Assembly: GCA_039030075.1 (NCBI GenBank)
Contig: JBCCEW010000019.1
Coordinates: forward strand, 1 to 64,000
Reading direction: 5' to 3'
DNA from: Myxococcota bacterium
GTDB lineage: Bacteria; Myxococcota_A; UBA9160; SMWR01
Length of the DNA: 64,000 bases
Shown in pieces: positions 1-64,000 of the stretch. Both the position numbers and the translations under genes were made by a program. The notes beneath the pieces are model-generated. The model was not told the DNA's origin. It searched no databases and saw only the letters and a program-made list of their open reading frames with translations. How positions within the stretch are numbered: position 1 is the first letter of the stretch; every line of letters starts with the position of its first letter.

Positions 1-13
1 AAGGAGCAATCCC

Positions 14-301
14 ATGAAGATCCGTCCGTTGCAGGACCGGATTCTCGTCAAGCGGATCGACGAGGAAGAGACGACGAAGGGCGGGATCATCATTCCCGAC
101 ACGGCGAAGGAGAAGCCCTCGGAGGGCAAGGTGGTGGCCGTGGGCAATGGGAAGGTGAGCGAGGACGGCAAGGTGCAGCCGCTGGACGTGAAGAAGGGCG
201 ATCGCGTGCTGTTCAGCAAGTACGCGGGGACCGAGGTTCAGGTGGACGGTGACGAGCACATCATCATTCGCGAGGACGATGTCCTCGGGGTCATGGAGTA
301 A
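14..301 (+). CDS. groES: Co-chaperonin GroES (Hsp10)
   Basis: This 95-residue protein is the normal length for GroES, the heptameric lid that caps GroEL and encloses substrate in the cytoplasm. It begins with the classic [15 protein letters not shown] segment. The mobile loop that contacts GroEL is visible as [19 protein letters not shown] (about residues 17-35), and the fold closes with [11 protein letters not shown]. An AAGGAG ribosome-binding site lies at positions 1-6, just before the ATG. groEL follows after 6 bp, so the two form one operon. The promoter, and any HrcA operator (CIRCE), lies outside the window to the left. Identity is certain from sequence. Confidence 0.98.
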
Positions 302-1954
<1,653 letters not shown>

Positions 1955-2118
1955 CTCCGCGTCCGCTCCGCGGACGCTGCGCGCCGAGCGGGCGGTGGCG
2001 GTCACACGGGGAAACCCGAGGCCGCGCCGCCCGGGTCCGGCTTGCTCGGCTGGGACGCGGTGCTCGATCGCACCGACTCAGCCCTCGGCCCCCGAGGAAG
2101 AGAAAGCCTGGAAACGAG

Positions 2119-2151
2119 AGAGCCCCGGAGCTGACGCTCCGGGGCTCTTTT
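2119..2151 (+). terminator. Rho-independent terminator of groESL
   Basis: A perfect 12-bp inverted repeat (AGAGCCCCGGAG / CTCCGGGGCTCT) flanks a 6-nt loop and ends in TTTT, which is a canonical intrinsic terminator for groEL on the plus strand. A second small hairpin (GCGTTCGC / GCGAACGC) follows at about 2152-2170. The histone gene converges on this site from the other side at 2187, so these hairpins may terminate both transcripts. The 1955-2186 gap holds no convincing gene. Confidence 0.85.
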
Positions 2152-2186
2152 GCGTTCGCTTCGCGAACGCCGGAGCTCCGCTCCGG

Positions 2187-2396
2187 TCAGCCGACCTGCG
2201 AGCGAGCGTTCGCGATATCGGCGTCCATCAGCGTCTTGCGCTTGTTCTCTTCCGCGGACTGGTTCGCGGCGCGCGCCAACCGACCGAGGTACTCCTCGGC
2301 CGCTTCTACGGCCTTGTCCAGCGCGGAACCCGACACACGCATTCCGCCAGCGTGCTCGCTGAGCACTCGCTTCACCACAGCCTTGGGCAGACTCAT
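2187..2396 (-). CDS. Archaeal-type (bacterial) histone-fold protein
   Basis: A 69-residue protein that reads as a single histone fold. It has a short helix 1 (about residues 3-14, starting SLPKAVVKRVL), a loop with the conserved MRVSGSA (19-25), a long helix 2 (about 25-53), a loop with NKRKTL (53-58) and a short helix 3 starting DADIANA. The RVS and RKT..D elements match archaeal HMf-type histones and the bacterial histones described in Bdellovibrio and some Leptospira. No tail or second fold is present, so it would act as a dimer or larger assembly. The ATG at 2396 is chosen because AGGAGGGGG precedes it; a longer frame upstream lacks this support and reads as the esterase in another frame. 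It lies 58 bp downstream of the esterase on the same strand. DNA binding is inferred from the family, not shown. Confidence 0.85.
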   Translation of the reverse strand: MSLPKAVVKRVLSEHAGGMRVSGSALDKAVEAAEEYLGRLARAANQSAEENKRKTLMDADIANARSQVG

Positions 2397-2454
2397 AACC
2401 CCCTCCTGCGATCGCCCCTGCGGGGCATGGGATCGGAACCTCTCCGGGAGCAAC

Positions 2455-3231
2455 TTAGCGCAGGGGCGACCGACGGGAACGCGTGACGAAGGCGGCCACC
2501 CGGGCGGCCAGATGGGGCCCGTCGTGGTCGACGGGCACCACGTGGCCCGAGTTCCCGAGCCAGCAGAGCTCGCGCTCGGGCGAGCCGACCGTCCGGGCGA
2601 TGGTCCGGGCATCGTCGGGGTGGGCCGTGTAGTCGAGCCGGCCGTGGGCCACGAGAATCGGCGCCTGGATCTGGGCGAGCAGCGGCCGCACGCGCTGCTG
2701 GAGCTTGACCAGCTCGTGGACCCCCGCCATCGGCATCACCGGCATGCTCGGGTGAACGGCCCGTGCGACGGGGTCTCGGATGTCCGAGCCGCGCCGCTTT
2801 CGCAGATAGGGCAGGAGCCGCTTCACCACGGGGATCAGGGGCACGAGCCGGGTGTGGAACTGCAGGGGCGTGCCCACTGCGACGACCGCATCCACGTCCG
2901 GCTCCTCCGCCGCCAGGCAGAGCGAGAGCAGACCGCCGAGCGAGAGGCCGAGCACGAACACCCGCTCGTGTTCGGCGCGGAGGGCCCGATAGCGCGCCCG
3001 GGCGGCCTCGAGCCACGCCTCATAGGGGATCTCGGCCAGGGCCTCGGGTTCCCCGCCATGGCCCGGCAGGCAGGGGCCAACCGCGCGCACGCCGTGCTCC
3101 GCCAGCGCCTCACCGAGCCGACGCACTTCATAGGGCGTACCGGTCAGGCCATGCAGACACAGGGCGGCGTCGCGGCCCGATCCCAGATCGAAGGCCCGCG
3201 CGTCGACGGCGGGCGGATCTTCGGCGCTCAC
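2455..3231 (-). CDS. Alpha/beta-hydrolase, carboxylesterase (Est30-like)
   Basis: A 258-residue serine hydrolase of the monoacylglycerol lipase/carboxylesterase type. The oxyanion-hole segment LCLHGLTGTPYEVRRL (about residues 24-39), the nucleophile elbow GLSLGG (95-100, Ser97), an acidic residue in HGRLDYTAHPDDA (about 196-208) and the catalytic His in NSGHVVPVD (about 227-235) are all visible. No signal peptide is seen, so it is probably cytoplasmic. The GTG start at 3231 overlaps the larC stop by 4 bp, so the two are translationally coupled. The substrate is not predictable beyond short- to medium-chain esters. It might detoxify or recycle an ester made elsewhere; the link to nickel cofactor synthesis is only positional. 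Confidence 0.85.
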   Translation of the reverse strand: MSAEDPPAVDARAFDLGSGRDAALCLHGLTGTPYEVRRLGEALAEHGVRAVGPCLPGHGGEPEALAEIPYEAWLEAARARYRALRAEHERVFVLGLSLGGLLSLCLAAEEPDVDAVVAVGTPLQFHTRLVPLIPVVKRLLPYLRKRRGSDIRDPVARAVHPSMPVMPMAGVHELVKLQQRVRPLLAQIQAPILVAHGRLDYTAHPDDARTIARTVGSPERELCWLGNSGHVVPVDHDGPHLAARVAAFVTRSRRSPLR

Positions 3232-4625
3232 CCGCGCGCTGCCTCCTCCACGACCCGCACCACCTCGCGGAGCGGAACGTCGTGCTTGCGCGCCGCGCGG
3301 ATGCAGTCGTCGATCTCGGCCGACACGCTCTCCCTGCCGTCGGGATCCCAGACCACCTTCACGCCGATCCTCCCGTAGGGCGTATCGACGCGACGCGATT
3401 CGCGCCGGAGCACGATCCGGTCGACCTCCGACACCCGCACCCCGAGCGCCGTGGATTCGGCGAACAGGATCCGGGCCAGGGCGACGCGGTCCGAGGGGCG
3501 TCCCAGCACGCGCACCAGGATGCCGGGCCGGTTCTTCTTCATCTGAAGCGGCTGCAGCGCGACGTCGAGCGCACCGGCTTCGAACAGACGCTCCATCAAG
3601 AAGGCGAAGTGCTCGGGCACCAGATCGTCGAGGTTCGTCTCGAGACACACCACGCGATCCCGCTCGGTTCCCTGCGCGCTTCCCATCACCGCGCGCAGCA
3701 CGTTGGGCATGCCGTGCGAGCGATCGTTGCCGGCGCCGTAGCCGATCGCCTCGACGGTCATGGCCGGCAGGGGTCCGTACTCGTCGACGATCGTGCGCAG
3801 GATCGCAGCGCCCGTCGGGGTGACCGTCTCCCACTCGGTATGGGCGGGCACCGTCGGGACGCCGCGCAGCAGCTCGAGCGTGGCCGGGGCCGGCAAGGGA
3901 AGCCGTCCGTGGTCGGTCTCGACCGTCCCCTCGCCGAGCGCGACGGGGGTGGCGCTCACCCGTTCGATCCCGAGACGCGCCAACCCGATCGCCGCACCCG
4001 TCACATCGACGATTGCATCGACGGCGCCGACCTCGTGGAAGTGGACGCGCTCGAGGGGCAACCCGTGCACTCGGGCCTCGGCTTCGCCGAGGGCGGTGAA
4101 GATCGCGATCGCACGGGCGCGCACGTCCGCGTCGAGGCGTGCGCCCTCGAGCAGCTTCACGATCTCGCGATAGCTCCGTCCGTGGCTGTGGGCGTGGTGG
4201 CCGTGATGGTGGTGGTGATCGTCGTGGGCGGCCGCTCTCGCCTTCGCAGGCTTCCGCGGCGCCTGATGGGTGTCACGCCCGGAGCGGGCCCCAGGAACCC
4301 GGACGTCGACGTACTTCGCCGCCAAGGCACCGCGCTGCACCTTCTTCACGACCAGCTTGTGGGCGACGCCGAGACCCGCCAGGTCTTCCACCAACGCGCT
4401 CCGCGACAACCCCAGGTCGAGCAAGGCCCCGAGGAACATGTTGCCGGCGATGCCCGAGAAGGTGTCGAGGTGCAGGACGCTCCCGCCGCTGGACGCGCTC
4501 GATCCCCCCGAAGAGGACTTCCGCTTCGACGCTCGCGCCGAGCGCCCGGCGGCGTTCCCCCGACTGCTGGTGCCGCCTCCAGCGCGCGTGCGCGAACTAG
4601 AGCCGGTTGATGAGCGTCGCGACAT
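3228..4625 (-). CDS. larC: Nickel-pincer cofactor biosynthesis protein LarC
   Basis: LarC is the CTP-dependent cyclometallase that inserts nickel into the pyridinium bis-thiocarboxylate made by LarB and LarE, producing the nickel-pincer nucleotide of lactate racemase and related LarA enzymes. The core begins VLHLDTFSGIAGNMFLGALL at residue 50. It has a His-rich nickel-binding stretch (HDDHHHHHGHHAHSH, about 134-148), then VHFHEVGAVDAIVD (194-207) and the C-terminal half ending at VVEEAARG. The frame is continuous, unlike lactobacillus larC, which needs a frameshift. The ATG at 4625 gives a 49-residue Ser/Arg/Gly-rich leader overlapping larB by 29 bp. No other ATG, GTG or TTG exists before the core, so either the leader is real or a CTG at 4475 starts translation. 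Confidence 0.92.
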   Translation of the reverse strand: MSRRSSTGSSSRTRAGGGTSSRGNAAGRSARASKRKSSSGGSSASSGGSVLHLDTFSGIAGNMFLGALLDLGLSRSALVEDLAGLGVAHKLVVKKVQRGALAAKYVDVRVPGARSGRDTHQAPRKPAKARAAAHDDHHHHHGHHAHSHGRSYREIVKLLEGARLDADVRARAIAIFTALGEAEARVHGLPLERVHFHEVGAVDAIVDVTGAAIGLARLGIERVSATPVALGEGTVETDHGRLPLPAPATLELLRGVPTVPAHTEWETVTPTGAAILRTIVDEYGPLPAMTVEAIGYGAGNDRSHGMPNVLRAVMGSAQGTERDRVVCLETNLDDLVPEHFAFLMERLFEAGALDVALQPLQMKKNRPGILVRVLGRPSDRVALARILFAESTALGVRVSEVDRIVLRRESRRVDTPYGRIGVKVVWDPDGRESVSAEIDDCIRAARKHDVPLREVVRVVEEAARG

Positions 4626-5346
4626 AGGCAGCGCCGAACCCGTTGTCGATGTTCACCGTCGTCACGTTGGACGCGCAGCTCGTCAGCATGCCGAGCAGGG
4701 CGGCGAGCCCGTCGAAGGCGGCGCCGTATCCGACGCTGGTGGGAACCGCGATCACCGGCTTGGCGACCAGGCCACCGACGACCGAGGGCAGCGCCCCTTC
4801 CATTCCCGCCACGACGATCAGGACCCGGGCCGAGCGCAGCGTGTCACTCGCCGCGAGCAGCCGGTGCAGGCCCGCGACGCCCACGTCGACCAGCAGGTCG
4901 ACCTTGTTCCCGAAGTGGCGGGCCACCTGGGCGGCCTCGCGCGCCACGGGCAGGTCGGCGGTGCCGGCCGCGACGACGGCGATCGTGCCCTTCCCGATCG
5001 GCGCCACCTCTGCGGGCCCGACCCAGAAGGTGCGTGCCACGGGCTCGTAGAAACCCATCCCGAGGCGCTCCTGCACCTCTTCGGCGGGACCGGCCTCGAG
5101 GCGCGTGACGAGCACGTCCTGCCCCTGCCCCCGCAGCGCCTGCACGATGTCATGGATCTGCTGGGGGGTCTTGCCGGGCGCGAACACCACCTCGGGCAAT
5201 CCCGCGCGCAGCGCGCGATGGGTGTCCACTCGCGCGTCGGCCACGTCGACGAAGGGGAGCCGCGCCAGTTCCTCGAGGGCGGCCTCCGTCTCGATCTCGC
5301 CTTCGCGTACGCGTTCGAGCAGCGCTCGCAGCTGGTCCGGATTCAC
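4597..5346 (-). CDS. larB: Nickel-pincer cofactor biosynthesis protein LarB
   Basis: A 249-residue protein matching LarB, which carboxylates and hydrolyses nicotinic acid adenine dinucleotide in the first step of nickel-pincer cofactor synthesis. The N-terminal helical part is followed by an AIR-carboxylase (PurE-like) domain: TIAVVAAGTADLPVAREAA (about 129-148), VDVGVAGLHRLL, VVAGMEGALPSVVGGL and PVIAVPTSVGYGA. It starts with GTG at 5346. larC overlaps its 3' end. The third enzyme (LarE) and the racemase (LarA) are not in this window, so they must be encoded elsewhere or the cofactor serves another LarA-family enzyme. Confidence 0.93.
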   Translation of the reverse strand: MNPDQLRALLERVREGEIETEAALEELARLPFVDVADARVDTHRALRAGLPEVVFAPGKTPQQIHDIVQALRGQGQDVLVTRLEAGPAEEVQERLGMGFYEPVARTFWVGPAEVAPIGKGTIAVVAAGTADLPVAREAAQVARHFGNKVDLLVDVGVAGLHRLLAASDTLRSARVLIVVAGMEGALPSVVGGLVAKPVIAVPTSVGYGAAFDGLAALLGMLTSCASNVTTVNIDNGFGAAYVATLINRL

Positions 5347-5406
5347 GTCACGACCTTCGGCATCGCCGGCAACGTATCAGACGCAGCCGAGGGCAGCGAA
5401 GCGTCG

Positions 5407-5973
5407 CTAGCGCGCGGCCTCGAGCTTCTCGATGTCCGGCAGGAAGACGTGCATCGCACGGAACTCACCGGCGCGATCGAAGATCTCGCTCTCGATGTAG
5501 AGCGGGGCCGGCGGCCGATGTCGGGGAGACATACGCGCCTGGAGCGCGGTCTCCGCGTCCTGGACGACGAGCTCGGGCAATCCCGGCAGGATCGTCATGC
5601 CCAGCGTATCCGCGATCGCCGAGACGGTTTGCGAGGCCAGGATGTTCCCGAACTCGGAGAGGGCCGAAGCCACCATCTCGGCCGGCGGGTCCTCGGCGCC
5701 GCACAAGAGCGAAACGACCGACCGGCGCGTCGTCGCCGGCAGGAACACCACGACCATCCCGGCCATCCCGCCGGAGATCTCGCAGAAGATGCCCGTCTCC
5801 CAATCGCCCCGCTTCCGGAAGCGATCCGGACCATGCACGAGCGGCACGCGGGTGAGCATGGTGCGACCGGCCAACCGGGCGAAGGCCGAGGCCGCCCAGC
5901 TGGCGCCGATGTGGGCCAGCTCCCGCAGCCGATCGATCTCGGCCTCGTCGATGCCGTCGAACGCCGTCGTCAT
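5407..5973 (-). CDS. cheC: CheC-family CheY-phosphate phosphatase
   Basis: A 188-residue CheC-like protein, last gene of the chemotaxis cluster. CheC proteins dephosphorylate CheY through paired E-x2-N motifs. The second motif is intact: SEFGNILASQ with Glu107, Asn110 and the Pro 23 residues later. The first is RELAHIGASWAA with Glu18 but His21 in place of the usual Asn, so only one active centre looks canonical. The ATG at 5973 overlaps the cheA stop by 4 bp, which indicates translational coupling. CheX or FliY are alternatives, but there is no FliN-like C-terminus, so CheC is the better call. It may be the only signal-termination device of this system here. Confidence 0.85.
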   Translation of the reverse strand: MTTAFDGIDEAEIDRLRELAHIGASWAASAFARLAGRTMLTRVPLVHGPDRFRKRGDWETGIFCEISGGMAGMVVVFLPATTRRSVVSLLCGAEDPPAEMVASALSEFGNILASQTVSAIADTLGMTILPGLPELVVQDAETALQARMSPRHRPPAPLYIESEIFDRAGEFRAMHVFLPDIEKLEAAR

Positions 5974-7577
5974 GCGATTTGATTCGGATCGACCAGGAAC
6001 ATCGGCCGTCCGTCTCCCAGGATGGTGAGTCCCGCGAGCCCGCGCGCGCCGCGCAAGAGCTCGGGGACGGGCTTCACGTAGATCTGCTGTTGGCCGCTCA
6101 CCCGCTCGGCAGAGAAGGCGACGCGTTCGCCGCGCACTTCGGTCAACACCAGGTGGGTCAGGTCGCCCGCGCTCCCGGCGCGCTGGGCAATGTGATCGCC
6201 TAGATCCAGGACCGGCACGAGTTCGTCTTCGAGCAGCGCAAAGGCGTCGGCCCCGCTGCGCTCGATGCTCTCCGTCGGACATTCCTCGATGCGCTCGACC
6301 TTGGCGATCGGGAACGCGACGGTCTCGGCCCCGACGCCGAGGAGCAACACCCGCTGCACCGCGGCGGCGATCGGCACCACGAGGGTCGTGGCGGTGCCGC
6401 GCCCGCGCTCGGTCGCGATCTCGACGGATCCGCCGAGCGACTCGAGGGCAGCGCGCACGGCGTCCATGCCGACGCCGCGTCCGGAAATCTCGGAGATCTC
6501 GCGCGCTGTCGACAGGCCGGGCTCGAAGACCAGGGCTGCGATCTGAGACGGCGCCAGGTCGTCGGCGAGGTCGGGGTGCACGACGCCGGCCGCCGTCGCG
6601 CGCTCGCGCACGGCGTCCAGGTCGATGCCCGATCCATCGTCGGAAATCGTGATGCGGATCGAATCCTTCTCGCGGCGCGCCTCGATCTGGATGCGCCCCA
6701 CCGGCGGCTTGCCGCCGGACTCGCGGTCTTCCGGGCGCTCGATACCGTGGTCCACCGCGTTGCGCAGCAGGTGGACGAGCGGATCGGAGAGGGCGTCGAG
6801 GATCGAGCGGTCCAGTTCGAGTTCGGAACCGCGGATCTCGACCTCGACGCGAACTCCCGCGCGTTCGGCCACATCGCGCGCCGTGCGGGGCAGCGGATCG
6901 AGGATCCGGGACAGGGGCGTAGTCCGCAGCTCGAGGGCGCGGCGCTGGAGCTCGCCCACGACGCGATCCATCCGGTCGAGGCCTTCGGAGACGCCACCGC
7001 CCTGGTGGGTGTCGGCCTCGGCGCTCGTGCGGACCTGGCTCGTCGAGAGGATCACCTCTCCGACCGTCGACAGGAAGCGGTCGAGGGTGGCCGTGTTCAC
7101 GCGGACCGTCGGCGGCGGCCGCGAAGCGTCGAAGCCGCTCGGCGGAGCAGGCCGTTCGCGCGTGGGCGGCGCCTCGCGGGTCGACACCGGCGCGGGGGTC
7201 GCCAGCGCCGGTTCGTCGAGGGCCGCCAGCAGGGCCGGGTCGGCAGGCCCGGGTTCGCCGTCGTCCTTCACCGAATCGACCATGCCCTCGAGCGCCGTCA
7301 GCCCCCGGAACAAGAGCGAGAGCTCCTCCGGCGGGCCCACCACTCCAGCCTCGCGGATCACCTGCATGCGATCCTCGAGCTTGTGTGCAACGGCCGTGAT
7401 CTGGTCGTAGCCGAGGGAGGCGGCCATTCCCTTGATCGAGTGGGCCATGCGAAAGACGGTGTCGATCGCTTCCGCACTCCGTGGGTCCTTCTCGAGTTCG
7501 AGCAAGGCTCGACTCATCTCGGCGAAGTGCTCCGTCGACTCCTCGATGAAGATCGTCCGGTACTTCGCGAGGTCCAC
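5970..7577 (-). CDS. cheA: Chemotaxis histidine kinase CheA lacking a P2 domain
   Basis: This 535-residue CheA-type kinase starts with GTG, 2 bp after cheY. Domains in order: P1/Hpt (about 1-105) with the phospho-accepting His47 in MAHSIKG; a proline-rich linker (about 106-158); P3 dimerisation (about 160-225); P4 ATPase with the N-box LLRNAVDHG (271-278), DDGSG (313-317) and GRGVGMD (366-372); and the P5 CheW-like domain (about 405-535). The linker is too short for the CheY-docking P2 domain, and the protein is well below the roughly 650 residues of Escherichia coli CheA. It phosphorylates the CheY encoded just upstream under control of the MCP/CheW array. Confidence 0.95.
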   Translation of the reverse strand: MDLAKYRTIFIEESTEHFAEMSRALLELEKDPRSAEAIDTVFRMAHSIKGMAASLGYDQITAVAHKLEDRMQVIREAGVVGPPEELSLLFRGLTALEGMVDSVKDDGEPGPADPALLAALDEPALATPAPVSTREAPPTRERPAPPSGFDASRPPPTVRVNTATLDRFLSTVGEVILSTSQVRTSAEADTHQGGGVSEGLDRMDRVVGELQRRALELRTTPLSRILDPLPRTARDVAERAGVRVEVEIRGSELELDRSILDALSDPLVHLLRNAVDHGIERPEDRESGGKPPVGRIQIEARREKDSIRITISDDGSGIDLDAVRERATAAGVVHPDLADDLAPSQIAALVFEPGLSTAREISEISGRGVGMDAVRAALESLGGSVEIATERGRGTATTLVVPIAAAVQRVLLLGVGAETVAFPIAKVERIEECPTESIERSGADAFALLEDELVPVLDLGDHIAQRAGSAGDLTHLVLTEVRGERVAFSAERVSGQQQIYVKPVPELLRGARGLAGLTILGDGRPMFLVDPNQIA

Positions 7578-7579
7578 GA

Positions 7580-7948
7580 TCAGTCGCCCTTCTCGAGCAC
7601 CTTGTTCAGGGTCGCGATCACCGACTCGGGCTTGAAGGGCTTCACGATGAAGTCCTTCGCGCCGGCCTGGAGCGCTTCCTGCACGAGCGTCTCTTGACCG
7701 AGCGCGCTGCACATGACCACGCACGCATTCGCGTCGACGCTGATGATGCCCTTCACGGCATCGATGCCCGACCGGCGCGGCATGACGATGTCCATCGTCA
7801 CCACGTCCGGATGGAGGCGCTTCCACTCCTCCACGGCCTCGTCGCCGTCGGATGCTTCGCCCACGACCTCGTGTCCTTCCGCTTCGACGATCTCGCGGAT
7901 CATCTGTCGCATGAAGGACGCGTCATCTGCTACCAGCACTCGCGCCAT
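7580..7948 (-). CDS. cheY: Response regulator CheY (stand-alone receiver domain)
   Basis: A 122-residue single receiver domain. The acidic pair Asp8-Asp9, phospho-acceptor Asp53 in TMDIVMPRRSG, the Ser81 switch residue in MCSALGQ and Lys103 in VKPFKPE are all in place. No output domain is present. It lies between cheW and cheA and is the obvious CheA target. Output could be the flagellar motor or another target, because no flagellar genes are in the window. The order mcp-cheW-cheY-cheA-cheC with tiny gaps indicates one transcript. Confidence 0.95.
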   Translation of the reverse strand: MARVLVADDASFMRQMIREIVEAEGHEVVGEASDGDEAVEEWKRLHPDVVTMDIVMPRRSGIDAVKGIISVDANACVVMCSALGQETLVQEALQAGAKDFIVKPFKPESVIATLNKVLEKGD

Positions 7949-7966
7949 CGTTCGTACCCCCGTCTT

Positions 7967-8419
7967 TCACTCACCCCGAGCGAGTGAGTCTTCGATCACT
8001 TTCTTCGCGCGCGCCACCAGACGCGCGGGATCCAGGATGTGTGCCAAGCGCCCATCCATCGGGCGCTTCTCGACCACCGGGTCCTGTCCGCGACCCGCGG
8101 TGCAGGTGCCGTCGACCAGGCCGAGGACACGGTCCACCGAGAGCCCCAGGCAGGGGATTCCCGCCGGGCGATCGCTGATCACGAGCAGGTGCTCGCCGTC
8201 CGCGGGCGTGCCGCGCGTCGGCTCGAGCAGGCAGCCGCGATTCACCACGGGCAGTGCGTCGCCGCGGTAGTTCACCACGCCGGCGACGTCGCGCGGCAGG
8301 GTGGGAATGCACGCGACTTCACCGAACTCGGCGACCTCGTGAACCCCCTCGATCGGCAGCGCGAAGAGCGATGCCCCGATCTCGAAGGTCAGCAGGCGAT
8401 CCTGGATGAGCGCGCTCAT
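7967..8419 (-). CDS. cheW: Chemotaxis adaptor CheW
   Basis: A 150-residue CheW SH3-like adaptor that links the receptor to CheA P5. Recognisable parts are [20 protein letters not shown] (about 10-29), [14 protein letters not shown] (about 47-60) and [26 protein letters not shown] (about 78-103). The ATG overlaps the mcp stop by 4 bp, so receptor and adaptor are translationally coupled. A 47-residue segment follows the core fold ([18 protein letters not shown]), a slight extension on the usual C-terminus. Confidence 0.93.
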
Positions 8420-9684
8420 GAGGCGCCTCCGCCCGTGTCGAAGCGGTGGAGTACCTCGCGCAGCTCCTCGGCCAGGCCCGTCAGCGACTGGCTCGCGTCG
8501 ACCATCTGCGACATCGAGTCGACCTGACCGTGGGCCGTCCCGGCCACGCCCTCGATCGCCTCGGCGTTGCGCACCGCGACGCGCCCGATCTGCTCCATCG
8601 ACTCGACCATGCGCTGGACGTCCATCGCCTGGGTGTCCGCGCCCTCGAAGATCTCCTCGGCGCGGCGCGCGGCCTCACCGACGGCCGAGCGGATCTGCTC
8701 GAGCGAGGCCGCCACGGTGTCGACGTCCTCGCGGCCCTCGCCGACGACCACGCTCGATTCGCGCATGCCTTCGGCCACCTCGTTGGTGTCCGACTCGATC
8801 TCGTGAATGAGCTTCGCGATCTCCTCGGCGCTGCGGCCGGCGTTCTCGGCGAGCTTGCGAATCTCGTCGGCGACCACCGAGAAGCCACGGCCGGCCTCAC
8901 CGGCGCGTGCCGCCTCGATCGACGCGTTCAGCGACAGCAGGTTCGTCCGCTGGGCGACGCTCGTGATGATCTCGGTGATCTGGTGCACGTGGCGCGTCTT
9001 CGCCTCGAGCTCGAACACCCGTGCCACGGCGTGCTCCACGCGCTCGAAGACCGTGCGCATCTTCTCGATGGCGAGACGGGCGACGTCGACACCCGACCCG
9101 GCCTTCTGGTTCGCCTCGGCGGCGAAGCCGAAGGCCTCGCGCGCGCGCGACGCATTGAGTTCGATGGCCGACGCGATCTCCTGCACGAGTCGCGTGGTGT
9201 CGCCCAGCCGGCGCTGCTGCTCGGCGACGTCGCTGGCCAGCGCCGCTACCGCCGAGGTGATGCCTTCGTGTCCGCCGGAGAGCGCTTCCGCCGTGCGGCG
9301 CAGCTCCACCGAGGAGTGTTCCACGCGGCGCGCGGTCGTCTTCACGCCGTCCACCAGCTCGCGCAGGCTCGCCGTCATGCCCTGCAGGCCACAGGCGAGA
9401 TCCCAGGTCTCGTCCGGAAAGCGCGGCGGCGCGCCGACGTCGCGGAGCGGACGCAGGTCGCCGCGGCTGATCTGATCACTCGCCGAGCGCAGCGCCGAGA
9501 ACGAGTGCGAAAGCGAGCGCGACCAGAAGTACCCGAGCACGCCACCGACACCGAGCGCCACGAAGGGCGCGAGCCACGGGGCCACGTGCACACCACTGCG
9601 GGTCAACACGAGAGGCAACCCGACCACGGCGGCGCCCACGATCAGCGCGCCCACTACGAACTTGTGCGTGAGTGCAACTCTCAC
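8416..9684 (-). CDS. Methyl-accepting chemotaxis protein without a periplasmic sensor domain
   Basis: This 422-residue receptor has two membrane segments (about residues 8-28 and 37-54) separated by fewer than 10 residues, so there is essentially no periplasmic ligand-binding domain. A HAMP-like segment (about 55-110) and a long cytoplasmic coiled coil follow. The kinase-control tip is clear: [20 protein letters not shown] (about 242-261), followed by [19 protein letters not shown]. It must sense a membrane, cytoplasmic or partner-protein signal. It starts with GTG at 9684. No CheR or CheB is encoded nearby, so whether it is methylated cannot be judged here. It is first in the che operon. Confidence 0.92.
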
Positions 9685-9789
9685 GCAGGGACTATCGGTG
9701 GATTGGCCGGGGTTCTTGATCGTCGGAGCGGCGCAAAACCTACGGGAACCGGCAACTTAGGCGCAGTTCCCCCGACCCGGCGGGCAGAC

Positions 9790-10752
9790 TCAGGCGGGCC
9801 CCCGACGCCCGCGGAAATGGCGCCAGCCGCGCCCCTGCGAAGCGACGGGCGGGCCGGCGGCGACGCACCCGAGCTCGGTGACCCGCACCCCCAGGCGCCG
9901 CGCGAGCTGCGCCTCGCTCGGGCCGTCTGGAGCCATCGCGAAGAGCAGCTCGTAGTCCTCGCCTCCGGCCGCGGCGAGACGGCCGGGTTCGACGCCCAGC
10001 CGGCGACAGCGCGCATTGAAACCGTGTTGGCGGGGGAGCCGGTCCAGGTCGATCGGACAATTCCGCTCGGGACCGATCAGGTGTCCGAGATCCGCCAAGA
10101 GGCCGTCGGAAACGTCGACGCAACCGCGCACACCGGGTATGCGCGCGAGCCGGCGCCCCGCTTCGAGGCGGGGCGTCGGCACCCAGCGCAGGGGCCGACC
10201 GCTCGACGCAGCGACGCGCCGGGAGAGCGCCGCGTTTCCCAGCGTGCCCGTCACGAAGACGCGATCCCCTACCCGCGCCCACCGCAGCAGCGCGCGTCCG
10301 CGTGACACGGCGCCTAGCACGGTCAAATGAAGACTCGTCTCCCGGGCCCGCGTGAGGTTGCCGCCCACGAGCGGACACCGGGTCGCCCGGGCCATCGCGA
10401 GCAGTCCGGCGGTCAAACCATCGAAGCGCGCAAGGGACAGGCCCGGCGGCGCGGCGAACGACCAGGTGAAGCCGCGTGGTGCGGCGCCCATCGCGGCGAG
10501 ATCCGAGAGCGCGGCCGCGAGCGCCGTCTGCCCGACCACCCGCGGAGGATCGGTCTCCCAGCGAAAGTGCACACCCTCGACGCGGCTGTCGGTGGAGACG
10601 ACGTCGTCCGCACCGGCCCGCGGCCGCAAGACGGCCGCATCGTCGCCGATCCCGCGCACCACGCCCGTCGCACGCTGGCGTCTTGCCACGCGCGCGATGC
10701 GCTCGATCAGCTCGAACTCTCCCAGATCCCGCAGCTGCGTGGCTCGTGCCAC
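9790..10752 (-). CDS. thiL: Thiamine-monophosphate kinase
   Basis: ThiL phosphorylates thiamine phosphate to the active cofactor thiamine diphosphate using ATP. The protein has the PurM-like fold signatures LGEFELIERIA near the N-terminus, GIGDDAAVLRP (metal/ATP loop), STDSRVEGVHF, LAAMGAAPRG, LVGGNLTRA and a C-terminal AAGGEDYELLF. I prefer the GTG at 10752, preceded by GGAGGG; a GTG four codons upstream (10764) is possible but has no ribosome-binding site. Length of about 320 residues is normal. No other thiamine genes are nearby; it follows lon on the same strand. Confidence 0.93.
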   Translation of the reverse strand: MARATQLRDLGEFELIERIARVARRQRATGVVRGIGDDAAVLRPRAGADDVVSTDSRVEGVHFRWETDPPRVVGQTALAAALSDLAAMGAAPRGFTWSFAAPPGLSLARFDGLTAGLLAMARATRCPLVGGNLTRARETSLHLTVLGAVSRGRALLRWARVGDRVFVTGTLGNAALSRRVAASSGRPLRWVPTPRLEAGRRLARIPGVRGCVDVSDGLLADLGHLIGPERNCPIDLDRLPRQHGFNARCRRLGVEPGRLAAAGGEDYELLFAMAPDGPSEAQLARRLGVRVTELGCVAAGPPVASQGRGWRHFRGRRGPA

Positions 10753-10804
10753 CCCGCCCTCCACTCGCGTGGGGCGAGGCTAGCCCGACCCTGTGCGAGC
10801 GGCC

Positions 10805-13216
10805 TCAGCGCGACTTGGCGGTCGCGACCGGCGAAGGCGACGTCCCGGCGCGCGAGCGCCGACGCTTCTTGCCCGAGGGTCCGGGCATCCGCTCGAGCGT
10901 CGCGGCCAACACCTCGTCCATGTCCTCGACCGGAATGAACTCGATCTTCTTCTTCAGGTCGCGCGGGATGTCGGAGAGGTCCTGCATGTTCTTCTTCGGC
11001 AGGACGACCCGATGGATGCCCGCGCGGAGCGCCGCGAGCGCCTTCTCGCGTACGCCGCCGATCGGCAGGACGCGACCGCGCAGGGTCACTTCGCCGGTCA
11101 TTGCGGTGTCCGCGCGCACCGGGATGCGGGTGGCGAGCGAGATGATCGCCGTCGCGATCGCGATGCCCGCGGACGGGCCGTCCTTCGGGATCGCACCCGC
11201 CGGCACGTGCACGTGCACTTCGTGGCGACCGAACATGGCCGCGTCGAAGCCGAGATCCGCCCCGCGCCCGCGCGCCCAGGTGAGCGCCGCGGCACCGGAC
11301 TCCTTCATCACGTCGCCCAGCTGACCGGTGAGCACCATGCCCTTCCCCGGCGTCATCGTCGACTCCAGGGTCAGCACCTCGCCGCCGCTCTCGGTCCAGG
11401 CCAGGCCGTTCGCGAGCCCGATCTCGCCGGGCCCCTCGGGCTTCTCCGAGAGGAACGGCGGGGGCCCGAGCAGGCGCTCGAGGCTCTTCTTGTTCACCGT
11501 CTGGGGGCGCGTGTTGCCCTCGGCGGTCCGCCGCGCCGTCTTCCGACACAGGGCGGCGATCCGGCGGTCGAGGTCGCGAACGCCGGCCTCGCGGGTGTAG
11601 TCGGTCACCAGGTCGAGCAGGCTGCCGCGCGTCCAGCGCAGACTGTCTTCGCCGAGCCCATGCTCGCGCAACTGGTGCGGCACCAGATACGAACGCGCGA
11701 TCTCGACCTTCTCCTCCGGCGTGTAGCCGGCGATGCGGATCACTTCCATGCGGTCGCGCAGTGGGCCCGGGATCGAGTCGATCATGTTGGCCGTCGCGAT
11801 GAACAGCACCTTCGAGAGGTCGAAGGGAACGTTCAGATAGTGATCGCTGAAGCGGTGGTTCTGCTCGGGGTCGAGGACCTCGAGCAGGGCCGAAGACGGA
11901 TCGCCGCGATAGTCGGCGCCGAGCTTGTCGATCTCGTCGAGCATGAACACCGGGTTGTGGGTGCCGGCCTGCTTCAGGCCCTGAACGATGCGGCCCGGCA
12001 TGGCGCCCACGTAGGTGCGGCGATGACCGCGGATCTCGGCCTCGTCGCGGACGCCGCCCAGCGAGATCCGCACGAACTCCCGGCCCATGGCGCGGGCGAT
12101 CGAGCGCCCGAGCGACGTCTTGCCGACACCGGGCGGGCCCGCGAAGCAGAGGATCGGACCGCGCGAGTCACCGCGCAGCTTCCGCACTCCCAGGAACTCG
12201 AGGATCCGGTCCTTGATGCCCGAGAGATGGGCGTGGTCCTGATCGAGGATCGACTTCGCCGCGTCGAGTCCGAGCTGGTCCTCGGACGCGCGGGCCCAGG
12301 GCAGCTCCACCAGCCAGTCGAGATAGCTGCGCACGACGTGGGCCTCGGGGCCGTCCGGGTGCATGCGCTCGAGGCGGCGCAGCTGCTTCAGCGCCTCGGT
12401 CATCGCCTCTTCGGGGAGTCCCGCGTCTTCGATCTTCGCGCGGTACTCGTCGGCCTCCTCGAGTCGACCGTCGGTCTCACCGAGCTCGGCCTGGATCGCG
12501 CGCATCTGCTCGCGCAGGAAGTGCTCGCGCTGGCTGCGGGTCATCTCGTCGTGGGCCTGGGACTGGATCTCGGCCTGCACCGTCGTCACGTCGAGCTCGC
12601 GGCGCAGCAGGGCGTCCACGCGGCGCAGACGCGCGATCGGGTCCTCGACCTCGAGCACTTCCTGGGCCTCGGCCATGCGCAGCTTCAGGTTCGACGCGAT
12701 CAGGTCGGCCAGCTGGCCCGGATCGCTCACGTTCGCCGTCACCGAGAGCACCTCGGGCGGGAGATTCTTGAGCGGCAGGAGTTCCTCGACGCGAGAGCGC
12801 ACCGCGCGCACCAGGGCCTCGGCCTCGACGCACCATTCGGCCTCGTTGTCGTCGCCGAGCTTCGAGACCCGTGCCCAGGTCGAGGCGTGCTGCTCGACGA
12901 AGGAGTCGATGCGCGCGCGGGAGAGTCCCTGCACCAGCACCTTCACGCGGCCGTCGGGCATGCGCAGGACGCGCATCACGGTCACGACCGTGCCGACCCG
13001 ATGCAGGTCGTCGGGGCTGGGGATTTCGATCTCGCCGTCGCGCTGAGCCGTCAGGAGCAGCAGGCGATCACTCGCCAGCGCATCCTCGACCGCCGCGATC
13101 GAACGCTCGCGGGCCACGAAGAGCGGAAGCACCATGTAGGGGAAGACCACCATTTCCCGCAGCGGCAGGACCGGCAACTCTTCGGGGATCGAGAAGCTCG
13201 AAAGACGTTCGTCCAT
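10805..13216 (-). CDS. lon: ATP-dependent protease Lon (LonA)
   Basis: This 803-residue LonA protease degrades misfolded and regulatory proteins in the cytoplasm. Its domains are the N-terminal LAN substrate-binding region (about 10-210, with [18 protein letters not shown]), a helical linker, the AAA+ module with Walker A GPPGVGKT (360-367) and Walker B FMLDEID (424-430), and the serine protease domain with the Ser682-Lys725 dyad (PKDGPSAG, then [11 protein letters not shown]). A short basic tail, [10 protein letters not shown], follows. It sits downstream of hrcA-grpE-dnaK-dnaJ on the same strand, consistent with heat-shock control, although a 41-bp gap and the lipoprotein gene intervene. 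Confidence 0.97.
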
Positions 13217-13257
13217 TCCGAGCGTTTCGACGCTGCGAAAAGCCGACTTGAGGGCGG

Positions 13258-15282
13258 TCAGTCGATGTAGTGGCGAACCTGGCCCTTCTCGACGCCGAGC
13301 AGGTAGGGGCGTTTGTGCGCGTTGCCGTCGCCGCGGATCGTGAGAATGCCGGAAACCCCCGGATACCCCTCGACTTCGAGCAGCCCCTCGCGCATCTCTC
13401 CGCGGCCCCGCACCCCCTCGGCGAGCTGCAGGACGGCGATCCGGGCCGCGTCGAAGCTCTGGGCGGCGAACACGTCGGGCGAGTTGTCGAAGGTGGTCTC
13501 GAAGCGCTCCTTGAAATCGGCGACGTAGGGCACTTCCGACTCGGGGAAGAAGTGGGACGCGAAGAGCGCTCCGTCGAGGTGGTTGCCCGCGAGACGCAGC
13601 AGCTCCTTCGAGTAGAAGCCATCCGGGCCCAGGATGCGCGCGCCCGTCACCTCGTGGAAGACGAGCTGGGGCGCGATCAGCACCATGTTGTCGGCCGACT
13701 CGGGAATGAAGAGCGCATCGAAGTCGACGATCGGCGGGATCGGCGCACCCGACGCCGTCGTGAGCGATCGCGCGCGCCGACGCAGCGCGCGCGCCTCGGC
13801 AGCGGGAAGCCGTCGGGCCTTCTTCTCCATGCGATCGCGCCGCGCGATCAAGGAGCGCTCCTCGGAGCTGAGGAGCGTGTAGCCCACCAGCCGGCGAATC
13901 GAGTCGCCGAAGTCGGTCGCCTTCGGATCGTAGGCGGCCACGCCGACGACGGTGCCGCCGCGGGCTTCCACCGCGTCCCAGAACAGACGGCGCAGCCCGT
14001 GGCCGTAGGGGTCGTCGCGGTAGAGGATCGCGAAGCGGCGCGCGCCGAGGGCGATCGCCCGGTCCGCCACCAGCTGGGCCTCTTCCGCCGGGCGGGTGCG
14101 CATTCGGAACACCCAGTCGCGTTCGGAAGCGATCGCATCGCGCGCGGACAGGGTGAGCAGCGGGACGCCCTCTGCTTCCGCGGCCACCGCCGCCGCCTCA
14201 CAGGCCTTCGAGACCAGCGGCCCCACGATCGCGACGATCTCCGGGTCGGCGGCGAGATCGCGGACCGCTCGCGCGGCCTGCGCCGGGTTTCCGGCGGAGT
14301 CGCGCACCACGACGCGGATCCGCGGCCGGCCGGTGGCGCTCTCACCGGGGAAGGTCTCCGAGGCGAGCAGCACGCCCTGCATCGCTTCCTCACCGAAGCG
14401 GGCGTAGGGACCGGTCAGGGGCAGCACGACGCCGATGGCGCCGCGCGCGTCGCCCGGATCGGGCAGCGGACGCTCCATCACCTCCGCGAACGTGGGCAGC
14501 TGATCGACGACGACCGGCCCGTCGTCGCGGCTGCGGAGCCGCTTCTCGACGGCGGCGAGACGACCCGCGTAGCGCGGCGCCAGCGGGCGCTTCCCCGCCT
14601 GGGTAATCGCGTCTTCGCTGGCGCCGAGATCACCCGCTTCGAGGGCGCGCTCGGCGAGGGTCAGATAGACCCGCGCCGCAGGCGGTCGATCGCCGACGTA
14701 GCGACGGGACGCGCGTAGCTCCTCCATCGACAGCTGACCCAAGAGCGTGTCGATCTCGAGATCCACCGCCGACAACTCGCCTTCGGGCACCGCGGTGCGA
14801 AGCAACGCGAGCCAGCGCAGCCGCTCGGGCGGCGTTTCCGCCGATTCGGCCAGTGCGCGGTAGGCGTTGCGCAGCTCGGGACCTTCGAGGCGCGACAGCC
14901 GCACCGGCTTCACCCAGCGCCGCGCAGCGACCGGGTTGCCCCGCTCGAGTTCGATCGCCGCGAGCTTCACCCGCGCGCGATCGCCCGCCGTGCCGCCCTG
15001 GTCGGCCGCTTCGGCGTAGTGACGCATGGCCCGAGGGAGGTCGCCCTCCTCCTGGGCGAGCGCGCCGAGGGCCAAATGGGCGTCCGGGCTCAGCGCGCCG
15101 TCGGGGTAGCGCCGTAGATAGGACTCGAAGGCTTCGCGGCCCTCTTCCGGGCCGGCCGCAACGGCGCGCTCGGCCTGGGCGAACGCGCGCCGTTCCTCTT
15201 CACTCGGCGGCAGTCGGAACGACTGACAGCCGAGCCAACCCCACCACATTGCCAGCAGGAGCGCAGCGCACCAGCGGGCCAT
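13258..15282 (-). CDS. LpoA-like lipoprotein: TPR plus periplasmic-binding-protein fold
   Basis: A 674-residue predicted lipoprotein with an N-terminal hydrophobic segment ending in GWLGC, TPR-like helical repeats (about 30-240), then a type-1 periplasmic-binding fold starting IGVVLPLTGPYARFGEEAMQG (about 270-290). This architecture matches LpoA/LppC-type activators of penicillin-binding proteins and Leu/Ile/Val-binding-like proteins. The ATG at 15282 is chosen because it begins the signal peptide and has GGGGGAGG just upstream; a TTG at 15306 overlapping the dnaJ stop is the alternative. Location between dnaJ and lon is unusual. A role in outer-membrane-side control of peptidoglycan synthesis is inferred from the family only; branched-chain amino acid binding is less likely because no ABC transporter genes are nearby. 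Confidence 0.75.
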   Translation of the reverse strand: MARWCAALLLAMWWGWLGCQSFRLPPSEEERRAFAQAERAVAAGPEEGREAFESYLRRYPDGALSPDAHLALGALAQEEGDLPRAMRHYAEAADQGGTAGDRARVKLAAIELERGNPVAARRWVKPVRLSRLEGPELRNAYRALAESAETPPERLRWLALLRTAVPEGELSAVDLEIDTLLGQLSMEELRASRRYVGDRPPAARVYLTLAERALEAGDLGASEDAITQAGKRPLAPRYAGRLAAVEKRLRSRDDGPVVVDQLPTFAEVMERPLPDPGDARGAIGVVLPLTGPYARFGEEAMQGVLLASETFPGESATGRPRIRVVVRDSAGNPAQAARAVRDLAADPEIVAIVGPLVSKACEAAAVAAEAEGVPLLTLSARDAIASERDWVFRMRTRPAEEAQLVADRAIALGARRFAILYRDDPYGHGLRRLFWDAVEARGGTVVGVAAYDPKATDFGDSIRRLVGYTLLSSEERSLIARRDRMEKKARRLPAAEARALRRRARSLTTASGAPIPPIVDFDALFIPESADNMVLIAPQLVFHEVTGARILGPDGFYSKELLRLAGNHLDGALFASHFFPESEVPYVADFKERFETTFDNSPDVFAAQSFDAARIAVLQLAEGVRGRGEMREGLLEVEGYPGVSGILTIRGDGNAHKRPYLLGVEKGQVRHYID

Positions 15283-15302
15283 CCGCCTCCCCCCCCTCAA
15301 TC

Positions 15303-16430
15303 TCAATCGAAGAGCTCTCGCAGTTTATCCAGAAAGCCCTTGTGGGCGGGAGACACCTTCACGTCCGACACCTCGGCGAACTTCTCGAGCAGCTCGCGCT
15401 GGGAACCGGTCAACCGCGTCGGGGTCTCGACGAACAGATGGAGCAGCTGATCGCCGCGGGCGGCCGAGCGCAGGCTCGGCATTCCCTTGCCGCGCAGGCG
15501 CATCACCTTCCCGGACTGGGTGCCCTCGGGCACTTTCAGCTTCACCTTGCCTTCGAGGGTCGGTGCGTCGACCTCGGCGCCGAGCGCCGCCTGGACCATC
15601 GTGATCGGAACCTGGCAGTGCAGATCGGGGCCTTCGCGCTGGAAGAGTTCGTGGGGCTTCACGGAAATCACGACGTAGAGATCACCTGGTGGTCCGCCGG
15701 AGATGCCAGCCTCGCCTTCGCCCGACAGTCGCAGCCGCGTGCCGTCGTCGACGCCCGCCGGGATTCGCACCTTGATCGTCTGCTGACCTTCAATGCGGCC
15801 CTGGCCGCGACAGTCACCGCACCGATCGCGAATGATCTCGCCGGCACCGGCGCACGCGTCGCAGGGACGGCTGACGCGGAAGAATCCCTGCTGGAGCACC
15901 ACCTGCCCTGCCCCACGACAGCGGTCGCAGGTCTCGGGCGAGGTCCCGGGGCGTGCGCCGGAACCTTCACAGGTGTCGCAGGGACGCATCTTCGGGATCT
16001 GGATGGAGGGCTCGAGCCCCGCGAGCACGTCAGCGAGCTCGATCTCGAGGTTGTAGCGGAGGTCGGCGCCTCGCTGGCCGCGCCCGCGCCGTCGGCCCCC
16101 CGGACGACGCCCGCCGAAGAGGTCTCCGAACAGGTCGTCGAAGAGGTCCGTGAAGTTCCCGAGATCGCCGAAATCCTGGAAGCCGCCGGCGCCCGGGCCG
16201 CCCGCTCCCACGCCGGCGTGGCCAAAGCGGTCGTAGGCCTGCCGCTTCTCCGGGTCGGACAGGACCGCGTAGGCCTCCGAGGCTTCCTTGAAGCGCTCCT
16301 CGGCGGCAGGATCGTCCGGGTTGCGGTCCGGATGGTCCCGCATGGCGATCGCCCGATAGGCCTTCTTGAGCGCGTCGGCGTCCGCGTCCCGCGAGACGCC
16401 GAGAATTTCGTAGAAATCGCGCTTCGACAA
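15303..16430 (-). CDS. dnaJ: Co-chaperone DnaJ (Hsp40)
   Basis: DnaJ delivers substrate to DnaK and triggers its ATPase. The J domain starts SKRDFYEILGVSRDADADAL and carries the essential HPD (MRDHPDRN). A Gly/Phe-rich linker follows. The zinc-finger region has four CxxCxGxG repeats (CDTCEGSG, CDRCRGAG, CDACAGAG, CGDCRGQG), then two C-terminal substrate-binding beta-domains. I choose the TTG at 16430, which gives the canonical M-SKRDFYE start and has GGGGAG about 8 bp upstream; a GTG at 16439 would add three residues without a ribosome-binding site. It lies 120 bp downstream of dnaK. Confidence 0.95.
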   Translation of the reverse strand: MSKRDFYEILGVSRDADADALKKAYRAIAMRDHPDRNPDDPAAEERFKEASEAYAVLSDPEKRQAYDRFGHAGVGAGGPGAGGFQDFGDLGNFTDLFDDLFGDLFGGRRPGGRRRGRGQRGADLRYNLEIELADVLAGLEPSIQIPKMRPCDTCEGSGARPGTSPETCDRCRGAGQVVLQQGFFRVSRPCDACAGAGEIIRDRCGDCRGQGRIEGQQTIKVRIPAGVDDGTRLRLSGEGEAGISGGPPGDLYVVISVKPHELFQREGPDLHCQVPITMVQAALGAEVDAPTLEGKVKLKVPEGTQSGKVMRLRGKGMPSLRSAARGDQLLHLFVETPTRLTGSQRELLEKFAEVSDVKVSPAHKGFLDKLRELFD

Positions 16431-16550
16431 ATGGGGCACTCCCCGGCGGGAAGGCCGGTTCGACCGGGAACTCTAGACGCGGGCCTACCTCGGTCAAGCC
16501 CTGGATCGCGAGTTCAGCGGGGCGTCGGACCGACCCCGGGGGCACGCGCC

Positions 16551-18377
<1,827 letters not shown>

Positions 18378-18419
18378 GACCGCTCGTCCCCCCGACCGCG
18401 GCCGCCTCTTTCGAGACGA

Positions 18420-19142
18420 CTACCCGGCGGAGGGCTCCCCCTCGTCCGATTTTTCGCTCGGTGCCTTCGCCACGACCACTCGGGACGGACGCACCAGCCG
18501 ATCTCGCAGCTGGTAGCCCTTCTCGAGGACCTCGACGACGCTGTTCGGGGGGGCGGAATCCACTTCTACTTGAGCCATCGCCTCGTGCAGCGCGGGATCG
18601 AAGACGCAACCCATCGCCTCGATCTCCGTCACGTGGTGCTTCTCGAAAACACCGAGAAGCTCGCGTCTCACGAGCTCGACACCCTGCAAAAAGCTCCCCA
18701 AGTCCCCGCCGTTGTTCTCTTGAGCGTGGCCGATGGCCCGGTCCAGGTTATCGACCACGGAAAGCAGGTCCTTGAAGAGATTCTGACTACCGAAGAGCAC
18801 CGCTTCCTGGCGTTCCTTGGCGGCGCGCTTCCGGAAATTGGTGAAGTCGGCTTGAAGCCGCGTCATCTTGTCGCTCGCTTCGGCGAGCTGTTCGCGCAGC
18901 CGGAATACCAGGGCGTCGGAATCCTCTTCCGCCAGCGGATCGTCGAGCAGGAGGGCGTCGACCGCTTCGCCGACGTCGTCGGCCGCGGGAACCTCCTTCG
19001 GTTCCTCTTCCCCGCCCGACTCGTCGTCGTCGGAGCCCTCGACGGCCTCGGCCGCCTCACGCAGGGCGGCTTCGAGCTCGGGGTCGGTCGGAATCGAGGG
19101 CCCGCCGAGGCCGTCCGCGTCTTTCGGGTCGCCCGTGCTCAT
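18420..19142 (-). CDS. grpE: Nucleotide-exchange factor GrpE
   Basis: GrpE ejects ADP from DnaK. This 240-residue protein has an acidic disordered N-terminus (about 1-75, many Asp/Glu), a long helical coiled coil (about 78-140, with LQADFTNFRKRAAKERQEA) and the C-terminal beta-wing (GVELVRRELLGVFEKHHV..VFDPALHEAM..VVEVLEKGYQLRDRLVRPSRVVVAK), which contacts the DnaK ATPase domain. The ATG at 19142 overlaps the hrcA stop by 4 bp, so translation is coupled. Confidence 0.95.
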   Translation of the reverse strand: MSTGDPKDADGLGGPSIPTDPELEAALREAAEAVEGSDDDESGGEEEPKEVPAADDVGEAVDALLLDDPLAEEDSDALVFRLREQLAEASDKMTRLQADFTNFRKRAAKERQEAVLFGSQNLFKDLLSVVDNLDRAIGHAQENNGGDLGSFLQGVELVRRELLGVFEKHHVTEIEAMGCVFDPALHEAMAQVEVDSAPPNSVVEVLEKGYQLRDRLVRPSRVVVAKAPSEKSDEGEPSAG

Positions 19143-20215
19143 TCTGCCTGCAGCTTCTCTGTCATTCGCTGGGAGCAGTACGCCACCAGCGGAATTACGC
19201 GGGAATAGTCCATTCGGCTCGGCCCCATGACGCCCACCGCTCCGAGCGGGGCGTCGGCTTCGCCGTAATGGGTGGCCACGAGAGCGCAGCGCGCAAGGCT
19301 CGGGTCGCCCATTTCGGCACCCAGTGCCACGCACACGCCTGCTCCCGCCAGCATCTCCTCCACGACTTCGGCCAAACGCTCCTTCGCCTCCAGTGTTTCG
19401 AAGATTTCCCGCACCCGATCGGGGTCGCGATATTCGGGCTGGTCCAGCAGGGCGAGGCGGGCGGCCACCACGACGTCCACGGGTTCGTCGGCGGTCGGAG
19501 CCACGGCTTGTTCCCCGAGGGCCACCGCCCAGCGCAGCAGCCGGTCGGCCTCGGAGCGCAGGGCCTGGGCCTCGCGTCGCAGCTGGTCGCGCACCTCGGG
19601 GAGGGTGCGGCCGACCACGCGCTCGTTGAGCAGGAGGGCGGCGCGGTCGAGCTCCCGCTGCGAGACGTCGGAATCCGCGGGCAGGGTGCGGCGGTAGGTG
19701 TCGCCGGCGGTAGAGACCAGCACGGCCAGGATCCGCGCCGCGCCCAGCCGCACCAGGGACACGTGCTGGAGGCGAACCCGGTCGAGTCGTGGCGCCACCG
19801 CGAAACCGAGCAGACGCGTCTGCTGCGACAGGAGCTGGGCGGCCACCTCGACGACCTGTTCGGTTCCAGCACTGCCGACGCCGAAGTCGACGGTGCGTCG
19901 CTCGTAGTCGCTCACCGGGCGACGGTCGAGGAGGTGATCGATGAAGTGACGCAGGCCTTCCTGGGTGGGGACGCGTCCCGCCGAGGAATGGGGCTGCTCG
20001 ACGAGACCGAGCTCTCCGAGCTCGGCCAGGGTGGTTCGGATGCTGGCCGCCGAAAGCGGTGTCGGGAGCAGATGCGAGAGGTGCTTCGACCCGATCGGCA
20101 CCGCTTCACCGACGTAGGCACGCACCGCAGCACGCAGCACCTGGCGCTGGCGTTCGGTCAGGCCAGGTCCGATCGGGGGTTTCGGATGGGGGGAGAGCAC
20201 TCGCTCGCGGGGCAC
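19139..20215 (-). CDS. hrcA: Heat-inducible transcription repressor HrcA
   Basis: HrcA binds CIRCE operators and represses heat-shock operons, with GroEL helping it to fold. This 358-residue protein has the N-terminal winged helix (LTERQRQVLRAAVRAYVGEAVPIGSKHL..ASIRTTLAELGELGLVEQPHSSAGRVPT), followed by the GAF-like effector region and a C-terminus ending in GVMGPSRMDYSRVIPLVAYCSQRMTEKL, typical of the family. It starts with GTG at 20215. I could not find a CIRCE sequence (TTAGCACTC-N9-GAGTGCTAA) in the 50 bp upstream or in front of hemW. The groES promoter, the other expected target, lies outside the window. Confidence 0.95.
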   Translation of the reverse strand: MPRERVLSPHPKPPIGPGLTERQRQVLRAAVRAYVGEAVPIGSKHLSHLLPTPLSAASIRTTLAELGELGLVEQPHSSAGRVPTQEGLRHFIDHLLDRRPVSDYERRTVDFGVGSAGTEQVVEVAAQLLSQQTRLLGFAVAPRLDRVRLQHVSLVRLGAARILAVLVSTAGDTYRRTLPADSDVSQRELDRAALLLNERVVGRTLPEVRDQLRREAQALRSEADRLLRWAVALGEQAVAPTADEPVDVVVAARLALLDQPEYRDPDRVREIFETLEAKERLAEVVEEMLAGAGVCVALGAEMGDPSLARCALVATHYGEADAPLGAVGVMGPSRMDYSRVIPLVAYCSQRMTEKLQAE

Positions 20216-20265
20216 CCGTCCAATCTACCCCAGCTTCCGGCCACACGAACTACCGCAGCTCTCGG

Positions 20266-21420
20266 CTACACGAACGACGTGAACACGTGGTCCGAGAGCA
20301 TGCGCCCCCGGGGCGTGAGCCGTAGGCCGCCGTCGGGAGTCTCCTCGAGGAGGGCCTGCTCGAGCAGCCGCTCGACGTCGCGGGCGAAGAAGTCCCGGGG
20401 CGGCGCGCCGAAGGTGTCCGCGAAGGCGCGCGCGTCGACCCCTTCTCGCGTCCGTAGCGCCAGGAACATCGCCTCGCCCCGAGCGGTCGCCGCATCGAGC
20501 ACTTCGTGCTCGGCCGCCGCGCCGTCCGCGCACGCCCAGTACGCATCGAGGTCGCGCGGGTTGTGGCGCCGCGCGCCGAAGGGCTGGCCCGGCCCGATCG
20601 GCTCGGACGACACGGCGCCCATCCCCAAGCCCAACACGGGGAGGCGCTGCCAGTAGCGTCGGTTGTGCACGGCCTCGGCACCGCGCTTCGCGTAGCTCGA
20701 GATCTCGTAGCGCGCGTAGCCGGCAGCCTCGAGACGCGCTTCGACGGTCTCGAGCATCTCGGCGGCGAGCGTTTCCTCGATGGGGTGGAGCCGGCCATCC
20801 GAGGCCGCCCGTGCGAACGGAGTTCCCTCCTCGAAGGTGAGTTCGTAGACGGAGAGATGTTCGGGGGCGCACGCGATCGCCGCATCGAGGTCGGCTTCGA
20901 CACCGCCTCGCTCCTGCTCGGGTGCCGCCACGATGAGATCCAGCGACGCGCGACCGAAGCCCGCTTCCCGGACCGCCGCCCAGGTGGCGTGCCCTTCCGC
21001 AGCCCGGTGGGCGCGGCCCAGGCGTCGCAGCGTGGTGTCGTCGAAGGACTGCATGCCGACCGACACGCGGTCCACCCCGGCCTCTCGAAAGCCCGGCAAG
21101 CGCGCGCGCTCCACAGTACTGGGATTGATCTCGAGGGTCACTTCGCGCGGTATCCCCGGGAACCGGGCGCGCACGCTCTCGATGAGGGTCGCGATGCTCT
21201 CGGGACGCAGCAGCGATGGCGTCCCGCCGCCGAAGTAGATCGTGGCCAGCTCCCTCCCGGCGAACGCGGAGGCGCGGTGGTCGAGCTCGCGCTGCAGCGC
21301 GGCCACGTAGCGCGCCTCGTCGTCGGGCTGCAGCACGCGCGTGGCCACCACGGCGAAGTCGCAGTAGGGACAGACCCGTTCGCAGAACGGCACGTGCAGG
21401 TAGACGCCCACGTCGGACAC
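20266..21420 (-). CDS. hemW: Radical SAM protein HemW (heme chaperone family)
   Basis: A 384-residue member of the HemN/HemW radical SAM family. The iron-sulfur cluster motif CERVCPYC (Cys13, Cys17, Cys20) sits close to the N-terminus, without the extra N-terminal residues and motifs that mark true coproporphyrinogen dehydrogenase HemN, so heme insertion (HemW) is the likelier role. Other family segments are YFGGGTPSLL (about 73-82), VTLEINPST and RVSVGMQSFDDTTLRRLGR. The C-terminal HemN-type winged domain is present. It starts with GTG at 21420. hemW directly upstream of hrcA is a frequent bacterial gene order and suggests co-transcription with the heat-shock block. Confidence 0.9.
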   Translation of the reverse strand: MSDVGVYLHVPFCERVCPYCDFAVVATRVLQPDDEARYVAALQRELDHRASAFAGRELATIYFGGGTPSLLRPESIATLIESVRARFPGIPREVTLEINPSTVERARLPGFREAGVDRVSVGMQSFDDTTLRRLGRAHRAAEGHATWAAVREAGFGRASLDLIVAAPEQERGGVEADLDAAIACAPEHLSVYELTFEEGTPFARAASDGRLHPIEETLAAEMLETVEARLEAAGYARYEISSYAKRGAEAVHNRRYWQRLPVLGLGMGAVSSEPIGPGQPFGARRHNPRDLDAYWACADGAAAEHEVLDAATARGEAMFLALRTREGVDARAFADTFGAPPRDFFARDVERLLEQALLEETPDGGLRLTPRGRMLSDHVFTSFV

Positions 21421-21464
21421 GGAGCGAGCATCGTCCCGCCGCGCGGGCGCCGCAACGAGGGACG

Positions 21465-22406
21465 CTAGACCCCGCTGCGAATCGCGCGGAGTCGCGTCAG
21501 CGTCTGCCGCGAGACGACCTTTCGCTCACGCCAGATCTGGGGAAGCGCGCGCACCAGCCCGACCAGGCCTTCGAGGTAGTGCTTCGCGTAGCCGTAGCGG
21601 AGCGAGCGCAGCGCCCAGAGCGCGAGGCGCGGCACGGTGTAGGCCAGGGCCTGGGGAACCGGCAGCCGTCGCAGCGCGATCCAGCAGCGGTTGCGCACGT
21701 TGAGGGCATGGCGTGGATCCGCCAGGTGGTTCAGGTCTCCCCGCGGCGCGCCGTGGTGCACCGGCTCGGGCAGATAGTGGATCTCGCCTCCACCGTCGAT
21801 CAGGGCCAGGGCCAGGTCCCACTGCTCGCCCCCCCAGAAGAGCGACTCGTAGTAGCCACCCGCCCGTTCGAGCGCGTCGCGGCGGAAGGCCACCGCGGCC
21901 TCGCTGATCTGATCGGTCTCGAAGCTCTGGTCCTGGAAGCCGTCGCGCGACCGCGGATGCCACCAGTGGGCATCGGCGTACTCCCGCCCCTCGCCGTCTT
22001 CGGTGATCTTCAGGGTCGTCGCCACGCACGCGGGATGCGTCGCGAAGTGCTCGAGCACCCGCGCCAGAGCACCGGGCCGCAGCAGCCGGATGTCGTCGTC
22101 GAGGGACAGCACGACGGGCGCGCGCGCCTCGCGGAAGCCGACGTTACGCCCGCGAATCCCGCAATTCTCGGTGAGCGCCACGAGCTCCACCTGCGGGAAC
22201 TCGGCGCGGACCATGTCGGCGCTGCCATCCTCGGAGGCGTTGTCGACGACGACGATCTGCACGCTGTCGTGGTCCTGGTTCACGACCGAGGCAAGGCCGT
22301 CGCGCAGCATGTCGCGGCGGTTGTAGCTCAGGAAGACCACGCTGAGGCGCGGCGCTTCGTCCTTCGGAGCGTCCGCGTCACCGCGGAGGTGCGCGCGCTC
22401 GGTCAC
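21465..22406 (-). CDS. Family 2 glycosyltransferase
   Basis: A 313-residue GT-A fold glycosyltransferase with the opening LSVVFLSYNRRDMLRDGLASVVNQ (about 20-44), VVDNASEDGSADMV, and the metal-binding acidic motif LSLDDDIRLL (about 98-107). RGRNVGFREA and WGGEQWDLAL are typical of rhamnosyltransferase- or WcaA-like GT2 enzymes. No clear membrane segment is present. The GTG start overlaps the polyketide synthase stop by 4 bp, so the PKS and this transferase are translationally coupled. That is a strong hint that the polyketide and a sugar end up in one molecule. Donor and acceptor cannot be read from sequence. Confidence 0.88.
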   Translation of the reverse strand: MTERAHLRGDADAPKDEAPRLSVVFLSYNRRDMLRDGLASVVNQDHDSVQIVVVDNASEDGSADMVRAEFPQVELVALTENCGIRGRNVGFREARAPVVLSLDDDIRLLRPGALARVLEHFATHPACVATTLKITEDGEGREYADAHWWHPRSRDGFQDQSFETDQISEAAVAFRRDALERAGGYYESLFWGGEQWDLALALIDGGGEIHYLPEPVHHGAPRGDLNHLADPRHALNVRNRCWIALRRLPVPQALAYTVPRLALWALRSLRYGYAKHYLEGLVGLVRALPQIWRERKVVSRQTLTRLRAIRSGV

Positions 22407-25400
22407 GATTTGCCGCCGCCCGCTTCGACGAGCGCGGCCAGGGCCCGCACGGTCGGGTCCTTGAAGAACGCCTTGATGCCGACCTTCACGCCGTGGCGTT
22501 CGCGCACGATGCGCAGGCAGCGCGTGGCCAGGAGCGAGCTGCCGCCGAGGTCGAGAAAGTTGTCCTCGGGAGCGATGCGTGCGAGCCCGAGTTCGGTCGC
22601 CCAGATCTCACCGACCGACTGCTCGAGCTCGTTGCCCAATGCCTCGATGGCGGGAGCGCCCTCGGCAGGAGCTTCGGCGTCGGCCGCCGTCGTGTCCGCC
22701 TGGGCAATCGCATCGGCCGGGCGCCGCGAGATCACCAGGCGCCGACGTCCCGACGCGAGCGCCGCGGCGAAGCAATCGAAGCCCTCGGCGAGTTCCACGT
22801 AGTCCGAGAAACGCTCCTCGGCGGCTTCGCCGGCCATCCCCACGCCGCGCCACATCGGCCAGTCGAGGGTCCGAACCGGGAGCTCGCGCTCCGCGTCGGA
22901 CCAGGCATCGAGCACCGCGTTCGCCGCGGCGTAGTCCGCGTGGCCGCCGGGCGCCTGGAGCCCGAGGACCGAGGAGAACAGCGCGACGAACGAGAGTTCG
23001 CGTCCACGCAGGGCGTCGAGGAGCACCGCGGTGCCCTCGACCTTCGGCGCGAGCACCGCATCGAGATCCGCCGCTTCCCGCATGCGCAGCAGCCCGGGAA
23101 CCACGGTCCCGGCCGCGTGCAAGACACCAGCGAGCGTGGGGCAGCGCGCGTCGATATCCGCGAGCAGAGCAGCGACGTTTGCCGGATCGGTGACGTCAGC
23201 GGGAATCACCTCGATGCGCCCGCCGGCGCCGGTGCACTCGGCAAAGCGACGCGCGGCATCGCGGACCGCTTCGGGGTAGTCGGCGAGCGCAGCGGCGTCG
23301 TCCCAAACTTCCTTCGGCGGGAAGGCGCGGCGACCGACCAGCACGACGGTGGGTCCGCCGGGGGTGGCCCATGCGCAGGCCAGCCCGGAACCGATCCCGC
23401 CGAGCCCCCCGGTGACGAGCAGGGTCTGGTCGGCGCCGAGCGGCGGCGACGCGGGCTCGAGCGACACGGCCTCGAAGCAACGCTGCCAGAGGTAGCCGTC
23501 GCGCAGCGCCCAGGGCGCGCCCCCGTCGAGGTCGGAACAGCGCCAGAGGTTCGCGAGATCGCTGCCGGCGTCGACATCGACGCTGCAGACCCGGGTCCCC
23601 GGCACTTCCTCGACCAGGCTGCGGCAGGCAGCGTCGGCCATCGCCCGGTTCGGATCCACCGCGTCGCTGCGGCCGACCGCCTGGGCACCGCGCGTCAGCA
23701 CGAGCAGGGAGAAGCCGTCGGCGCGAACCGACTCACCCGCTTCGAAGAGCGCACCAAAGGTCTCGAAGGCGTCGCGGCGCGTCGCCTTGGCTTCGCCGAG
23801 CAACCCGCCGTGCACGATCTGCAGGGGCGCGTCCAGCGGGAGCGATGCGTCGCGCAGCAGCGCTTCCCAGTCCACATCTCCGGCCTGCGCGCGCACCACG
23901 CGCGCACCCGCGGCTTCGAGCTCCGTGGCAAGGGGTGACAAGACGGCGCCGTCGCCGTCGACGAGTAGCCAGGTCGCGGCCGACGGCTCGGGACCGCCGT
24001 GCTCGTCGAGCGCCTCGCCTCGCCGCCAGCTCGGCGCGAAGGCCTGCGCGCGCTCGGCCGGCTTGCTCTCCGGCGTGCGCGCGTCGGACGCCGCCGACGC
24101 CGGCCAGTGTCGCGTGCGGTCGAAGGCCGTTCCCGGCAGCGGCACGCGCCGGCCCGGATCTTCTCCGAGCGCCTCCCAGTCGAGCGCGCCGCCGGCCGCC
24201 CAGACCCGACCGGCTGCGGCGAGCAGATGCCGACCATCGTCCTCGTCGCTGTCCGCCCGCGGGAGCGAAGCGATCGCCCGGAAGGTGTCTCCGGCGTGTG
24301 CCTGTCGTGCGAGCGACGTCAGTGCCTGGCCCGGGCCGACTTCGATGGCGAGCGCCGCACGCCCTTCGAGCAGCGTCTCGAGACCGGCGCGGAAACGCAC
24401 TGTGCTGCGCACGTGGTCGGCCCAGTACTGGGGATCCATCGCGTGCTCGGGCTGGATCCAGGTGCCCGTGACGTTCGATACGAACGGGAGATTCGGTGCG
24501 TGTCGATCACGCTGGGAGACGAACTCGCGGAACGGCGCGAGCATCGGCTCCATCATCGCGGTGTGGAAGGCGTGCGACGTGTGGAGCCTTCGATGGGGCC
24601 AGTCCTTCTCGGTGAGGGTGGCCTCGAGCGCTTCGATCGCCGCGAAGGGGCCCCCGACCGCGAGGGTCTCGCGGCCGTTCTCGACCGCGATCGAGACACC
24701 GTCGGGGAGCACGCCGGCGAGCTGCGCCTCGGTGGCGGACACGGCGAGCATCGCGCCGGGCTCCATCGACTGCATCAAGCGCCCGCGCTCGCACACGATG
24801 GCAAGCGCGTCGGCGAACGAGAACACGCCCGCGACCGTCGCTGCCACGTACTCGCCGATGCTGTGACCCAGCATCGCGGCCGGCGCGATGCCGAGCGCCT
24901 GCCAGTGGGTCGCCAGAGCGTGCTCGAGCACGAACAGCGCCGGCTGGGTGTTCTCGGTGCGCGCGAGGGCCGTCTGCACGGCGTCGCTCGGCTCGGCCTG
25001 GAGTAGCTCCGCCACTTCTCCGCGACCCAGACGCTCGAGCTCGACGAGGCCGGCATCGAACGCACGGCCAAACTCGGGAAACAGGGCGCGCGCAGCGCGC
25101 CCCATGCCCGCGTGCTGGGAGCCCTGCCCCGAGAACAGGAACACGGGCTGGGCCCCCGCCAGTGCCTGGTCCTGCACACGTCCCGCGCCGCTCGCCCGGA
25201 GCCCGTGGATCAGCTCGTCGGGCTCGGCGGCAACGACGGCGCGGCGTTCGTTCCAGCCCGCCTGTCGGCGCAGCAAGGTGTGCGCGACGTCGTGCACCTC
25301 GGGCTGCTGGCCCTCGGCGGTCTTGGCGAGCAGCTCGCAGGTCGCGTCGAGGGAGGACGCGGATTTCGCCGAGAGGGGCACGAGCCGCGGCGTGCGCGCC

Positions 25401-26749
25401 GGCGCCGCCCCTTCCTGCTCCGGCGCGCTCTCGAGGATCACGTGGGCGTTCGTTCCGCCGATGCCCAGGGCGGTCACGCCCGCGCGCAGCGGCCCGCTCG
25501 GCGGGTTCCATTCGCGCAGCTTGTCGTTCACGTAGAACGGCGAGTCGTCGAGCTCGAGCTCCGGGTTCGGCTCGCGGAAACCGACCGTCGGCGGCAGCGC
25601 GCGCGCCTGCATGGCCCGCACGACCTTGATCAACCCCGCGACGCCGGCGGCGGCGTCGAGGTGACCGATATTGCTCTTCACCGCGCCGAGCGCGCAGAAC
25701 TGCTTCGCCTCGGTCTGGGTGCGGAAAGCGCGGTTCAGGGCCGCCACCTCGATCGGATCGCCGAGGTAGGTCCCGGTACCGTGGCACTCGATGAAGCTGA
25801 TCGTCTCGACGGGAACGCCGGCCACGGCGAGCGCCTCGACGACGAGGTCGGCCTGGGCCGTCAGGCTTGGCGCCGTGAACTCGGACTTCGACGCCCCGTC
25901 GTTGTTGACCGCGGAGCCGCGGATCACCGCGTGGATACAGTCGCCGTCGGCCTCTGCGTCTTCCAGGCGCTTGAGCAACACCGCGCCGGCGCCGCTCCCG
26001 AAGACCGTGCCGTCCGCCCGTCGGTCGAAGGTGCGGACGTGGCCCGACTTCGAGAAGACGCTGCCCTCTTCGTGGAGGTAGCCCGCCAGGAGCGGCACCC
26101 GCACGGCCGCGCCGCCGGCCAGCGCCATGTCGCACTCGCCGTTGAGCAGGCTCTGGCAGGCCATGTGCACCGCCACGAGCGAAGACGAGCACGCGGTCTG
26201 CACGGTCATCGCGGGGCCGCGCAGGTTGAGCTTGAAAGCGGTGCGCGTCGCCAGGTAGTCCTTGTCGTTCCCGACGAGGGTGGGCAGATAGTCGTCGGAG
26301 AATGCCGGGACCAGCCCGGTGTTCAGGAAGAAGGTGTTCATCGCACTGCCGGCGAAGATGCCGACGGGCATGTCGCAGGCATCGGGCCGGTAGCCGCCGT
26401 GCTCGAGGCACTGCCAGGCGAGCTCGAGGAAGATCCGCTGCTGCGGATCGATCACCGTCGCTTCGCGGGGCGAGTAGCCGAAGAAGGCGGCGTCGAAGCA
26501 GTCGGCATCGTCGAGCACCGAGGTACGTCCGACGTAGCGGGGATCGTTGCGCAGCCGCTCGGGAACGCCCGTCGCCTCGAGCTCCTCGGGCGACACCGAG
26601 CGCAGGGACTCGACCCCTCCCTCGAGGTTCTGCCAGAACGTGTCGATGTCGGGTGCGCCGGGGAAACGGCCGGCCATCCCCACGATCGCGATCTCGGTGG
26701 GATCCTCTTCGTCGCGCTCGTCGTGGTCCTGTGCGCCGGGCGGGGCCAT
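22403..26749 (-). CDS. Type I polyketide synthase module KS-AT-KR-ACP
   Basis: A 1448-residue single PKS module. The ketosynthase (about 18-440) has the full triad: Cys187 in TACSSS, His323 in HGTGT and His363 in NIGHLD. The acyltransferase (about 535-830) has GHSIGEY (Ser630) and the HAFH motif (726-729) that marks malonyl-CoA selection. The ketoreductase (about 1107-1300) has TGGLGGIG, Ser1259/1260 and Tyr1273. The ACP (about 1375-1440) carries the phosphopantetheine Ser1405 in LGGSSL. There is no DH, ER, methyltransferase or thioesterase in this chain; a DH lies in the preceding protein. It follows the DH-FkbM-FkbH-ACP gene by 18 bp and overlaps the GT2 gene. The product is probably a single malonyl extension of an ACP-bound starter. 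Release mechanism is unknown; transfer to a sugar is my inference from the neighbours. Confidence 0.95.
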   Translation of the reverse strand: MAPPGAQDHDERDEEDPTEIAIVGMAGRFPGAPDIDTFWQNLEGGVESLRSVSPEELEATGVPERLRNDPRYVGRTSVLDDADCFDAAFFGYSPREATVIDPQQRIFLELAWQCLEHGGYRPDACDMPVGIFAGSAMNTFFLNTGLVPAFSDDYLPTLVGNDKDYLATRTAFKLNLRGPAMTVQTACSSSLVAVHMACQSLLNGECDMALAGGAAVRVPLLAGYLHEEGSVFSKSGHVRTFDRRADGTVFGSGAGAVLLKRLEDAEADGDCIHAVIRGSAVNNDGASKSEFTAPSLTAQADLVVEALAVAGVPVETISFIECHGTGTYLGDPIEVAALNRAFRTQTEAKQFCALGAVKSNIGHLDAAAGVAGLIKVVRAMQARALPPTVGFREPNPELELDDSPFYVNDKLREWNPPSGPLRAGVTALGIGGTNAHVILESAPEQEGAAPARTPRLVPLSAKSASSLDATCELLAKTAEGQQPEVHDVAHTLLRRQAGWNERRAVVAAEPDELIHGLRASGAGRVQDQALAGAQPVFLFSGQGSQHAGMGRAARALFPEFGRAFDAGLVELERLGRGEVAELLQAEPSDAVQTALARTENTQPALFVLEHALATHWQALGIAPAAMLGHSIGEYVAATVAGVFSFADALAIVCERGRLMQSMEPGAMLAVSATEAQLAGVLPDGVSIAVENGRETLAVGGPFAAIEALEATLTEKDWPHRRLHTSHAFHTAMMEPMLAPFREFVSQRDRHAPNLPFVSNVTGTWIQPEHAMDPQYWADHVRSTVRFRAGLETLLEGRAALAIEVGPGQALTSLARQAHAGDTFRAIASLPRADSDEDDGRHLLAAAGRVWAAGGALDWEALGEDPGRRVPLPGTAFDRTRHWPASAASDARTPESKPAERAQAFAPSWRRGEALDEHGGPEPSAATWLLVDGDGAVLSPLATELEAAGARVVRAQAGDVDWEALLRDASLPLDAPLQIVHGGLLGEAKATRRDAFETFGALFEAGESVRADGFSLLVLTRGAQAVGRSDAVDPNRAMADAACRSLVEEVPGTRVCSVDVDAGSDLANLWRCSDLDGGAPWALRDGYLWQRCFEAVSLEPASPPLGADQTLLVTGGLGGIGSGLACAWATPGGPTVVLVGRRAFPPKEVWDDAAALADYPEAVRDAARRFAECTGAGGRIEVIPADVTDPANVAALLADIDARCPTLAGVLHAAGTVVPGLLRMREAADLDAVLAPKVEGTAVLLDALRGRELSFVALFSSVLGLQAPGGHADYAAANAVLDAWSDAERELPVRTLDWPMWRGVGMAGEAAEERFSDYVELAEGFDCFAAALASGRRRLVISRRPADAIAQADTTAADAEAPAEGAPAIEALGNELEQSVGEIWATELGLARIAPEDNFLDLGGSSLLATRCLRIVRERHGVKVGIKAFFKDPTVRALAALVEAGGGKS

Positions 26750-26767
26750 CGCCGTCTTCCTCCGCGC

Positions 26768-29700
26768 CTAGCGTCGCCGGCGTGCGCGGCGCTTGCGACC
26801 GCGCTCGGCGCTCGCATCGAGCCCCGCCTGGCGGTCTTCCCCGCCCTCGTCCCCGAGCGCGATGGCGAGCGCGCGAACCGTCGCGCCTTCGAACATGGTC
26901 ACCGTCGAAATGCGGCGCCCGAGCTTCGCGCTGAGATCCGACGCGATGCGCACGGCGAGGAGCGAGCTCCCCCCCAGCGCGAAGAAGTCGTCGTCGATCC
27001 CGACGCCGTCGAGCTTCAGGGCCTGACACCAGGACGCGCTGATCTGCTTCTGCAACTCGGTGCTGGGTGCGACGAACGCGGTCTCGAGGGTCGGCCGCGG
27101 TCGCGTGAGCTGGCGCGCGAGCGCCTCGAGGATCTGCGTCGCGCTCGTGAGCTCCGCGGGGATCCGCTCCAGGGTCGCGTGACGCGCCGGGGCCGCCTTC
27201 GGCTCGCGCGCCGTCGCCGACGCTCCGCCGCTCGCGGCCTCGGCCGCGGTCGGGTCGAAGCGGGTCTCCGCGACCTCCTCGGCCGGGGCGAGAAAGGATC
27301 GCTCGTCACCCACGCTCGCACCCGAAAGGCTGCTCGCCGCCTCTTCGCCGAGCGTCCGCATCAGGAAGGTCGCCGCGGGCTCGTTCTTCTCCGAGCGACG
27401 GAAGCCGAGGCGCACCTCGGAGAGGCCCCGCTCGCGCGCGAGCGCGCCGAGGTGGGCGAGCATCTGGTGCTCGACGCCACGCCCGAGCACACGACAGCTC
27501 ACCAGGAAGGCATCGACGTCGAGGACGTCACTCGTGGTCCAGCGCATGGCGCCGACGATGCCGTAGTCGCCGAAGCGGTCCCGCACCGACACGAGGCGCC
27601 AGCCCGCATCGTCGCGGCCACAGGTCTGGGCCACTTCCTCGACGCTGCAACGCGGGGTCGTGAAGTTGAACTGGTTGGTGCGCTGGGTGAGCTGCGAGGT
27701 GCGCTCGTAGTGTTCTGGCGTCGCGGCGTAGACGTCCACCTCGAGGCCCAGGCTCTCGATGAAGTCCGAGAGGGTGACGACCTCCGAGCGCAGCGCGCGA
27801 CGCTCCTTCTCCTGGTCGTAGAACTGGGCGCGGCGCCGATCCTCGTCGGTCGTGACGAGACGGTCCAATGCCCACAGATGCGCCGAGAAGTCTCGGAGCG
27901 CGTCGGCGCCCTGGGGCGCCTGCAGGCAGAGCACCTCGGGGCAGGCCGCGCGCACCTCGGCCAGCTCGACCGGGTTGTCGTCGACGAAGACGAAGGAGTC
28001 GATGCCGAGGTTGAGGTCGGCAGCGAGCTCTCGCAGCCCCTGGGACTTCGCCTCCCAGCCGATCTTCCAACCGGCCAGGTGGTCACGACGCAGGACGAAG
28101 TCGTCGCGGCCGTCGAAGACCTTCCAGACGTCGGCCTCTTCGTTCTTGCTGGCCAGACACAAGAGCATGCCGCGTTCGCGTGACTCGACCGCCAGCTGCT
28201 GCAGGGCCCGGTGCCCGGCGTGGAACTCGAGGTCGCCCGCGGCACTCTCACCGCAGACGCCGCCCCAGAGGGTGTTGTCACAGTCGAGGACGAGCACCTT
28301 CTTCGGCGGCGTCGACACCGCGTGCACGCCGCGGAAGGCCTGGGTGCCGAGCGCGGCGTAGGCCGCCGGCGTATAGGGCACGTGCCCCATCACGTTGCCG
28401 TGGGGATCGAAGGAATCGGTCACCCCGTAGCGCGTGAGCAGGTCCGACATCGGCAGGAGCGACGTCGCACCGATCGCCGCGACGGCGTCGGCGAGCCGCG
28501 CCTCGGCGTCGTCGATTGCCTTCGACACCGCCGGATCGGCGAGCGCCTCGGGCGACGAAGGCGTGAGCCCCAACAGGATGGGCGCCCCACCCCGCGCGTC
28601 GTAGGCCTCGAGCCCCTGGGTGAACTCGTCGACGGCCCGCCCCAGCTGGGCGCCGGGCGACTGGGCCTCGGCGTCGGCCGCGGCCTCGCCGCGCCGGGCG
28701 AACACCCCGTAGAGTCCGGAGCGCTCGAGCAGCTTCTCCTGCTCCACGAACACCTGGAAGCCGCGGTCTTCGAGGATCTGACGCGCCTCTTCGATCTGGC
28801 CTTCGCCCGAATCGTGCACCTCGAGCACGACCTGCTGGATCATCGGCCAGTGGTCGTCGTCGATGCCGTGCAGCACGGCGAGCTCGCTCTTCTCGGCGTC
28901 GACCTTCAGGAGATCGATGTGGTCGATGTTCTCCTGGCGGATGATCTCGGAGACGGTGCGCAGCGGACACAGGAAGGTCTCCGTGTCGGTGCGGCTCTCC
29001 ATCATGTTCTCGGCGTACTCCCCGGCGTCGGAGACGTCGGCACCGAGCTCGTCCTCGAGCACGTTCTTCACGACGGCCTTGATGGCGTCGCGGTCTTCGG
29101 CGTGATCCGCGTGGAACGTCGAGAACACGGAGGAGTTTCGATAGAAGGTGAACTCGGCCTCGCTGTTCGAGTCCGAGAGCCCCATGTTGAAGGCCTTCGC
29201 CTCGGGCACGTAGAGCTTCGTGTTCGTCGACAGGATCCCGAACACGGCCGGCGACGGCTCGAAGGAGAGCACCTGAACGCCGGGCGACTCGGTCTGACAG
29301 AAGAGCGAGAACAGGCCGATGTTCGCGCCGACGTCGATCACGCACTTCGCGTTCTTGAAGTCGATGCCGTACCGGCAGTAGGCGCGGTCGACGAAGATCT
29401 CCTTGTGGAGGTAGCGCGTCTCGTAGGCGTTGAGCTGCGCGATCTCGGCCGAAGGCGAGAAGGGGTAGCGGTCCTTGCCGTCCAGCAGGGCCGCCTGCTC
29501 GGCGGCGGGCAGCTCGGAGCTGAGCGTGGCGCGCTCGGAGAGCCAGTCCTCTACCCGCACCAACGCGACGTTCACGCCGCCGCTGTTGGTGCCGAAGGTG
29601 CTGGCCGGGTCGAGCAGCTCCTGTTGCAGCTGGTTGTAGGGAGCGAAGCGCAGCTCGGTGGGCATGCCGAGCTCCTCGGCCCAGAACTCCATCGCGTCGG

Positions 29701-30553
29701 CGACGGGCTCGGCCGTGAAGTTCGCGGCGATCGCGACCGGCTGGGTCGGCGCGCACTCGGCGTAGCCGAGTTCGACATCGCTGAGCTCGGCCACGAGACT
29801 GCCGTCGCCCGCGAGCAGGCGCACGCGACCGCGCGCGCCATCGGGGCTGGCCTGCGCCACCTCCGCGTAGGCGTACTCGGCCTCGATGTCGTCCGCGACG
29901 AGGACGGCTCCGCCGAAGCCCTGGAGCGTGAAGGTGTGACCGTCGACGGCCGCCGCCACCGCGAGGGCCTGCACGGCCCAGTCGAGCACGCACGGGTCCA
30001 CGCCGAAGCGGTCGGCGCGCGCATCGTCGGGCGCGGCGAGCCGCGCGAGAACCTCGCCCTCGCCCTGCCAGAGCGCGGTCAGACCGCGGAAGGCCGGGCC
30101 GTACTCGTTGCGGTTCGCGCGCAGGGTCGCGTAGGCCGCGGTGACGTCCCCGGCCTCCAGACGCGCTTCGAGCGCCCCGAGATCCATCGCGTCCGCCGTC
30201 GAAGCATCCGCCGCGCCGACGAAACCGGTCGCGCAGGCCGAGCTGCCGTCCTCGAGCACGTCGAAGCGCTGGTCGCTTCCGTCGGCACTGAGCGCGAGCA
30301 CGACCGGCGGTGCCTCGCGCTCGGGCGCGATCAACGCGCGCTCGAAGCGGAAGTCGCGCAGACGCACCGGCCACTGACCACCGGCGTCGATCCAGGCCGT
30401 CGCCGCGCAGGCGGCGTGGAGCATGCCCGGCACCACCACCGTCGACTGGAAGGCGTGGTCGGCGAGGAAGGGATGGCGCTCGAGATCCAGGCGGAGTTCG
30501 TAGCGGCCGGCCTCGCCGGTGGCCACGAAGGGACGCTTGTCGGTTTCCGTCAT
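26768..30553 (-). CDS. Multidomain PKS partner: DH - FkbM methyltransferase - FkbH - ACP
   Basis: A 1261-residue assembly-line protein. (1) A PKS dehydratase-like double hotdog (about 20-270), with His33 and Pro42 of the HxxxGxxxxP motif (Gly replaced by Ser37) and the second catalytic Asp191 in LDWAVQ. (2) The first part of an FkbH SGNH-like region (about 275-345). (3) An FkbM SAM methyltransferase (about 395-620) with VIDVGANIG (405-413). (4) The rest of FkbH (about 625-1078) with the HAD motif DCDNTLWGG (757-765), Lys803 and FVDDNP. (5) An ACP (about 1165-1235) with Ser1197 in LGGSSL, then a basic tail. FkbH proteins load a glyceryl unit from 1,3-bisphosphoglycerate onto an ACP; FkbM proteins are O-methyltransferases. 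No acyl-CoA dehydrogenase genes for methoxymalonyl-ACP are present, so a glyceryl or methoxy-glyceryl starter is likelier. The ATG at 30553 starts the DH domain. Confidence 0.9.
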   Translation of the reverse strand: MTETDKRPFVATGEAGRYELRLDLERHPFLADHAFQSTVVVPGMLHAACAATAWIDAGGQWPVRLRDFRFERALIAPEREAPPVVLALSADGSDQRFDVLEDGSSACATGFVGAADASTADAMDLGALEARLEAGDVTAAYATLRANRNEYGPAFRGLTALWQGEGEVLARLAAPDDARADRFGVDPCVLDWAVQALAVAAAVDGHTFTLQGFGGAVLVADDIEAEYAYAEVAQASPDGARGRVRLLAGDGSLVAELSDVELGYAECAPTQPVAIAANFTAEPVADAMEFWAEELGMPTELRFAPYNQLQQELLDPASTFGTNSGGVNVALVRVEDWLSERATLSSELPAAEQAALLDGKDRYPFSPSAEIAQLNAYETRYLHKEIFVDRAYCRYGIDFKNAKCVIDVGANIGLFSLFCQTESPGVQVLSFEPSPAVFGILSTNTKLYVPEAKAFNMGLSDSNSEAEFTFYRNSSVFSTFHADHAEDRDAIKAVVKNVLEDELGADVSDAGEYAENMMESRTDTETFLCPLRTVSEIIRQENIDHIDLLKVDAEKSELAVLHGIDDDHWPMIQQVVLEVHDSGEGQIEEARQILEDRGFQVFVEQEKLLERSGLYGVFARRGEAAADAEAQSPGAQLGRAVDEFTQGLEAYDARGGAPILLGLTPSSPEALADPAVSKAIDDAEARLADAVAAIGATSLLPMSDLLTRYGVTDSFDPHGNVMGHVPYTPAAYAALGTQAFRGVHAVSTPPKKVLVLDCDNTLWGGVCGESAAGDLEFHAGHRALQQLAVESRERGMLLCLASKNEEADVWKVFDGRDDFVLRRDHLAGWKIGWEAKSQGLRELAADLNLGIDSFVFVDDNPVELAEVRAACPEVLCLQAPQGADALRDFSAHLWALDRLVTTDEDRRRAQFYDQEKERRALRSEVVTLSDFIESLGLEVDVYAATPEHYERTSQLTQRTNQFNFTTPRCSVEEVAQTCGRDDAGWRLVSVRDRFGDYGIVGAMRWTTSDVLDVDAFLVSCRVLGRGVEHQMLAHLGALARERGLSEVRLGFRRSEKNEPAATFLMRTLGEEAASSLSGASVGDERSFLAPAEEVAETRFDPTAAEAASGGASATAREPKAAPARHATLERIPAELTSATQILEALARQLTRPRPTLETAFVAPSTELQKQISASWCQALKLDGVGIDDDFFALGGSSLLAVRIASDLSAKLGRRISTVTMFEGATVRALAIALGDEGGEDRQAGLDASAERGRKRRARRRR

Positions 30554-30633
30554 CGGATGGGCAGCCTCTTGTCCAACAGTCTTGGGATCAGGATTCGAAG
30601 ATGAGAGAAGGGATTCGCTCGCCGCGGGGGCGG

Positions 30634-31833
30634 TCAGGCGTCTTCCTGGAGTGCCAGGCCCGCACGGACCTCGGGGGCGTGCGCGATCGCCGTCTCGACG
30701 ATGTGGGCGATGCGCTCGATGGTGCCGGCGTCGATCTCCATGCCCGTGGGCAGCACCATCACGCGGTCGGTCAGCCGCTCGGTGTGGGGCAGCAGCAGCC
30801 CGGCGTGGGGGAAGAGCGAGCGGTAGGGCTCCATCTGGTGGCAGCCCGGATGGAAGTAGCGCCGCGCCTTCACGTTCTCCGCGTGCAACACCTGGGTGAG
30901 TTCGTTGCGGGTGAGCCCCGCCGCGGCCTCGTCGACCTCGAGCACGACGTACTGGTAGTTGTTGTGCTCGGACCGGTCGTAGTCGATCAGCGCCAGGCCC
31001 GGCAGGCGTCCGAGGACCCGGTGGTAGGTGTCCATGTTCTCGCGGTTGCGCGCGACGACGTCGTCGATGGCATCGAGCGACGTCAGCCCCATCGCCGCCG
31101 AGATCTCGTTGAGCTTCCCGTTCGTCCCGAGGTAGCGGACGTCGTCTTCGCCGGCGAAGCCGAAGTTCCGCATGTATCGCATGGCGATCGCAATCTCGTC
31201 GTCGTTGGTCACGACCGAGCCGCCCTCGAAGGTGTTCATGAACTTCGTGGCGTGGAAGCTGAAGACCTCGACGTCGCCGAAGCCGCCGAGCATGCGCCCA
31301 CCGTGTGAGCAGGCAAACGCGTGGGCCGCGTCGAACATCAGCCGCAGCCCGTGACGGTCGGCGACCTCGCGCAGCGGCTCGATCGCGCAGGGTCGGCCCC
31401 ACACGTGGACGCCCACGATGCCCGAGGTGCGCGGCGTGATCATGCGCTCCACCTGGACCGGGTCGAGGTTGTGGGTCTCGGGATCGATGTCGCAGAAGAC
31501 CGGCGTGATCTCCTGCCACTGCAGCGCGTGGGCGGTCGCGATGAACGTGAACGACGGCACGATCACTTCGCCGGTGAGACCCAGCGCGCGCGCGGCGATT
31601 TCGAGGGCCACGGTGCCGTTGCACATGGCCACGCAGTGCTTCACGCCGATGATGTCGCAGACCCGCTGCTCGAACTCGTCGCAGAGTGGTCCGGCGTTGG
31701 TGAGCCAGACCCGGTCCAGGGCCCCCTCGATCCGATCGAGCAGCCGCTTCCGATCGCCCACGTAGGGGCGGCCGACGTAGAGCGGCTGATCGAAAGCGGG
31801 GGCTTCCCCGAAGATGGCGAGCTTGGGTGTCAT
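30634..31833 (-). CDS. DegT/DnrJ/EryC1/StrS-family sugar aminotransferase
   Basis: A 399-residue PLP enzyme of the family that aminates keto-sugar nucleotides. The N-terminal RPYVGDRKRLLDRIEGALDR, the substrate/PLP region CVAMCNGTVALEIAARALGL, VPSFTFIATAHALQW, the Asp in MFDAAHAFACSHGG and the PLP lysine in SFHATKFMNTFEGG are clear. The C-terminal segment RRYFHPGCHQMEPYRS resembles dTDP-4-amino-4,6-dideoxy-sugar (VioA/RfbE-like) aminotransferases. It is the first gene of the minus-strand unit leading into the PKS genes, so an amino sugar is a likely partner of the polyketide. The exact sugar cannot be told; no dTDP-sugar genes (rmlA/B) are in the window. Confidence 0.92.
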   Translation of the reverse strand: MTPKLAIFGEAPAFDQPLYVGRPYVGDRKRLLDRIEGALDRVWLTNAGPLCDEFEQRVCDIIGVKHCVAMCNGTVALEIAARALGLTGEVIVPSFTFIATAHALQWQEITPVFCDIDPETHNLDPVQVERMITPRTSGIVGVHVWGRPCAIEPLREVADRHGLRLMFDAAHAFACSHGGRMLGGFGDVEVFSFHATKFMNTFEGGSVVTNDDEIAIAMRYMRNFGFAGEDDVRYLGTNGKLNEISAAMGLTSLDAIDDVVARNRENMDTYHRVLGRLPGLALIDYDRSEHNNYQYVVLEVDEAAAGLTRNELTQVLHAENVKARRYFHPGCHQMEPYRSLFPHAGLLLPHTERLTDRVMVLPTGMEIDAGTIERIAHIVETAIAHAPEVRAGLALQEDA

Positions 31834-32291
31834 CGCGTGCTCAACTGGCTGCGCTCGGCCCCAGCGGTGCGCCCGGGCGTCCCCACCGACTGTCGCGGGT
31901 CCATCGGGAACGTGCAGCTCCGTCCCGATCCTGCCGTCGGGCAGTGGGTCGTCGCTCCCGGGGGTGAAGTGACGTCGAGATCATTTTCGCCCTCTGATCG
32001 CTCCGGACCCGGACGCCACGGCCCGAGCCGACGGCGCGTTCCAGCGCAGTTGGCGCCCCCTCGAGGCGGCGCCAGGGCTCTTCGAGCCCACCGACGTACT
32101 CGCATCCGCATGGTAACCGATGGCCTGAAACTCCGATTCCACGGCGTCTCCGCGGTCGGGATGCTTCCGGGGGTGTGGATCGGTCGCCCCGAAGGGGTAC
32201 TGGAGCCCTCAGACGTGTGCAGTTCCACCGACGACGAACGCCGATACCGACTTCGAGGTCGGTCGCTGCGGCGGCCCTGCCAGCCGTCGCC
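31834..32291. other. 458-bp intergenic region, no gene recognised
   Basis: This gap lies between two minus-strand genes: upstream of the aminotransferase/PKS unit and downstream of a GT2 gene. Open frames cross it on both strands, but their composition (Arg/Pro/Ser-rich, no motif) looks like non-coding GC-rich sequence. It is slightly less GC-biased around 31975-32000 (CATTTTCGCCC). It probably holds the promoter of the PKS unit, but I see no recognisable -35/-10 or -24/-12 element. Confidence 0.4.
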
Positions 32292-33290
32292 TCAGAGGCG
32301 GATCGGGGGCGGGCCCGGCTCGCCGAAGACCTGGTCGCGCGCCCAGCGGAGCCCCTTGTCGAGCAGCGGGGCGTGGAGCTTCAAGAGGATCTTGAAGGGC
32401 TCGGTCTTGGAGACGCGCGGATCGGCCCAGGCGCGATCACGCGTGCACATTTCGAGGTACTTCCGCGCCTCCTCGGGCTCACCGGCGTCGGCGTGCTCGT
32501 GGGCGAGGTCGTAGTAGCGCCGGTAGCGGGCGTCGTGGAAGGGACGGGCGCGCTCGTCGTCACCCAGGTGCGCGATGAAGAGATCGAGCATCGTGAGGTT
32601 CGACTTCAGGGCGGCGATCCGATCGGTGCGCATGCCGGCCCAGGCGCCGGTCGCGTGCAGGCGGTGCACCGAGGTCGCCACCGGAATCCAGCCGATGTCG
32701 CCGCGCTCGGCCCAGAACACGAACAGCGGCCAATCCCCGCACGGCGCGGTGAAGAACCACTCGGGCAGGATGCGGCGATGCTCGGTGCGCAGCAGCACCG
32801 ACGAGGTCTCGATGCCCACCCATTCGGAGAGATCCGCCAGGGTGTAGACCGGCTTGCGCCACTTCGGGTGCACGACCTGGGGGTCGGGCTCGTTGTCCTC
32901 GACGCACTTGTGGACCGAGGTGAAGCACATCGACATCTGGGGGTTCTCGTCGAGCAGCGCGACCTGCTGGCGGAGCTTCCCCGGATGGATCCAATAGTCG
33001 TCGCCATCGAACATCGCGATGTACCGACCGCGGCAGATGTCGAGGGACTGGATGAAGTTGTAGGGCGCGGTGAGGTTCTTCTCCTGCGCCCGGACCTTCA
33101 CGATGTCCGGGTGCTGGGCCTCGTAGCGACGCGCCACCTCCACCGTGTCGTCGGGCGAGCAGTCGTCGGCGACGATCAGCTCGATGCCGCCTTCGAAGTC
33201 CTGAGCCAGCACGCTCTCGATCGCGCGACCGATGTAGCGACCGTGGTTGTAGGCCATCATCAAGACGCTGACGGCCGGTGCTTCGCTCAT
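32292..33290 (-). CDS. Family 2 glycosyltransferase
   Basis: A 332-residue GT-A glycosyltransferase. VSVLMMAYNHGRYIGRAIESVL (about residues 6-27), LIVADDCSPDDTVEVARRY and the acidic MFDGDDYWI (about 90-98) are standard GT2 elements. The C-terminal third (WFFTAPCGDWPLFVFWAERGDIGWIP) resembles the transferases of O-antigen and capsule clusters. The ATG at 33290 has AGGCAGGC shortly upstream and begins directly at the GT2 fold; an earlier in-frame start would add 38 unsupported residues. It stands alone on the minus strand, divergent from the hydroxylase operon at 33570. Confidence 0.88.
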   Translation of the reverse strand: MSEAPAVSVLMMAYNHGRYIGRAIESVLAQDFEGGIELIVADDCSPDDTVEVARRYEAQHPDIVKVRAQEKNLTAPYNFIQSLDICRGRYIAMFDGDDYWIHPGKLRQQVALLDENPQMSMCFTSVHKCVEDNEPDPQVVHPKWRKPVYTLADLSEWVGIETSSVLLRTEHRRILPEWFFTAPCGDWPLFVFWAERGDIGWIPVATSVHRLHATGAWAGMRTDRIAALKSNLTMLDLFIAHLGDDERARPFHDARYRRYYDLAHEHADAGEPEEARKYLEMCTRDRAWADPRVSKTEPFKILLKLHAPLLDKGLRWARDQVFGEPGPPPIRL

Positions 33291-33569
33291 GCCTGCCTGG
33301 TCCTCTCCGACTCGCCGCTGCGGCGTGCGCCCCCTCCAGAGCGCGGGATCCCCGAAGGATCGGCGACTCTCCCAGGAGACTGGAGCCGCCGGACCGTCTG
33401 CCACGCGAAGCGCGGGGCGCGGGCCCCGAAATTGAAGCGGGAATGGCGAAACAGTAGCCTGCGCGGCAGCCAGTCCCCGTAGGTCGCGCCGAGCCTACCT
33501 CAAGGTTGCAGCAACGTGTCCGATCGAGGGCTGTGCGGAGCGACCCGGGAGCACGAGCGAGGCACCTCC

Positions 33570-34736
33570 ATGCGTGATCTCTATGGCATCGGTGGTTTGC
33601 GCCTCGTACAGCGCCTGTTCCTGGCGGTCGGGATCGGCAGCGCCGCCATGCTGGGCTTCAGCCTGGCCAGTGGAATCTTCCAGCTGCCTTGGATGGGCGT
33701 CGTCTGCGGGAGTGTGCTGGTGCTGCAGGCGGTCATCGCCAGCCGCGCCTTCGAGGCGATGTCGGGCGCGTTCCTCCGCCTCGACATCGAGGTCTACCTG
33801 CGCACCGAGCCGATCTTCCTGCGCCACGCCGGGTTCTGGGCGAGCGTGGGGCTGGGGGCCCTCGGCGCCGCGTTGGCCGTGGCCCATCTGGTGTGGAGCG
33901 CCCCGCCGCTCCCGATCGCCGGGGGGGTGCTCGCCGCGGCCTGGTCCCTGCCCCTCTGGGTCTCGATCAAGATTGTGCGTCGCATGCAGGGCGAAGCGCG
34001 ACGCAATCAGCACGTGATGAACCAACTCCAGTCCGCGTGCGAGAACGCGCCGAACCGCGCCGCGCTCTCGCGGGTCGAGGCGACGCTGGCGTGCTTCCGG
34101 GCCGAGGAGCAGCGGAACCCCTGGCCGGGGGGCGTCCGGGGTGTCGGGCTCGTCGACCTCCCGAGTCGGGCCTGGTATCAGGCGAAGGACTTCCCCTTCG
34201 TCGCCGACCTCGAGGCCCACGGCGATACGCTCGTCCGCGAGTTCGAAGCGCTGCGCGACTCGGCCGACCTCGGCTTCTCCGAGTACGCCTACGGCAACGT
34301 CGGGCGGGACTGGGACGCCCTCGAGCTCTTCGAGCCCGACGGCACCACGCCCACCGAGGCCGCACGCCGCCACTGCCCGACCACCGTCGAGCTGCTGCGC
34401 GCCTTCCCCGGCCACTACACCCGGCACCGCCAGTACTCGCGGATGGGCCCGCGAGGCCTGATCGGCCCGCACCGCGACGACGGAAACCTCGTCCTCAACT
34501 GTCACGTAGGCGTCGAGATTCCCGAGGGCGTCTGTGAAATCCGAGTCGGCCACGAGGTGCGGAGCTGGGAGCTGGGGCGCGCGATCGTCTTCGACCCCTC
34601 GTTCGAGCACGAGGTGTGGAATCACACCGATGCCTTCCGCACCGTCCTCCAGGTGAGCTTCTTCAACCCGGCCCTCACGCCGGACGAAATGGAGTTCATG
34701 GAGCAGCACTTCTTCGGAAAGGCCAGCAGCGGATGA
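33570..34736 (+). CDS. Membrane-anchored aspartyl/asparaginyl beta-hydroxylase-family dioxygenase (LpxO-like)
   Basis: A 388-residue protein with about four N-terminal membrane segments (roughly 13-34, 41-58, 88-108, 112-132) and a C-terminal Fe(II)/2-oxoglutarate dioxygenase domain. Metal ligands are His301 and Asp303 in GPHRDD and His347 in SFEHEVWN; Arg357 is the likely 2-oxoglutarate anchor. HRD plus membrane anchoring resembles LpxO, which hydroxylates lipid A acyl chains, more than vertebrate AspH. The target here is unknown; an acyl or aminoacyl group on a lipid-linked glycan is plausible from context. I choose the ATG at 33570, which is followed at once by membrane-targeting sequence; an upstream ATG at 33516 would add 18 residues. 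Its stop overlaps the next gene by 4 bp. Confidence 0.82.
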   Translation: MRDLYGIGGLRLVQRLFLAVGIGSAAMLGFSLASGIFQLPWMGVVCGSVLVLQAVIASRAFEAMSGAFLRLDIEVYLRTEPIFLRHAGFWASVGLGALGAALAVAHLVWSAPPLPIAGGVLAAAWSLPLWVSIKIVRRMQGEARRNQHVMNQLQSACENAPNRAALSRVEATLACFRAEEQRNPWPGGVRGVGLVDLPSRAWYQAKDFPFVADLEAHGDTLVREFEALRDSADLGFSEYAYGNVGRDWDALELFEPDGTTPTEAARRHCPTTVELLRAFPGHYTRHRQYSRMGPRGLIGPHRDDGNLVLNCHVGVEIPEGVCEIRVGHEVRSWELGRAIVFDPSFEHEVWNHTDAFRTVLQVSFFNPALTPDEMEFMEQHFFGKASSG

Positions 34737-35635
34737 GCGCGGGCTATCAGCACCCCGACTACGTCGCGTCGCTCTCCGAGTTCGGTGAGCCGCTACTGCT
34801 GCCCGGTTCGGGTGGCGCGCTGCTGGTGCGTCCGATCCCGGGCAGTGACGCGCGCGACGCGATGGGGGCCTACCCCCTGCTCAGCTGCAGCGACTGGAGT
34901 GGTCTCCCCGACGACCTCGAGACGCGCACCGAAGGGCTCGTTAGCGTGGTGGCGGTGACCGACCCCTTCGGCAACTACGACGAGGCCCTGCTCGAACGCT
35001 GCTTCGACTTCGTGCGCCCCTGGAAACACCACTTCGTGGCGGACAGCGAGCTCCCGGTCGAGAAGATCGCGTCGAAGAACCACCGCAAGATGAGCCGCCG
35101 CGCCCAGCGCCTCGTCGAGGTCGAGACCTGCGCCGATCCGAGCGCCCACGCCGACGAGGTCCACGCGTTGTACGGCGTGCTGATCGAGCGCCACGGGCTG
35201 CGCGGCATTCACGCCTTCTCGAAGCAGTCCCTGGCCCGGCAGCTCGAGGTGCCGGGGATGGTGATGTTCCGCGCCACCCACGAGGGCGAGGTCGTCGGCC
35301 TCGATCTCTGGTACGTCCAGGACGACGTGGCCCAGGGCCACCTCGCGATGTTCAGCGAGAAGGGCTACGAGGTGCGCGCCTCCTTCGCGACGAAGTGGCA
35401 CCTGATCGAGCACTTCCGGGGCCGCGCGCGCTGGATCAACTTCGGCGGCGCCGCCGGCACCGACCCCGACGCCGACGACGGCCTCACCCGCTTCAAGCGC
35501 GGCTGGTCGAGTGAGACCCGCCCTTCCTATCTGTGTGGGAAGATCCTCGACCCCAAGGCCTACGACGCCCTGGTCGCCGAAGCGGGAGCCGAGGGGGCGT
35601 ACTTCCCGCTCTATCGCGCCGGCGAGTTCGCGTGA
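34733..35635 (+). CDS. FemAB/GNAT-like (BioF2-type) acyltransferase
   Basis: A 300-residue protein of the GNAT/FemAB superfamily often found in polysaccharide loci. The most telling segment is GEVVGLDLWYVQDDVAQGHLAMF, then SFATKWHLIEHFRGRARWINFGGAAG and GLTRFKRGWSSETRPSYLCGK near the C-terminus, matching the acetyltransferase-6 pattern. FemAB enzymes transfer amino acids from tRNA, and the GNAT branch uses acyl-CoA or acyl-ACP; sequence alone does not decide. The ATG at 34733 overlaps the hydroxylase stop, and its own stop overlaps the next start, so the three genes form a tightly coupled chain. It is a candidate for transferring an acyl or aminoacyl group onto a sugar amine. Confidence 0.72.
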   Translation: MSAGYQHPDYVASLSEFGEPLLLPGSGGALLVRPIPGSDARDAMGAYPLLSCSDWSGLPDDLETRTEGLVSVVAVTDPFGNYDEALLERCFDFVRPWKHHFVADSELPVEKIASKNHRKMSRRAQRLVEVETCADPSAHADEVHALYGVLIERHGLRGIHAFSKQSLARQLEVPGMVMFRATHEGEVVGLDLWYVQDDVAQGHLAMFSEKGYEVRASFATKWHLIEHFRGRARWINFGGAAGTDPDADDGLTRFKRGWSSETRPSYLCGKILDPKAYDALVAEAGAEGAYFPLYRAGEFA

Positions 35636-36672
35636 CGGACGCACCGCGCACCATCGGCGGTGTCTTCGGCCTGGTCGACCCTGCGGCGCGCCACGCCGGC
35701 GGACCGTTCCGCACAGACGACGTCTACCTGGCCACCGCGCGGGCGGGGGTCTACCTGCTGGCCCAGGCCCTCGATGCGCCCCAGGTCTGGCTCCCGGCCT
35801 ATACCTGCGACTCGGTCTACGGCGCGGCGAAGCAATCGGGAAAGACGGTCCGCTACTACCCGGTCAGTGGCCAGCTCGGGTTCCCCGCCGACGATGCCTC
35901 CCGCGCCTGGCTGGACGAAGTCGGACGTGGAGACCTCGTCGTGTCGATCGACTACTTCGGGTTCGTCCCCGAGGACGATCTGCGCCGGCGGGCGAAGGCC
36001 CAGGGGGCGTGGATCCTCGACGACGCCAGCCAGGCGATGCTCTCGCGCGACACCGGTCGCGACGCGGACTTCCTGCTCTTCAGTCCGCGCAAGTATCTCG
36101 GCGTGCCGGACGGGGGCGTGCTGCGCGACCTCCTCGGGTCGGGCGTGGCACTGCCTGCACTGGTCCCCGCACCCACGGACTGGTGGCTCACGGCTCTCGG
36201 GGCCACGATCGGGCGACGCCGCTTCGATGCGGCCGGCGGCGACCGCGACTGGTTCGGTCTCTTCCAGAAGGCCGAGACCGACGGACCGATCGGCGCCTAC
36301 GCGATGAGCGAGCTCTCGCGGACCCTGCTCCATCACTGCGTCGACTACGCCGAGGTCGCGCGCACGCGCTGCGCGAACTACGCCCAGCTACTGGCCGCGC
36401 TCGAGCCGATCGCGCTCTACCCGCGCCTGCCCGAGGGCACGGTGCCGCTCGGGTTCCCGGTCCGGATCCCCGACCGCGAGCCCGTACGCCAGGCGCTCTT
36501 CGCCGAGGAGATCTTTCCGCCGGTGCACTGGCCGATCGAAGCGTTCGTGCCGAGCCACTTCGACGCGAGTCACGCGCTCTCGCGGGAGATCCTCACCCTG
36601 CCCTGCGACCAGCGCTACGACGCCCAGGACATGCAGCGCATCATCGATATCGTGACGGCGCAGGGCCTCTAG
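35632..36672 (+). CDS. Divergent DegT-family PLP-dependent protein
   Basis: A 346-residue fold-type I PLP protein distantly related to DegT/DnrJ aminotransferases. VWLPAYTCDSVYGAAKQSGKTVRYYPV (about 51-77), WILDDASQAML (PLP Asp) and the lysine motif LFSPRKYLGVPDGG are readable. It is shorter than the aminotransferase at 30634-31833 and lacks that enzyme's long C-terminal substrate segment, so it may act on a different substrate. The GTG at 35632 overlaps the previous stop by 4 bp. It lies between the FemAB-like and NeuD-like genes, a trio seen in glycan-modification loci. It is possibly an aminotransferase making an acylated amino sugar or amino acid precursor. Confidence 0.75.
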   Translation: MTDAPRTIGGVFGLVDPAARHAGGPFRTDDVYLATARAGVYLLAQALDAPQVWLPAYTCDSVYGAAKQSGKTVRYYPVSGQLGFPADDASRAWLDEVGRGDLVVSIDYFGFVPEDDLRRRAKAQGAWILDDASQAMLSRDTGRDADFLLFSPRKYLGVPDGGVLRDLLGSGVALPALVPAPTDWWLTALGATIGRRRFDAAGGDRDWFGLFQKAETDGPIGAYAMSELSRTLLHHCVDYAEVARTRCANYAQLLAALEPIALYPRLPEGTVPLGFPVRIPDREPVRQALFAEEIFPPVHWPIEAFVPSHFDASHALSREILTLPCDQRYDAQDMQRIIDIVTAQGL

Positions 36673-36695
36673 GCGGCCCCTGCGAAGAGGAGCGT

Positions 36696-37358
36696 ATGGC
36701 CCAGATCGTGGTCTTCGGATGCGGCGACGTCGCCGCCACCCTGCAGTTCTTCCTCGAACACGACTCGCCCCACGAGGTCGTCGCGTTCACCGTCGACGCG
36801 GCCTACCGCAACCAGGACACCCACATGGGGCTGCCCGTGGTCGCCTTCGAAGAGGTCGAGGCGAAGTTCGGCCCGAGCGATCACGAACTGATGATTCCGC
36901 TCGGGTTCGCCCAGATGAACGCGCTGCGCGCCGACAAGTGCGAGGCCGCGAAGGCGAAGGGCTACCGCCTCGGCAGCTACGTGAGCTCGAAGGCCGCGAC
37001 CTGGCCGGGTCTCGACATCGGCGAGAACACGATGATCTACGAGAACGTCACCGTGCACCCTTTCACGAAGATCGGGAACGACGTGGTGATCGCGCCGAAC
37101 TCGGTGATCGCCCACCATTGCCAGATCGGCGACCACACCTACATCGCCGCCGGCGTGGCGTTCTCGAGCAGCGTGATCGTCGAGCCCAGCTGTGTGCTGG
37201 GCGCGGGCGCGGCGATCCGCGACCGCGTGACCCTGGGCAAGGCCACCCTGGTCGGGGCCGGCGCCACCGTCATGGAAGACACCGAGCCCGAGTCGGTCTA
37301 CATGGGCGAGCCGGCCGACCGCATGGGCATGAAGAGCACGAGCCTGCCGCTCACCTAG
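36696..37358 (+). CDS. NeuD/PglD-like sugar O/N-acetyltransferase (left-handed beta-helix)
   Basis: A 220-residue acetyltransferase. The N-terminal half is a Rossmann-like subdomain (IVVFGCGDVAATLQFFLEHDS, about 4-24) as in PglD/NeuD. The C-terminal half is a hexapeptide-repeat left-handed helix (LDIGENTMIYENVTVHPFTKIGNDVVIAPNSVIAHHCQIGDHTYIAAG and VLGAGAAIRDRVTLGKATLVGAGATVM). His131 or His132 in SVIAHHCQIG is the likely catalytic base. The ATG at 36696 is preceded by GAAGAGGAG. It is last in the plus-strand operon, and its end overlaps the convergent flippase gene by 8 bp. It probably acetylates an amino sugar made by the PLP enzymes nearby. Confidence 0.85.
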   Translation: MAQIVVFGCGDVAATLQFFLEHDSPHEVVAFTVDAAYRNQDTHMGLPVVAFEEVEAKFGPSDHELMIPLGFAQMNALRADKCEAAKAKGYRLGSYVSSKAATWPGLDIGENTMIYENVTVHPFTKIGNDVVIAPNSVIAHHCQIGDHTYIAAGVAFSSSVIVEPSCVLGAGAAIRDRVTLGKATLVGAGATVMEDTEPESVYMGEPADRMGMKSTSLPLT

Positions 37359-38904
37359 CGTCGGCGGCGCTCGGACGCGCGCGAGCCAACACGCCCTGCA
37401 CGATGCGCGCGAGGTCGGCCCGGTCGCTCGCGTGCAGACACGGCACGAGCACCAACAGATAGGCGAGCGACGCGGCGGTGAAGCCCACGAAGAGGGCGAG
37501 CCAGCTCGCCGGCGCGAAGTGGGCCGACCAGGCATAGGCCGCGCCCAGCCCGGCCAGGAAGGGCAGTGTGCCCGGGACCAACGCCTCGCGCAGGAAGTCG
37601 CGGAAACGCGTCCCGACCAGGCGGTTTCCGTAGGGCCAGAAGCACGCCGCTCCGGCCGACGTGATCAGGAAGGCGATCGCGATGCCTTCGGCCCCGTAGT
37701 CGGCCCAGCTGAAGTAGAGCATCAGCCCGAGCAGCATCAGGTTCAGCAACAGGTTGGCGATCGAGAAGCCCTTCACCCGGGCCGTCGCGATCACGACGCG
37801 GTAGAGCATGTTCGTCGACGCCATCACCGGGAAGCTCGCGAACATCACCGCCAGCACCGTCGCCGCCTTGGCGTAGCGATCGCCGACGTAGAGGTCGATC
37901 ACCTCCGCGGCGAAGCCCATCAGCAGGCACGACGGCAGCAGCGTCGCCCACATCTGCAGCCGGGTTCCGCGCAGGTAGGCCTCGCGCATCTCGTCCTGCT
38001 GGTTCAGGGCGTGCATGGTGGTGATCGCCGGCTGGATCGGCTCGGTGGCCTTCGCGACCAGCTGGTTGAGCTGGCGGAAAGGCAAGGCCCCGAGGTGGAA
38101 CGCCGCGACGTCGACGGGCGTCGCCAGCTTGTTCAGGACGATCGCCGGCGCGGCCTGGCGGATCATCACCGCGAAGTTCCCGAGGGAGGTCCAGCCGCCG
38201 AAGTGGAACTGTTCGCGAAGGATGTCCCAGCGGACCCGGCCGAGCCGGAAGCGCAGCGAAGGCAGCAATCGGTGGGAGACCACCCACTGAACGATCAGGC
38301 TGAGGCCCGTCGATACCACACTCGCCACGACCACCCAGAGCACCCGGGGGCTGACCCCGATCAGGAGCACCATCAGCAGCGCGATGCGCAGCAGCTCGCT
38401 GGCGAAGAAGATCCCGTTCAGCAGCGCGAAGCGCTGCCGCACGTGAAACCCCACCACGAAGGGGGCCGTGCCGAGCTGGGCCGAGAGTGAGATCGCGAGC
38501 AGGAAGACCATCCAGCGCGCCTGATCCACGTACTCGGGCGGGATCGTCAGCACGTGCTCGACGCGCAGCGCCACGAAGCTCCCGAAGGCGAAGAGCGCGA
38601 CGGAGAAGCCCAGGAGGGTCGGGGTGATCGAGCGCAGGATGTCGCCGATGCGGTCGTCGTCGCCTCGGGCGTAGGCCTCGATGATGTACCGGCGCGGCCC
38701 TCCCGCCGCGAGCTCGATGATCACCGGCGCGAACGCGAGCACCGACACGACCACCGCGTAGATCGCGTACTCGGCCGGTTCGATGCGGCGCAGCAGGTAC
38801 TGGTGCATCCACACCAGCACCGTGATGCTGAGGATGCGTGTCGCCACACCGCTGAAGGAATTCCAGAGGAACTTCTTCTTTCGGAACTCGACGCGCGCTT
38901 CCAA
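37351..38904 (-). CDS. Wzx-type lipid-linked oligosaccharide flippase
   Basis: A 517-residue polytopic membrane protein of the MATE/polysaccharide-transporter family with roughly 12-14 hydrophobic segments. It opens RKKKFLWNSFSGVATRILSITVLVWMHQYLLRRIEPAEYAIY, a common Wzx start. It would move an undecaprenyl-linked glycan across the inner membrane. It starts with TTG at 38904 with GGAG 11 bp upstream, and lies 6 bp after pssE on the same strand. No Wzy polymerase or Wzz-like chain-length regulator is seen in the window, so the glycan may be a short unit or be polymerised by proteins encoded elsewhere. Confidence 0.88.
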   Translation of the reverse strand: MEARVEFRKKKFLWNSFSGVATRILSITVLVWMHQYLLRRIEPAEYAIYAVVVSVLAFAPVIIELAAGGPRRYIIEAYARGDDDRIGDILRSITPTLLGFSVALFAFGSFVALRVEHVLTIPPEYVDQARWMVFLLAISLSAQLGTAPFVVGFHVRQRFALLNGIFFASELLRIALLMVLLIGVSPRVLWVVVASVVSTGLSLIVQWVVSHRLLPSLRFRLGRVRWDILREQFHFGGWTSLGNFAVMIRQAAPAIVLNKLATPVDVAAFHLGALPFRQLNQLVAKATEPIQPAITTMHALNQQDEMREAYLRGTRLQMWATLLPSCLLMGFAAEVIDLYVGDRYAKAATVLAVMFASFPVMASTNMLYRVVIATARVKGFSIANLLLNLMLLGLMLYFSWADYGAEGIAIAFLITSAGAACFWPYGNRLVGTRFRDFLREALVPGTLPFLAGLGAAYAWSAHFAPASWLALFVGFTAASLAYLLVLVPCLHASDRADLARIVQGVLARARPSAADAR

Positions 38905-38910
38905 GGCGGC

Positions 38911-39390
38911 CTACGGCTCCTGGATGTAGGCGCGGATGCGCGCGACCAGCGGCTCGGCGGCGCGCGGATCGATCGCCTCACCCGGCGGCAGCGATTCGAG
39001 CTGATCGAGCAGTCCCGGGATGGCCTGCTCGTCGTCGGCGATGTAGATCCCGGCCAGCTTCGAGAGCCGGGCGGCCGTCGCGACCTGGTGGTCGTTGCGG
39101 TGCTCGCCCTGGGCGTGGAGTCGGGGCAGCACCACAACGGGCTTCCCGAGTTCGAGGGCCGAGAGGATCGTGCCCATGCCAGCGTGGGCGACCACGGCGT
39201 CGGCGACTTCGAGCTTCTCGGCGAAGGCGCGCGGGTCCAGGAAGCGCTCGAAGGGGACGTGCGTCGGGACGAAGCGACCGTCGCCGATCTGGGCGAAGAG
39301 GTCGCCGCGGCCGCGGTCGCCCGCCCAGCGGTCGACGCTCTCCACCAGTCGGTCGAAGGGCAGCTGGCCGCCCACCGTGACGAAGATCAA
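38911..39390 (-). CDS. pssE: PssE/EpsF-like (Alg13-type) glycosyltransferase subunit
   Basis: A 159-residue GT28 C-terminal-type domain that binds the nucleotide sugar: ILIFVTVGGQLPFDRLVESVDRW at the N-terminus, then VADAVVAHAGMGTILSALELGKPVVVLPRLHAQGEHRNDHQVATAARL, the UDP-sugar-binding signature of MurG/Alg13. It needs a partner with the acceptor and membrane part, which is pssD directly upstream. The TTG at 39390 overlaps the pssD stop by 4 bp and has GGGAG about 7 bp upstream. Rhizobial PssDE transfer glucuronic acid; the sugar here is not known. Confidence 0.85.
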   Translation of the reverse strand: MIFVTVGGQLPFDRLVESVDRWAGDRGRGDLFAQIGDGRFVPTHVPFERFLDPRAFAEKLEVADAVVAHAGMGTILSALELGKPVVVLPRLHAQGEHRNDHQVATAARLSKLAGIYIADDEQAIPGLLDQLESLPPGEAIDPRAAEPLVARIRAYIQEP

Positions 39391-39836
39391 AACACGGCTC
39401 CCGCGTACTCGGGGCCATCCTCGCCGGCGAGCTCGGGCCACTGGGTCAGCCAGAGCCCGGCGAACGGTCGCACCAGGCGTCCCGAGAGCGAGAGCTGCTG
39501 ACCGTTGGCGATGCTGTCGATCCAGACCGTCTTCGCGCCGAGCACCCGGGTGAAGATCAGCAGGAAGACGCCCGGGGCGGCGCCGGTGGTGACGAGGACG
39601 TCGGGGCGCTCGCGCAACGCCAGCCACAGCGACTGCCAGAGCAGGATGAAGCAGCCGACGGGATCGTCGGCGTTGGCGTCCCGGATCACCGAGAAAGCGC
39701 CGGACACCTCCTCGCGGTGCCCTTCCTCGGTGGTCACGTAGTGGGTCTCACAGCCGTCGAAGGCGGCCGCGAGGCGACGCAGCTGCATCCAATGGCCCCC
39801 GCTGCTGGCGACGGCCATCACCCGTTTCCCCGACAC
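39387..39836 (-). CDS. pssD: PssD/EpsE-like (Alg14-type) glycosyltransferase membrane subunit
   Basis: A 149-residue Alg14-like protein: RVMAVASSGGHWMQLRRLAAAF at the N-terminus, DVLVTTGAAPGVFLLIFTRVLGAKTVWIDSIANGQQLSLSGRLVRPFAGLWLTQWPEL in the second half. It anchors PssE at the membrane and binds the lipid-linked acceptor. I choose GTG at 39836, preceded by GGAGGGAGAGGG; a TTG at 39851 is the alternative. pssD-pssE-wzx form one minus-strand unit whose promoter must lie in the 524-bp gap shared with the divergent yceI operon. Confidence 0.85.
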   Translation of the reverse strand: MSGKRVMAVASSGGHWMQLRRLAAAFDGCETHYVTTEEGHREEVSGAFSVIRDANADDPVGCFILLWQSLWLALRERPDVLVTTGAAPGVFLLIFTRVLGAKTVWIDSIANGQQLSLSGRLVRPFAGLWLTQWPELAGEDGPEYAGAVF

Positions 39837-40065
39837 GCCCTCTCCCTCCAAGGCCCAGGGAGTTCCCCGGTCGGCCCAGCATAGAGCACCCCCATCCGCG
39901 CTCCGCGGCGTGGGCCCTGGGCTCCCATCGACGCGAGCCCCCGCCGAGTGAAGCGCCCAGTGCGCCCGGATCTCCGCTCGGTCTCGGCACCCTCACGGGA
40001 CCTGGATGGGGCGTTTTGCCTTCCGTCGTCAGCGGAACGTTTCCATGCAACGGGAGGCCCGACCC

Positions 40066-40120
40066 GTTCGTAACCGCTCGGGGAGTGGGGGTTACCTACG
40101 CGATAGAGAAGTTCGTTACC
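40066..40120 (+). promoter_or_regulatory. Repeated GTTCGTWACC motif, candidate enhancer (UAS) for an activator
   Basis: GTTCGTAACC at 40066-40075 recurs as GTTCGTTACC at 40111-40120, 45 bp apart. A GGTTACC at 40090-40096 lies between them and forms an inverted repeat with the first copy (GTAACC..GGTTAC). The cluster sits about 90-145 bp upstream of the -24/-12 promoter at 40211, the distance at which sigma-54 activators usually bind. That it is an activator site is inference from position and repetition. Confidence 0.5.
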
Positions 40121-40210
40121 CACGCCGCTCCCGGCGGTGGAACGGGCCGGACCCGCGAGAGCGACCGGAGTTCGGAGACTTCGCGTCGCTACTTGCGGGC
40201 TCGGGACGCG

Positions 40211-40226
40211 TGGCACGTCACTTGCT
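40211..40226 (+). promoter_or_regulatory. Sigma-54 (RpoN) -24/-12 promoter of the yceI-cytochrome operon
   Basis: TGGCACG-N4-TTGCT matches the RpoN consensus TGGCACG-N4-TTGCW exactly, with the invariant GG (40212-40213) and GC (40224-40225) separated by 10 bp. Transcription would start about 12 bp downstream (around 40237), leaving a leader of roughly 120 nt before the yceI start at 40361. Being in a gap upstream of a plus-strand operon, with repeats further upstream, makes a chance match unlikely. Confidence 0.8.
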
Positions 40227-40360
40227 CCAAACAAGGCGCGTTTGCGGATCACCGCGGGAGAACCCGGTACGGGTGCGGCTCCGTAAACCAACCCCCCTGC
40301 ACCCCCCATCGAAGCTTCGAGCGCCGCCCACCCGGAGGCGCCGCACCCAGGAGCCACCCC

Positions 40361-41089
40361 TTGCCCTCCGAACGCCCTCTTCGCCCGAAAGCCACGCATT
40401 GGTGGACCCCCGCCTGCTGCGTCCTCGGTCTGGGCCTCGGCGTCCTCACGTCGAGCCCCGCGCCGGCCGAAACCTTCGAGATCCAGCCCGAAAAGTCGCG
40501 CCTGCGCTTCGAGGTGGGTCACCACGACTACGCCAAGCCCGTCCGCGGGCGCTTCGAAGCGCTCTCCGGCGCGATCCACCGGGATCCGGAGAAGGACGGA
40601 GAACTCCGCGTGGACGTCGAGATCACGGCCAGCAGCATCGACACCGACAACGCCTACCGCGACGAGCACCTCCGCGCGGCGTTCTTCGAGGTCGAAGATC
40701 ACCCAAGCATCCGCTTCAGCGCCGCGGGCTTCCGAGCCGACGGCGAGACGAAGCCCCTCGAGGTGACCGGCAACCTCACCATGAAGGGCATCACCCGCCC
40801 GATCGTGCTCCAGGTGAGCGGCGCGCGGGAACTCGTGGACAAGGACGGCAACCGCGTGCTGCGCTGCCGCGTGAAGGGCAGCGTCAACCGCCGCGACTTC
40901 GACGTCCAGGAGACGAGCGCCGAGGAAGCCCAGGGGCTCTCGAAGATCCTGGCGCACATCCAGGAAGGCCTCGACGAGTTCATCGAAGACGAGGTCGAGT
41001 TCAGCGTCAGCGTGGTCGCCCGCGAAGACGCGAACTCGGGAGACGCCGTCGCGTCGGCCGCCCCGGCCGTCGAAGCGCTGCCCAACTGA
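40361..41089 (+). CDS. YceI-family secreted lipid-binding protein
   Basis: A 242-residue periplasmic protein. The N-terminal hydrophobic segment (CCVLGLGLGVLTSSPAPAE) is a signal peptide with a likely cut after APA. The YceI lipocalin-like barrel follows: FEIQPEKSRLRFEVGHHDYAKPVRGRF, ITASSIDTDNAYRDEHLRAAFFEVEDHPSIRF and GNLTMKGITRPIVLQV are characteristic. YceI proteins bind isoprenoid chains such as polyisoprenoids or quinone-like molecules. The TTG at 40361, with AGGAG 9 bp upstream, begins the signal peptide. A longer frame to 40016 would run through the promoter. A multiheme cytochrome follows 14 bp later, as YceI genes often neighbour cytochromes. Confidence 0.9.
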   Translation: MPSERPLRPKATHWWTPACCVLGLGLGVLTSSPAPAETFEIQPEKSRLRFEVGHHDYAKPVRGRFEALSGAIHRDPEKDGELRVDVEITASSIDTDNAYRDEHLRAAFFEVEDHPSIRFSAAGFRADGETKPLEVTGNLTMKGITRPIVLQVSGARELVDKDGNRVLRCRVKGSVNRRDFDVQETSAEEAQGLSKILAHIQEGLDEFIEDEVEFSVSVVAREDANSGDAVASAAPAVEALPN

Positions 41090-41103
41090 ATCGAGACGCG
41101 GTG

Positions 41104-42900
41104 ATGGGGCGCATCTCGATTCGAGCCATTCGTGTACTCGCGCTGGGCGCGCTCCTGTGGGGCGCCGCCGCAAACGCGGAAACGGACGCCTACGCGGCCG
41201 ACGAAGCCACCCCGGTGTCCGCCGAGGAAGCGGCGCGGGCCCATGCGGAGCTGCTCGCGCCCGACCGTTTCCCGTCGGCGAGCGAGTGTCAGAACTGTCA
41301 TCCGAACCACTACGAAGAGTGGTCGATCTCCCAGCACGCCTACGCCCAGATCAGCCCGGTCTTCAATGCCATGAACGGCGCGCTGATCGAGCGCACCAAC
41401 GGCACGCTCGGCGACTTCTGCATCCGCTGTCACACGCCGGTGGGGATGCAGCTCGGTGAAGACGTGTTCATGTCGAACCTGGATCGCCATCCGACCTCGC
41501 AGGAAGGCGTGACCTGCGCGGTCTGCCACCGGGTGCGCGCGCCCTACGGCAAGGTGAGTGGACGCATCGCCCTGGCCGAAGGCGGGCTCGACGAGCCGGT
41601 GTCCGGCCCGACGGGCAACGCCGGCCTCCAGAAGGTGATCGGCGATCCGGAGAAGTTCCGCCGCGTCGCGGCGCAAGGCCAGACGCTCGGCATCCATACC
41701 GACGTGGTCGAGTTCGCCGAGATCACCACCTCGGGCTTCTGCGGCAGCTGCCACGACGTGAACTCGCCGAACAACCTGCGCCTCGAAGAGGCGTTCAGCG
41801 AGTTCCGCCACGCACCCGCCGCCGCCGAGGGCACGACCTGTCAGGACTGTCACATGGGCCAGGAGCCGGGCCTCGTGTCGGGCTATCGCCACGAGCCCGC
41901 GGCGGTCGTCGGCGGTCGTCCGACCGAGCCGCGGAAGCGCACGGATCACCGCTTCGTGGGGCCCGACCATTCGATCGTCCACCCCGGGATCTTCCCCTTC
42001 AACGAGCGCGCGAAGGCCCTGGCGACCCAGCGCGAGTGGCTGCTCTTCGACCACGCCGCCGGCTGGGGCACCGATGACTTCGAGGACGAGGTGCCGCTGG
42101 ACGCCGAGTTCCCCGAGCGCTGGGCCGACGCCATCGACCGCTACGACGCCCGCGAGATCCTCGACGAGAACCAGGAACGCCTCGATACGATGGCGGAAGC
42201 CCGCCGCCAGCTCCTGCGCAAGGGCTACGTGCTCGGTGCGGTCGAGGTCCGCCGCGACGATGGCGATCTCGAGATCGACGTGCGCGTCGAGAACGGGACC
42301 GACGGACACAACGTGCCGACCGGGTTTACCGCGGAGCGCATCGTGTGGCTGCACACGCGCGTGATCGACGCGACGGGTCGCGTGGTCTTCGTCTCGGGCG
42401 ACCTCGATCCGAACGGCGATCTTCGCGACGGCCATTCGCTCTACGTGCGCGCGGGAGAGGTACCCCACGACGGCGATCTCTTCTCGCTCCAGTCGCGCTT
42501 CGTCCTGCGGAACCTGCGCGACGGCGAGCGCGAGGAGGTGCTGGCGGTCAACCATGCTCCCGACCCGCTGCCCTTCGTGCGCCCGGACCCGAACCCCAAC
42601 TTCATCAACGGCGGGCCCGCGGGCATTCGCCTGCACAAGAAGGGCATCGAGCCGCTGGGTCACCGCGACCACCACTATGCGGTTCCCGCCGAAGCCCTCG
42701 AGAAGGGCATCGCGCCCTACCGCGTGATCGTCGAGCTGAAGGCCGGCATGGTGCCCGTGAACCTCGTCGCCGAGATCCAGAGCGTCGGCTTCGACTACGG
42801 CATGAGCGCGAAGGAAGTCGCCCAGGGTGTCGTCGATGGGCACCAGGTGCTGTGGTCGAAGGAAGTGCTGGTGCTCTCGGACCAGCGGGCGGCCCGGTGA
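41104..42900 (+). CDS. Secreted pentaheme cytochrome c (cytochrome c554-like)
   Basis: A 598-residue exported protein with a signal peptide (LALGALLWGAAANA, cut near residue 25) and five CxxCH heme sites: CQNCH (62-66), CIRCH (106-110), CAVCH (138-142), CGSCH (213-217) and CQDCH (246-250). The spacing and HPNHYEEWSISQHAYA resemble the cytochrome c554/c-prime multiheme family. The C-terminal half (about 270-598) has no heme motif and looks beta-rich, including ENGTDGHNVPTGFTAERIVWLHTRV. It would carry electrons in the periplasm or on the cell surface. It lies between yceI (14-bp gap) and the barrel gene, whose start overlaps its stop. A nitrogen-cycle or metal-reduction role cannot be decided here. 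Confidence 0.9.
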   Translation: MGRISIRAIRVLALGALLWGAAANAETDAYAADEATPVSAEEAARAHAELLAPDRFPSASECQNCHPNHYEEWSISQHAYAQISPVFNAMNGALIERTNGTLGDFCIRCHTPVGMQLGEDVFMSNLDRHPTSQEGVTCAVCHRVRAPYGKVSGRIALAEGGLDEPVSGPTGNAGLQKVIGDPEKFRRVAAQGQTLGIHTDVVEFAEITTSGFCGSCHDVNSPNNLRLEEAFSEFRHAPAAAEGTTCQDCHMGQEPGLVSGYRHEPAAVVGGRPTEPRKRTDHRFVGPDHSIVHPGIFPFNERAKALATQREWLLFDHAAGWGTDDFEDEVPLDAEFPERWADAIDRYDAREILDENQERLDTMAEARRQLLRKGYVLGAVEVRRDDGDLEIDVRVENGTDGHNVPTGFTAERIVWLHTRVIDATGRVVFVSGDLDPNGDLRDGHSLYVRAGEVPHDGDLFSLQSRFVLRNLRDGEREEVLAVNHAPDPLPFVRPDPNPNFINGGPAGIRLHKKGIEPLGHRDHHYAVPAEALEKGIAPYRVIVELKAGMVPVNLVAEIQSVGFDYGMSAKEVAQGVVDGHQVLWSKEVLVLSDQRAAR

Positions 42901-44276
42901 GGAAGACGGTACGGCGCGCTCTCCCCCTCCTCGCTTGGCTCGCCTGGTTGGGCATGTTGCCGCTTCCTGCGGTCGCAGCCGGCAACGTCGAACTCGATGA
43001 CGAGCCGCGCGAGCTCGCTGACCTGCCCGAACGCCCCCGACCGATCATCGAGCTCGGGGATCTCTACCTCGCGCCGTCGGCCCTGCAAGAGGGTTGGGAG
43101 CTCCCGACCGGCGCCGTGTGGACGCCGTCGATCCTCGTCTGGGGCACCGCGCGCAGCGGCCTGCAGGCCGAGTGGGGGAAGGCCCGCCCGAACGATGTCG
43201 CGCAGTGGGCGAACCGCAGCGAACTCTGGGGCCAGCTCGCGCTGACCGCGACCGAGCGCGTCGTGGTCGGTTTCGAGCCGCTGTCTGAAGACAACGACTT
43301 CACCGGCTACCAGTTCGGCGTCGACGGTGCCGACGCCGACTTCGAGGGCGGACTCGACGGCGAGCTCGAAGCCCTCTACTTCGAGGGCGACGTCGGCGAG
43401 CTCTTCCCGAAGTGGGACGCAGAGTCGGGCGTGCCCCTCGACCTCGGCTTCGTGGTCGGTCGTGCGCCGTTCACCTACCAGGACGGCTTCCTGATCGACG
43501 ACCGCATGACCGCTGTCGGGCTCGTGCAGAATTCGATCCTTGCGACGAGCACGTCGAACCTGCGCGCGTCCTTCCTCGCCGCCTGGAACGACGTCCACCG
43601 CGGCGGCAACAACCGGGACGGCGACGACACCCTGCTGACCGGCCTGTTCTTCGAGCTCGATCGCCCCCAGACGACGTGGGCCCTCGACCTCGCCTACGCC
43701 GAAGGCCAGGACGACACCAACGGCTGGTACGGCGGGATCAGCGCGATCCGACGCATCCAGGATCGCTGGAACCTCACCCTGCGCGTGCTGGGCTCCCACG
43801 CCGACCACCGCAACGACATCGAGGTCGGACGCGGCGTGCTCGGCGTGATCGGGTTCTCGTTCTCGCCCCGACGCACCCACGATGTCGCCTACCTGAACCT
43901 CGCCGCGAGCGCCGATCGCTACACCCCGGCCGCCCGCGGGCCGGCCCGCGGCGGCCCGCTGGGACGCATCGGCATCCTGTTCGAGGCGCCCGGCCTGGGG
44001 ACCATCGGCGCGCCGCTCAACAACGACGGCAACCGCGCCCTCGCGGGTGCCCTGGGCTATCAGAAGTTCCTGTTCGGCGGCCGCACCCAGATCGTTCTGG
44101 AGGTGGCCGGGCGGCTGCAGAGCAACGACCGGCGCACCCAGGCCGGCGGCGGTGGCCTGCGCATCCAGCAGGCCCTGGGACGCCGTTTCATCCTGCGTCT
44201 CGACCTGTACGGCATCGCGCGCACCCACCAGCGCGACTTCATGGGCGGCCGCAGCGAACTCGTGGTGAAGTTCTAG
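42897..44276 (+). CDS. Outer-membrane beta-barrel protein coupled to the cytochrome
   Basis: A 459-residue protein with a signal peptide (LLAWLAWLGMLPLPAVAAG) and a sequence of alternating amphipathic strands ending in the C-terminal phenylalanine signature SELVVKF, as in barrels assembled by BamA. Aspartate/glycine-rich loops (EDNDFTGYQFGVDGADADFEGGLDGE) suggest calcium-binding or surface loops. I cannot place it in a named porin family. The GTG at 42897 overlaps the cytochrome stop by 4 bp, so the two proteins are made together. By analogy with porin-cytochrome conduits the barrel could hold or pass the cytochrome, but five hemes and a large non-heme half differ from known conduits. Confidence 0.8.
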   Translation: MRKTVRRALPLLAWLAWLGMLPLPAVAAGNVELDDEPRELADLPERPRPIIELGDLYLAPSALQEGWELPTGAVWTPSILVWGTARSGLQAEWGKARPNDVAQWANRSELWGQLALTATERVVVGFEPLSEDNDFTGYQFGVDGADADFEGGLDGELEALYFEGDVGELFPKWDAESGVPLDLGFVVGRAPFTYQDGFLIDDRMTAVGLVQNSILATSTSNLRASFLAAWNDVHRGGNNRDGDDTLLTGLFFELDRPQTTWALDLAYAEGQDDTNGWYGGISAIRRIQDRWNLTLRVLGSHADHRNDIEVGRGVLGVIGFSFSPRRTHDVAYLNLAASADRYTPAARGPARGGPLGRIGILFEAPGLGTIGAPLNNDGNRALAGALGYQKFLFGGRTQIVLEVAGRLQSNDRRTQAGGGGLRIQQALGRRFILRLDLYGIARTHQRDFMGGRSELVVKF

Positions 44277-44335
44277 GCCCCCTTCCAACGGGCCGGCTTT
44301 TCGCGGCGTCGGCGCTCGGGTACCTTCTGCCTACC

Positions 44336-46906
44336 TTGAGCTCGTCTGCGGTCCACTCCGAGTCGCTCCCGAACGGGCTCACGGTGCTGCTTCAAGAAAG
44401 CCGCACCGCCCCGGTCGCCGAGTTTCAGATCTGGGCCCGCGCCGGATCCGCCGACGAGCGCGACGACGAGCGCGGTCTGGCCCACTTCCACGAGCACATG
44501 CTCTTCAAGGGCACCGAGCGACGCGGCGTGGGCGCCGTCGCCGGCGAGGTCGAAGGCGCGGGCGGCCGCATCAACGCGTACACCTCCTACGACGTCACCG
44601 TCTACCACGCCACGCTGCCGTCGGAGGCGCTGTCGACGGGCATCGACGTCCTCTCCGACGCAGTCCTCCACTCGGTCTTCGACCCGGAAGAGATCGATCG
44701 GGAGATCGAGGTGGTGCTCGAGGAGATCCGCCGCAGCGATGACTCGCCGGGCAGCGTGCTCGGCAACGCCGTGTTCGAAGCGGCCTACACGGCCCACCCC
44801 TACCGCTTCCCCATCCTGGGAAGTCACGAGAGCGTCGCCTCCCTCGATCGCGCGCGGCTTCGCCGCTTCTACGACCGCTGGTACACACCGGACAACCTGG
44901 TGGTGGTGTGCGTGGGCGACTTCGATCGCGATGCGGTGCTCGCCCAGGTGCGCGGCGCGTTCGGTGACGTGGCGCCGAGCGGGGTCGAACGCCGGCGCAC
45001 TTCCGAGCCGCTCCAGCAACGGCTCCGCTCGACGGTGCTGGCGCGTCCCTTCGAACGCGCGTCGGCCGAGCTCTGCTACCCGGGGGTTGGGCTCTCCCAC
45101 CCGGACGCCCCCTATCTCGATCTGCTCTCCTTCCTGCTCGGGAACTGCGAGAGCAGCCGGCTCGTGCGCAGCGTGAAGGAGCGCGCCCAGCTCGTCGATC
45201 GCATCGACAGCTGGTGCTACACGCCTCTCGACCCGGGGGTGCTCGCGATCGATATCGATACCGACAGCGAGCGCATGGCCGATGCCATCGCGGCCAGCGT
45301 CGCCGAAGTAGAGCGCCTCCGCAGCGAGCCGGTGTCGGCCGACGAGCTCGAAAAGGGCAAGAGCAACTTCCTTGCGTCGGAGCACTTCGAGCGCGAGAGC
45401 GTCTCGGGACTGGCAGCGAAGCTCGGGGGGTTCCACGTCACCGGGGGCGGCCTCGACACCGAAGCGCGCTACCTCGAAGCGGTCCGCACGGCGAGCGCCG
45501 AAGACCTGCGGCGCGTCGCCCGGGACCACTGGCGGCCCGAGGCCCTGACCGTCGGCGTACTGTTGCCCGAAGCCGACGCTGCCGTGCTCGATGCCTCGGG
45601 CGTCGAGGCGGCGGTGGCACGCGGCGTCGCCACCAACGAGCGGGTCACGGCGTCGCCGCGGGCGACGCATCGCGAGGACGAACTCGTCAGCTTCGCCCTA
45701 CCGTCGGGCGCCGAGCTCCACGTGGTCCCCCGGCGCAACGTCCCGGTGGTCGCGGCGCGTGCGGCCTTCCGCGGCGGCCTGCTCACCGAGGACGCGGCGA
45801 CGTCCGGGATCAGCGCGTTCCTCGCCTCGATGTGGCTGCGGGGCACCGAGAGCCATTCCTCGGCGGGCTTCGCCCGCGCGGTGGAGAGCCGCGCCGCCGA
45901 GATCGACGCGTTCTCGGGACGCAGCAGCTTCGGCCTCACCCTCGAAGCGCCGTCGGCGGGCCTCGACCCGATCCTCGATCTCTTCTGCGAGGTCATGCTC
46001 GCGCCGGCGTTCGACGTGGCCGAGTTCGAACGCGAACGCAGCGAGACGCTGGCCGCGATCGAGCGACGCGAGGACCGCCTCGCCCAGCGCGCCTTCCTGC
46101 TGCTCGCGGAACACCTCTATCCCACCCATCCCTACCGCATGCCCACCCTCGGCCAGGCCGAGGTGATCCAGGGTCTCCGCACCGAACACATCCAGGCCCA
46201 TCACGACCGCTGGGTGCGCGCCGAGAACCTGGTGCTCGCGGTGTCGGGCGACGTCGACCCGGACGCCGTGGCGCAGGGGCTCGCGTCCCGCCTCGCCGAC
46301 CTGCCGAGCGGTGACTTCGAAGCGCCCACCCCGCCCCTCGACACACCCCAGACCGAGATCCGCCGCGCCGAGCTGGTGAAGGAGCGCGCCCAGGCCCACC
46401 TCGTCATCGGCTTCCCGGGCCTCGACGTGGCCGACGACGATCGCTTCGCCCTCGAAGTCATTTCCCAGCTGCTCGCCGGCCAGAGCGGACGCCTCTTCCT
46501 CGAGCTGCGCGACAAGCAGGGGCTCGCCTACTCGGTGACCGCCACCAGCATCGAAGGGCTCGCCCCGGGCTACTTCGCCGTCTACATCGCGACCGCGCCC
46601 GAGAAGCTCGAAGACGCCCGCACGGGTCTGCTCGAAGAGCTCGAGAAGCTGGTGCAGGGGGCGCCGCCCCAGGACGAACTCGACGCGGCGATCCGTCACC
46701 TGGTGGGCAACTACCAGATCGATCGCCAGCGCAACGCGGTGCACGCCGCCCACACCAGCCTGAACGCGCTCTATGGGTTGGGCGCCGACGCCGGGCGTCA
46801 CTACGCCGAGCGCGTCCGCGCCGTGACGCGCGACGACGTGCTGCGGGTGGCCCAACGCCTGGTGAAGCTCGACGCCTACACCGAAGCGGTGGTGCGCGGG
46901 AGCTGA
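44336..46906 (+). CDS. M16-family zinc peptidase, two fused domains
   Basis: An 856-residue pitrilysin-type protein with two M16 halves. The N-terminal half has the inverted zinc motif HFHEH (His50, Glu53, His54) in GLAHFHEHMLFKGT, and the downstream glutamates in EIDREIEVVLEEIRR. The second half (from about 440) has the fold (FALPSGAELHVVPRRNVPVVAARAAFRGG) but no HxxEH, as expected for the inactive partner. No signal peptide is seen with the TTG at 44336, which is the only plausible start before the domain; there is no strong ribosome-binding site. It lies 59 bp after the barrel gene, so co-transcription with the sigma-54 operon is possible. It may process peptides or proteins; the substrate is unknown. 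Confidence 0.88.
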   Translation: MSSSAVHSESLPNGLTVLLQESRTAPVAEFQIWARAGSADERDDERGLAHFHEHMLFKGTERRGVGAVAGEVEGAGGRINAYTSYDVTVYHATLPSEALSTGIDVLSDAVLHSVFDPEEIDREIEVVLEEIRRSDDSPGSVLGNAVFEAAYTAHPYRFPILGSHESVASLDRARLRRFYDRWYTPDNLVVVCVGDFDRDAVLAQVRGAFGDVAPSGVERRRTSEPLQQRLRSTVLARPFERASAELCYPGVGLSHPDAPYLDLLSFLLGNCESSRLVRSVKERAQLVDRIDSWCYTPLDPGVLAIDIDTDSERMADAIAASVAEVERLRSEPVSADELEKGKSNFLASEHFERESVSGLAAKLGGFHVTGGGLDTEARYLEAVRTASAEDLRRVARDHWRPEALTVGVLLPEADAAVLDASGVEAAVARGVATNERVTASPRATHREDELVSFALPSGAELHVVPRRNVPVVAARAAFRGGLLTEDAATSGISAFLASMWLRGTESHSSAGFARAVESRAAEIDAFSGRSSFGLTLEAPSAGLDPILDLFCEVMLAPAFDVAEFERERSETLAAIERREDRLAQRAFLLLAEHLYPTHPYRMPTLGQAEVIQGLRTEHIQAHHDRWVRAENLVLAVSGDVDPDAVAQGLASRLADLPSGDFEAPTPPLDTPQTEIRRAELVKERAQAHLVIGFPGLDVADDDRFALEVISQLLAGQSGRLFLELRDKQGLAYSVTATSIEGLAPGYFAVYIATAPEKLEDARTGLLEELEKLVQGAPPQDELDAAIRHLVGNYQIDRQRNAVHAAHTSLNALYGLGADAGRHYAERVRAVTRDDVLRVAQRLVKLDAYTEAVVRGS

Positions 46907-46915
46907 CGCCCCGCC

Positions 46916-48754
46916 CTACTCCGCGGCCACGTCGTCGGCAGCGACGTCCTCGGCCGGGAAACCCGCCGCGAGCCCGTCCCGGCGCGGATCGTTGCCGCCC
47001 CAGTGCACGCCGGTGGCGTCGATCACGATCGCCTCGACCGCCGACCAGCGGCGCGACGACACGTCGACCTCGTGCCCGCGCTCGCGCAGGCCGGCGACGA
47101 TCTCCTCCGCCAGATCGGGTTCGACGCGGACCTTGTTCGGCTCCCACTGGTGGTGGTAGCGCGGCGCCGCCACCGCATCGGCCACGTTCATCCCGAAGTC
47201 CACGACGTTCAGCACCGAGTGGAGCGTCGAGCTGATGATGCGCGGTCCGCCCGGGCTGCCCGTCACCAGGAAGAGGCGTCCGTCCTGCTCGAGGATCGTC
47301 GGCGTCATGCTCGAGAGGGGCCGTTTCTTCGGGGCCACCGCGTTCGCGCCGCGGGTGTCGACGAGGCCGTAGGCGTTCGGCGTGTCGGTGGCGACCGAGA
47401 AGTCGTCCATCTCGTTGTTCATGATGATGCCCGTCCCCGGCACGGTAATGCCCGAGCCGAAGGGGGTGTTGATCGTCATCGTGAGCGCCACGGCATTGCC
47501 CGCGTCGTCGCTCGTCGAGAGATGGGTCGTGCCCGCGTCTTCGTGTCCGAGCCCCGGGCCCGGCACGGTGAGGGCACGCTCGCTCCCCCAGTTCCAGGGC
47601 GCCTGCCGCCACCACGGGGGGTCGACGAGGCGCCGCAGCCCCGCCGCGTAGTCCTTCGAGATCAACCGCTCGGTCGGGACGTCGACGAAGTCCGGATCCC
47701 CGAGGAAGGCCGCGCGGTCGGCGAAGGCGAGCTTCATGGCCTCGGTGATGTGGTGGGCGGTGGTGGGCGCGTCGGAGCCCCAGCGCGAGAGCGGGAAGCC
47801 CTCGAGGATGTTGAGCGCCTCGATCAGGGCGATTCCGCCCGACGACGGCGGCGGAAACGAATGAACGGTGAGCGTGCGGTACTCGCCGCTCACCGCTTCG
47901 CGCAGCGCCGGCGCGTAGCCCGCGAGATCCTCGAGGGTGAGGATGCCGCCGCGCTTCTGGACGTCCGCCACCATCGCCTCTGCGAGAGCGCCGGTGTAGA
48001 AGGCGGCGGGCCCTTCGGCTGCGATCGTCTCGAGGGTGCGCGCCAGGTCCGCCTGTACCAGGCGCCAACCCGGCTCGGGGGGTGCGCCGTCGTCGAGCTG
48101 GACCCGAGCGGTCTCGGGGAAGCGCTCGAGGAGCCCGCGCTTCGCGAGGAACCCGAGCATGCCCGCGTGGTAGCGGCCGATCACCACGCCATCGCGGGCC
48201 AGTGCGATCGCGGGCTGCAACACCTCGGCGAGGGGCTTCGTTCCCCAACGCTCGAGCGCCATCGCACAGCCGGCGACGAAGCCCGGCGTCGCGATTGCGA
48301 GCGGCCCGAACAGCGAAGCGCGCTCGGGGACCCCGGGCTGCACGTACATGTCGCGGTGCGCCGCGGCCGGCGCAGTCTCTCGCGCGTCCAACGCGATGAT
48401 CTGTCCATCGGCCGTCCGGATCAGCAGGAAGGCGCCGCCGCCGATCCCGGCCGAGAAGGGTTGGGTCACCCCCAGCGCGAACGCGGTGGCGATCGCGGCG
48501 TCGACGGCGTTGCCGCCGCGCGCGAGCATCGTGCGCCCGGCCTCGGCCGCCCCGACCTCGGAAGCCACCACCATCCCCTGCTCGCCCCGGGACGGTGCCC
48601 GCGCGCCCGCCGGCGCGGCGATCCAGCACAAGCTGAGTCCCCAGGCCAGCACGGCCAGCGCCCATTGGCGTCGGTGCGGAAGCTTCCGGGCCCAACGAAA
48701 CTTCTGGGCCCAACGTGACTTCTGGGCCGAACGAAACGCGGTCGTTGCGTGCAT
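46916..48754 (-). CDS. ggt: Gamma-glutamyltransferase (glutathione hydrolase)
   Basis: A 612-residue precursor that self-cleaves into two subunits and hydrolyses or transfers the gamma-glutamyl group of glutathione in the periplasm. The N-terminus has three hexapeptide repeats (FRSAQK, SRWAQK, FRWARK) before the signal-peptide core (WALAVLAWGLSLCWIAAPAGARA). The large subunit opens GMVVASEVGAAEAGRTMLARGGNAVDAAIATA. The catalytic Thr begins the small subunit in DAGTTHLSTSD, and SPGGPRIISS provides the later substrate-binding loop. It ends 10 bp from the convergent M16 gene. The ATG at 48754 is the only start that includes the full leader. Confidence 0.93.
   Translation of the reverse strand: MHATTAFRSAQKSRWAQKFRWARKLPHRRQWALAVLAWGLSLCWIAAPAGARAPSRGEQGMVVASEVGAAEAGRTMLARGGNAVDAAIATAFALGVTQPFSAGIGGGAFLLIRTADGQIIALDARETAPAAAHRDMYVQPGVPERASLFGPLAIATPGFVAGCAMALERWGTKPLAEVLQPAIALARDGVVIGRYHAGMLGFLAKRGLLERFPETARVQLDDGAPPEPGWRLVQADLARTLETIAAEGPAAFYTGALAEAMVADVQKRGGILTLEDLAGYAPALREAVSGEYRTLTVHSFPPPSSGGIALIEALNILEGFPLSRWGSDAPTTAHHITEAMKLAFADRAAFLGDPDFVDVPTERLISKDYAAGLRRLVDPPWWRQAPWNWGSERALTVPGPGLGHEDAGTTHLSTSDDAGNAVALTMTINTPFGSGITVPGTGIIMNNEMDDFSVATDTPNAYGLVDTRGANAVAPKKRPLSSMTPTILEQDGRLFLVTGSPGGPRIISSTLHSVLNVVDFGMNVADAVAAPRYHHQWEPNKVRVEPDLAEEIVAGLRERGHEVDVSSRRWSAVEAIVIDATGVHWGGNDPRRDGLAAGFPAEDVAADDVAAE
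48681..48734. repeat. Three 18-bp tandem repeats in the ggt leader
   Basis: Units at 48681-48698, 48699-48716 and 48717-48734 share the core CTTCTGGGCCCAACG with a few changes. On the minus strand they encode three six-residue units rich in Arg, Trp, Gln and Lys just before the signal peptide. The unit length is divisible by three, so copy changes keep the reading frame. Confidence 0.8.
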
Positions 48755-48850
48755 GGCCGGGACGCTACCACCCCGCCGGCCAGGTCCACATCACGTCGCG
48801 GCCCGCCGGCGGCGCTCAATCCACGGCCCGGCTCTGCCGATTCCACCGTC

Positions 48851-49525
48851 ATGCGAAGCGCCACGGTCTCGGGATGTCTTGGGCTCCTCCTCGTCGGTCT
48901 CGCGGCCCTGGGCTGCAACGAGACCGGACCCGAGGCAACAGCGACGAATGGGCTGCCGACGCCGGCGCTCTCCGAGGGCCCGCGCGACGAGCTCCACCTC
49001 GAGGTCGAGGGTCTCGGCGAGATCCGCATCGAACTCTTGCCCGAGCTCGGGCCGATCACCGTCACGGCGATCGTCGAGCGCGTGGAAGAGGGGCGCTATG
49101 ACGGCACGACCTTCCACCGGGTGATCCCGGACTTCATGATCCAGGGCGGCAACCCCCAGAGTCGTGACAACGACCCGCGCGACGACCACCACAGCGGTGG
49201 TGGACTCGGTGTCCCCGACGAACGCTCGGGCTACCCGATGGCGCGCGGCACGGTCGCGATGGCCAACGCGGGGCGCGCGGGGACGACCGACGTGCAGTTC
49301 TTCATCGTCCACGGCGACTCGCCCCACCTGGACGGCGCCCACAACATCGTGGGCCGGGTCGTGGCGGGGCTGGACGTGGTCGACGCGATCGCCGGACTCG
49401 AGCTCGACACCTACGGCCGCTACGGGCCGCCGAACCGTCCCTACCCGGTCGATGCCCGCATCGCGCGGATGCGCCACGTGCCCGCCGGCGAGCGTGTCGC
49501 CCAGGGAGAGCGGTCGCGGCCGTAG
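48851..49525 (+). CDS. Lipoprotein cyclophilin-type peptidyl-prolyl isomerase
   Basis: A 224-residue protein with a lipoprotein signal peptide (LGLLLVGLAALGC, Cys at about 22) followed by a cyclophilin domain. YDGTTFHRVIPDFMIQGGNP, RGTVAMANAGRAGTTDVQFFIVHGDSPHLDG and HNIVGRVVAGLDVVDAI are the standard cyclophilin blocks, including the catalytic Arg in FHRV. It would assist proline isomerisation of periplasmic or outer-membrane proteins. The ATG at 48851 starts the signal peptide; the gene is divergent from ggt. Confidence 0.92.
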   Translation: MRSATVSGCLGLLLVGLAALGCNETGPEATATNGLPTPALSEGPRDELHLEVEGLGEIRIELLPELGPITVTAIVERVEEGRYDGTTFHRVIPDFMIQGGNPQSRDNDPRDDHHSGGGLGVPDERSGYPMARGTVAMANAGRAGTTDVQFFIVHGDSPHLDGAHNIVGRVVAGLDVVDAIAGLELDTYGRYGPPNRPYPVDARIARMRHVPAGERVAQGERSRP

Positions 49526-49553
49526 CGCCGCCGCCCAGGCTGTCAGTCAGGCG

Positions 49554-49571
49554 GGAAGGCGCGCGCCTTCC
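49554..49571. other. 18-bp perfect palindrome, possible terminator or operator
   Basis: GGAAGGCGCGCGCCTTCC is a perfect palindrome 28 bp after the cyclophilin stop and 57 bp before tRNA-Phe. No T-run follows, so an intrinsic terminator is doubtful; a protein-binding site is possible. Another partial inverted repeat around GCTAGC lies at about 49585-49615. Confidence 0.4.
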
Positions 49572-49627
49572 GAATCGCCCCGGGCGCTAGCTGGCCCCCA
49601 GCCAAAGGGCTAGCCTCCGCGCCGCGT

Positions 49628-49703
49628 GGCCCGGTAGCTCAGTTGGTAGAGCACTCGACTGAAAATTGAGGTGTCGCCAGTTCGATTCTGGCCTGGGCCA
49701 CCA
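49628..49703 (+). tRNA. tRNA-Phe (GAA)
   Basis: The cloverleaf folds fully. Acceptor GGCCCGG pairs with CTGGGCC (one G-T pair). The D arm is GCTC/GAGC, and the anticodon stem is CTCGA/TTGAG with loop CTGAAAA, giving anticodon GAA. The T arm is GCCAG/CTGGC with loop TTCGATT. The discriminator is A at 49700 and CCA is encoded (49701-49703). Confidence 0.97.
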
Positions 49704-49742
49704 TCTCCGGACCCTTCCACGAGGCGTCCCGAGAACGCGCCC

Positions 49743-50576
49743 CTAGACGCGGCGGCGTCGCGGTGCAGCGCGTCGCGCCCCATGGCGCCTGCGGACGTGG
49801 CGGTGCGCCGCCAGCAGCGCCGCGCCGAACACCAGTGCCGAACCCGGCTCGGGTACCGGGTTCACGTGGAGGTTGTCGGCGATGCCCAGGTTCTCGACCG
49901 GGCCGAAGAAGCCGAGCTCGCCCGACGCCCCGAAGACCAGGGACCCGATCGACTCGCCCGGAGCGACCATCAGGGTGGTGGGCACGTTGCAGCCGGGCTC
50001 GACCGGATCGCAGGAGGCCCCGGGCGCGGTGGTCTCGGCCAAGAGCGCCCCCGTGCCGCCAGGACCGGCGTAGGCCCGCAGGAAGTACTCGACGTCGGAG
50101 CCGGGCTGGCCGCTGCCGCTGAAGTCGCGGAAGCCCAGCAGGTCGACCTTCGCCTTCGTGAGCCGCTTCGAGAAGTCGGCCGTGTAGCCCGGCCCACAAT
50201 TCACGGTGTTGCCGCAGTTGATCCCACCGAAGCGCCAGTCGATGTAGCCAAGGCTCGAAAGCTGGAGCGTCAACCCGTCGACGGTGTGCTCGTGCGCACC
50301 GAGGTAGATGCCGCCGAAGTTGTCGTTCACGTAGGTGACGTCGCAGAACGCGAGGGCCGACGCGACGTCCCCTGACGACACGGGCTGAGAACACCCCGCG
50401 GTGTCGGGCAGCGTATCGAAATCGAAGAGCACGGAGCCCAGAGCGGCTCCAGGCAATAAGACAGCGACGACCACCAGGAGTGCCAGTGCACTCCGGTAGC
50501 AGCAGTCTCGGGCCCCCCAGCCCGAAGTCAGTTCATCGCGAGACAGAGCGTCAACGAGACGAGCGGTACACAGCAT
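49743..50576 (-). CDS. PEP-CTERM-anchored secreted protein
   Basis: A 277-residue exported protein of unknown function with a signal peptide (ALALLVVVAVLLPGAALG, about 30-47) and a C-terminal PEP-CTERM sorting signal: VPEPGS (241-246), a short hydrophobic stretch (ALVFGAALLAA) and a basic tail HRHVRRRHG. PEP-CTERM proteins are cut by exosortase and usually belong to exopolysaccharide-producing bacteria, which fits the glycan locus here. The body is Cys-containing (CSQP, FCDV, INCGNTVNCG, SCDPVEPGC), so disulfides are likely. The tail is longer and more basic than usual. The ATG at 50576 gives about 29 residues before the signal core; a later start cannot be excluded. No exosortase gene is in the window. 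Confidence 0.82.
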   Translation of the reverse strand: MLCTARLVDALSRDELTSGWGARDCCYRSALALLVVVAVLLPGAALGSVLFDFDTLPDTAGCSQPVSSGDVASALAFCDVTYVNDNFGGIYLGAHEHTVDGLTLQLSSLGYIDWRFGGINCGNTVNCGPGYTADFSKRLTKAKVDLLGFRDFSGSGQPGSDVEYFLRAYAGPGGTGALLAETTAPGASCDPVEPGCNVPTTLMVAPGESIGSLVFGASGELGFFGPVENLGIADNLHVNPVPEPGSALVFGAALLAAHRHVRRRHGARRAAPRRRRV

Positions 50577-50746
50577 CCAACCCCCCAGCAGTCCCCGTCA
50601 CGACGCATGATACCGCCACTGGGCCTTTTGCAACACGTGGGGGCGACCCCAAGGAGACCGAGCTTCGACCCAAAGCCGTGTCTGCGTCTCTGATAGGATC
50701 GGCCGCAACGCGTGGCCCGATGCGCGGCCCACACAAGGGTGCGTCG

Positions 50747-51217
50747 ATGACGTCGCTTCGAACCTGCTGCCTTGCCTCTCTTCTGCTCGCGCTCGGCCTG
50801 GGCTGCGCCACGTCCGCCGACCCGCCCCGCTACCACGCCTCCGCGGAGACCCGCGCCCTGGGCCTGCCCTTCTCGGATGCCGTGGAAGTGGGACGCCTCG
50901 TGCTCCTGTCGGGGCAGATCGGCAACCGTCCGGGCTCCTTCGATCTCGTGCCGGGCGGCATCGCCGCGGAATCGCGGCAGGCCCTCGAGAACGTCCGGGC
51001 GATCCTCGAAGACCAGGACCTGTCGATGCGCGACGTCGTGAAGTGCACGGTGTTCCTCGCCGACATCGCCGACTGGCCCGCCTTCAACGACGTCTACGTC
51101 ACGTTCTTCGAGCCGGGGCGCTACCCCGCGCGCAGCGCGCTGGCAGCCAGCGGACTCGCCGTCGGCGCTCGGGTCGAAGTCGAGTGCATTGCCGCGCGCC
51201 CCGGGGCGTCGCGGTGA
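50747..51217 (+). CDS. RidA-family protein with lipoprotein-type signal
   Basis: A 156-residue protein. The N-terminal LASLLLALGLGC suggests a lipoprotein (Cys20). The RidA/YjgF trimer fold follows: GRLVLLSGQIGNRPGSFDLVPGGIAAESRQALENVRAILED and VVKCTVFLADIADWPAFNDVYVTFF. The active-site Arg in YPARSALAASGL and the Glu in VEVECIA are kept, so imine/enamine deamination is possible. An exported RidA is unusual, since the classical enzyme is cytoplasmic. AAGGGT precedes the ATG at 50747. The next gene's GTG overlaps its stop. Confidence 0.85.
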   Translation: MTSLRTCCLASLLLALGLGCATSADPPRYHASAETRALGLPFSDAVEVGRLVLLSGQIGNRPGSFDLVPGGIAAESRQALENVRAILEDQDLSMRDVVKCTVFLADIADWPAFNDVYVTFFEPGRYPARSALAASGLAVGARVEVECIAARPGASR

Positions 51218-51627
51218 ACACGCCGGCGACAGACGCCACCGTCGACCGCGTGAACCTCGCGGTCCGCCTGGCCTGGGCGACGGTCGTCCTCTCCTTCATC
51301 GCCGGGATCTACGCCTGGAGCGTCGGCCCGGATCCGGATCATGCCCTCGCCCAGCTGATCTTCGGGGTCCCACTGGGTTGGTTCCTCGCGCGCATGCTCG
51401 AGAAGGGCCACAACTGGGCCCGCCTCGTCTGGGGGGTGCTGTCGGGCGCGAGCGGGCTCTTCGGGCTCCTGGTCTTCGCGGTGGGCTTCGGTCGTTTCGG
51501 GATCGCGGACACATTGTCGATCCTCACCCAGACCGGCCTCAGCCTCGCGATCGCCGTGCTCTTGTTCCGCCGCGACGTGCGCGAATGGTTCAAGCACCCC
51601 GAGGCCCAACAGGCGCAACGCGTCTAG
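51214..51627 (+). CDS. Small four-helix membrane protein, unknown function
   Basis: A 137-residue integral membrane protein with about four hydrophobic segments (AVRLAWATVVLSFIAGIYAW, LAQLIFGVPLGWFLARML, LVWGVLSGASGLFGLLVFAVGFG, LSILTQTGLSLAIAVLLF) and a charged C-terminus RRDVREWFKHPEAQQ. I do not recognise a named family. The GTG at 51214 overlaps the RidA-like stop by 4 bp, so the pair is co-translated. Its end overlaps the convergent thioesterase gene by 4 bp. Confidence 0.8.
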   Translation: MNTPATDATVDRVNLAVRLAWATVVLSFIAGIYAWSVGPDPDHALAQLIFGVPLGWFLARMLEKGHNWARLVWGVLSGASGLFGLLVFAVGFGRFGIADTLSILTQTGLSLAIAVLLFRRDVREWFKHPEAQQAQRV

Positions 51628-52046
51628 TCGCTCCCGCCCCCGGCTGGGCTCTGACGCACGATGCGCAGCGTGGCGGCGGCCGAGGCGAAACGTGTCCCGG
51701 CCTCGTCGCGGAGCTCGCCGCGCACCTCGACGTCGCGATCGTCGACCTCGACCACCCGTGCCTTCCCGATGACGCGTCCGAGGGGCCCCGGCCGTTCGTA
51801 GTCGACGGTGAGTGACTTGTGGACGGCGAAGACGTCGTCGGCGAGACCCCAGTTGCCAGCGAGCCCCGTCACCGAGTCGAGCAGCCCCGCGATCATCGCA
51901 CCGGCGAGGGTGCCGATGCGGTTCGCGAACCCGTCGTGGGCGAGGTAGTGCACCTCGATCTCGCGACGGTCGTCGTCGAAGGCAACCACTTTCGTGCCGA
52001 TCAGCGATCCGAAGGGCGATGGCTGTTGCAGTTCCTCGAGCTTCAT
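51624..52046 (-). CDS. PaaI-type hotdog acyl-CoA thioesterase
   Basis: A 140-residue hotdog protein. ANRIGTLAGAMIAGLLDSVTGLAGNW is the central helix with the catalytic acidic residue (Asp in LLDSV), and VHKSLTVDYERPGPLGRVIGKARVVEVDDRDVEVRGEL is the strand region. This matches PaaI-like thioesterases that hydrolyse aromatic or short acyl-CoA thioesters. The ATG at 52046 is single and well placed. It is divergent from the DUF998 gene. Confidence 0.85.
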   Translation of the reverse strand: MKLEELQQPSPFGSLIGTKVVAFDDDRREIEVHYLAHDGFANRIGTLAGAMIAGLLDSVTGLAGNWGLADDVFAVHKSLTVDYERPGPLGRVIGKARVVEVDDRDVEVRGELRDEAGTRFASAAATLRIVRQSPAGGGSD

Positions 52047-52084
52047 CGCGACTCCCCATGTGCAAGCTCTGGTAGGGTGACGCG

Positions 52085-52708
52085 ATGCGGTTTCTGGCGC
52101 TCGGCGGTGTGATCGCGCCGGTCTGGTTGGCGACGGTGGCGGCCCTCTGCGCGTCGCTGCGCCCCGGCTACGACCATCTCACCCAGTTCGTGAGCGAGCT
52201 CGGCGCCACCGGCACGCCCCACGCAGCGCTCATGAACTATGGCGGCTTCCTGCCGACGGGCGCGTGTCTCGTTGCGCTGGGCATCGCCATGCGCGCGGGC
52301 TTGCCGCGCTCTCGCGCCACCCGCAGCGCGGCGGTGCTCGTGCTGCTCTTCGGAACGGGAGTCTTCGCGTCGGGCCTCGCTCGATGCGATCCCGGCTGCC
52401 CGCAGCGCGGCGCCTCCCCGGAAGGCCTGCTGCACGAGATCCTTGGGCCGGCCGCTTTCCTGTGCGCGATGGTCGGCGCCGCGTTGCTCGGCTGGGGACT
52501 TGCCCAGCGCGACGACTGGCGCGGCGTCCAGCGCACGTCGCTCGTCGCGAGCGCCCTCGCGCTCTGCTTCTTCATCGGGCTCGGGACGTCCGTCGAAACC
52601 CGCGCCTGGACCGGGCTCTGGCAGCGCGCACTGGTGGGGACGCTGTTCCTCTGGACAGCCGTGGTGGGCACGCGGCTGTTTCGCGATCCGGACACCGCGG
52701 CCAGCTGA
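52085..52708 (+). CDS. DUF998 membrane protein
   Basis: A 207-residue protein with about six membrane segments. The N-terminal GGVIAPVWLATVAALCASLRPGYDHLTQFVSELGATGTPHA is the typical DUF998 start, where YDHLTQFVSELG follows the first helix. CDPGCPQRGASPEGLLHEILG and the alternating helices also fit. The function of the family is unknown. Confidence 0.85.
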   Translation: MRFLALGGVIAPVWLATVAALCASLRPGYDHLTQFVSELGATGTPHAALMNYGGFLPTGACLVALGIAMRAGLPRSRATRSAAVLVLLFGTGVFASGLARCDPGCPQRGASPEGLLHEILGPAAFLCAMVGAALLGWGLAQRDDWRGVQRTSLVASALALCFFIGLGTSVETRAWTGLWQRALVGTLFLWTAVVGTRLFRDPDTAAS

Positions 52709-52742
52709 CCGGGCCGATCGAGATCGACCCCGAGATACGGCG

Positions 52743-53210
52743 CTACTCGCCGACGTCGACGCCTCGCCGCCAGCGTCCCTCGCGGAACTGCTCGAGGATC
52801 TTGCGCGCCACGTGTCCCTCCTCGTCGCGCGGCCGCTTGAAGCCGCGCTGGAGGAACTCGTTCACGCCGGGCGGGATCCGCGCGTCCGCCGCTCGGTAGA
52901 ACCCCATGCTCCAGCGCTCGAACACGCGCTCCTCGACGTCTCCCCGAAACAGGATCATGGCATCGGAGTGGCGCGGGTCCTCTTCGATGCGCTCGTAGAG
53001 CGCTTCGACGACGGCGCGATCGCCTTCCAGCGCCTGCAGGAAGGAGCCCTCGTGGTAGAGCAGCATCCCGGTCACGCCGGCTGGACGGTTGTTCTTGCGG
53101 GCCGCCGCCAGGATCTCGGCCAGATCCTCGGGGGTCATCTCACGCGTGGCGGCACTCGCGTAAACGAGGGTGAAGACCGGATCGCGCTCTTCCTCGGGCT
53201 GTTCATCCAT
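52743..53210 (-). CDS. BLUF-domain blue-light photoreceptor (stand-alone)
   Basis: A 155-residue short BLUF protein that binds flavin and senses blue light. The flavin-site residues are in place: Tyr17 (TLVYASA), Asn40/41 (ARKNNRPAGVTGMLLY), Gln59 (GSFLQALEG), Trp100 and Met102 (ERWSMGF). No output domain is fused, so it must act through a partner. The ATG at 53210 is preceded by AGGAGGTG at ideal distance. Neighbours (DUF998, nitroreductase) give no clear partner. Confidence 0.92.
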   Translation of the reverse strand: MDEQPEEERDPVFTLVYASAATREMTPEDLAEILAAARKNNRPAGVTGMLLYHEGSFLQALEGDRAVVEALYERIEEDPRHSDAMILFRGDVEERVFERWSMGFYRAADARIPPGVNEFLQRGFKRPRDEEGHVARKILEQFREGRWRRGVDVGE

Positions 53211-53305
53211 ACGACACCTCCTGCAGGGCAGGAATCGGCGATCGGCGGACCCGAATCGATCCGTAGATCCGCGTAGTCGGGGAACCGACCGGCCTTGGCG
53301 CCGCC

Positions 53306-53977
53306 CTACCAGCGGTCGACGTGGAGCACCCCGTCGAGGCCGCGGTTCTTCGCCGGACGGAAGTCGGTTCCGACCGTGAAGGCCAGCGGCGAGAGGCCCA
53401 CCTGGGTCACTTCGGCGTAGGGAATTCCGAGGATCTCGGCGATGGGCTCCTCGAACATCAGGTGGATGGTCGTCCAGGCCGTCCCCAGACCGCGGGCGCG
53501 GGCCGCCAGCATGAAGCTCCAGAAGGCCGGGAGGATCGACCCGTAGGTGCTGGCGTAGGCGATGCTCGCCATCGGGCCTTCGATCGCGGGAAGCCGGCCG
53601 TCGACACAGGGGATCACGAGGAAGGGCGCGCGATGCAGGTTCTCGGCCAGCGCCTCGGCCGAACCCACCACCTGGTTCATCACGGCGACGTCGGAACCCT
53701 CGGCCTGCTTCGCCAGCGCATGGGCCGAGACGGGCATGTCGCGGTAGCCGACGAATCCCTGGCGGTAGAGGTCGCCGATCTGCTGACGCTTCTCCGGGTC
53801 GCCCACCAGCACGAAGTGCCAGCCCCGCTGGTTGGAGCCGCTCGGCGCTTGCAGCGCCAGCTCGACGCATTCCTGCGCGAGTTCGAGGGGTACCGGGCGG
53901 TCGTAGTCGAGGCGCTTGCGGACGGCGCGGGTGGTCGAAAGCAGTTGGTCCGGGGTGAGATCGAGTGTGGCAGGCAT
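53306..53977 (-). CDS. Nitroreductase-family FMN oxidoreductase
   Basis: A 223-residue protein. RAVRKRLDYDRPVPLELAQECVELALQAPSGSNQRGWHFVLVGD is the FMN-binding N-terminal region, with the typical APSGSNQ. ASTYGSILPAFWSFMLAARARGLGTAWTTIHL is the dimer/FMN region, and EILGIP..VTQVGLSPLAF the C-terminal part. It is likely a flavin reductase for quinones, enones or nitro compounds. The ATG at 53977 starts the fold. It is divergent from the SDR gene at 54105. Confidence 0.9.
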   Translation of the reverse strand: MPATLDLTPDQLLSTTRAVRKRLDYDRPVPLELAQECVELALQAPSGSNQRGWHFVLVGDPEKRQQIGDLYRQGFVGYRDMPVSAHALAKQAEGSDVAVMNQVVGSAEALAENLHRAPFLVIPCVDGRLPAIEGPMASIAYASTYGSILPAFWSFMLAARARGLGTAWTTIHLMFEEPIAEILGIPYAEVTQVGLSPLAFTVGTDFRPAKNRGLDGVLHVDRW

Positions 53978-54104
53978 GGCGCGAAGCGTACCGTGCCCGC
54001 GTGGCGTTCGTCGGCCCGACCTGACGATCTGGACGCAGCGTGGCCCGCGGCTCTCGCGCGGAGCCGCTACCATGCGCGGCCTCGAAATCGACAGGAGCGA
54101 AACG

Positions 54105-55007
54105 ATGGGAAAGCTGGACGGGCGCGTCGCGCTGATCACCGGAGCAGGACGCGGCATCGGTGCCGCGGTGGCCGAGTGCTTCGCGGCGGAAGGCGCCGCG
54201 GTGGTCGTGAACGACCTGGGCGCGGCGATGGAGGGCGGCGGAACCGATGACGGTCCCGCCCAGGAAGTCGTCGACCGCATCAAGAGCGCCGGCGGGAAGG
54301 CATTGGCCGACGGCACGGACGTCACCGACTTCGCCGCGGTCGAGGCCATGGTCCAGCGCACCACGAAGGAGTTCGGGCGCCTCGACATCCTGTGCAACGT
54401 CCACGGGATCATCCGCGACGGGATGATCTTCAAGATGGAAGAGTCCCAGTTCGACCAGGTGATCAACGTTCACCTGAAGGGGACTTTCAATACCGTGCGC
54501 CACGCCTCGACCTGGTGGCGCGAGAACCGCGGTGGTCAGTACCGGATCATCAACTTCGTGTCGGGTTCGGGCCTCTACGGCTCACCCACCCAGCCCAACT
54601 ACGCCGCCGCGAAGATGGGCATCGTCGGCCTCACCTTCTCCTGCGCCAACTCGCTCTCCGGCTACGGCGTCACCGCGAACTGCATTGCGCCAATCGCCTA
54701 CACGCGCATGACGGCGAGCCTGGAAGGCAAGGCGACCGTCATGAACTACAGCCCGGACAACCCGCGCATCTCGAGCGAGAACGTGGTGCCGCCGGTGCTC
54801 TATCTGGCGATGGAGCAGAGCGACTGGATCAACGGACGCGTCATCGAGTCGGGCAACGGCAAGATCGGCCTGTTCGAGAATCCGGTGATGGGCCGCCAGG
54901 TCATGACCGACGGTCTCTGGGACAACGACGTCGCGATCGCCGAGATGGAGACGGTCTTCAAGGAAGCGCTGTTCCAGCCGAACCCCTTCGCGAAGCCGCG
55001 AGGCTAG
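54105..55007 (+). CDS. Short-chain dehydrogenase/reductase
   Basis: A 300-residue classical SDR. The NAD(P) site TGAGRGIGAAVA (13-24) with VVVNDLGAAMEG, the Ser in NFVSGSGLYG, and YAAAKMG (catalytic Tyr-x3-Lys) are all present. The long insert after NDLG and the C-terminal 60 residues resemble multifunctional-enzyme-type 3-hydroxyacyl-CoA dehydrogenases or SDRs of steroid and fatty-acid catabolism. AGGAG lies 8 bp before the ATG. With the nearby P450, nitroreductase and thioesterases it may belong to a lipid or steroid breakdown pathway, but the substrate is not shown. Confidence 0.9.
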   Translation: MGKLDGRVALITGAGRGIGAAVAECFAAEGAAVVVNDLGAAMEGGGTDDGPAQEVVDRIKSAGGKALADGTDVTDFAAVEAMVQRTTKEFGRLDILCNVHGIIRDGMIFKMEESQFDQVINVHLKGTFNTVRHASTWWRENRGGQYRIINFVSGSGLYGSPTQPNYAAAKMGIVGLTFSCANSLSGYGVTANCIAPIAYTRMTASLEGKATVMNYSPDNPRISSENVVPPVLYLAMEQSDWINGRVIESGNGKIGLFENPVMGRQVMTDGLWDNDVAIAEMETVFKEALFQPNPFAKPRG

Positions 55008-55050
55008 CCAGCGCACGCCGAGCGCTAGGCTTCCCGCGGGAGGAGGCCGC

Positions 55051-55602
55051 ATGCGCTCGTTCCGCTTCCGCCTGCTCGGAATCGTGCTGCTCGTGGTTGC
55101 TTGCGGCTACGGGCTCGCGCGCTGGGTCGAGAGCGTCGGCGGGCCCGAAGGCATCCACGCGCGTTTCGGAGCCGCTGCGCCCGTGGTCTCGGGTGGCGTC
55201 CAGCTGGCGCTCGCACCCACGCCGTTTCCGAGCGATCTGCTGGCCATCGCACACGGCACCCTCTACGGCTTCGCCGTCGCCGCCCCCCTCAACTGGATCG
55301 CGTGGTGGCTCGCGTCGCTCTTCCAGTTCCAGGTGGGCCGACGCCTTGGCGCTTCCCTCGACGCGGACACGGAGCTCGCCCGACTGCCGAACTGGCTCCG
55401 GCGCTTTCCCGTCGGCCACCCGGCCTTCCTGATCCTCGGCCGGCAGATCCCCTGGGCCGGAGGTCACGTCACGACCTGGCTGCCCGGAGCGATGGGCGTG
55501 CCGTGGCGGCGCTACTGGTGGTGTTCGGCACTGTCGATCGTGCCCGGCGCTTGCGCGATGGCGGCGATCGGCGCGGGGCTCCTCAGCGCGTTCGGAGATT
55601 GA
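55051..55602 (+). CDS. VTT/TVP38-like (DedA-superfamily) membrane protein
   Basis: A 183-residue membrane protein. LLGIVLLVVACGYGLARWVE is the first helix. The re-entrant core reads VQLALAPTPFPSDLLAIAHGTLYGFAVAAPLNWIAWWLAS and ILGRQIPWAGGHVTTWLPGAMGVPWRRYWWCSAL, which fits the VTT domain of DedA/TMEM41-type scramblase-like proteins. Function in bacteria is lipid- or envelope-related in some members. It follows the SDR gene by 43 bp on the same strand. Confidence 0.7.
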   Translation: MRSFRFRLLGIVLLVVACGYGLARWVESVGGPEGIHARFGAAAPVVSGGVQLALAPTPFPSDLLAIAHGTLYGFAVAAPLNWIAWWLASLFQFQVGRRLGASLDADTELARLPNWLRRFPVGHPAFLILGRQIPWAGGHVTTWLPGAMGVPWRRYWWCSALSIVPGACAMAAIGAGLLSAFGD

Positions 55603-55639
55603 GGCCGCCTCCTCCCGAGCATCGTGTAGGGTGGAATCG

Positions 55640-56896
55640 ATGGTCGACTTCACATTCTCGGCCGATGACGCGTACGCCGACTCGCCCTACCGCGTGGTGC
55701 TCGACCGCGCGGGCACCCGCACGCCCGAGCACCCGACCCGACCCGAGATCCGGCTGCTCGACCCGGCCTTCTACGCCGACCCGCATCCGCATTTCCGCTG
55801 GATGCGCGAACACGCGCCGGTCTACTGGGACGACGCCACCGGCATCTGGGGGCTCGCGCGCTACGCCGAGGTCATGGCCGTCTCGAAGGACTGGAAAACC
55901 TTCGGGTCCGGGAAGGGATCGCGCCCGGACAGTTCGGTGCCGAGCATGATCAACTTCGATCCGCCCGAGCACAATCTGCGACGCCGCATCGTCAGCGCCG
56001 GCTTCACTCCGCGCCGCGTGGCCGACCACGAACCCTTCCTGCGTCGCAAGGTGGGCGAACTCTTCGACGCGGTGGCGGACCAGGGTCGCTGCGACTTCGT
56101 CCGCGACATCGCCACGCCGCTGCCGATGTACATGATCGGCGAGCTGATGGGACTGCCCGAAGCCGATCATGAGCAGCTGCTCCACTGGTCGGACCTCTTC
56201 GCGACCGGCGGCGACGAGGTCCGCGCCGAGCTTCCGGAAGCCGTGCTCGCCTACGCCGAGTACATCAAGCGCGCGATCGCCGAGCGTCGGGGCGGCAGCG
56301 GAGAAGACCTCGTGAGCCTGGTGGTCCACGCGGAGATCGACGGGCGCAAGCTCGCCGAGGACGACCTGATCTTCGAGACGATGCTGGTCCTGGTGGGGGG
56401 CGACGAAACCACGCGCCACGTCATCTCGGGCGGCCTCGAAGCCCTACTCCGGAGTCCCGAGCAGCTCGCCGCCCTGCGCGACGACCGCAGCCTCCTGCCC
56501 GGCGCGATCGAGGAGATGCTGCGCTGGGTCACGCCCATCCAGAACATGAACCGCACGGCCTCGCGCGACGTGGAGCTCGGCGGACAAGCGATCCGTGAGG
56601 GCGACCGCCTGCTCCTGCTCTACCCCTCGGCGAACCGCGATGCGCGCGTCTTTCCCGAACCCGACCGCTTCGACATCCGCCGCACACCCAACGATCACGT
56701 CGCCTTCGGTGGCTTCGGCCGGCACCACTGCCTCGGAGCGCAGCTCGCCCGACTCGAGCTCCGCGTCGTGTTCGACGAGCTGCTCGATCGCTGGACCGAG
56801 GTTGCGCTCGAAGCGCCGGACACGCCGCTGCCGCGCCGTCGGGGCAACTTCGTGCTCGGCTTCGAAGCGATGCCGGTGCGGTTCCGGCCGCGCTGA
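55640..56896 (+). CDS. Cytochrome P450
   Basis: A 418-residue soluble bacterial P450. The heme-thiolate motif is FGGFGRHHCLG (Cys364), the I-helix oxygen-binding motif GGDETTR (253-259), and the K-helix ExxR EEMLR (291-295). The N-terminus HPTRPEIRLLDPAFYADPHPHFRWMR resembles CYP families that act on steroids, terpenes or fatty acids in actinobacteria and proteobacteria. I choose the ATG at 55640; a GTG at 55631 is possible. A ferredoxin partner is not encoded nearby. Confidence 0.95.
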   Translation: MVDFTFSADDAYADSPYRVVLDRAGTRTPEHPTRPEIRLLDPAFYADPHPHFRWMREHAPVYWDDATGIWGLARYAEVMAVSKDWKTFGSGKGSRPDSSVPSMINFDPPEHNLRRRIVSAGFTPRRVADHEPFLRRKVGELFDAVADQGRCDFVRDIATPLPMYMIGELMGLPEADHEQLLHWSDLFATGGDEVRAELPEAVLAYAEYIKRAIAERRGGSGEDLVSLVVHAEIDGRKLAEDDLIFETMLVLVGGDETTRHVISGGLEALLRSPEQLAALRDDRSLLPGAIEEMLRWVTPIQNMNRTASRDVELGGQAIREGDRLLLLYPSANRDARVFPEPDRFDIRRTPNDHVAFGGFGRHHCLGAQLARLELRVVFDELLDRWTEVALEAPDTPLPRRRGNFVLGFEAMPVRFRPR

Positions 56897-56906
56897 CGCC
56901 GGGAGC

Positions 56907-57329
56907 TCAGCCGATGGCTCGCCAGCGCGACTCGGCGCGGGTGAGGATCTCCCCCTCGGCATCGAGGATCTGGCCTTCAGCGAAGAAGTCGCGCCCCTCG
57001 CTGCGCAAGAAGCGCGCGCGCACGCGCAGTGGCCTGCCGGCATGGGCTGGCCGGCGGTAGCGCAGCGACATCTCGGCGGTCACGTGTTCCGCCCGGTCGC
57101 CGCCCGATCCGACGTGCACGGCGATCCCCATCACCTCGTCGAGCAGCGTCGCCTGGATCCCACCGTGCACCACGTTGGGTGCACCACAGAAGTGTTCCGG
57201 GGCGGTGTAGTCGGCCTCCACGGCGTCGGGGCCCGTGACCCGAAACACCAGCCGGAGCCCCTGGGCGTTCTGATGACCGCAGCCGAAGCAGGTGTCGTCG
57301 GGGCCGTCGTGGATGATCGTCTCGTTCAC
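56907..57329 (-). CDS. PaaI/YdiI-like hotdog thioesterase
   Basis: A 140-residue hotdog thioesterase. The N-terminus DDTCFGCGHQNAQGLRL carries a CxxC pair common in this subgroup. The catalytic helix reads VVHGGIQATLLDEVMGIAVH (Asp-Glu pair) and the strand region EMSLRYRRPAHAGRPLRVRARFL. The GTG at 57329 has AGAGGA just upstream. It converges with the P450 gene, 10 bp apart. Confidence 0.87.
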   Translation of the reverse strand: MNETIIHDGPDDTCFGCGHQNAQGLRLVFRVTGPDAVEADYTAPEHFCGAPNVVHGGIQATLLDEVMGIAVHVGSGGDRAEHVTAEMSLRYRRPAHAGRPLRVRARFLRSEGRDFFAEGQILDAEGEILTRAESRWRAIG

Positions 57330-57444
57330 CGGGTTCCTCTTGGCGCGCGCGTGCCTGCCGCGGTGGTCCTGCCCCCGTGGCCCTGCCGGCGGGACGCGCA
57401 TTGGACCTCGTCGCGGGAAGCGGCGAAACCTAGCGTCCTTCGGC

Positions 57445-57879
57445 ATGGAGACACACGCTTCGACCGCCCTGCTCTTCCCGATGGTGGCCCTGGTCGCGAT
57501 CAGCTTCGCCGTCTTGCTGCGGCTGTTCCGCCAGCGGGCACGCAGCGTCCGCGCCGGGCAGGTCTCGGCGGACTACTTCGCCGCGTACCAGGGAGACTCG
57601 CGCGAGCCGGTGGCTTCGATCCAGCTCGCGCGCCACTTCACCAACCTCTTCGAGGCGCCGGTCCTCTTCTATGCGGCCTGCCTCGCCGCGCTGGCCACCC
57701 AGATCGCGTCGCCAGTGCTCACGGGGCTGGCCTGGGGCTACGTCGCGCTCCGAGCGGTGCACACCTGGATCCATACCGGCTCGAACGCGCTGCGCCCGCG
57801 GATCGCCGCGTATTTCGGCAGCTGGTGCGTACTCCTCACGATGTGGGCCTGGCTCGCGGTCGCAGCGGCGAGTCGCTAG
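57445..57879 (+). CDS. MAPEG-family membrane protein
   Basis: A 144-residue protein with four membrane segments. LLFPMVALVAISFAVLLRLFRQR, ARHFTNLFEAPVLFYAACLAALA, TGLAWGYVALRAVHTWIHTGSN and AYFGSWCVLLTMWAWLAVAAA match the MAPEG fold. The NLFE-x-PVLFY and RAVHTWIHTGSN segments are typical. The human relatives act on eicosanoids with glutathione; bacterial function is mostly unknown. Confidence 0.87.
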   Translation: METHASTALLFPMVALVAISFAVLLRLFRQRARSVRAGQVSADYFAAYQGDSREPVASIQLARHFTNLFEAPVLFYAACLAALATQIASPVLTGLAWGYVALRAVHTWIHTGSNALRPRIAAYFGSWCVLLTMWAWLAVAAASR

Positions 57880-58017
57880 CGCGCCGCTTCGCCTTCATCC
57901 GCCGCGGGCGCGACGATACGGCCTGCTGCGTGCGTGGCGCCGCGAGAGAAGAGGTGGTTCTCTCGCCGGACGGGCCGGGGGTGGCCCACGCGCACGCGAA
58001 AGGACGGGTGGCTCCCG

Positions 58018-59226
58018 ATGGACGCGGACACGTCACAGCTGGCCGCACGGGGTGAGCGCGTCGCACGCGCGCTGGCGAAGCGCCTCGAAACCCCTGCCAA
58101 CCTTCGCGTCGTCCTGTCCCCCTACCGCGTGTGCCCACTGGGCGCGCACATCGACCACCAGCACGGCCCCGTCCTCGGGACCGCGATCGACGTCGGAACC
58201 GCGCTCGCGTTCGCGCCCCAGGAGTCGCCGGAAGTCGTCTTGCACAGCGACGACTTCGCCGGGAGCCTGCGCTTCCGGATCGACGACGAAGCGCCGGGCG
58301 AAGGCTGGGAGCGCTACGCGCGGGCGGCGGTGCGCGTACTCGCCGAGCGACTCCCGCAGCCACCGCGCGGCTTCGTCGGCCAACTCTCGGGCCATCTGCC
58401 CGGCGGCGGGCTTTCGTCCTCGGCGTCCGTGTTGGTCGGCTACCTGCTCGCCCTCGCCCACGTGAACGACATCGCGCTCGCGCCGAGCGAGCTGGTGCGG
58501 CTGGCCGTTCGGGCGGAGAACGAGTTCGTCGGTGTGCGCTGCGGGGTGCTCGACCCGGCGGCGATCGTGGGCTCGGAAGCGGGTCGACTGCTCGAGATCG
58601 ACACGCGCGCTGTTCGCTGGCGCCCGCTCTCCGCGGATGCGAACGCCGACGCCGTGCGCTTCCTGATCGTCTTCAGCGGGCAGAGCCGCGTGCTCTCGAG
58701 CACGCCGTTCAACGCGCGGGTCGCGGAATGCCGGTCCGCCGCCGCCCGCATCGCCGACCGGCACGGCCACGCTCCCGCCTCACGTCTGGGAGATCTCCCT
58801 GAAGACCTGCTCGAAGCCGGGATCGACGCCCTCCCCGATGGAGAACGCGGCCGGGCCCGACACTTCCTCGAAGAGCGCCGTCGGGTCCGCGCCGGCGTGC
58901 AGGCCTGGACCCGCGGCGACTTCCGCGCCTTCGGCGAGCTGATGTGGGACTCCTGTCGCAGCTCCATCGAGAACTACGAGACCGGCTCGGACGAACAGGA
59001 GCGGCTCCAGCAGATCCTGCGCGAAACGCCGGGCGTAGTGGGTGCGCGCTTCTCCGGCGCGGGCTACGGCGGCTGCAACGTCGCCCTCGTCGAGGCGGCG
59101 ACGGCCGCAGCGGCGGCGCACGAGGTGCTTGCGCGCTATCGCGCGGCCGTGCCGGCGCTGGCGGCCGCCGCGCGCACCCTGCTGGTGCAACCTGCGGACG
59201 GAGCGCGGGTGGTGTTGCCCGGCTAG
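58018..59226 (+). CDS. Galactokinase-like GHMP kinase
   Basis: A 402-residue GHMP kinase. The galactokinase-type N-terminal motif is PYRVCPLGAHIDHQHG (about residues 35-50), motif 2 is GHLPGGGLSSSASV and motif 3 is RFSGAGYGGCNVAL. The first motif differs from the GRTNLIGEHTDY of true GalK, so another sugar (galacturonate, arabinose or a hexosamine) is possible. The ATG at 58018 has only a weak ribosome-binding site. No galactose genes are in the neighbourhood. It might feed nucleotide sugars for the glycan locus, but that is speculation. Confidence 0.82.
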   Translation: MDADTSQLAARGERVARALAKRLETPANLRVVLSPYRVCPLGAHIDHQHGPVLGTAIDVGTALAFAPQESPEVVLHSDDFAGSLRFRIDDEAPGEGWERYARAAVRVLAERLPQPPRGFVGQLSGHLPGGGLSSSASVLVGYLLALAHVNDIALAPSELVRLAVRAENEFVGVRCGVLDPAAIVGSEAGRLLEIDTRAVRWRPLSADANADAVRFLIVFSGQSRVLSSTPFNARVAECRSAAARIADRHGHAPASRLGDLPEDLLEAGIDALPDGERGRARHFLEERRRVRAGVQAWTRGDFRAFGELMWDSCRSSIENYETGSDEQERLQQILRETPGVVGARFSGAGYGGCNVALVEAATAAAAAHEVLARYRAAVPALAAAARTLLVQPADGARVVLPG

Positions 59227-59309
59227 CCCCCGCGGGTTTCCCGAAGATCCCATCGTCTCGACACGCGAGGGTCACCCGTCGGTGACTTCCGTGTGATTCC
59301 CTGCCGGCG

Positions 59310-59522
59310 ATGCGGATGATTCCCCTGGCCTTGTGCGTGCCCTCGTCGTCGCGGCTCGTACGCACGATCTGCGCATGGTGCCGAGGCGCGATCGAGCCCG
59401 CCCCTCCTGGTCCCGTCGACGTCGCGACTCTCAACTACGGCATGTGCCGCCGTTGCCTCTCGCGCCGTCTCTTCGCGCTCGAGGGGTCCGCCGGCCAAAA
59501 CGGAGCGAAACCGCCACGCTGA
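59310..59522 (+). CDS. Small zinc-ribbon-like protein (two CxxC)
   Basis: A 70-residue protein with CAWC and CRRC pairs 26 residues apart (TICAWCRGAI and YGMCRRCLSRRL), which could bind one zinc. The segment resembles the C-terminal CAWC..GxCxxC tails found on some bacterial sensor and PAS proteins, here stand-alone. The start ATG at 59310 has no strong ribosome-binding site. Function is unknown. Confidence 0.5.
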   Translation: MRMIPLALCVPSSSRLVRTICAWCRGAIEPAPPGPVDVATLNYGMCRRCLSRRLFALEGSAGQNGAKPPR

Positions 59523-59555
59523 CGCCGGCGGCAGCGCCTTTGGTACGCTGGCGCG

Positions 59556-60401
59556 ATGGGAGCCGAGGAACGCACCGCGGCGTCGCAGCGATCGATCCAC
59601 TCCGAGCGCTTCTCGGTGGGCGGCTGCGATCTCTACACGGAATGCGTCGGCGACGGCGCGCCGGTGTTGCTGATCCACGGCGCCGGCGCCTTCGCCGATC
59701 TCTTCCATCCGTGTTTCGACGCGCTCGGCGAGGACGCCCAGCTCGTCGCCTACGACCGGCGAGGCTGCGCGCGTTCGAAGCACCCGCCGGTACGGGAGTT
59801 CGCGCGCCACGTCGAGGACGCCGCCGCGCTCTTGCGCGATCGCTTCGACGCACCCGCGGTGCTCGTGGGGTGGAGCGCGGGTGCCATGATCGCGCTCGAG
59901 CTGGTGATCCGGCATCCAGACCGCGTGCGCAGCCTGGTGTTGGCCGAGCCGCCGCTCCAGCTGAAAGCGCCGCGCCCGCTGGCCCTCGGTGCGGTGGCGC
60001 GCTGGGAGTGGACGCGACATACGCGCGGCAACCACGCCGGCGCTTTGGTCTTCTACCGCTGGGTGAGTCAGTACCGCGGCGCCGGCAACGCTTTCGACGC
60101 CTACCCGGACGCGTGGCGGGACACCATGCTCGACAACGCCGACGCCCTCTTCACCGAGATCCGTTTCGGGGGCGGGGCGCTCGGCGAGTTCGCCAAACGG
60201 CGTGACCTCGCTGCGATCGAACACCCGATCCGCATCCTCGTCGGCAGCCGCTCGGCGCCCGTGTTCGCTCCCGCGGCGCGCTACCTCGAACGCGTGTCGC
60301 CGCGATCCACCTGGATCGACGTGCCCGGCGCGAGCCACATGATCCCGACCGACGCGCCAGAGGCGGTGGCCGACGCCGTGCGCGCAGCGCTCGCCGAATA
60401 A
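59556..60401 (+). CDS. Alpha/beta-hydrolase
   Basis: A 281-residue hydrolase. The oxyanion segment VLLIHGAGAFADLFHP (about 37-52), the nucleophile elbow VGWSAGAMIALEL (Ser near 109) and the catalytic His in PGASHMIPTD near the C-terminus are present. RSLVLAEPPLQL is typical of the epoxide-hydrolase/esterase group. The substrate is unknown. A duplicated CGGCCGGAGT sits 10 bp after its stop (60411-60420 and 60431-60440), perhaps part of a transcript end. Confidence 0.88.
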   Translation: MGAEERTAASQRSIHSERFSVGGCDLYTECVGDGAPVLLIHGAGAFADLFHPCFDALGEDAQLVAYDRRGCARSKHPPVREFARHVEDAAALLRDRFDAPAVLVGWSAGAMIALELVIRHPDRVRSLVLAEPPLQLKAPRPLALGAVARWEWTRHTRGNHAGALVFYRWVSQYRGAGNAFDAYPDAWRDTMLDNADALFTEIRFGGGALGEFAKRRDLAAIEHPIRILVGSRSAPVFAPAARYLERVSPRSTWIDVPGASHMIPTDAPEAVADAVRAALAE

Positions 60402-60457
60402 ACGCACCCTCGGCCGGAGTAGACGCCCCCCGGCCGGAGTCGACGTTCGAGAACGGC

Positions 60458-60964
60458 CTAGAAGTAGGCCATCCGGCCGAGCTCGTGGCGCAGGCGCAGG
60501 TCCAGCTTCTCGAGCCAGTCCGCCGCGCGCCGATTGATGCGGCCATTTTCGCGGTCCAGACCGCGAGAGTCGGTGACCTGCCAGTTCACGGCATCGCGTC
60601 CGTAGTCGACGCGCACCTGCAGGTAGTACTCGCGACGGATGATCGCCGCGGTCACGGCCCCGGGATCGCGACGCTCGACCATCCAGGCGCGACCGCTGTC
60701 GCGGATGTAGTGCTTCCAGATGAAGAGCTTGAAGGTCTCGTCATCGAGGCGCAGGCGCGGATCGTACTCTTCGGGCGGCGGTCGGTTCGTGAGCGCCGAG
60801 ATGATCGCCACTTCGACGTTCTGCCGCGTCAGTCCCTCGGAGATCGTGATGGGCCGCGACTCGGGCAAGGGCGCCGTCGAAGCACACGCTCCACAAAGCA
60901 GCAGCAGCGCGAGACCCATGGCTTCGATCTGGCGACTTCGTTTCACGATCCACCCGCCTGTCAT
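60458..60964 (-). CDS. Predicted lipoprotein, unknown function
   Basis: A 168-residue protein with a signal peptide (MGLALLLLCGACAS) and a likely lipid-attached Cys (residue 24 or 27). The mature part is charged and mixed: TISEGLTRQNVEVAIISALTNRPPPEEYDPR, TFKLFIWKHYIRDSGRAWMVERRDPG, and IIRREYYLQVRVDYGRDAVNWQV. I do not recognise a family. It ends in a helical EKLDLRLRHELGRMAYF. The ATG at 60964 is used; a GTG six codons later is an alternative. Confidence 0.72.
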   Translation of the reverse strand: MTGGWIVKRSRQIEAMGLALLLLCGACASTAPLPESRPITISEGLTRQNVEVAIISALTNRPPPEEYDPRLRLDDETFKLFIWKHYIRDSGRAWMVERRDPGAVTAAIIRREYYLQVRVDYGRDAVNWQVTDSRGLDRENGRINRRAADWLEKLDLRLRHELGRMAYF

Positions 60965-61086
60965 CGACCTGCCTCCCCTGTCCGCGCACTCGGGCGCCGC
61001 GGCCCTCGCATCATGCCAGCTCGGACCTCCAGCGACCAGCGGCGAGCCGCGCGCGCCCAGCGACGAGCGGCCGAAGACAGCACACT

Positions 61087-61872
61087 TCAGAGACGAAGCT
61101 GGCCGTCGTCCTCCGCCGCGGCAGCGGCGGCGGCGGCCGCCTCCTCCTCGGCGCGTCGGGCGGCTTCGGCTTCGGCGGCCCGGCGCTGATCGGCCTCGTA
61201 GCGCTCCAGCCCCTTGCGGAAGCGAGAGGTCACCGGACCGATCAAGCGGCGGTAGAGGAAGCGCGCGAGCCAGTTCGGCAGGCCACCGGCGCGCTCCTGT
61301 TCGGCCACCCGCCCCCGCGGATGGTCCATCAGGCGCGGCCCGGGGAACTTGTACTTCCGTGCGTCGCGCCAGAACTCGATGCCCCGCAGATGCTTCGCGT
61401 TCTTGAACCCGTAGTGCGCCGGCGCCACCAGCCGCAGGGGTGCACCGTGGGCCATGTCGAGCGGTCGTCCGTCGAGCCGATCGGCCAACAGGACGTCGTC
61501 GGCCAACAGGTCCTCGAGCGGCAGGCTGGCGGAATAGCCGTCCTGACAGCGCAGCACCACGAGACGTGCGTCGGGCTTCGGACGTGCGCGCGGTTCCACG
61601 AACTTCTCGTAGAAGTCCCGGAACAGGAAACCGCTCCAGCGCACCCCACGCACCGACCAGGTGGTCACGCAGTGGAAGTCGGCCACGCGCTCCTCGCGGT
61701 AGAGCTTGCCGAGTTCTTCCCCGGACAGGCTGAACGGACTCGCGACGTCTCCCTTGACCACGAGTTCCAGCTGGTCCGGCGCATCCGGATAGCGATGACT
61801 GAAGGCCATCAGGCCGAAGCGCGGAAACGTGTCGTGCTCGACCTGGCCCGGCGGTAGCGGCTTCTCGCGCAC
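61087..61872 (-). CDS. Molybdopterin-dependent oxidoreductase (sulfite oxidase/MsrP-like)
   Basis: A 261-residue protein with the sulfite-oxidase-type fold. The molybdenum ligand Cys68 lies in ADFHCVTTWS, followed by VRWSGFLFRDFYEKF, VLRCQDGYSASLPLEDLL and DMAHGAPLRLVAPAHYGFKNAKHLRGIEF. It resembles MsrP/YedY but has no Tat signal peptide, so it would be cytoplasmic. The C-terminal 45 residues are Glu/Ala-rich (a short coiled coil, [15 protein letters not shown]) and unlike the family. It starts with GTG at 61872. No MsrQ-type heme partner is seen. Confidence 0.87.
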   Translation of the reverse strand: MREKPLPPGQVEHDTFPRFGLMAFSHRYPDAPDQLELVVKGDVASPFSLSGEELGKLYREERVADFHCVTTWSVRGVRWSGFLFRDFYEKFVEPRARPKPDARLVVLRCQDGYSASLPLEDLLADDVLLADRLDGRPLDMAHGAPLRLVAPAHYGFKNAKHLRGIEFWRDARKYKFPGPRLMDHPRGRVAEQERAGGLPNWLARFLYRRLIGPVTSRFRKGLERYEADQRRAAEAEAARRAEEEAAAAAAAAAEDDGQLRL

Positions 61873-62025
61873 CGGCCCCTCCCCTCTCCCCGGGCCCCGG
61901 ATCGGGCGCTAGGGGTTTCCCCGGAACACAAGCTAGTGGATCGCACGGGTGTGGTTCCAGTCCGCGTGCCGCGACCCGCCGAATGCGCGGTTCGCGCCCC
62001 GGGGAGACGGGTCCGGAAGCGGGCT

Positions 62026-62466
62026 TCAGCCGGGCCACTCCACGGCGTAGACGTCGTACCCCACCCCGCCCGCGATCGGCGCACCAATGCCGATCGCCTG
62101 CAGCCCGTGCAGCCACTGATAGCGGGAGTCGCCCGTTTCGAAGAGCGGCGCGGTCGTGATGCGCAGGCCGCGCTCGGGGTCGGGACGCCCCACGCCGTTG
62201 TAGGTCATGAGGATCACCGCCTCGTCGTCGGTCTCGAGCACGAGGCGCACGTCGGCTTTCAGGCTGCCGTCCCCGCGCAGCGTGGCCCACTCGGATCCCG
62301 GTCCGGGCACGACGCGGCCCGACAGGCGGGGGCCTTCGAAGCGACCGCCCGACGCGCCCAGGATCAGCCGATCGCCATGGGGACCCGGCGACACGGAGAG
62401 CGGTGCGCTCGTCTCGGCTTCGATGCGGAAGAGGAACTCGACGGGAAGCGAGGTGCGCTCGGACAT
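62026..62466 (-). CDS. DUF3237-family protein
   Basis: A 146-residue beta-barrel-like protein. LPVEFLFRIEAETSAPLSV, GPRLSGRVVPGPGSEWATLRGDGSLKADVRLVLETDDEAVILMTYNGVG and YQWLHGLQAIGIGAPIAGGVGYDVYAVE are the DUF3237 blocks. The biochemical role is unknown. The ATG at 62466 is clear. The 152-bp gap to the oxidoreductase shows nothing definite. Confidence 0.87.
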   Translation of the reverse strand: MSERTSLPVEFLFRIEAETSAPLSVSPGPHGDRLILGASGGRFEGPRLSGRVVPGPGSEWATLRGDGSLKADVRLVLETDDEAVILMTYNGVGRPDPERGLRITTAPLFETGDSRYQWLHGLQAIGIGAPIAGGVGYDVYAVEWPG

Positions 62467-62587
62467 GCGGGCTGCTTAGCACGTCGGATCGCCGCGTCCG
62501 AATCCGGCCAGACGCATGCCGGGGCACGACCTAGCTTCGCCGCTGCATCGACACCCCGGAGCGCTTCGGCTCCACCAGGAGAACACC

Positions 62588-63109
62588 ATGGCCATCGCCC
62601 ACGCCCTACCCGGACTCGAGACCGCTCTCTGCGACACGCCCCTCGGCCGGCTACTGCTCGTCGCCTCGGAGAGCGGCGTGCGTCACCTCGATCTCGACGC
62701 ATCCGCCGACACGCTTTGGCACCGTTTCGAGCGCGCCTTTCCCGCCACCCCGCGCCGCGCTCTGCAGAGCGCCGTCGGACGCCGGGCCCTGCACGCCATC
62801 GAGTCGTACTTCGACGGCGACGCCACCGAACTCGACGCGCCGCTCGACGCGACCGGGACGCCGTTCCAGCAGCGCGTCTGGCAGGCGTTGCGCGAGATCC
62901 CGCGCGGCCACACCCGCTCCTACGGAGAGGTCGCTCGCCGCATCGGCCAGCCGACGGCCTCCCGCGCGGTCGCGCAGGCCTGTGGCGCCAACCCGATCCC
63001 GCTCTTCACGCCCTGCCACCGCGTGATTGCGGGCGCCGGCAGTCTGGGCGGCTTCGCCCTCGGCGTGGAACGCAAGCGAGAGCTGCTCGCGCTCGAAGGG
63101 GCGCTCTAG
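62588..63109 (+). CDS. ogt: Methylated-DNA--protein-cysteine methyltransferase (Ogt/AGT)
   Basis: A 173-residue suicide DNA-repair protein that removes methyl groups from O6-methylguanine. The acceptor Cys143 lies in TPCHRVIAG, the helix-turn-helix in RSYGEVARRIGQPTASRAVAQACGANP, and FQQRVWQALREIPRG is the start of the catalytic domain. There is no Ada regulatory domain. AGGAG precedes the ATG at 62588. Confidence 0.95.
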   Translation: MAIAHALPGLETALCDTPLGRLLLVASESGVRHLDLDASADTLWHRFERAFPATPRRALQSAVGRRALHAIESYFDGDATELDAPLDATGTPFQQRVWQALREIPRGHTRSYGEVARRIGQPTASRAVAQACGANPIPLFTPCHRVIAGAGSLGGFALGVERKRELLALEGAL

Positions 63110-63163
63110 CTTCGCGCCGTCGCAAGACGCATCCTCGCGCCTCCATCGCGAGGAGTCGTCGAC

Positions 63164-63916
63164 ATGTTCGAATGGATGGCCGACCCGGAGGCCTGGGTCG
63201 CCCTGGGCACGCTCACCGCTCTCGAGATCGTGCTGGGGATCGACAACATCGTCTTCATCTCGATCCTGTCCGACAAGCTTCCCGAGCATCAGCGCGCCCG
63301 CGCCCGGAGCATCGGTCTCGGGCTCGCGATGTTCGGACGGGTCGCCCTGCTGTTGTCGATCGCCTGGGTCATGCGCCTCACCGCAGACCTGTTCGCCGTA
63401 TGGGGCCAGGGCATCTCGGGCCGCGACCTGATCCTGCTCGTCGGCGGGCTGTTCCTGATCGGCAAGAGCACCTACGAGATCCACCACAAGCTCGAAGGGG
63501 ACGTCACGCCTGACGAGCTCAAGGGCACGGCTTCCTTCGCCAGCGTCATCACCCAGATCCTGTTGCTCGACCTGGTCTTCTCCCTCGACTCGGTGATCAC
63601 CGCGATCGGCATGGCGGAACACGTCAGTGTGATGGTGATCGCGGTGGTCATCGCCGTCGGGATCATGATGGTCTCGGCCGGACGGATCTCGGCGTTCATC
63701 AACCGCCATCCGACGACGAAGATGCTCGCCCTGGCTTTTCTATTGATGATCGGCGCGATGCTCGTGGCCGAGGGCTTCGATCAGCACATCCCGAAGGGCT
63801 ACATCTACTCGGCGATGACGTTCTCGCTCTTCGTGGAAACGCTGAACATCCGTGCGGGGAGCAAGCACGAGCCCGTGGTCCTTCGGGATCAGCCGCGCCT
63901 CGCCGACGCCGAGTGA
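63164..63916 (+). CDS. TerC-family integral membrane protein
   Basis: A 250-residue protein with about seven membrane helices. The two TerC signatures are ALEIVLGIDNIVFISIL (about 19-35) and LVFSLDSVITAIGM, which carry the conserved acidic residues implicated in metal or tellurite handling, now linked with manganese export in several bacteria. KRLP-type tails follow. AGGAG lies just upstream of the ATG. It is probably a single-gene unit. Confidence 0.92.
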   Translation: MFEWMADPEAWVALGTLTALEIVLGIDNIVFISILSDKLPEHQRARARSIGLGLAMFGRVALLLSIAWVMRLTADLFAVWGQGISGRDLILLVGGLFLIGKSTYEIHHKLEGDVTPDELKGTASFASVITQILLLDLVFSLDSVITAIGMAEHVSVMVIAVVIAVGIMMVSAGRISAFINRHPTTKMLALAFLLMIGAMLVAEGFDQHIPKGYIYSAMTFSLFVETLNIRAGSKHEPVVLRDQPRLADAE

Positions 63917-63926
63917 GGGGCGAACG

Positions 63927-64000
63927 CTAGCGGGGCTCTCGATCGCGCTCGAACGCCTGCGCCAATCGGCGCGTGCGCGCTTCGAGCGCGAGCAACCGCC
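63927..64000 (-). CDS. Partial CDS, C-terminal end of an unknown protein
   Basis: A minus-strand frame enters from the right edge and ends at TAG (63927-63929). It reads RLLALEARTRRLAQAFERDREPR, a helical, charged end that looks like a real C-terminus and is convergent with terC. Only 23 codons are visible, so identity cannot be given and a chance frame is possible. Confidence 0.35.
   Translation of the reverse strand, partial: RLLALEARTRRLAQAFERDREPR

Follow-up and report, generated by a model that had tools for sequence, protein, structure and literature searches.

The window, the whole 64,000-nucleotide stretch of Myxococcota bacterium contig JBCCEW010000019.1 that was analysed, contains near its start a minus-strand gene for a predicted small histone-fold protein. 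The gene follows larB, larC and an esterase-like hydrolase gene and faces groES and groEL (Table 1), and the Pfam matches of these neighbours confirm the arrangement in the original prediction, which put the gene head-on to groESL and downstream of larBC and an esterase.

Table 1. Features at the histone-fold locus, with positions in the window.
Feature	Positions	Strand	Remarks
groES	14..301	+	PF00166 (Cpn10); conserved neighbour
groEL	308..1954	+	PF00118 (Cpn60); convergent with the histone gene, conserved in the class
Perfect hairpin	2115..2152		17-bp stem, 4-nt loop; lies in the histone-groEL interval
Predicted histone-fold gene	2187..2396	minus	69 aa; ATG at 2396, stop TGA at 2187-2189
Gap of 58 nt	2397..2454	minus	from hydrolase stop to histone start
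Ribosome-binding site AGGAGGGGG	2399..2407	minus	just 5′ of the histone ATG
Alpha/beta-hydrolase (esterase-like)	2455..3231	minus	PF12146, PF00561; directly upstream of the histone gene
larC, nickel insertion protein	3228..4625	minus	PF01969 (Ni_insertion); conserved neighbour
larB	4597..5346	minus	PF00731 (AIRC family); conserved neighbour

The histone gene and its expression signals

Translation of the histone gene gives the 69-residue product MSLPKAVVKRVLSEHAGGMRVSGSALDKAVEAAEEYLGRLARAANQSAEENKRKTLMDADIANARSQVG, in which MRVS occupies residues 19-22, RKT occupies residues 53-55, and D60 is the clamp aspartate. The strong ribosome-binding site reads gcaggagggggttATG, and the sequence preceding the ATG is gcaggagggggtt. 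The open reading frame, its length, its ribosome-binding site, and its MRVS and RKT..D motifs are thus as originally described; the strand, which had not been given, is minus. An upstream in-frame ATG would yield a product of 141 residues, a start that we rejected because the ribosome-binding site and the conserved N-terminus of the family favour the 69-residue start. Longer plus-strand reading frames overlap the gene and look like ordinary high-GC shadow frames. That the histone frame is itself a shadow frame or a chance reading frame was rejected: its match to PF00808 (E = 4e-12), its 50 orthologues of near-identical start, length and spacing, and a dN/dS of 0.02-0.22 in frame place it far beyond chance.

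No sigma-70-like promoter was found in the region of the gap between the hydrolase and histone genes, which, together with the shortness of that gap, makes co-transcription of the histone gene with the lar genes possible. The hairpin beyond the histone gene (−35 kcal/mol, z = −5.9) has a TTTT run at its 3′ end on the plus strand; it is probably a terminator, and it possibly terminates in both directions. Codon adaptation to groEL is 0.50 for the histone gene versus 0.55-0.59 for neighbouring genes and, not being above that of the neighbours, lends no support to high abundance. Directly upstream of larB, the window carries CheC-, CheA-, CheY- and CheW-like genes (5407-8419); the CheC-like gene shares the strand of the histone gene and adjoins larB in much of the class. 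The sole Rfam match in the window is a tRNA gene (49628-49700).

Fold assignment and DNA-contact residues

The window protein matches PF00808 (CBFD_NFYB_HMF) over residues 1-64 with 46.6 bits (cut-off 21.4 bits; E = 4e-12) and the core histone profile PF00125 with 43.7 bits, well above its cut-off; the match to NCBIfam archaea_histone, at 38.8 bits, is under the cut-off of 50. By sequence, its best matches among solved structures are the histone-fold protein 1f1e, HmvA, and then archaeal histone A of 9qv5 and 9qv6. The structures matched by a profile of the family are archaeal and eukaryotic histones; HPhA (40.7 bits) and HmvA (about 39.5-40.7 bits) rank near the top, and the profile gives 33.9 bits on HMfA and 27.4 bits on HMfB; on bacterial histones it gives 23.1 bits on HBb, 12.5 on 9f2c and 7 on HLp. 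The original prediction had mentioned the histones of Bdellovibrio; with 34-41 bits on HPhA, HmvA and HMfA versus 23 on HBb, and with a full alpha-2, the family is not of that type.

Two AlphaFold2 runs, on alignments of only 2 and 4 sequences, gave models with pLDDT of 85 and 87 and pTM of 0.51-0.56. The models have alpha-1, loop 1 and alpha-2 as expected, and they merge alpha-2 and alpha-3 into one helix at this depth of 2-4 sequences, so that the anticipated helix pattern is recovered up to alpha-2 and not at L2 and alpha-3. Because the models have no L2 break, the fold claim rests on sequence. In a Foldseek search of the PDB with an AlphaFold2 model, the top rows are almost all histone folds, with E-values above 1, and the top rows of VIA-align, too, are almost all histone folds, mostly eukaryotic core histones, with Z of 5.0 or less; these weak matches are supportive of the assignment and do not amount to independent proof of it. 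Judged by the PF00808 match and by residue spacing, the window protein is, as predicted, a bacterial protein with one true histone fold of the archaeal type, and the profile search against histone-fold families that had been proposed as a check comes out in its favour.

We aligned the orthologues with HMfA, HMfB, HPhA, HmvA, HBb, 9f2c, HLp and both halves of 1f1e. For HBb, 9f2c, HLp, HmvA and 1f1e, the sequences came from HMMER alignments and may lack their last residues. Residue numbers for the family are those of HMfB, whose sequence in the alignment was checked letter by letter. The distance from the loop-1 serine to RKT is 30 residues in all 50 orthologues, the same as in HMfB, HPhA and HmvA, versus 26 in HBb, 9f2c and HLp, and the short alpha-2 of face-to-face (FtF) histones is thus absent from the family. 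After RKT the family has another 14-18 residues; HMfB has 15, and the portion of HBb that was matched has 6. This leaves room for a full alpha-3, a helix that is not separated in the AlphaFold2 model.

Residues P4, R10, R19 (the sprocket arginine), R52, K53, T54, M56 and D59 are invariant (50/50), including the complete R52-K53-T54...D59 clamp, and the L2 motif RKT[IVL]M[DE]xD is present in all aligned members. The N-terminus of the family is LPNAVVKR, not the S9-K10 motif of HBb. The C-terminal pattern ARAKLG is conserved; there is no extra domain, and the proteins end after alpha-3, with no HmvA-type extension. The dimer-dimer residues of the H49-type four-helix bundle are not kept among the 50 members. 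Specifically, H49, the residue by which archaeal dimers are locked into polymers, is replaced by A in 31 of 50 and next most commonly by R, K, E, S or G (E50 in the window protein), the L46 position is mostly S (36/50), and the L62 position is mostly K (25/50), with R, A, S, N and others also present.

Distribution, context and other histones of the class

A PF00808 gene is present in 50 of 91 class genomes, in exactly one copy each; a phylum-wide sample of 379 genomes gave matches in these 50 and no PF00808-type match outside the class. The protein had been presented as unusual in bacteria, and within its class it is no oddity. The 50 orthologues have 69-74 residues and near-identical starts, and dN/dS between close pairs is 0.02-0.22 in the histone frame; the gene is under purifying selection. 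Absences in some genomes of family f1 (G004, G005 and G008) fall at contig ends. The HU/IHF family is present in 41 of 41 relatives.

The window-type histone had no match in the phages or plasmids searched, and scans of viral contigs returned two distant histones only. One is a 209-residue phage protein (L100:4674-5303; IMGVR_UViG_2860317346, 175 kb) whose histone fold, at residues 110-169, combines RKTIMDRD with an alpha-2 of full length; at 55.8 bits, it is the best match outside the family. Published 'phage histones' are described as lacking such a motif. The other is a canonical archaeal-type histone with H49 (L101:1447-1680; IMGVR_UViG_3300033145).

Nearly all 50 genomes have the gene in the order larB-larC-(esterase)-histone, with groEL-groES opposite. 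Of the loci with a contig long enough, most have larC or the esterase gene as the immediate upstream neighbour on the histone strand and a convergent groEL, and in most genomes the larB-larC series ends with the histone gene, the gaps being short. The locus is conserved class-wide with or without the esterase gene, and the second order (f12) has the arrangement as well. Because this context is conserved across the class, the histone gene looks ancestral there and not a stray acquisition. Stray horizontal transfer and a mis-binned archaeal contig were rejected, as groESL and larBC flank the same locus across two orders. In many relatives the histone-groEL interval is large enough for a further gene, which the interval in the window is not; in one relative (L050), a response-regulator/PilZ gene (7261-8628) lies between the two.

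A second profile, built from HBb, 9f2c and HLp, gave histone-fold matches in 85 of 91 class genomes, and a sample of these matches comprised three types: a ZZ-type zinc-finger histone, a short histone, and an HBb-type singlet. Most class genomes carry one or two other histone-fold proteins. The ZZ-type histone, a known category (PMC11390915), is the likely source of most of the weaker matches to this profile. The short histone occurs in 83 of 91 class genomes and in most cases begins with a basic tail (MAARKKK...). In the genome of the window (G000), ZZ-zinc-finger and basic-tailed short histone genes lie at C14:8145-8312 on the plus strand (L152) and C4:183004-183210 on the minus strand (L153); the basic-tailed protein reads MAARKKKTSRKSAPAELIISKARTK...

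The HBb-type singlet (EVLVVASKVK...RKTVLDRD; loci L147-L151, L154-L157 and L170) is present in 28 genomes: 27 belong to family f5 (30 genomes in all), and the other is G025 of family f10. No genome has both types (50 window-type, 28 HBb-type, overlap 0 among the 91). Family f5 retains the larB-larC-esterase order, and f5 contigs that reach groEL contain nothing significantly histone-like in the interval. In a larB+larC+groEL tree rooted on the gene-bearing f12, most f5 genomes fall within gene-bearing lineages; G039 is placed apart, with weak support. With f5 nested in this manner, the simplest interpretation is that f5 lost the window-type gene. No more than one or perhaps two evolutionary events underlie the complementary distribution, which therefore suggests, and does not prove, that the HBb-type histone replaced the window-type in f5. 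Ancestrally, the main singlet histone of the class was probably the window-type; in f5 the HBb-type dimeric histone would have that role. A larger claim, that the class ancestor had an archaeal-type histone as its main chromatin protein, possibly wrapping DNA, and that one family swapped it for the HBb-type, we put forward as a conjecture that is rather doubtful. The f5 swap is a natural test of the functional equivalence of two histone types, and, if this larger claim is true, two distantly related histone designs are interchangeable in bacterial chromosomes.

Predicted DNA binding and relation to known histones

We consider it moderately probable that the family acts as a homodimeric, sequence-nonspecific nucleoid protein that bends DNA through archaeal-type contacts and does not polymerise; the dimer, its binding and bending of DNA, its failure to polymerise and its role in the nucleoid are inferred. 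Two histone folds would pair head-to-tail as a homodimer, and the homodimer would bind about 30 bp on its alpha-1 face. The conserved K9/R10 helix would make contacts, as would the R53-D60 clamp and the two L1-L2 loops (sprocket R20, K54 and T55), and DNA would be bent as by one archaeal histone dimer. The class probably uses the protein in this way for bending and compacting its DNA. In particular, the sprocket arginine, which is absent from HBb, should give archaeal-type minor-groove contacts. Since other residues stand at the dimer-joining positions (A, E and others for H49; K, N and others for L62), each dimer is expected to bind on its own, next to HU/IHF, with no hypernucleosome polymer.

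Histones without H49 fail to form tetramers (PMC10627809). HBb, which has no H49, stays dimeric and is reported either to coat straight DNA (PMC10627809) or, as HMfB does, to bend it, by 84 degrees over 36 bp (PMC11317129). The substitutions A48H/S45F/I61L, which introduce the three archaeal interface residues, let Bd0055 bring DNA ends together, which a lengthened alpha-2 alone did not (PMC10627809). The family appears to resemble a natural counterpart of the lengthened HBb mutant, with a long alpha-2 and no interface, and this likeness makes single DNA-bending dimers the best reading.

Alternatively, the protein could be a true wrapping histone, in which full alpha-2/alpha-3 dimers stack or tetramerise by a non-canonical interface to form nucleosome-like particles. 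The full archaeal L1-L2 spacing and the length after RKT, close to that of HMfB and beyond that matched in HBb, agree with this, and the conserved ARAKLG pattern may serve as an interface. However, the HMf stacking pairs (34-65, 48-14 and 30-61) are mostly not kept in the family. In addition, H49, L46 and L62, residues tied to tetramerisation (PMC10627809), are polar, small or charged in most members, and we regard wrapping as unlikely. A specialised regulator or partner of NF-Y/NC2-like type, whose target might be the lar/groESL region or whose partners might be the ZZ or tailed histones, would be in keeping with the position of the gene after larB-larC, with codon usage that gives no sign of high expression, and with the two further histone-fold proteins of the same genome. 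It is harder to reconcile with invariant backbone-contact residues, the lack of an extra domain, and class-wide conservation with or without the esterase, and it too seems improbable to us. A DNA-bridging protein like Methanocaldococcus HmvA (MJ1647), with its similar PKATVKR helix, is suggested by the place of HmvA among the best solved-structure matches, by the common PKAxVKR motif, and by the lack of H49 in both. HmvA, however, bridges by an extra C-terminal tetramerisation region and has N for the sprocket arginine, whereas the family ends after alpha-3 and keeps the arginine in 50 of 50, which leaves bridging very improbable.

Nucleosomal-type histones have been stated to occur in archaea only (PMC11390915) or in archaea and eukaryotes only (PMC12701072), and bacterial singlet histones are described as having a shortened alpha-2 (PMC10627809). 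The class partly breaks these survey statements, combining archaeal nucleosomal length and DNA-contact residues with the loss of polymerisation residues, and, given the surveys, the window-type would be a new histone variant. No description of a bacterial singlet with full archaeal length and the sprocket arginine was found in the literature searched, supplementary tables aside, and such sequences may therefore sit unremarked in a published list. Myxococcota and Myxococcota_A are already named among histone carriers (PMC11390915), so that, if the class belongs there, the idea that the find adds a lineage is weakened; what it adds is a histone type.

Among known histones, the family shares with the archaeal HMfA/HMfB, HPhA and HTkA the 30-residue spacing from loop-1 serine to RKT, an LPxA N-terminus, a length of about 69 residues, R10, sprocket R19, R52-K53-T54, D59, and a slightly positive net charge (+2). 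It differs from these archaeal nucleosomal histones in having one extra loop 1 residue (GGGLR) and a basic K/R before RKT where they have G51, in lacking H49 and having mostly polar or charged residues at the L46/L62 dimer-dimer contacts, and in being bacterial, beside HU/IHF. HmvA (MJ1647, Methanococcales) is alike in its PKAxVKR alpha-1, full alpha-2 length and lack of H49, and differs in its C-terminal tetramerisation extension (96-residue chain) and in the N at the sprocket position. HLp, the face-to-face histone of Leptospira, is alike only as a histone fold in a bacterium, having a short alpha-2, a truncated alpha-3, and 7 bits to the family profile. HBb (Bd0055) shares the RKT...D motif, the lack of H49 and the form of a small tailless protein, and by analogy the family would also act as a dimer beside HU; HBb differs in an alpha-2 shorter by 4 residues, a truncated alpha-3, the S9-K10 motif, and the lack of a sprocket arginine. 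The family thus separates two traits that are joined in HBb, the best studied bacterial histone, a short helix and missing dimer-dimer contacts, and this separation makes it testable which of the two decides between bending and wrapping.
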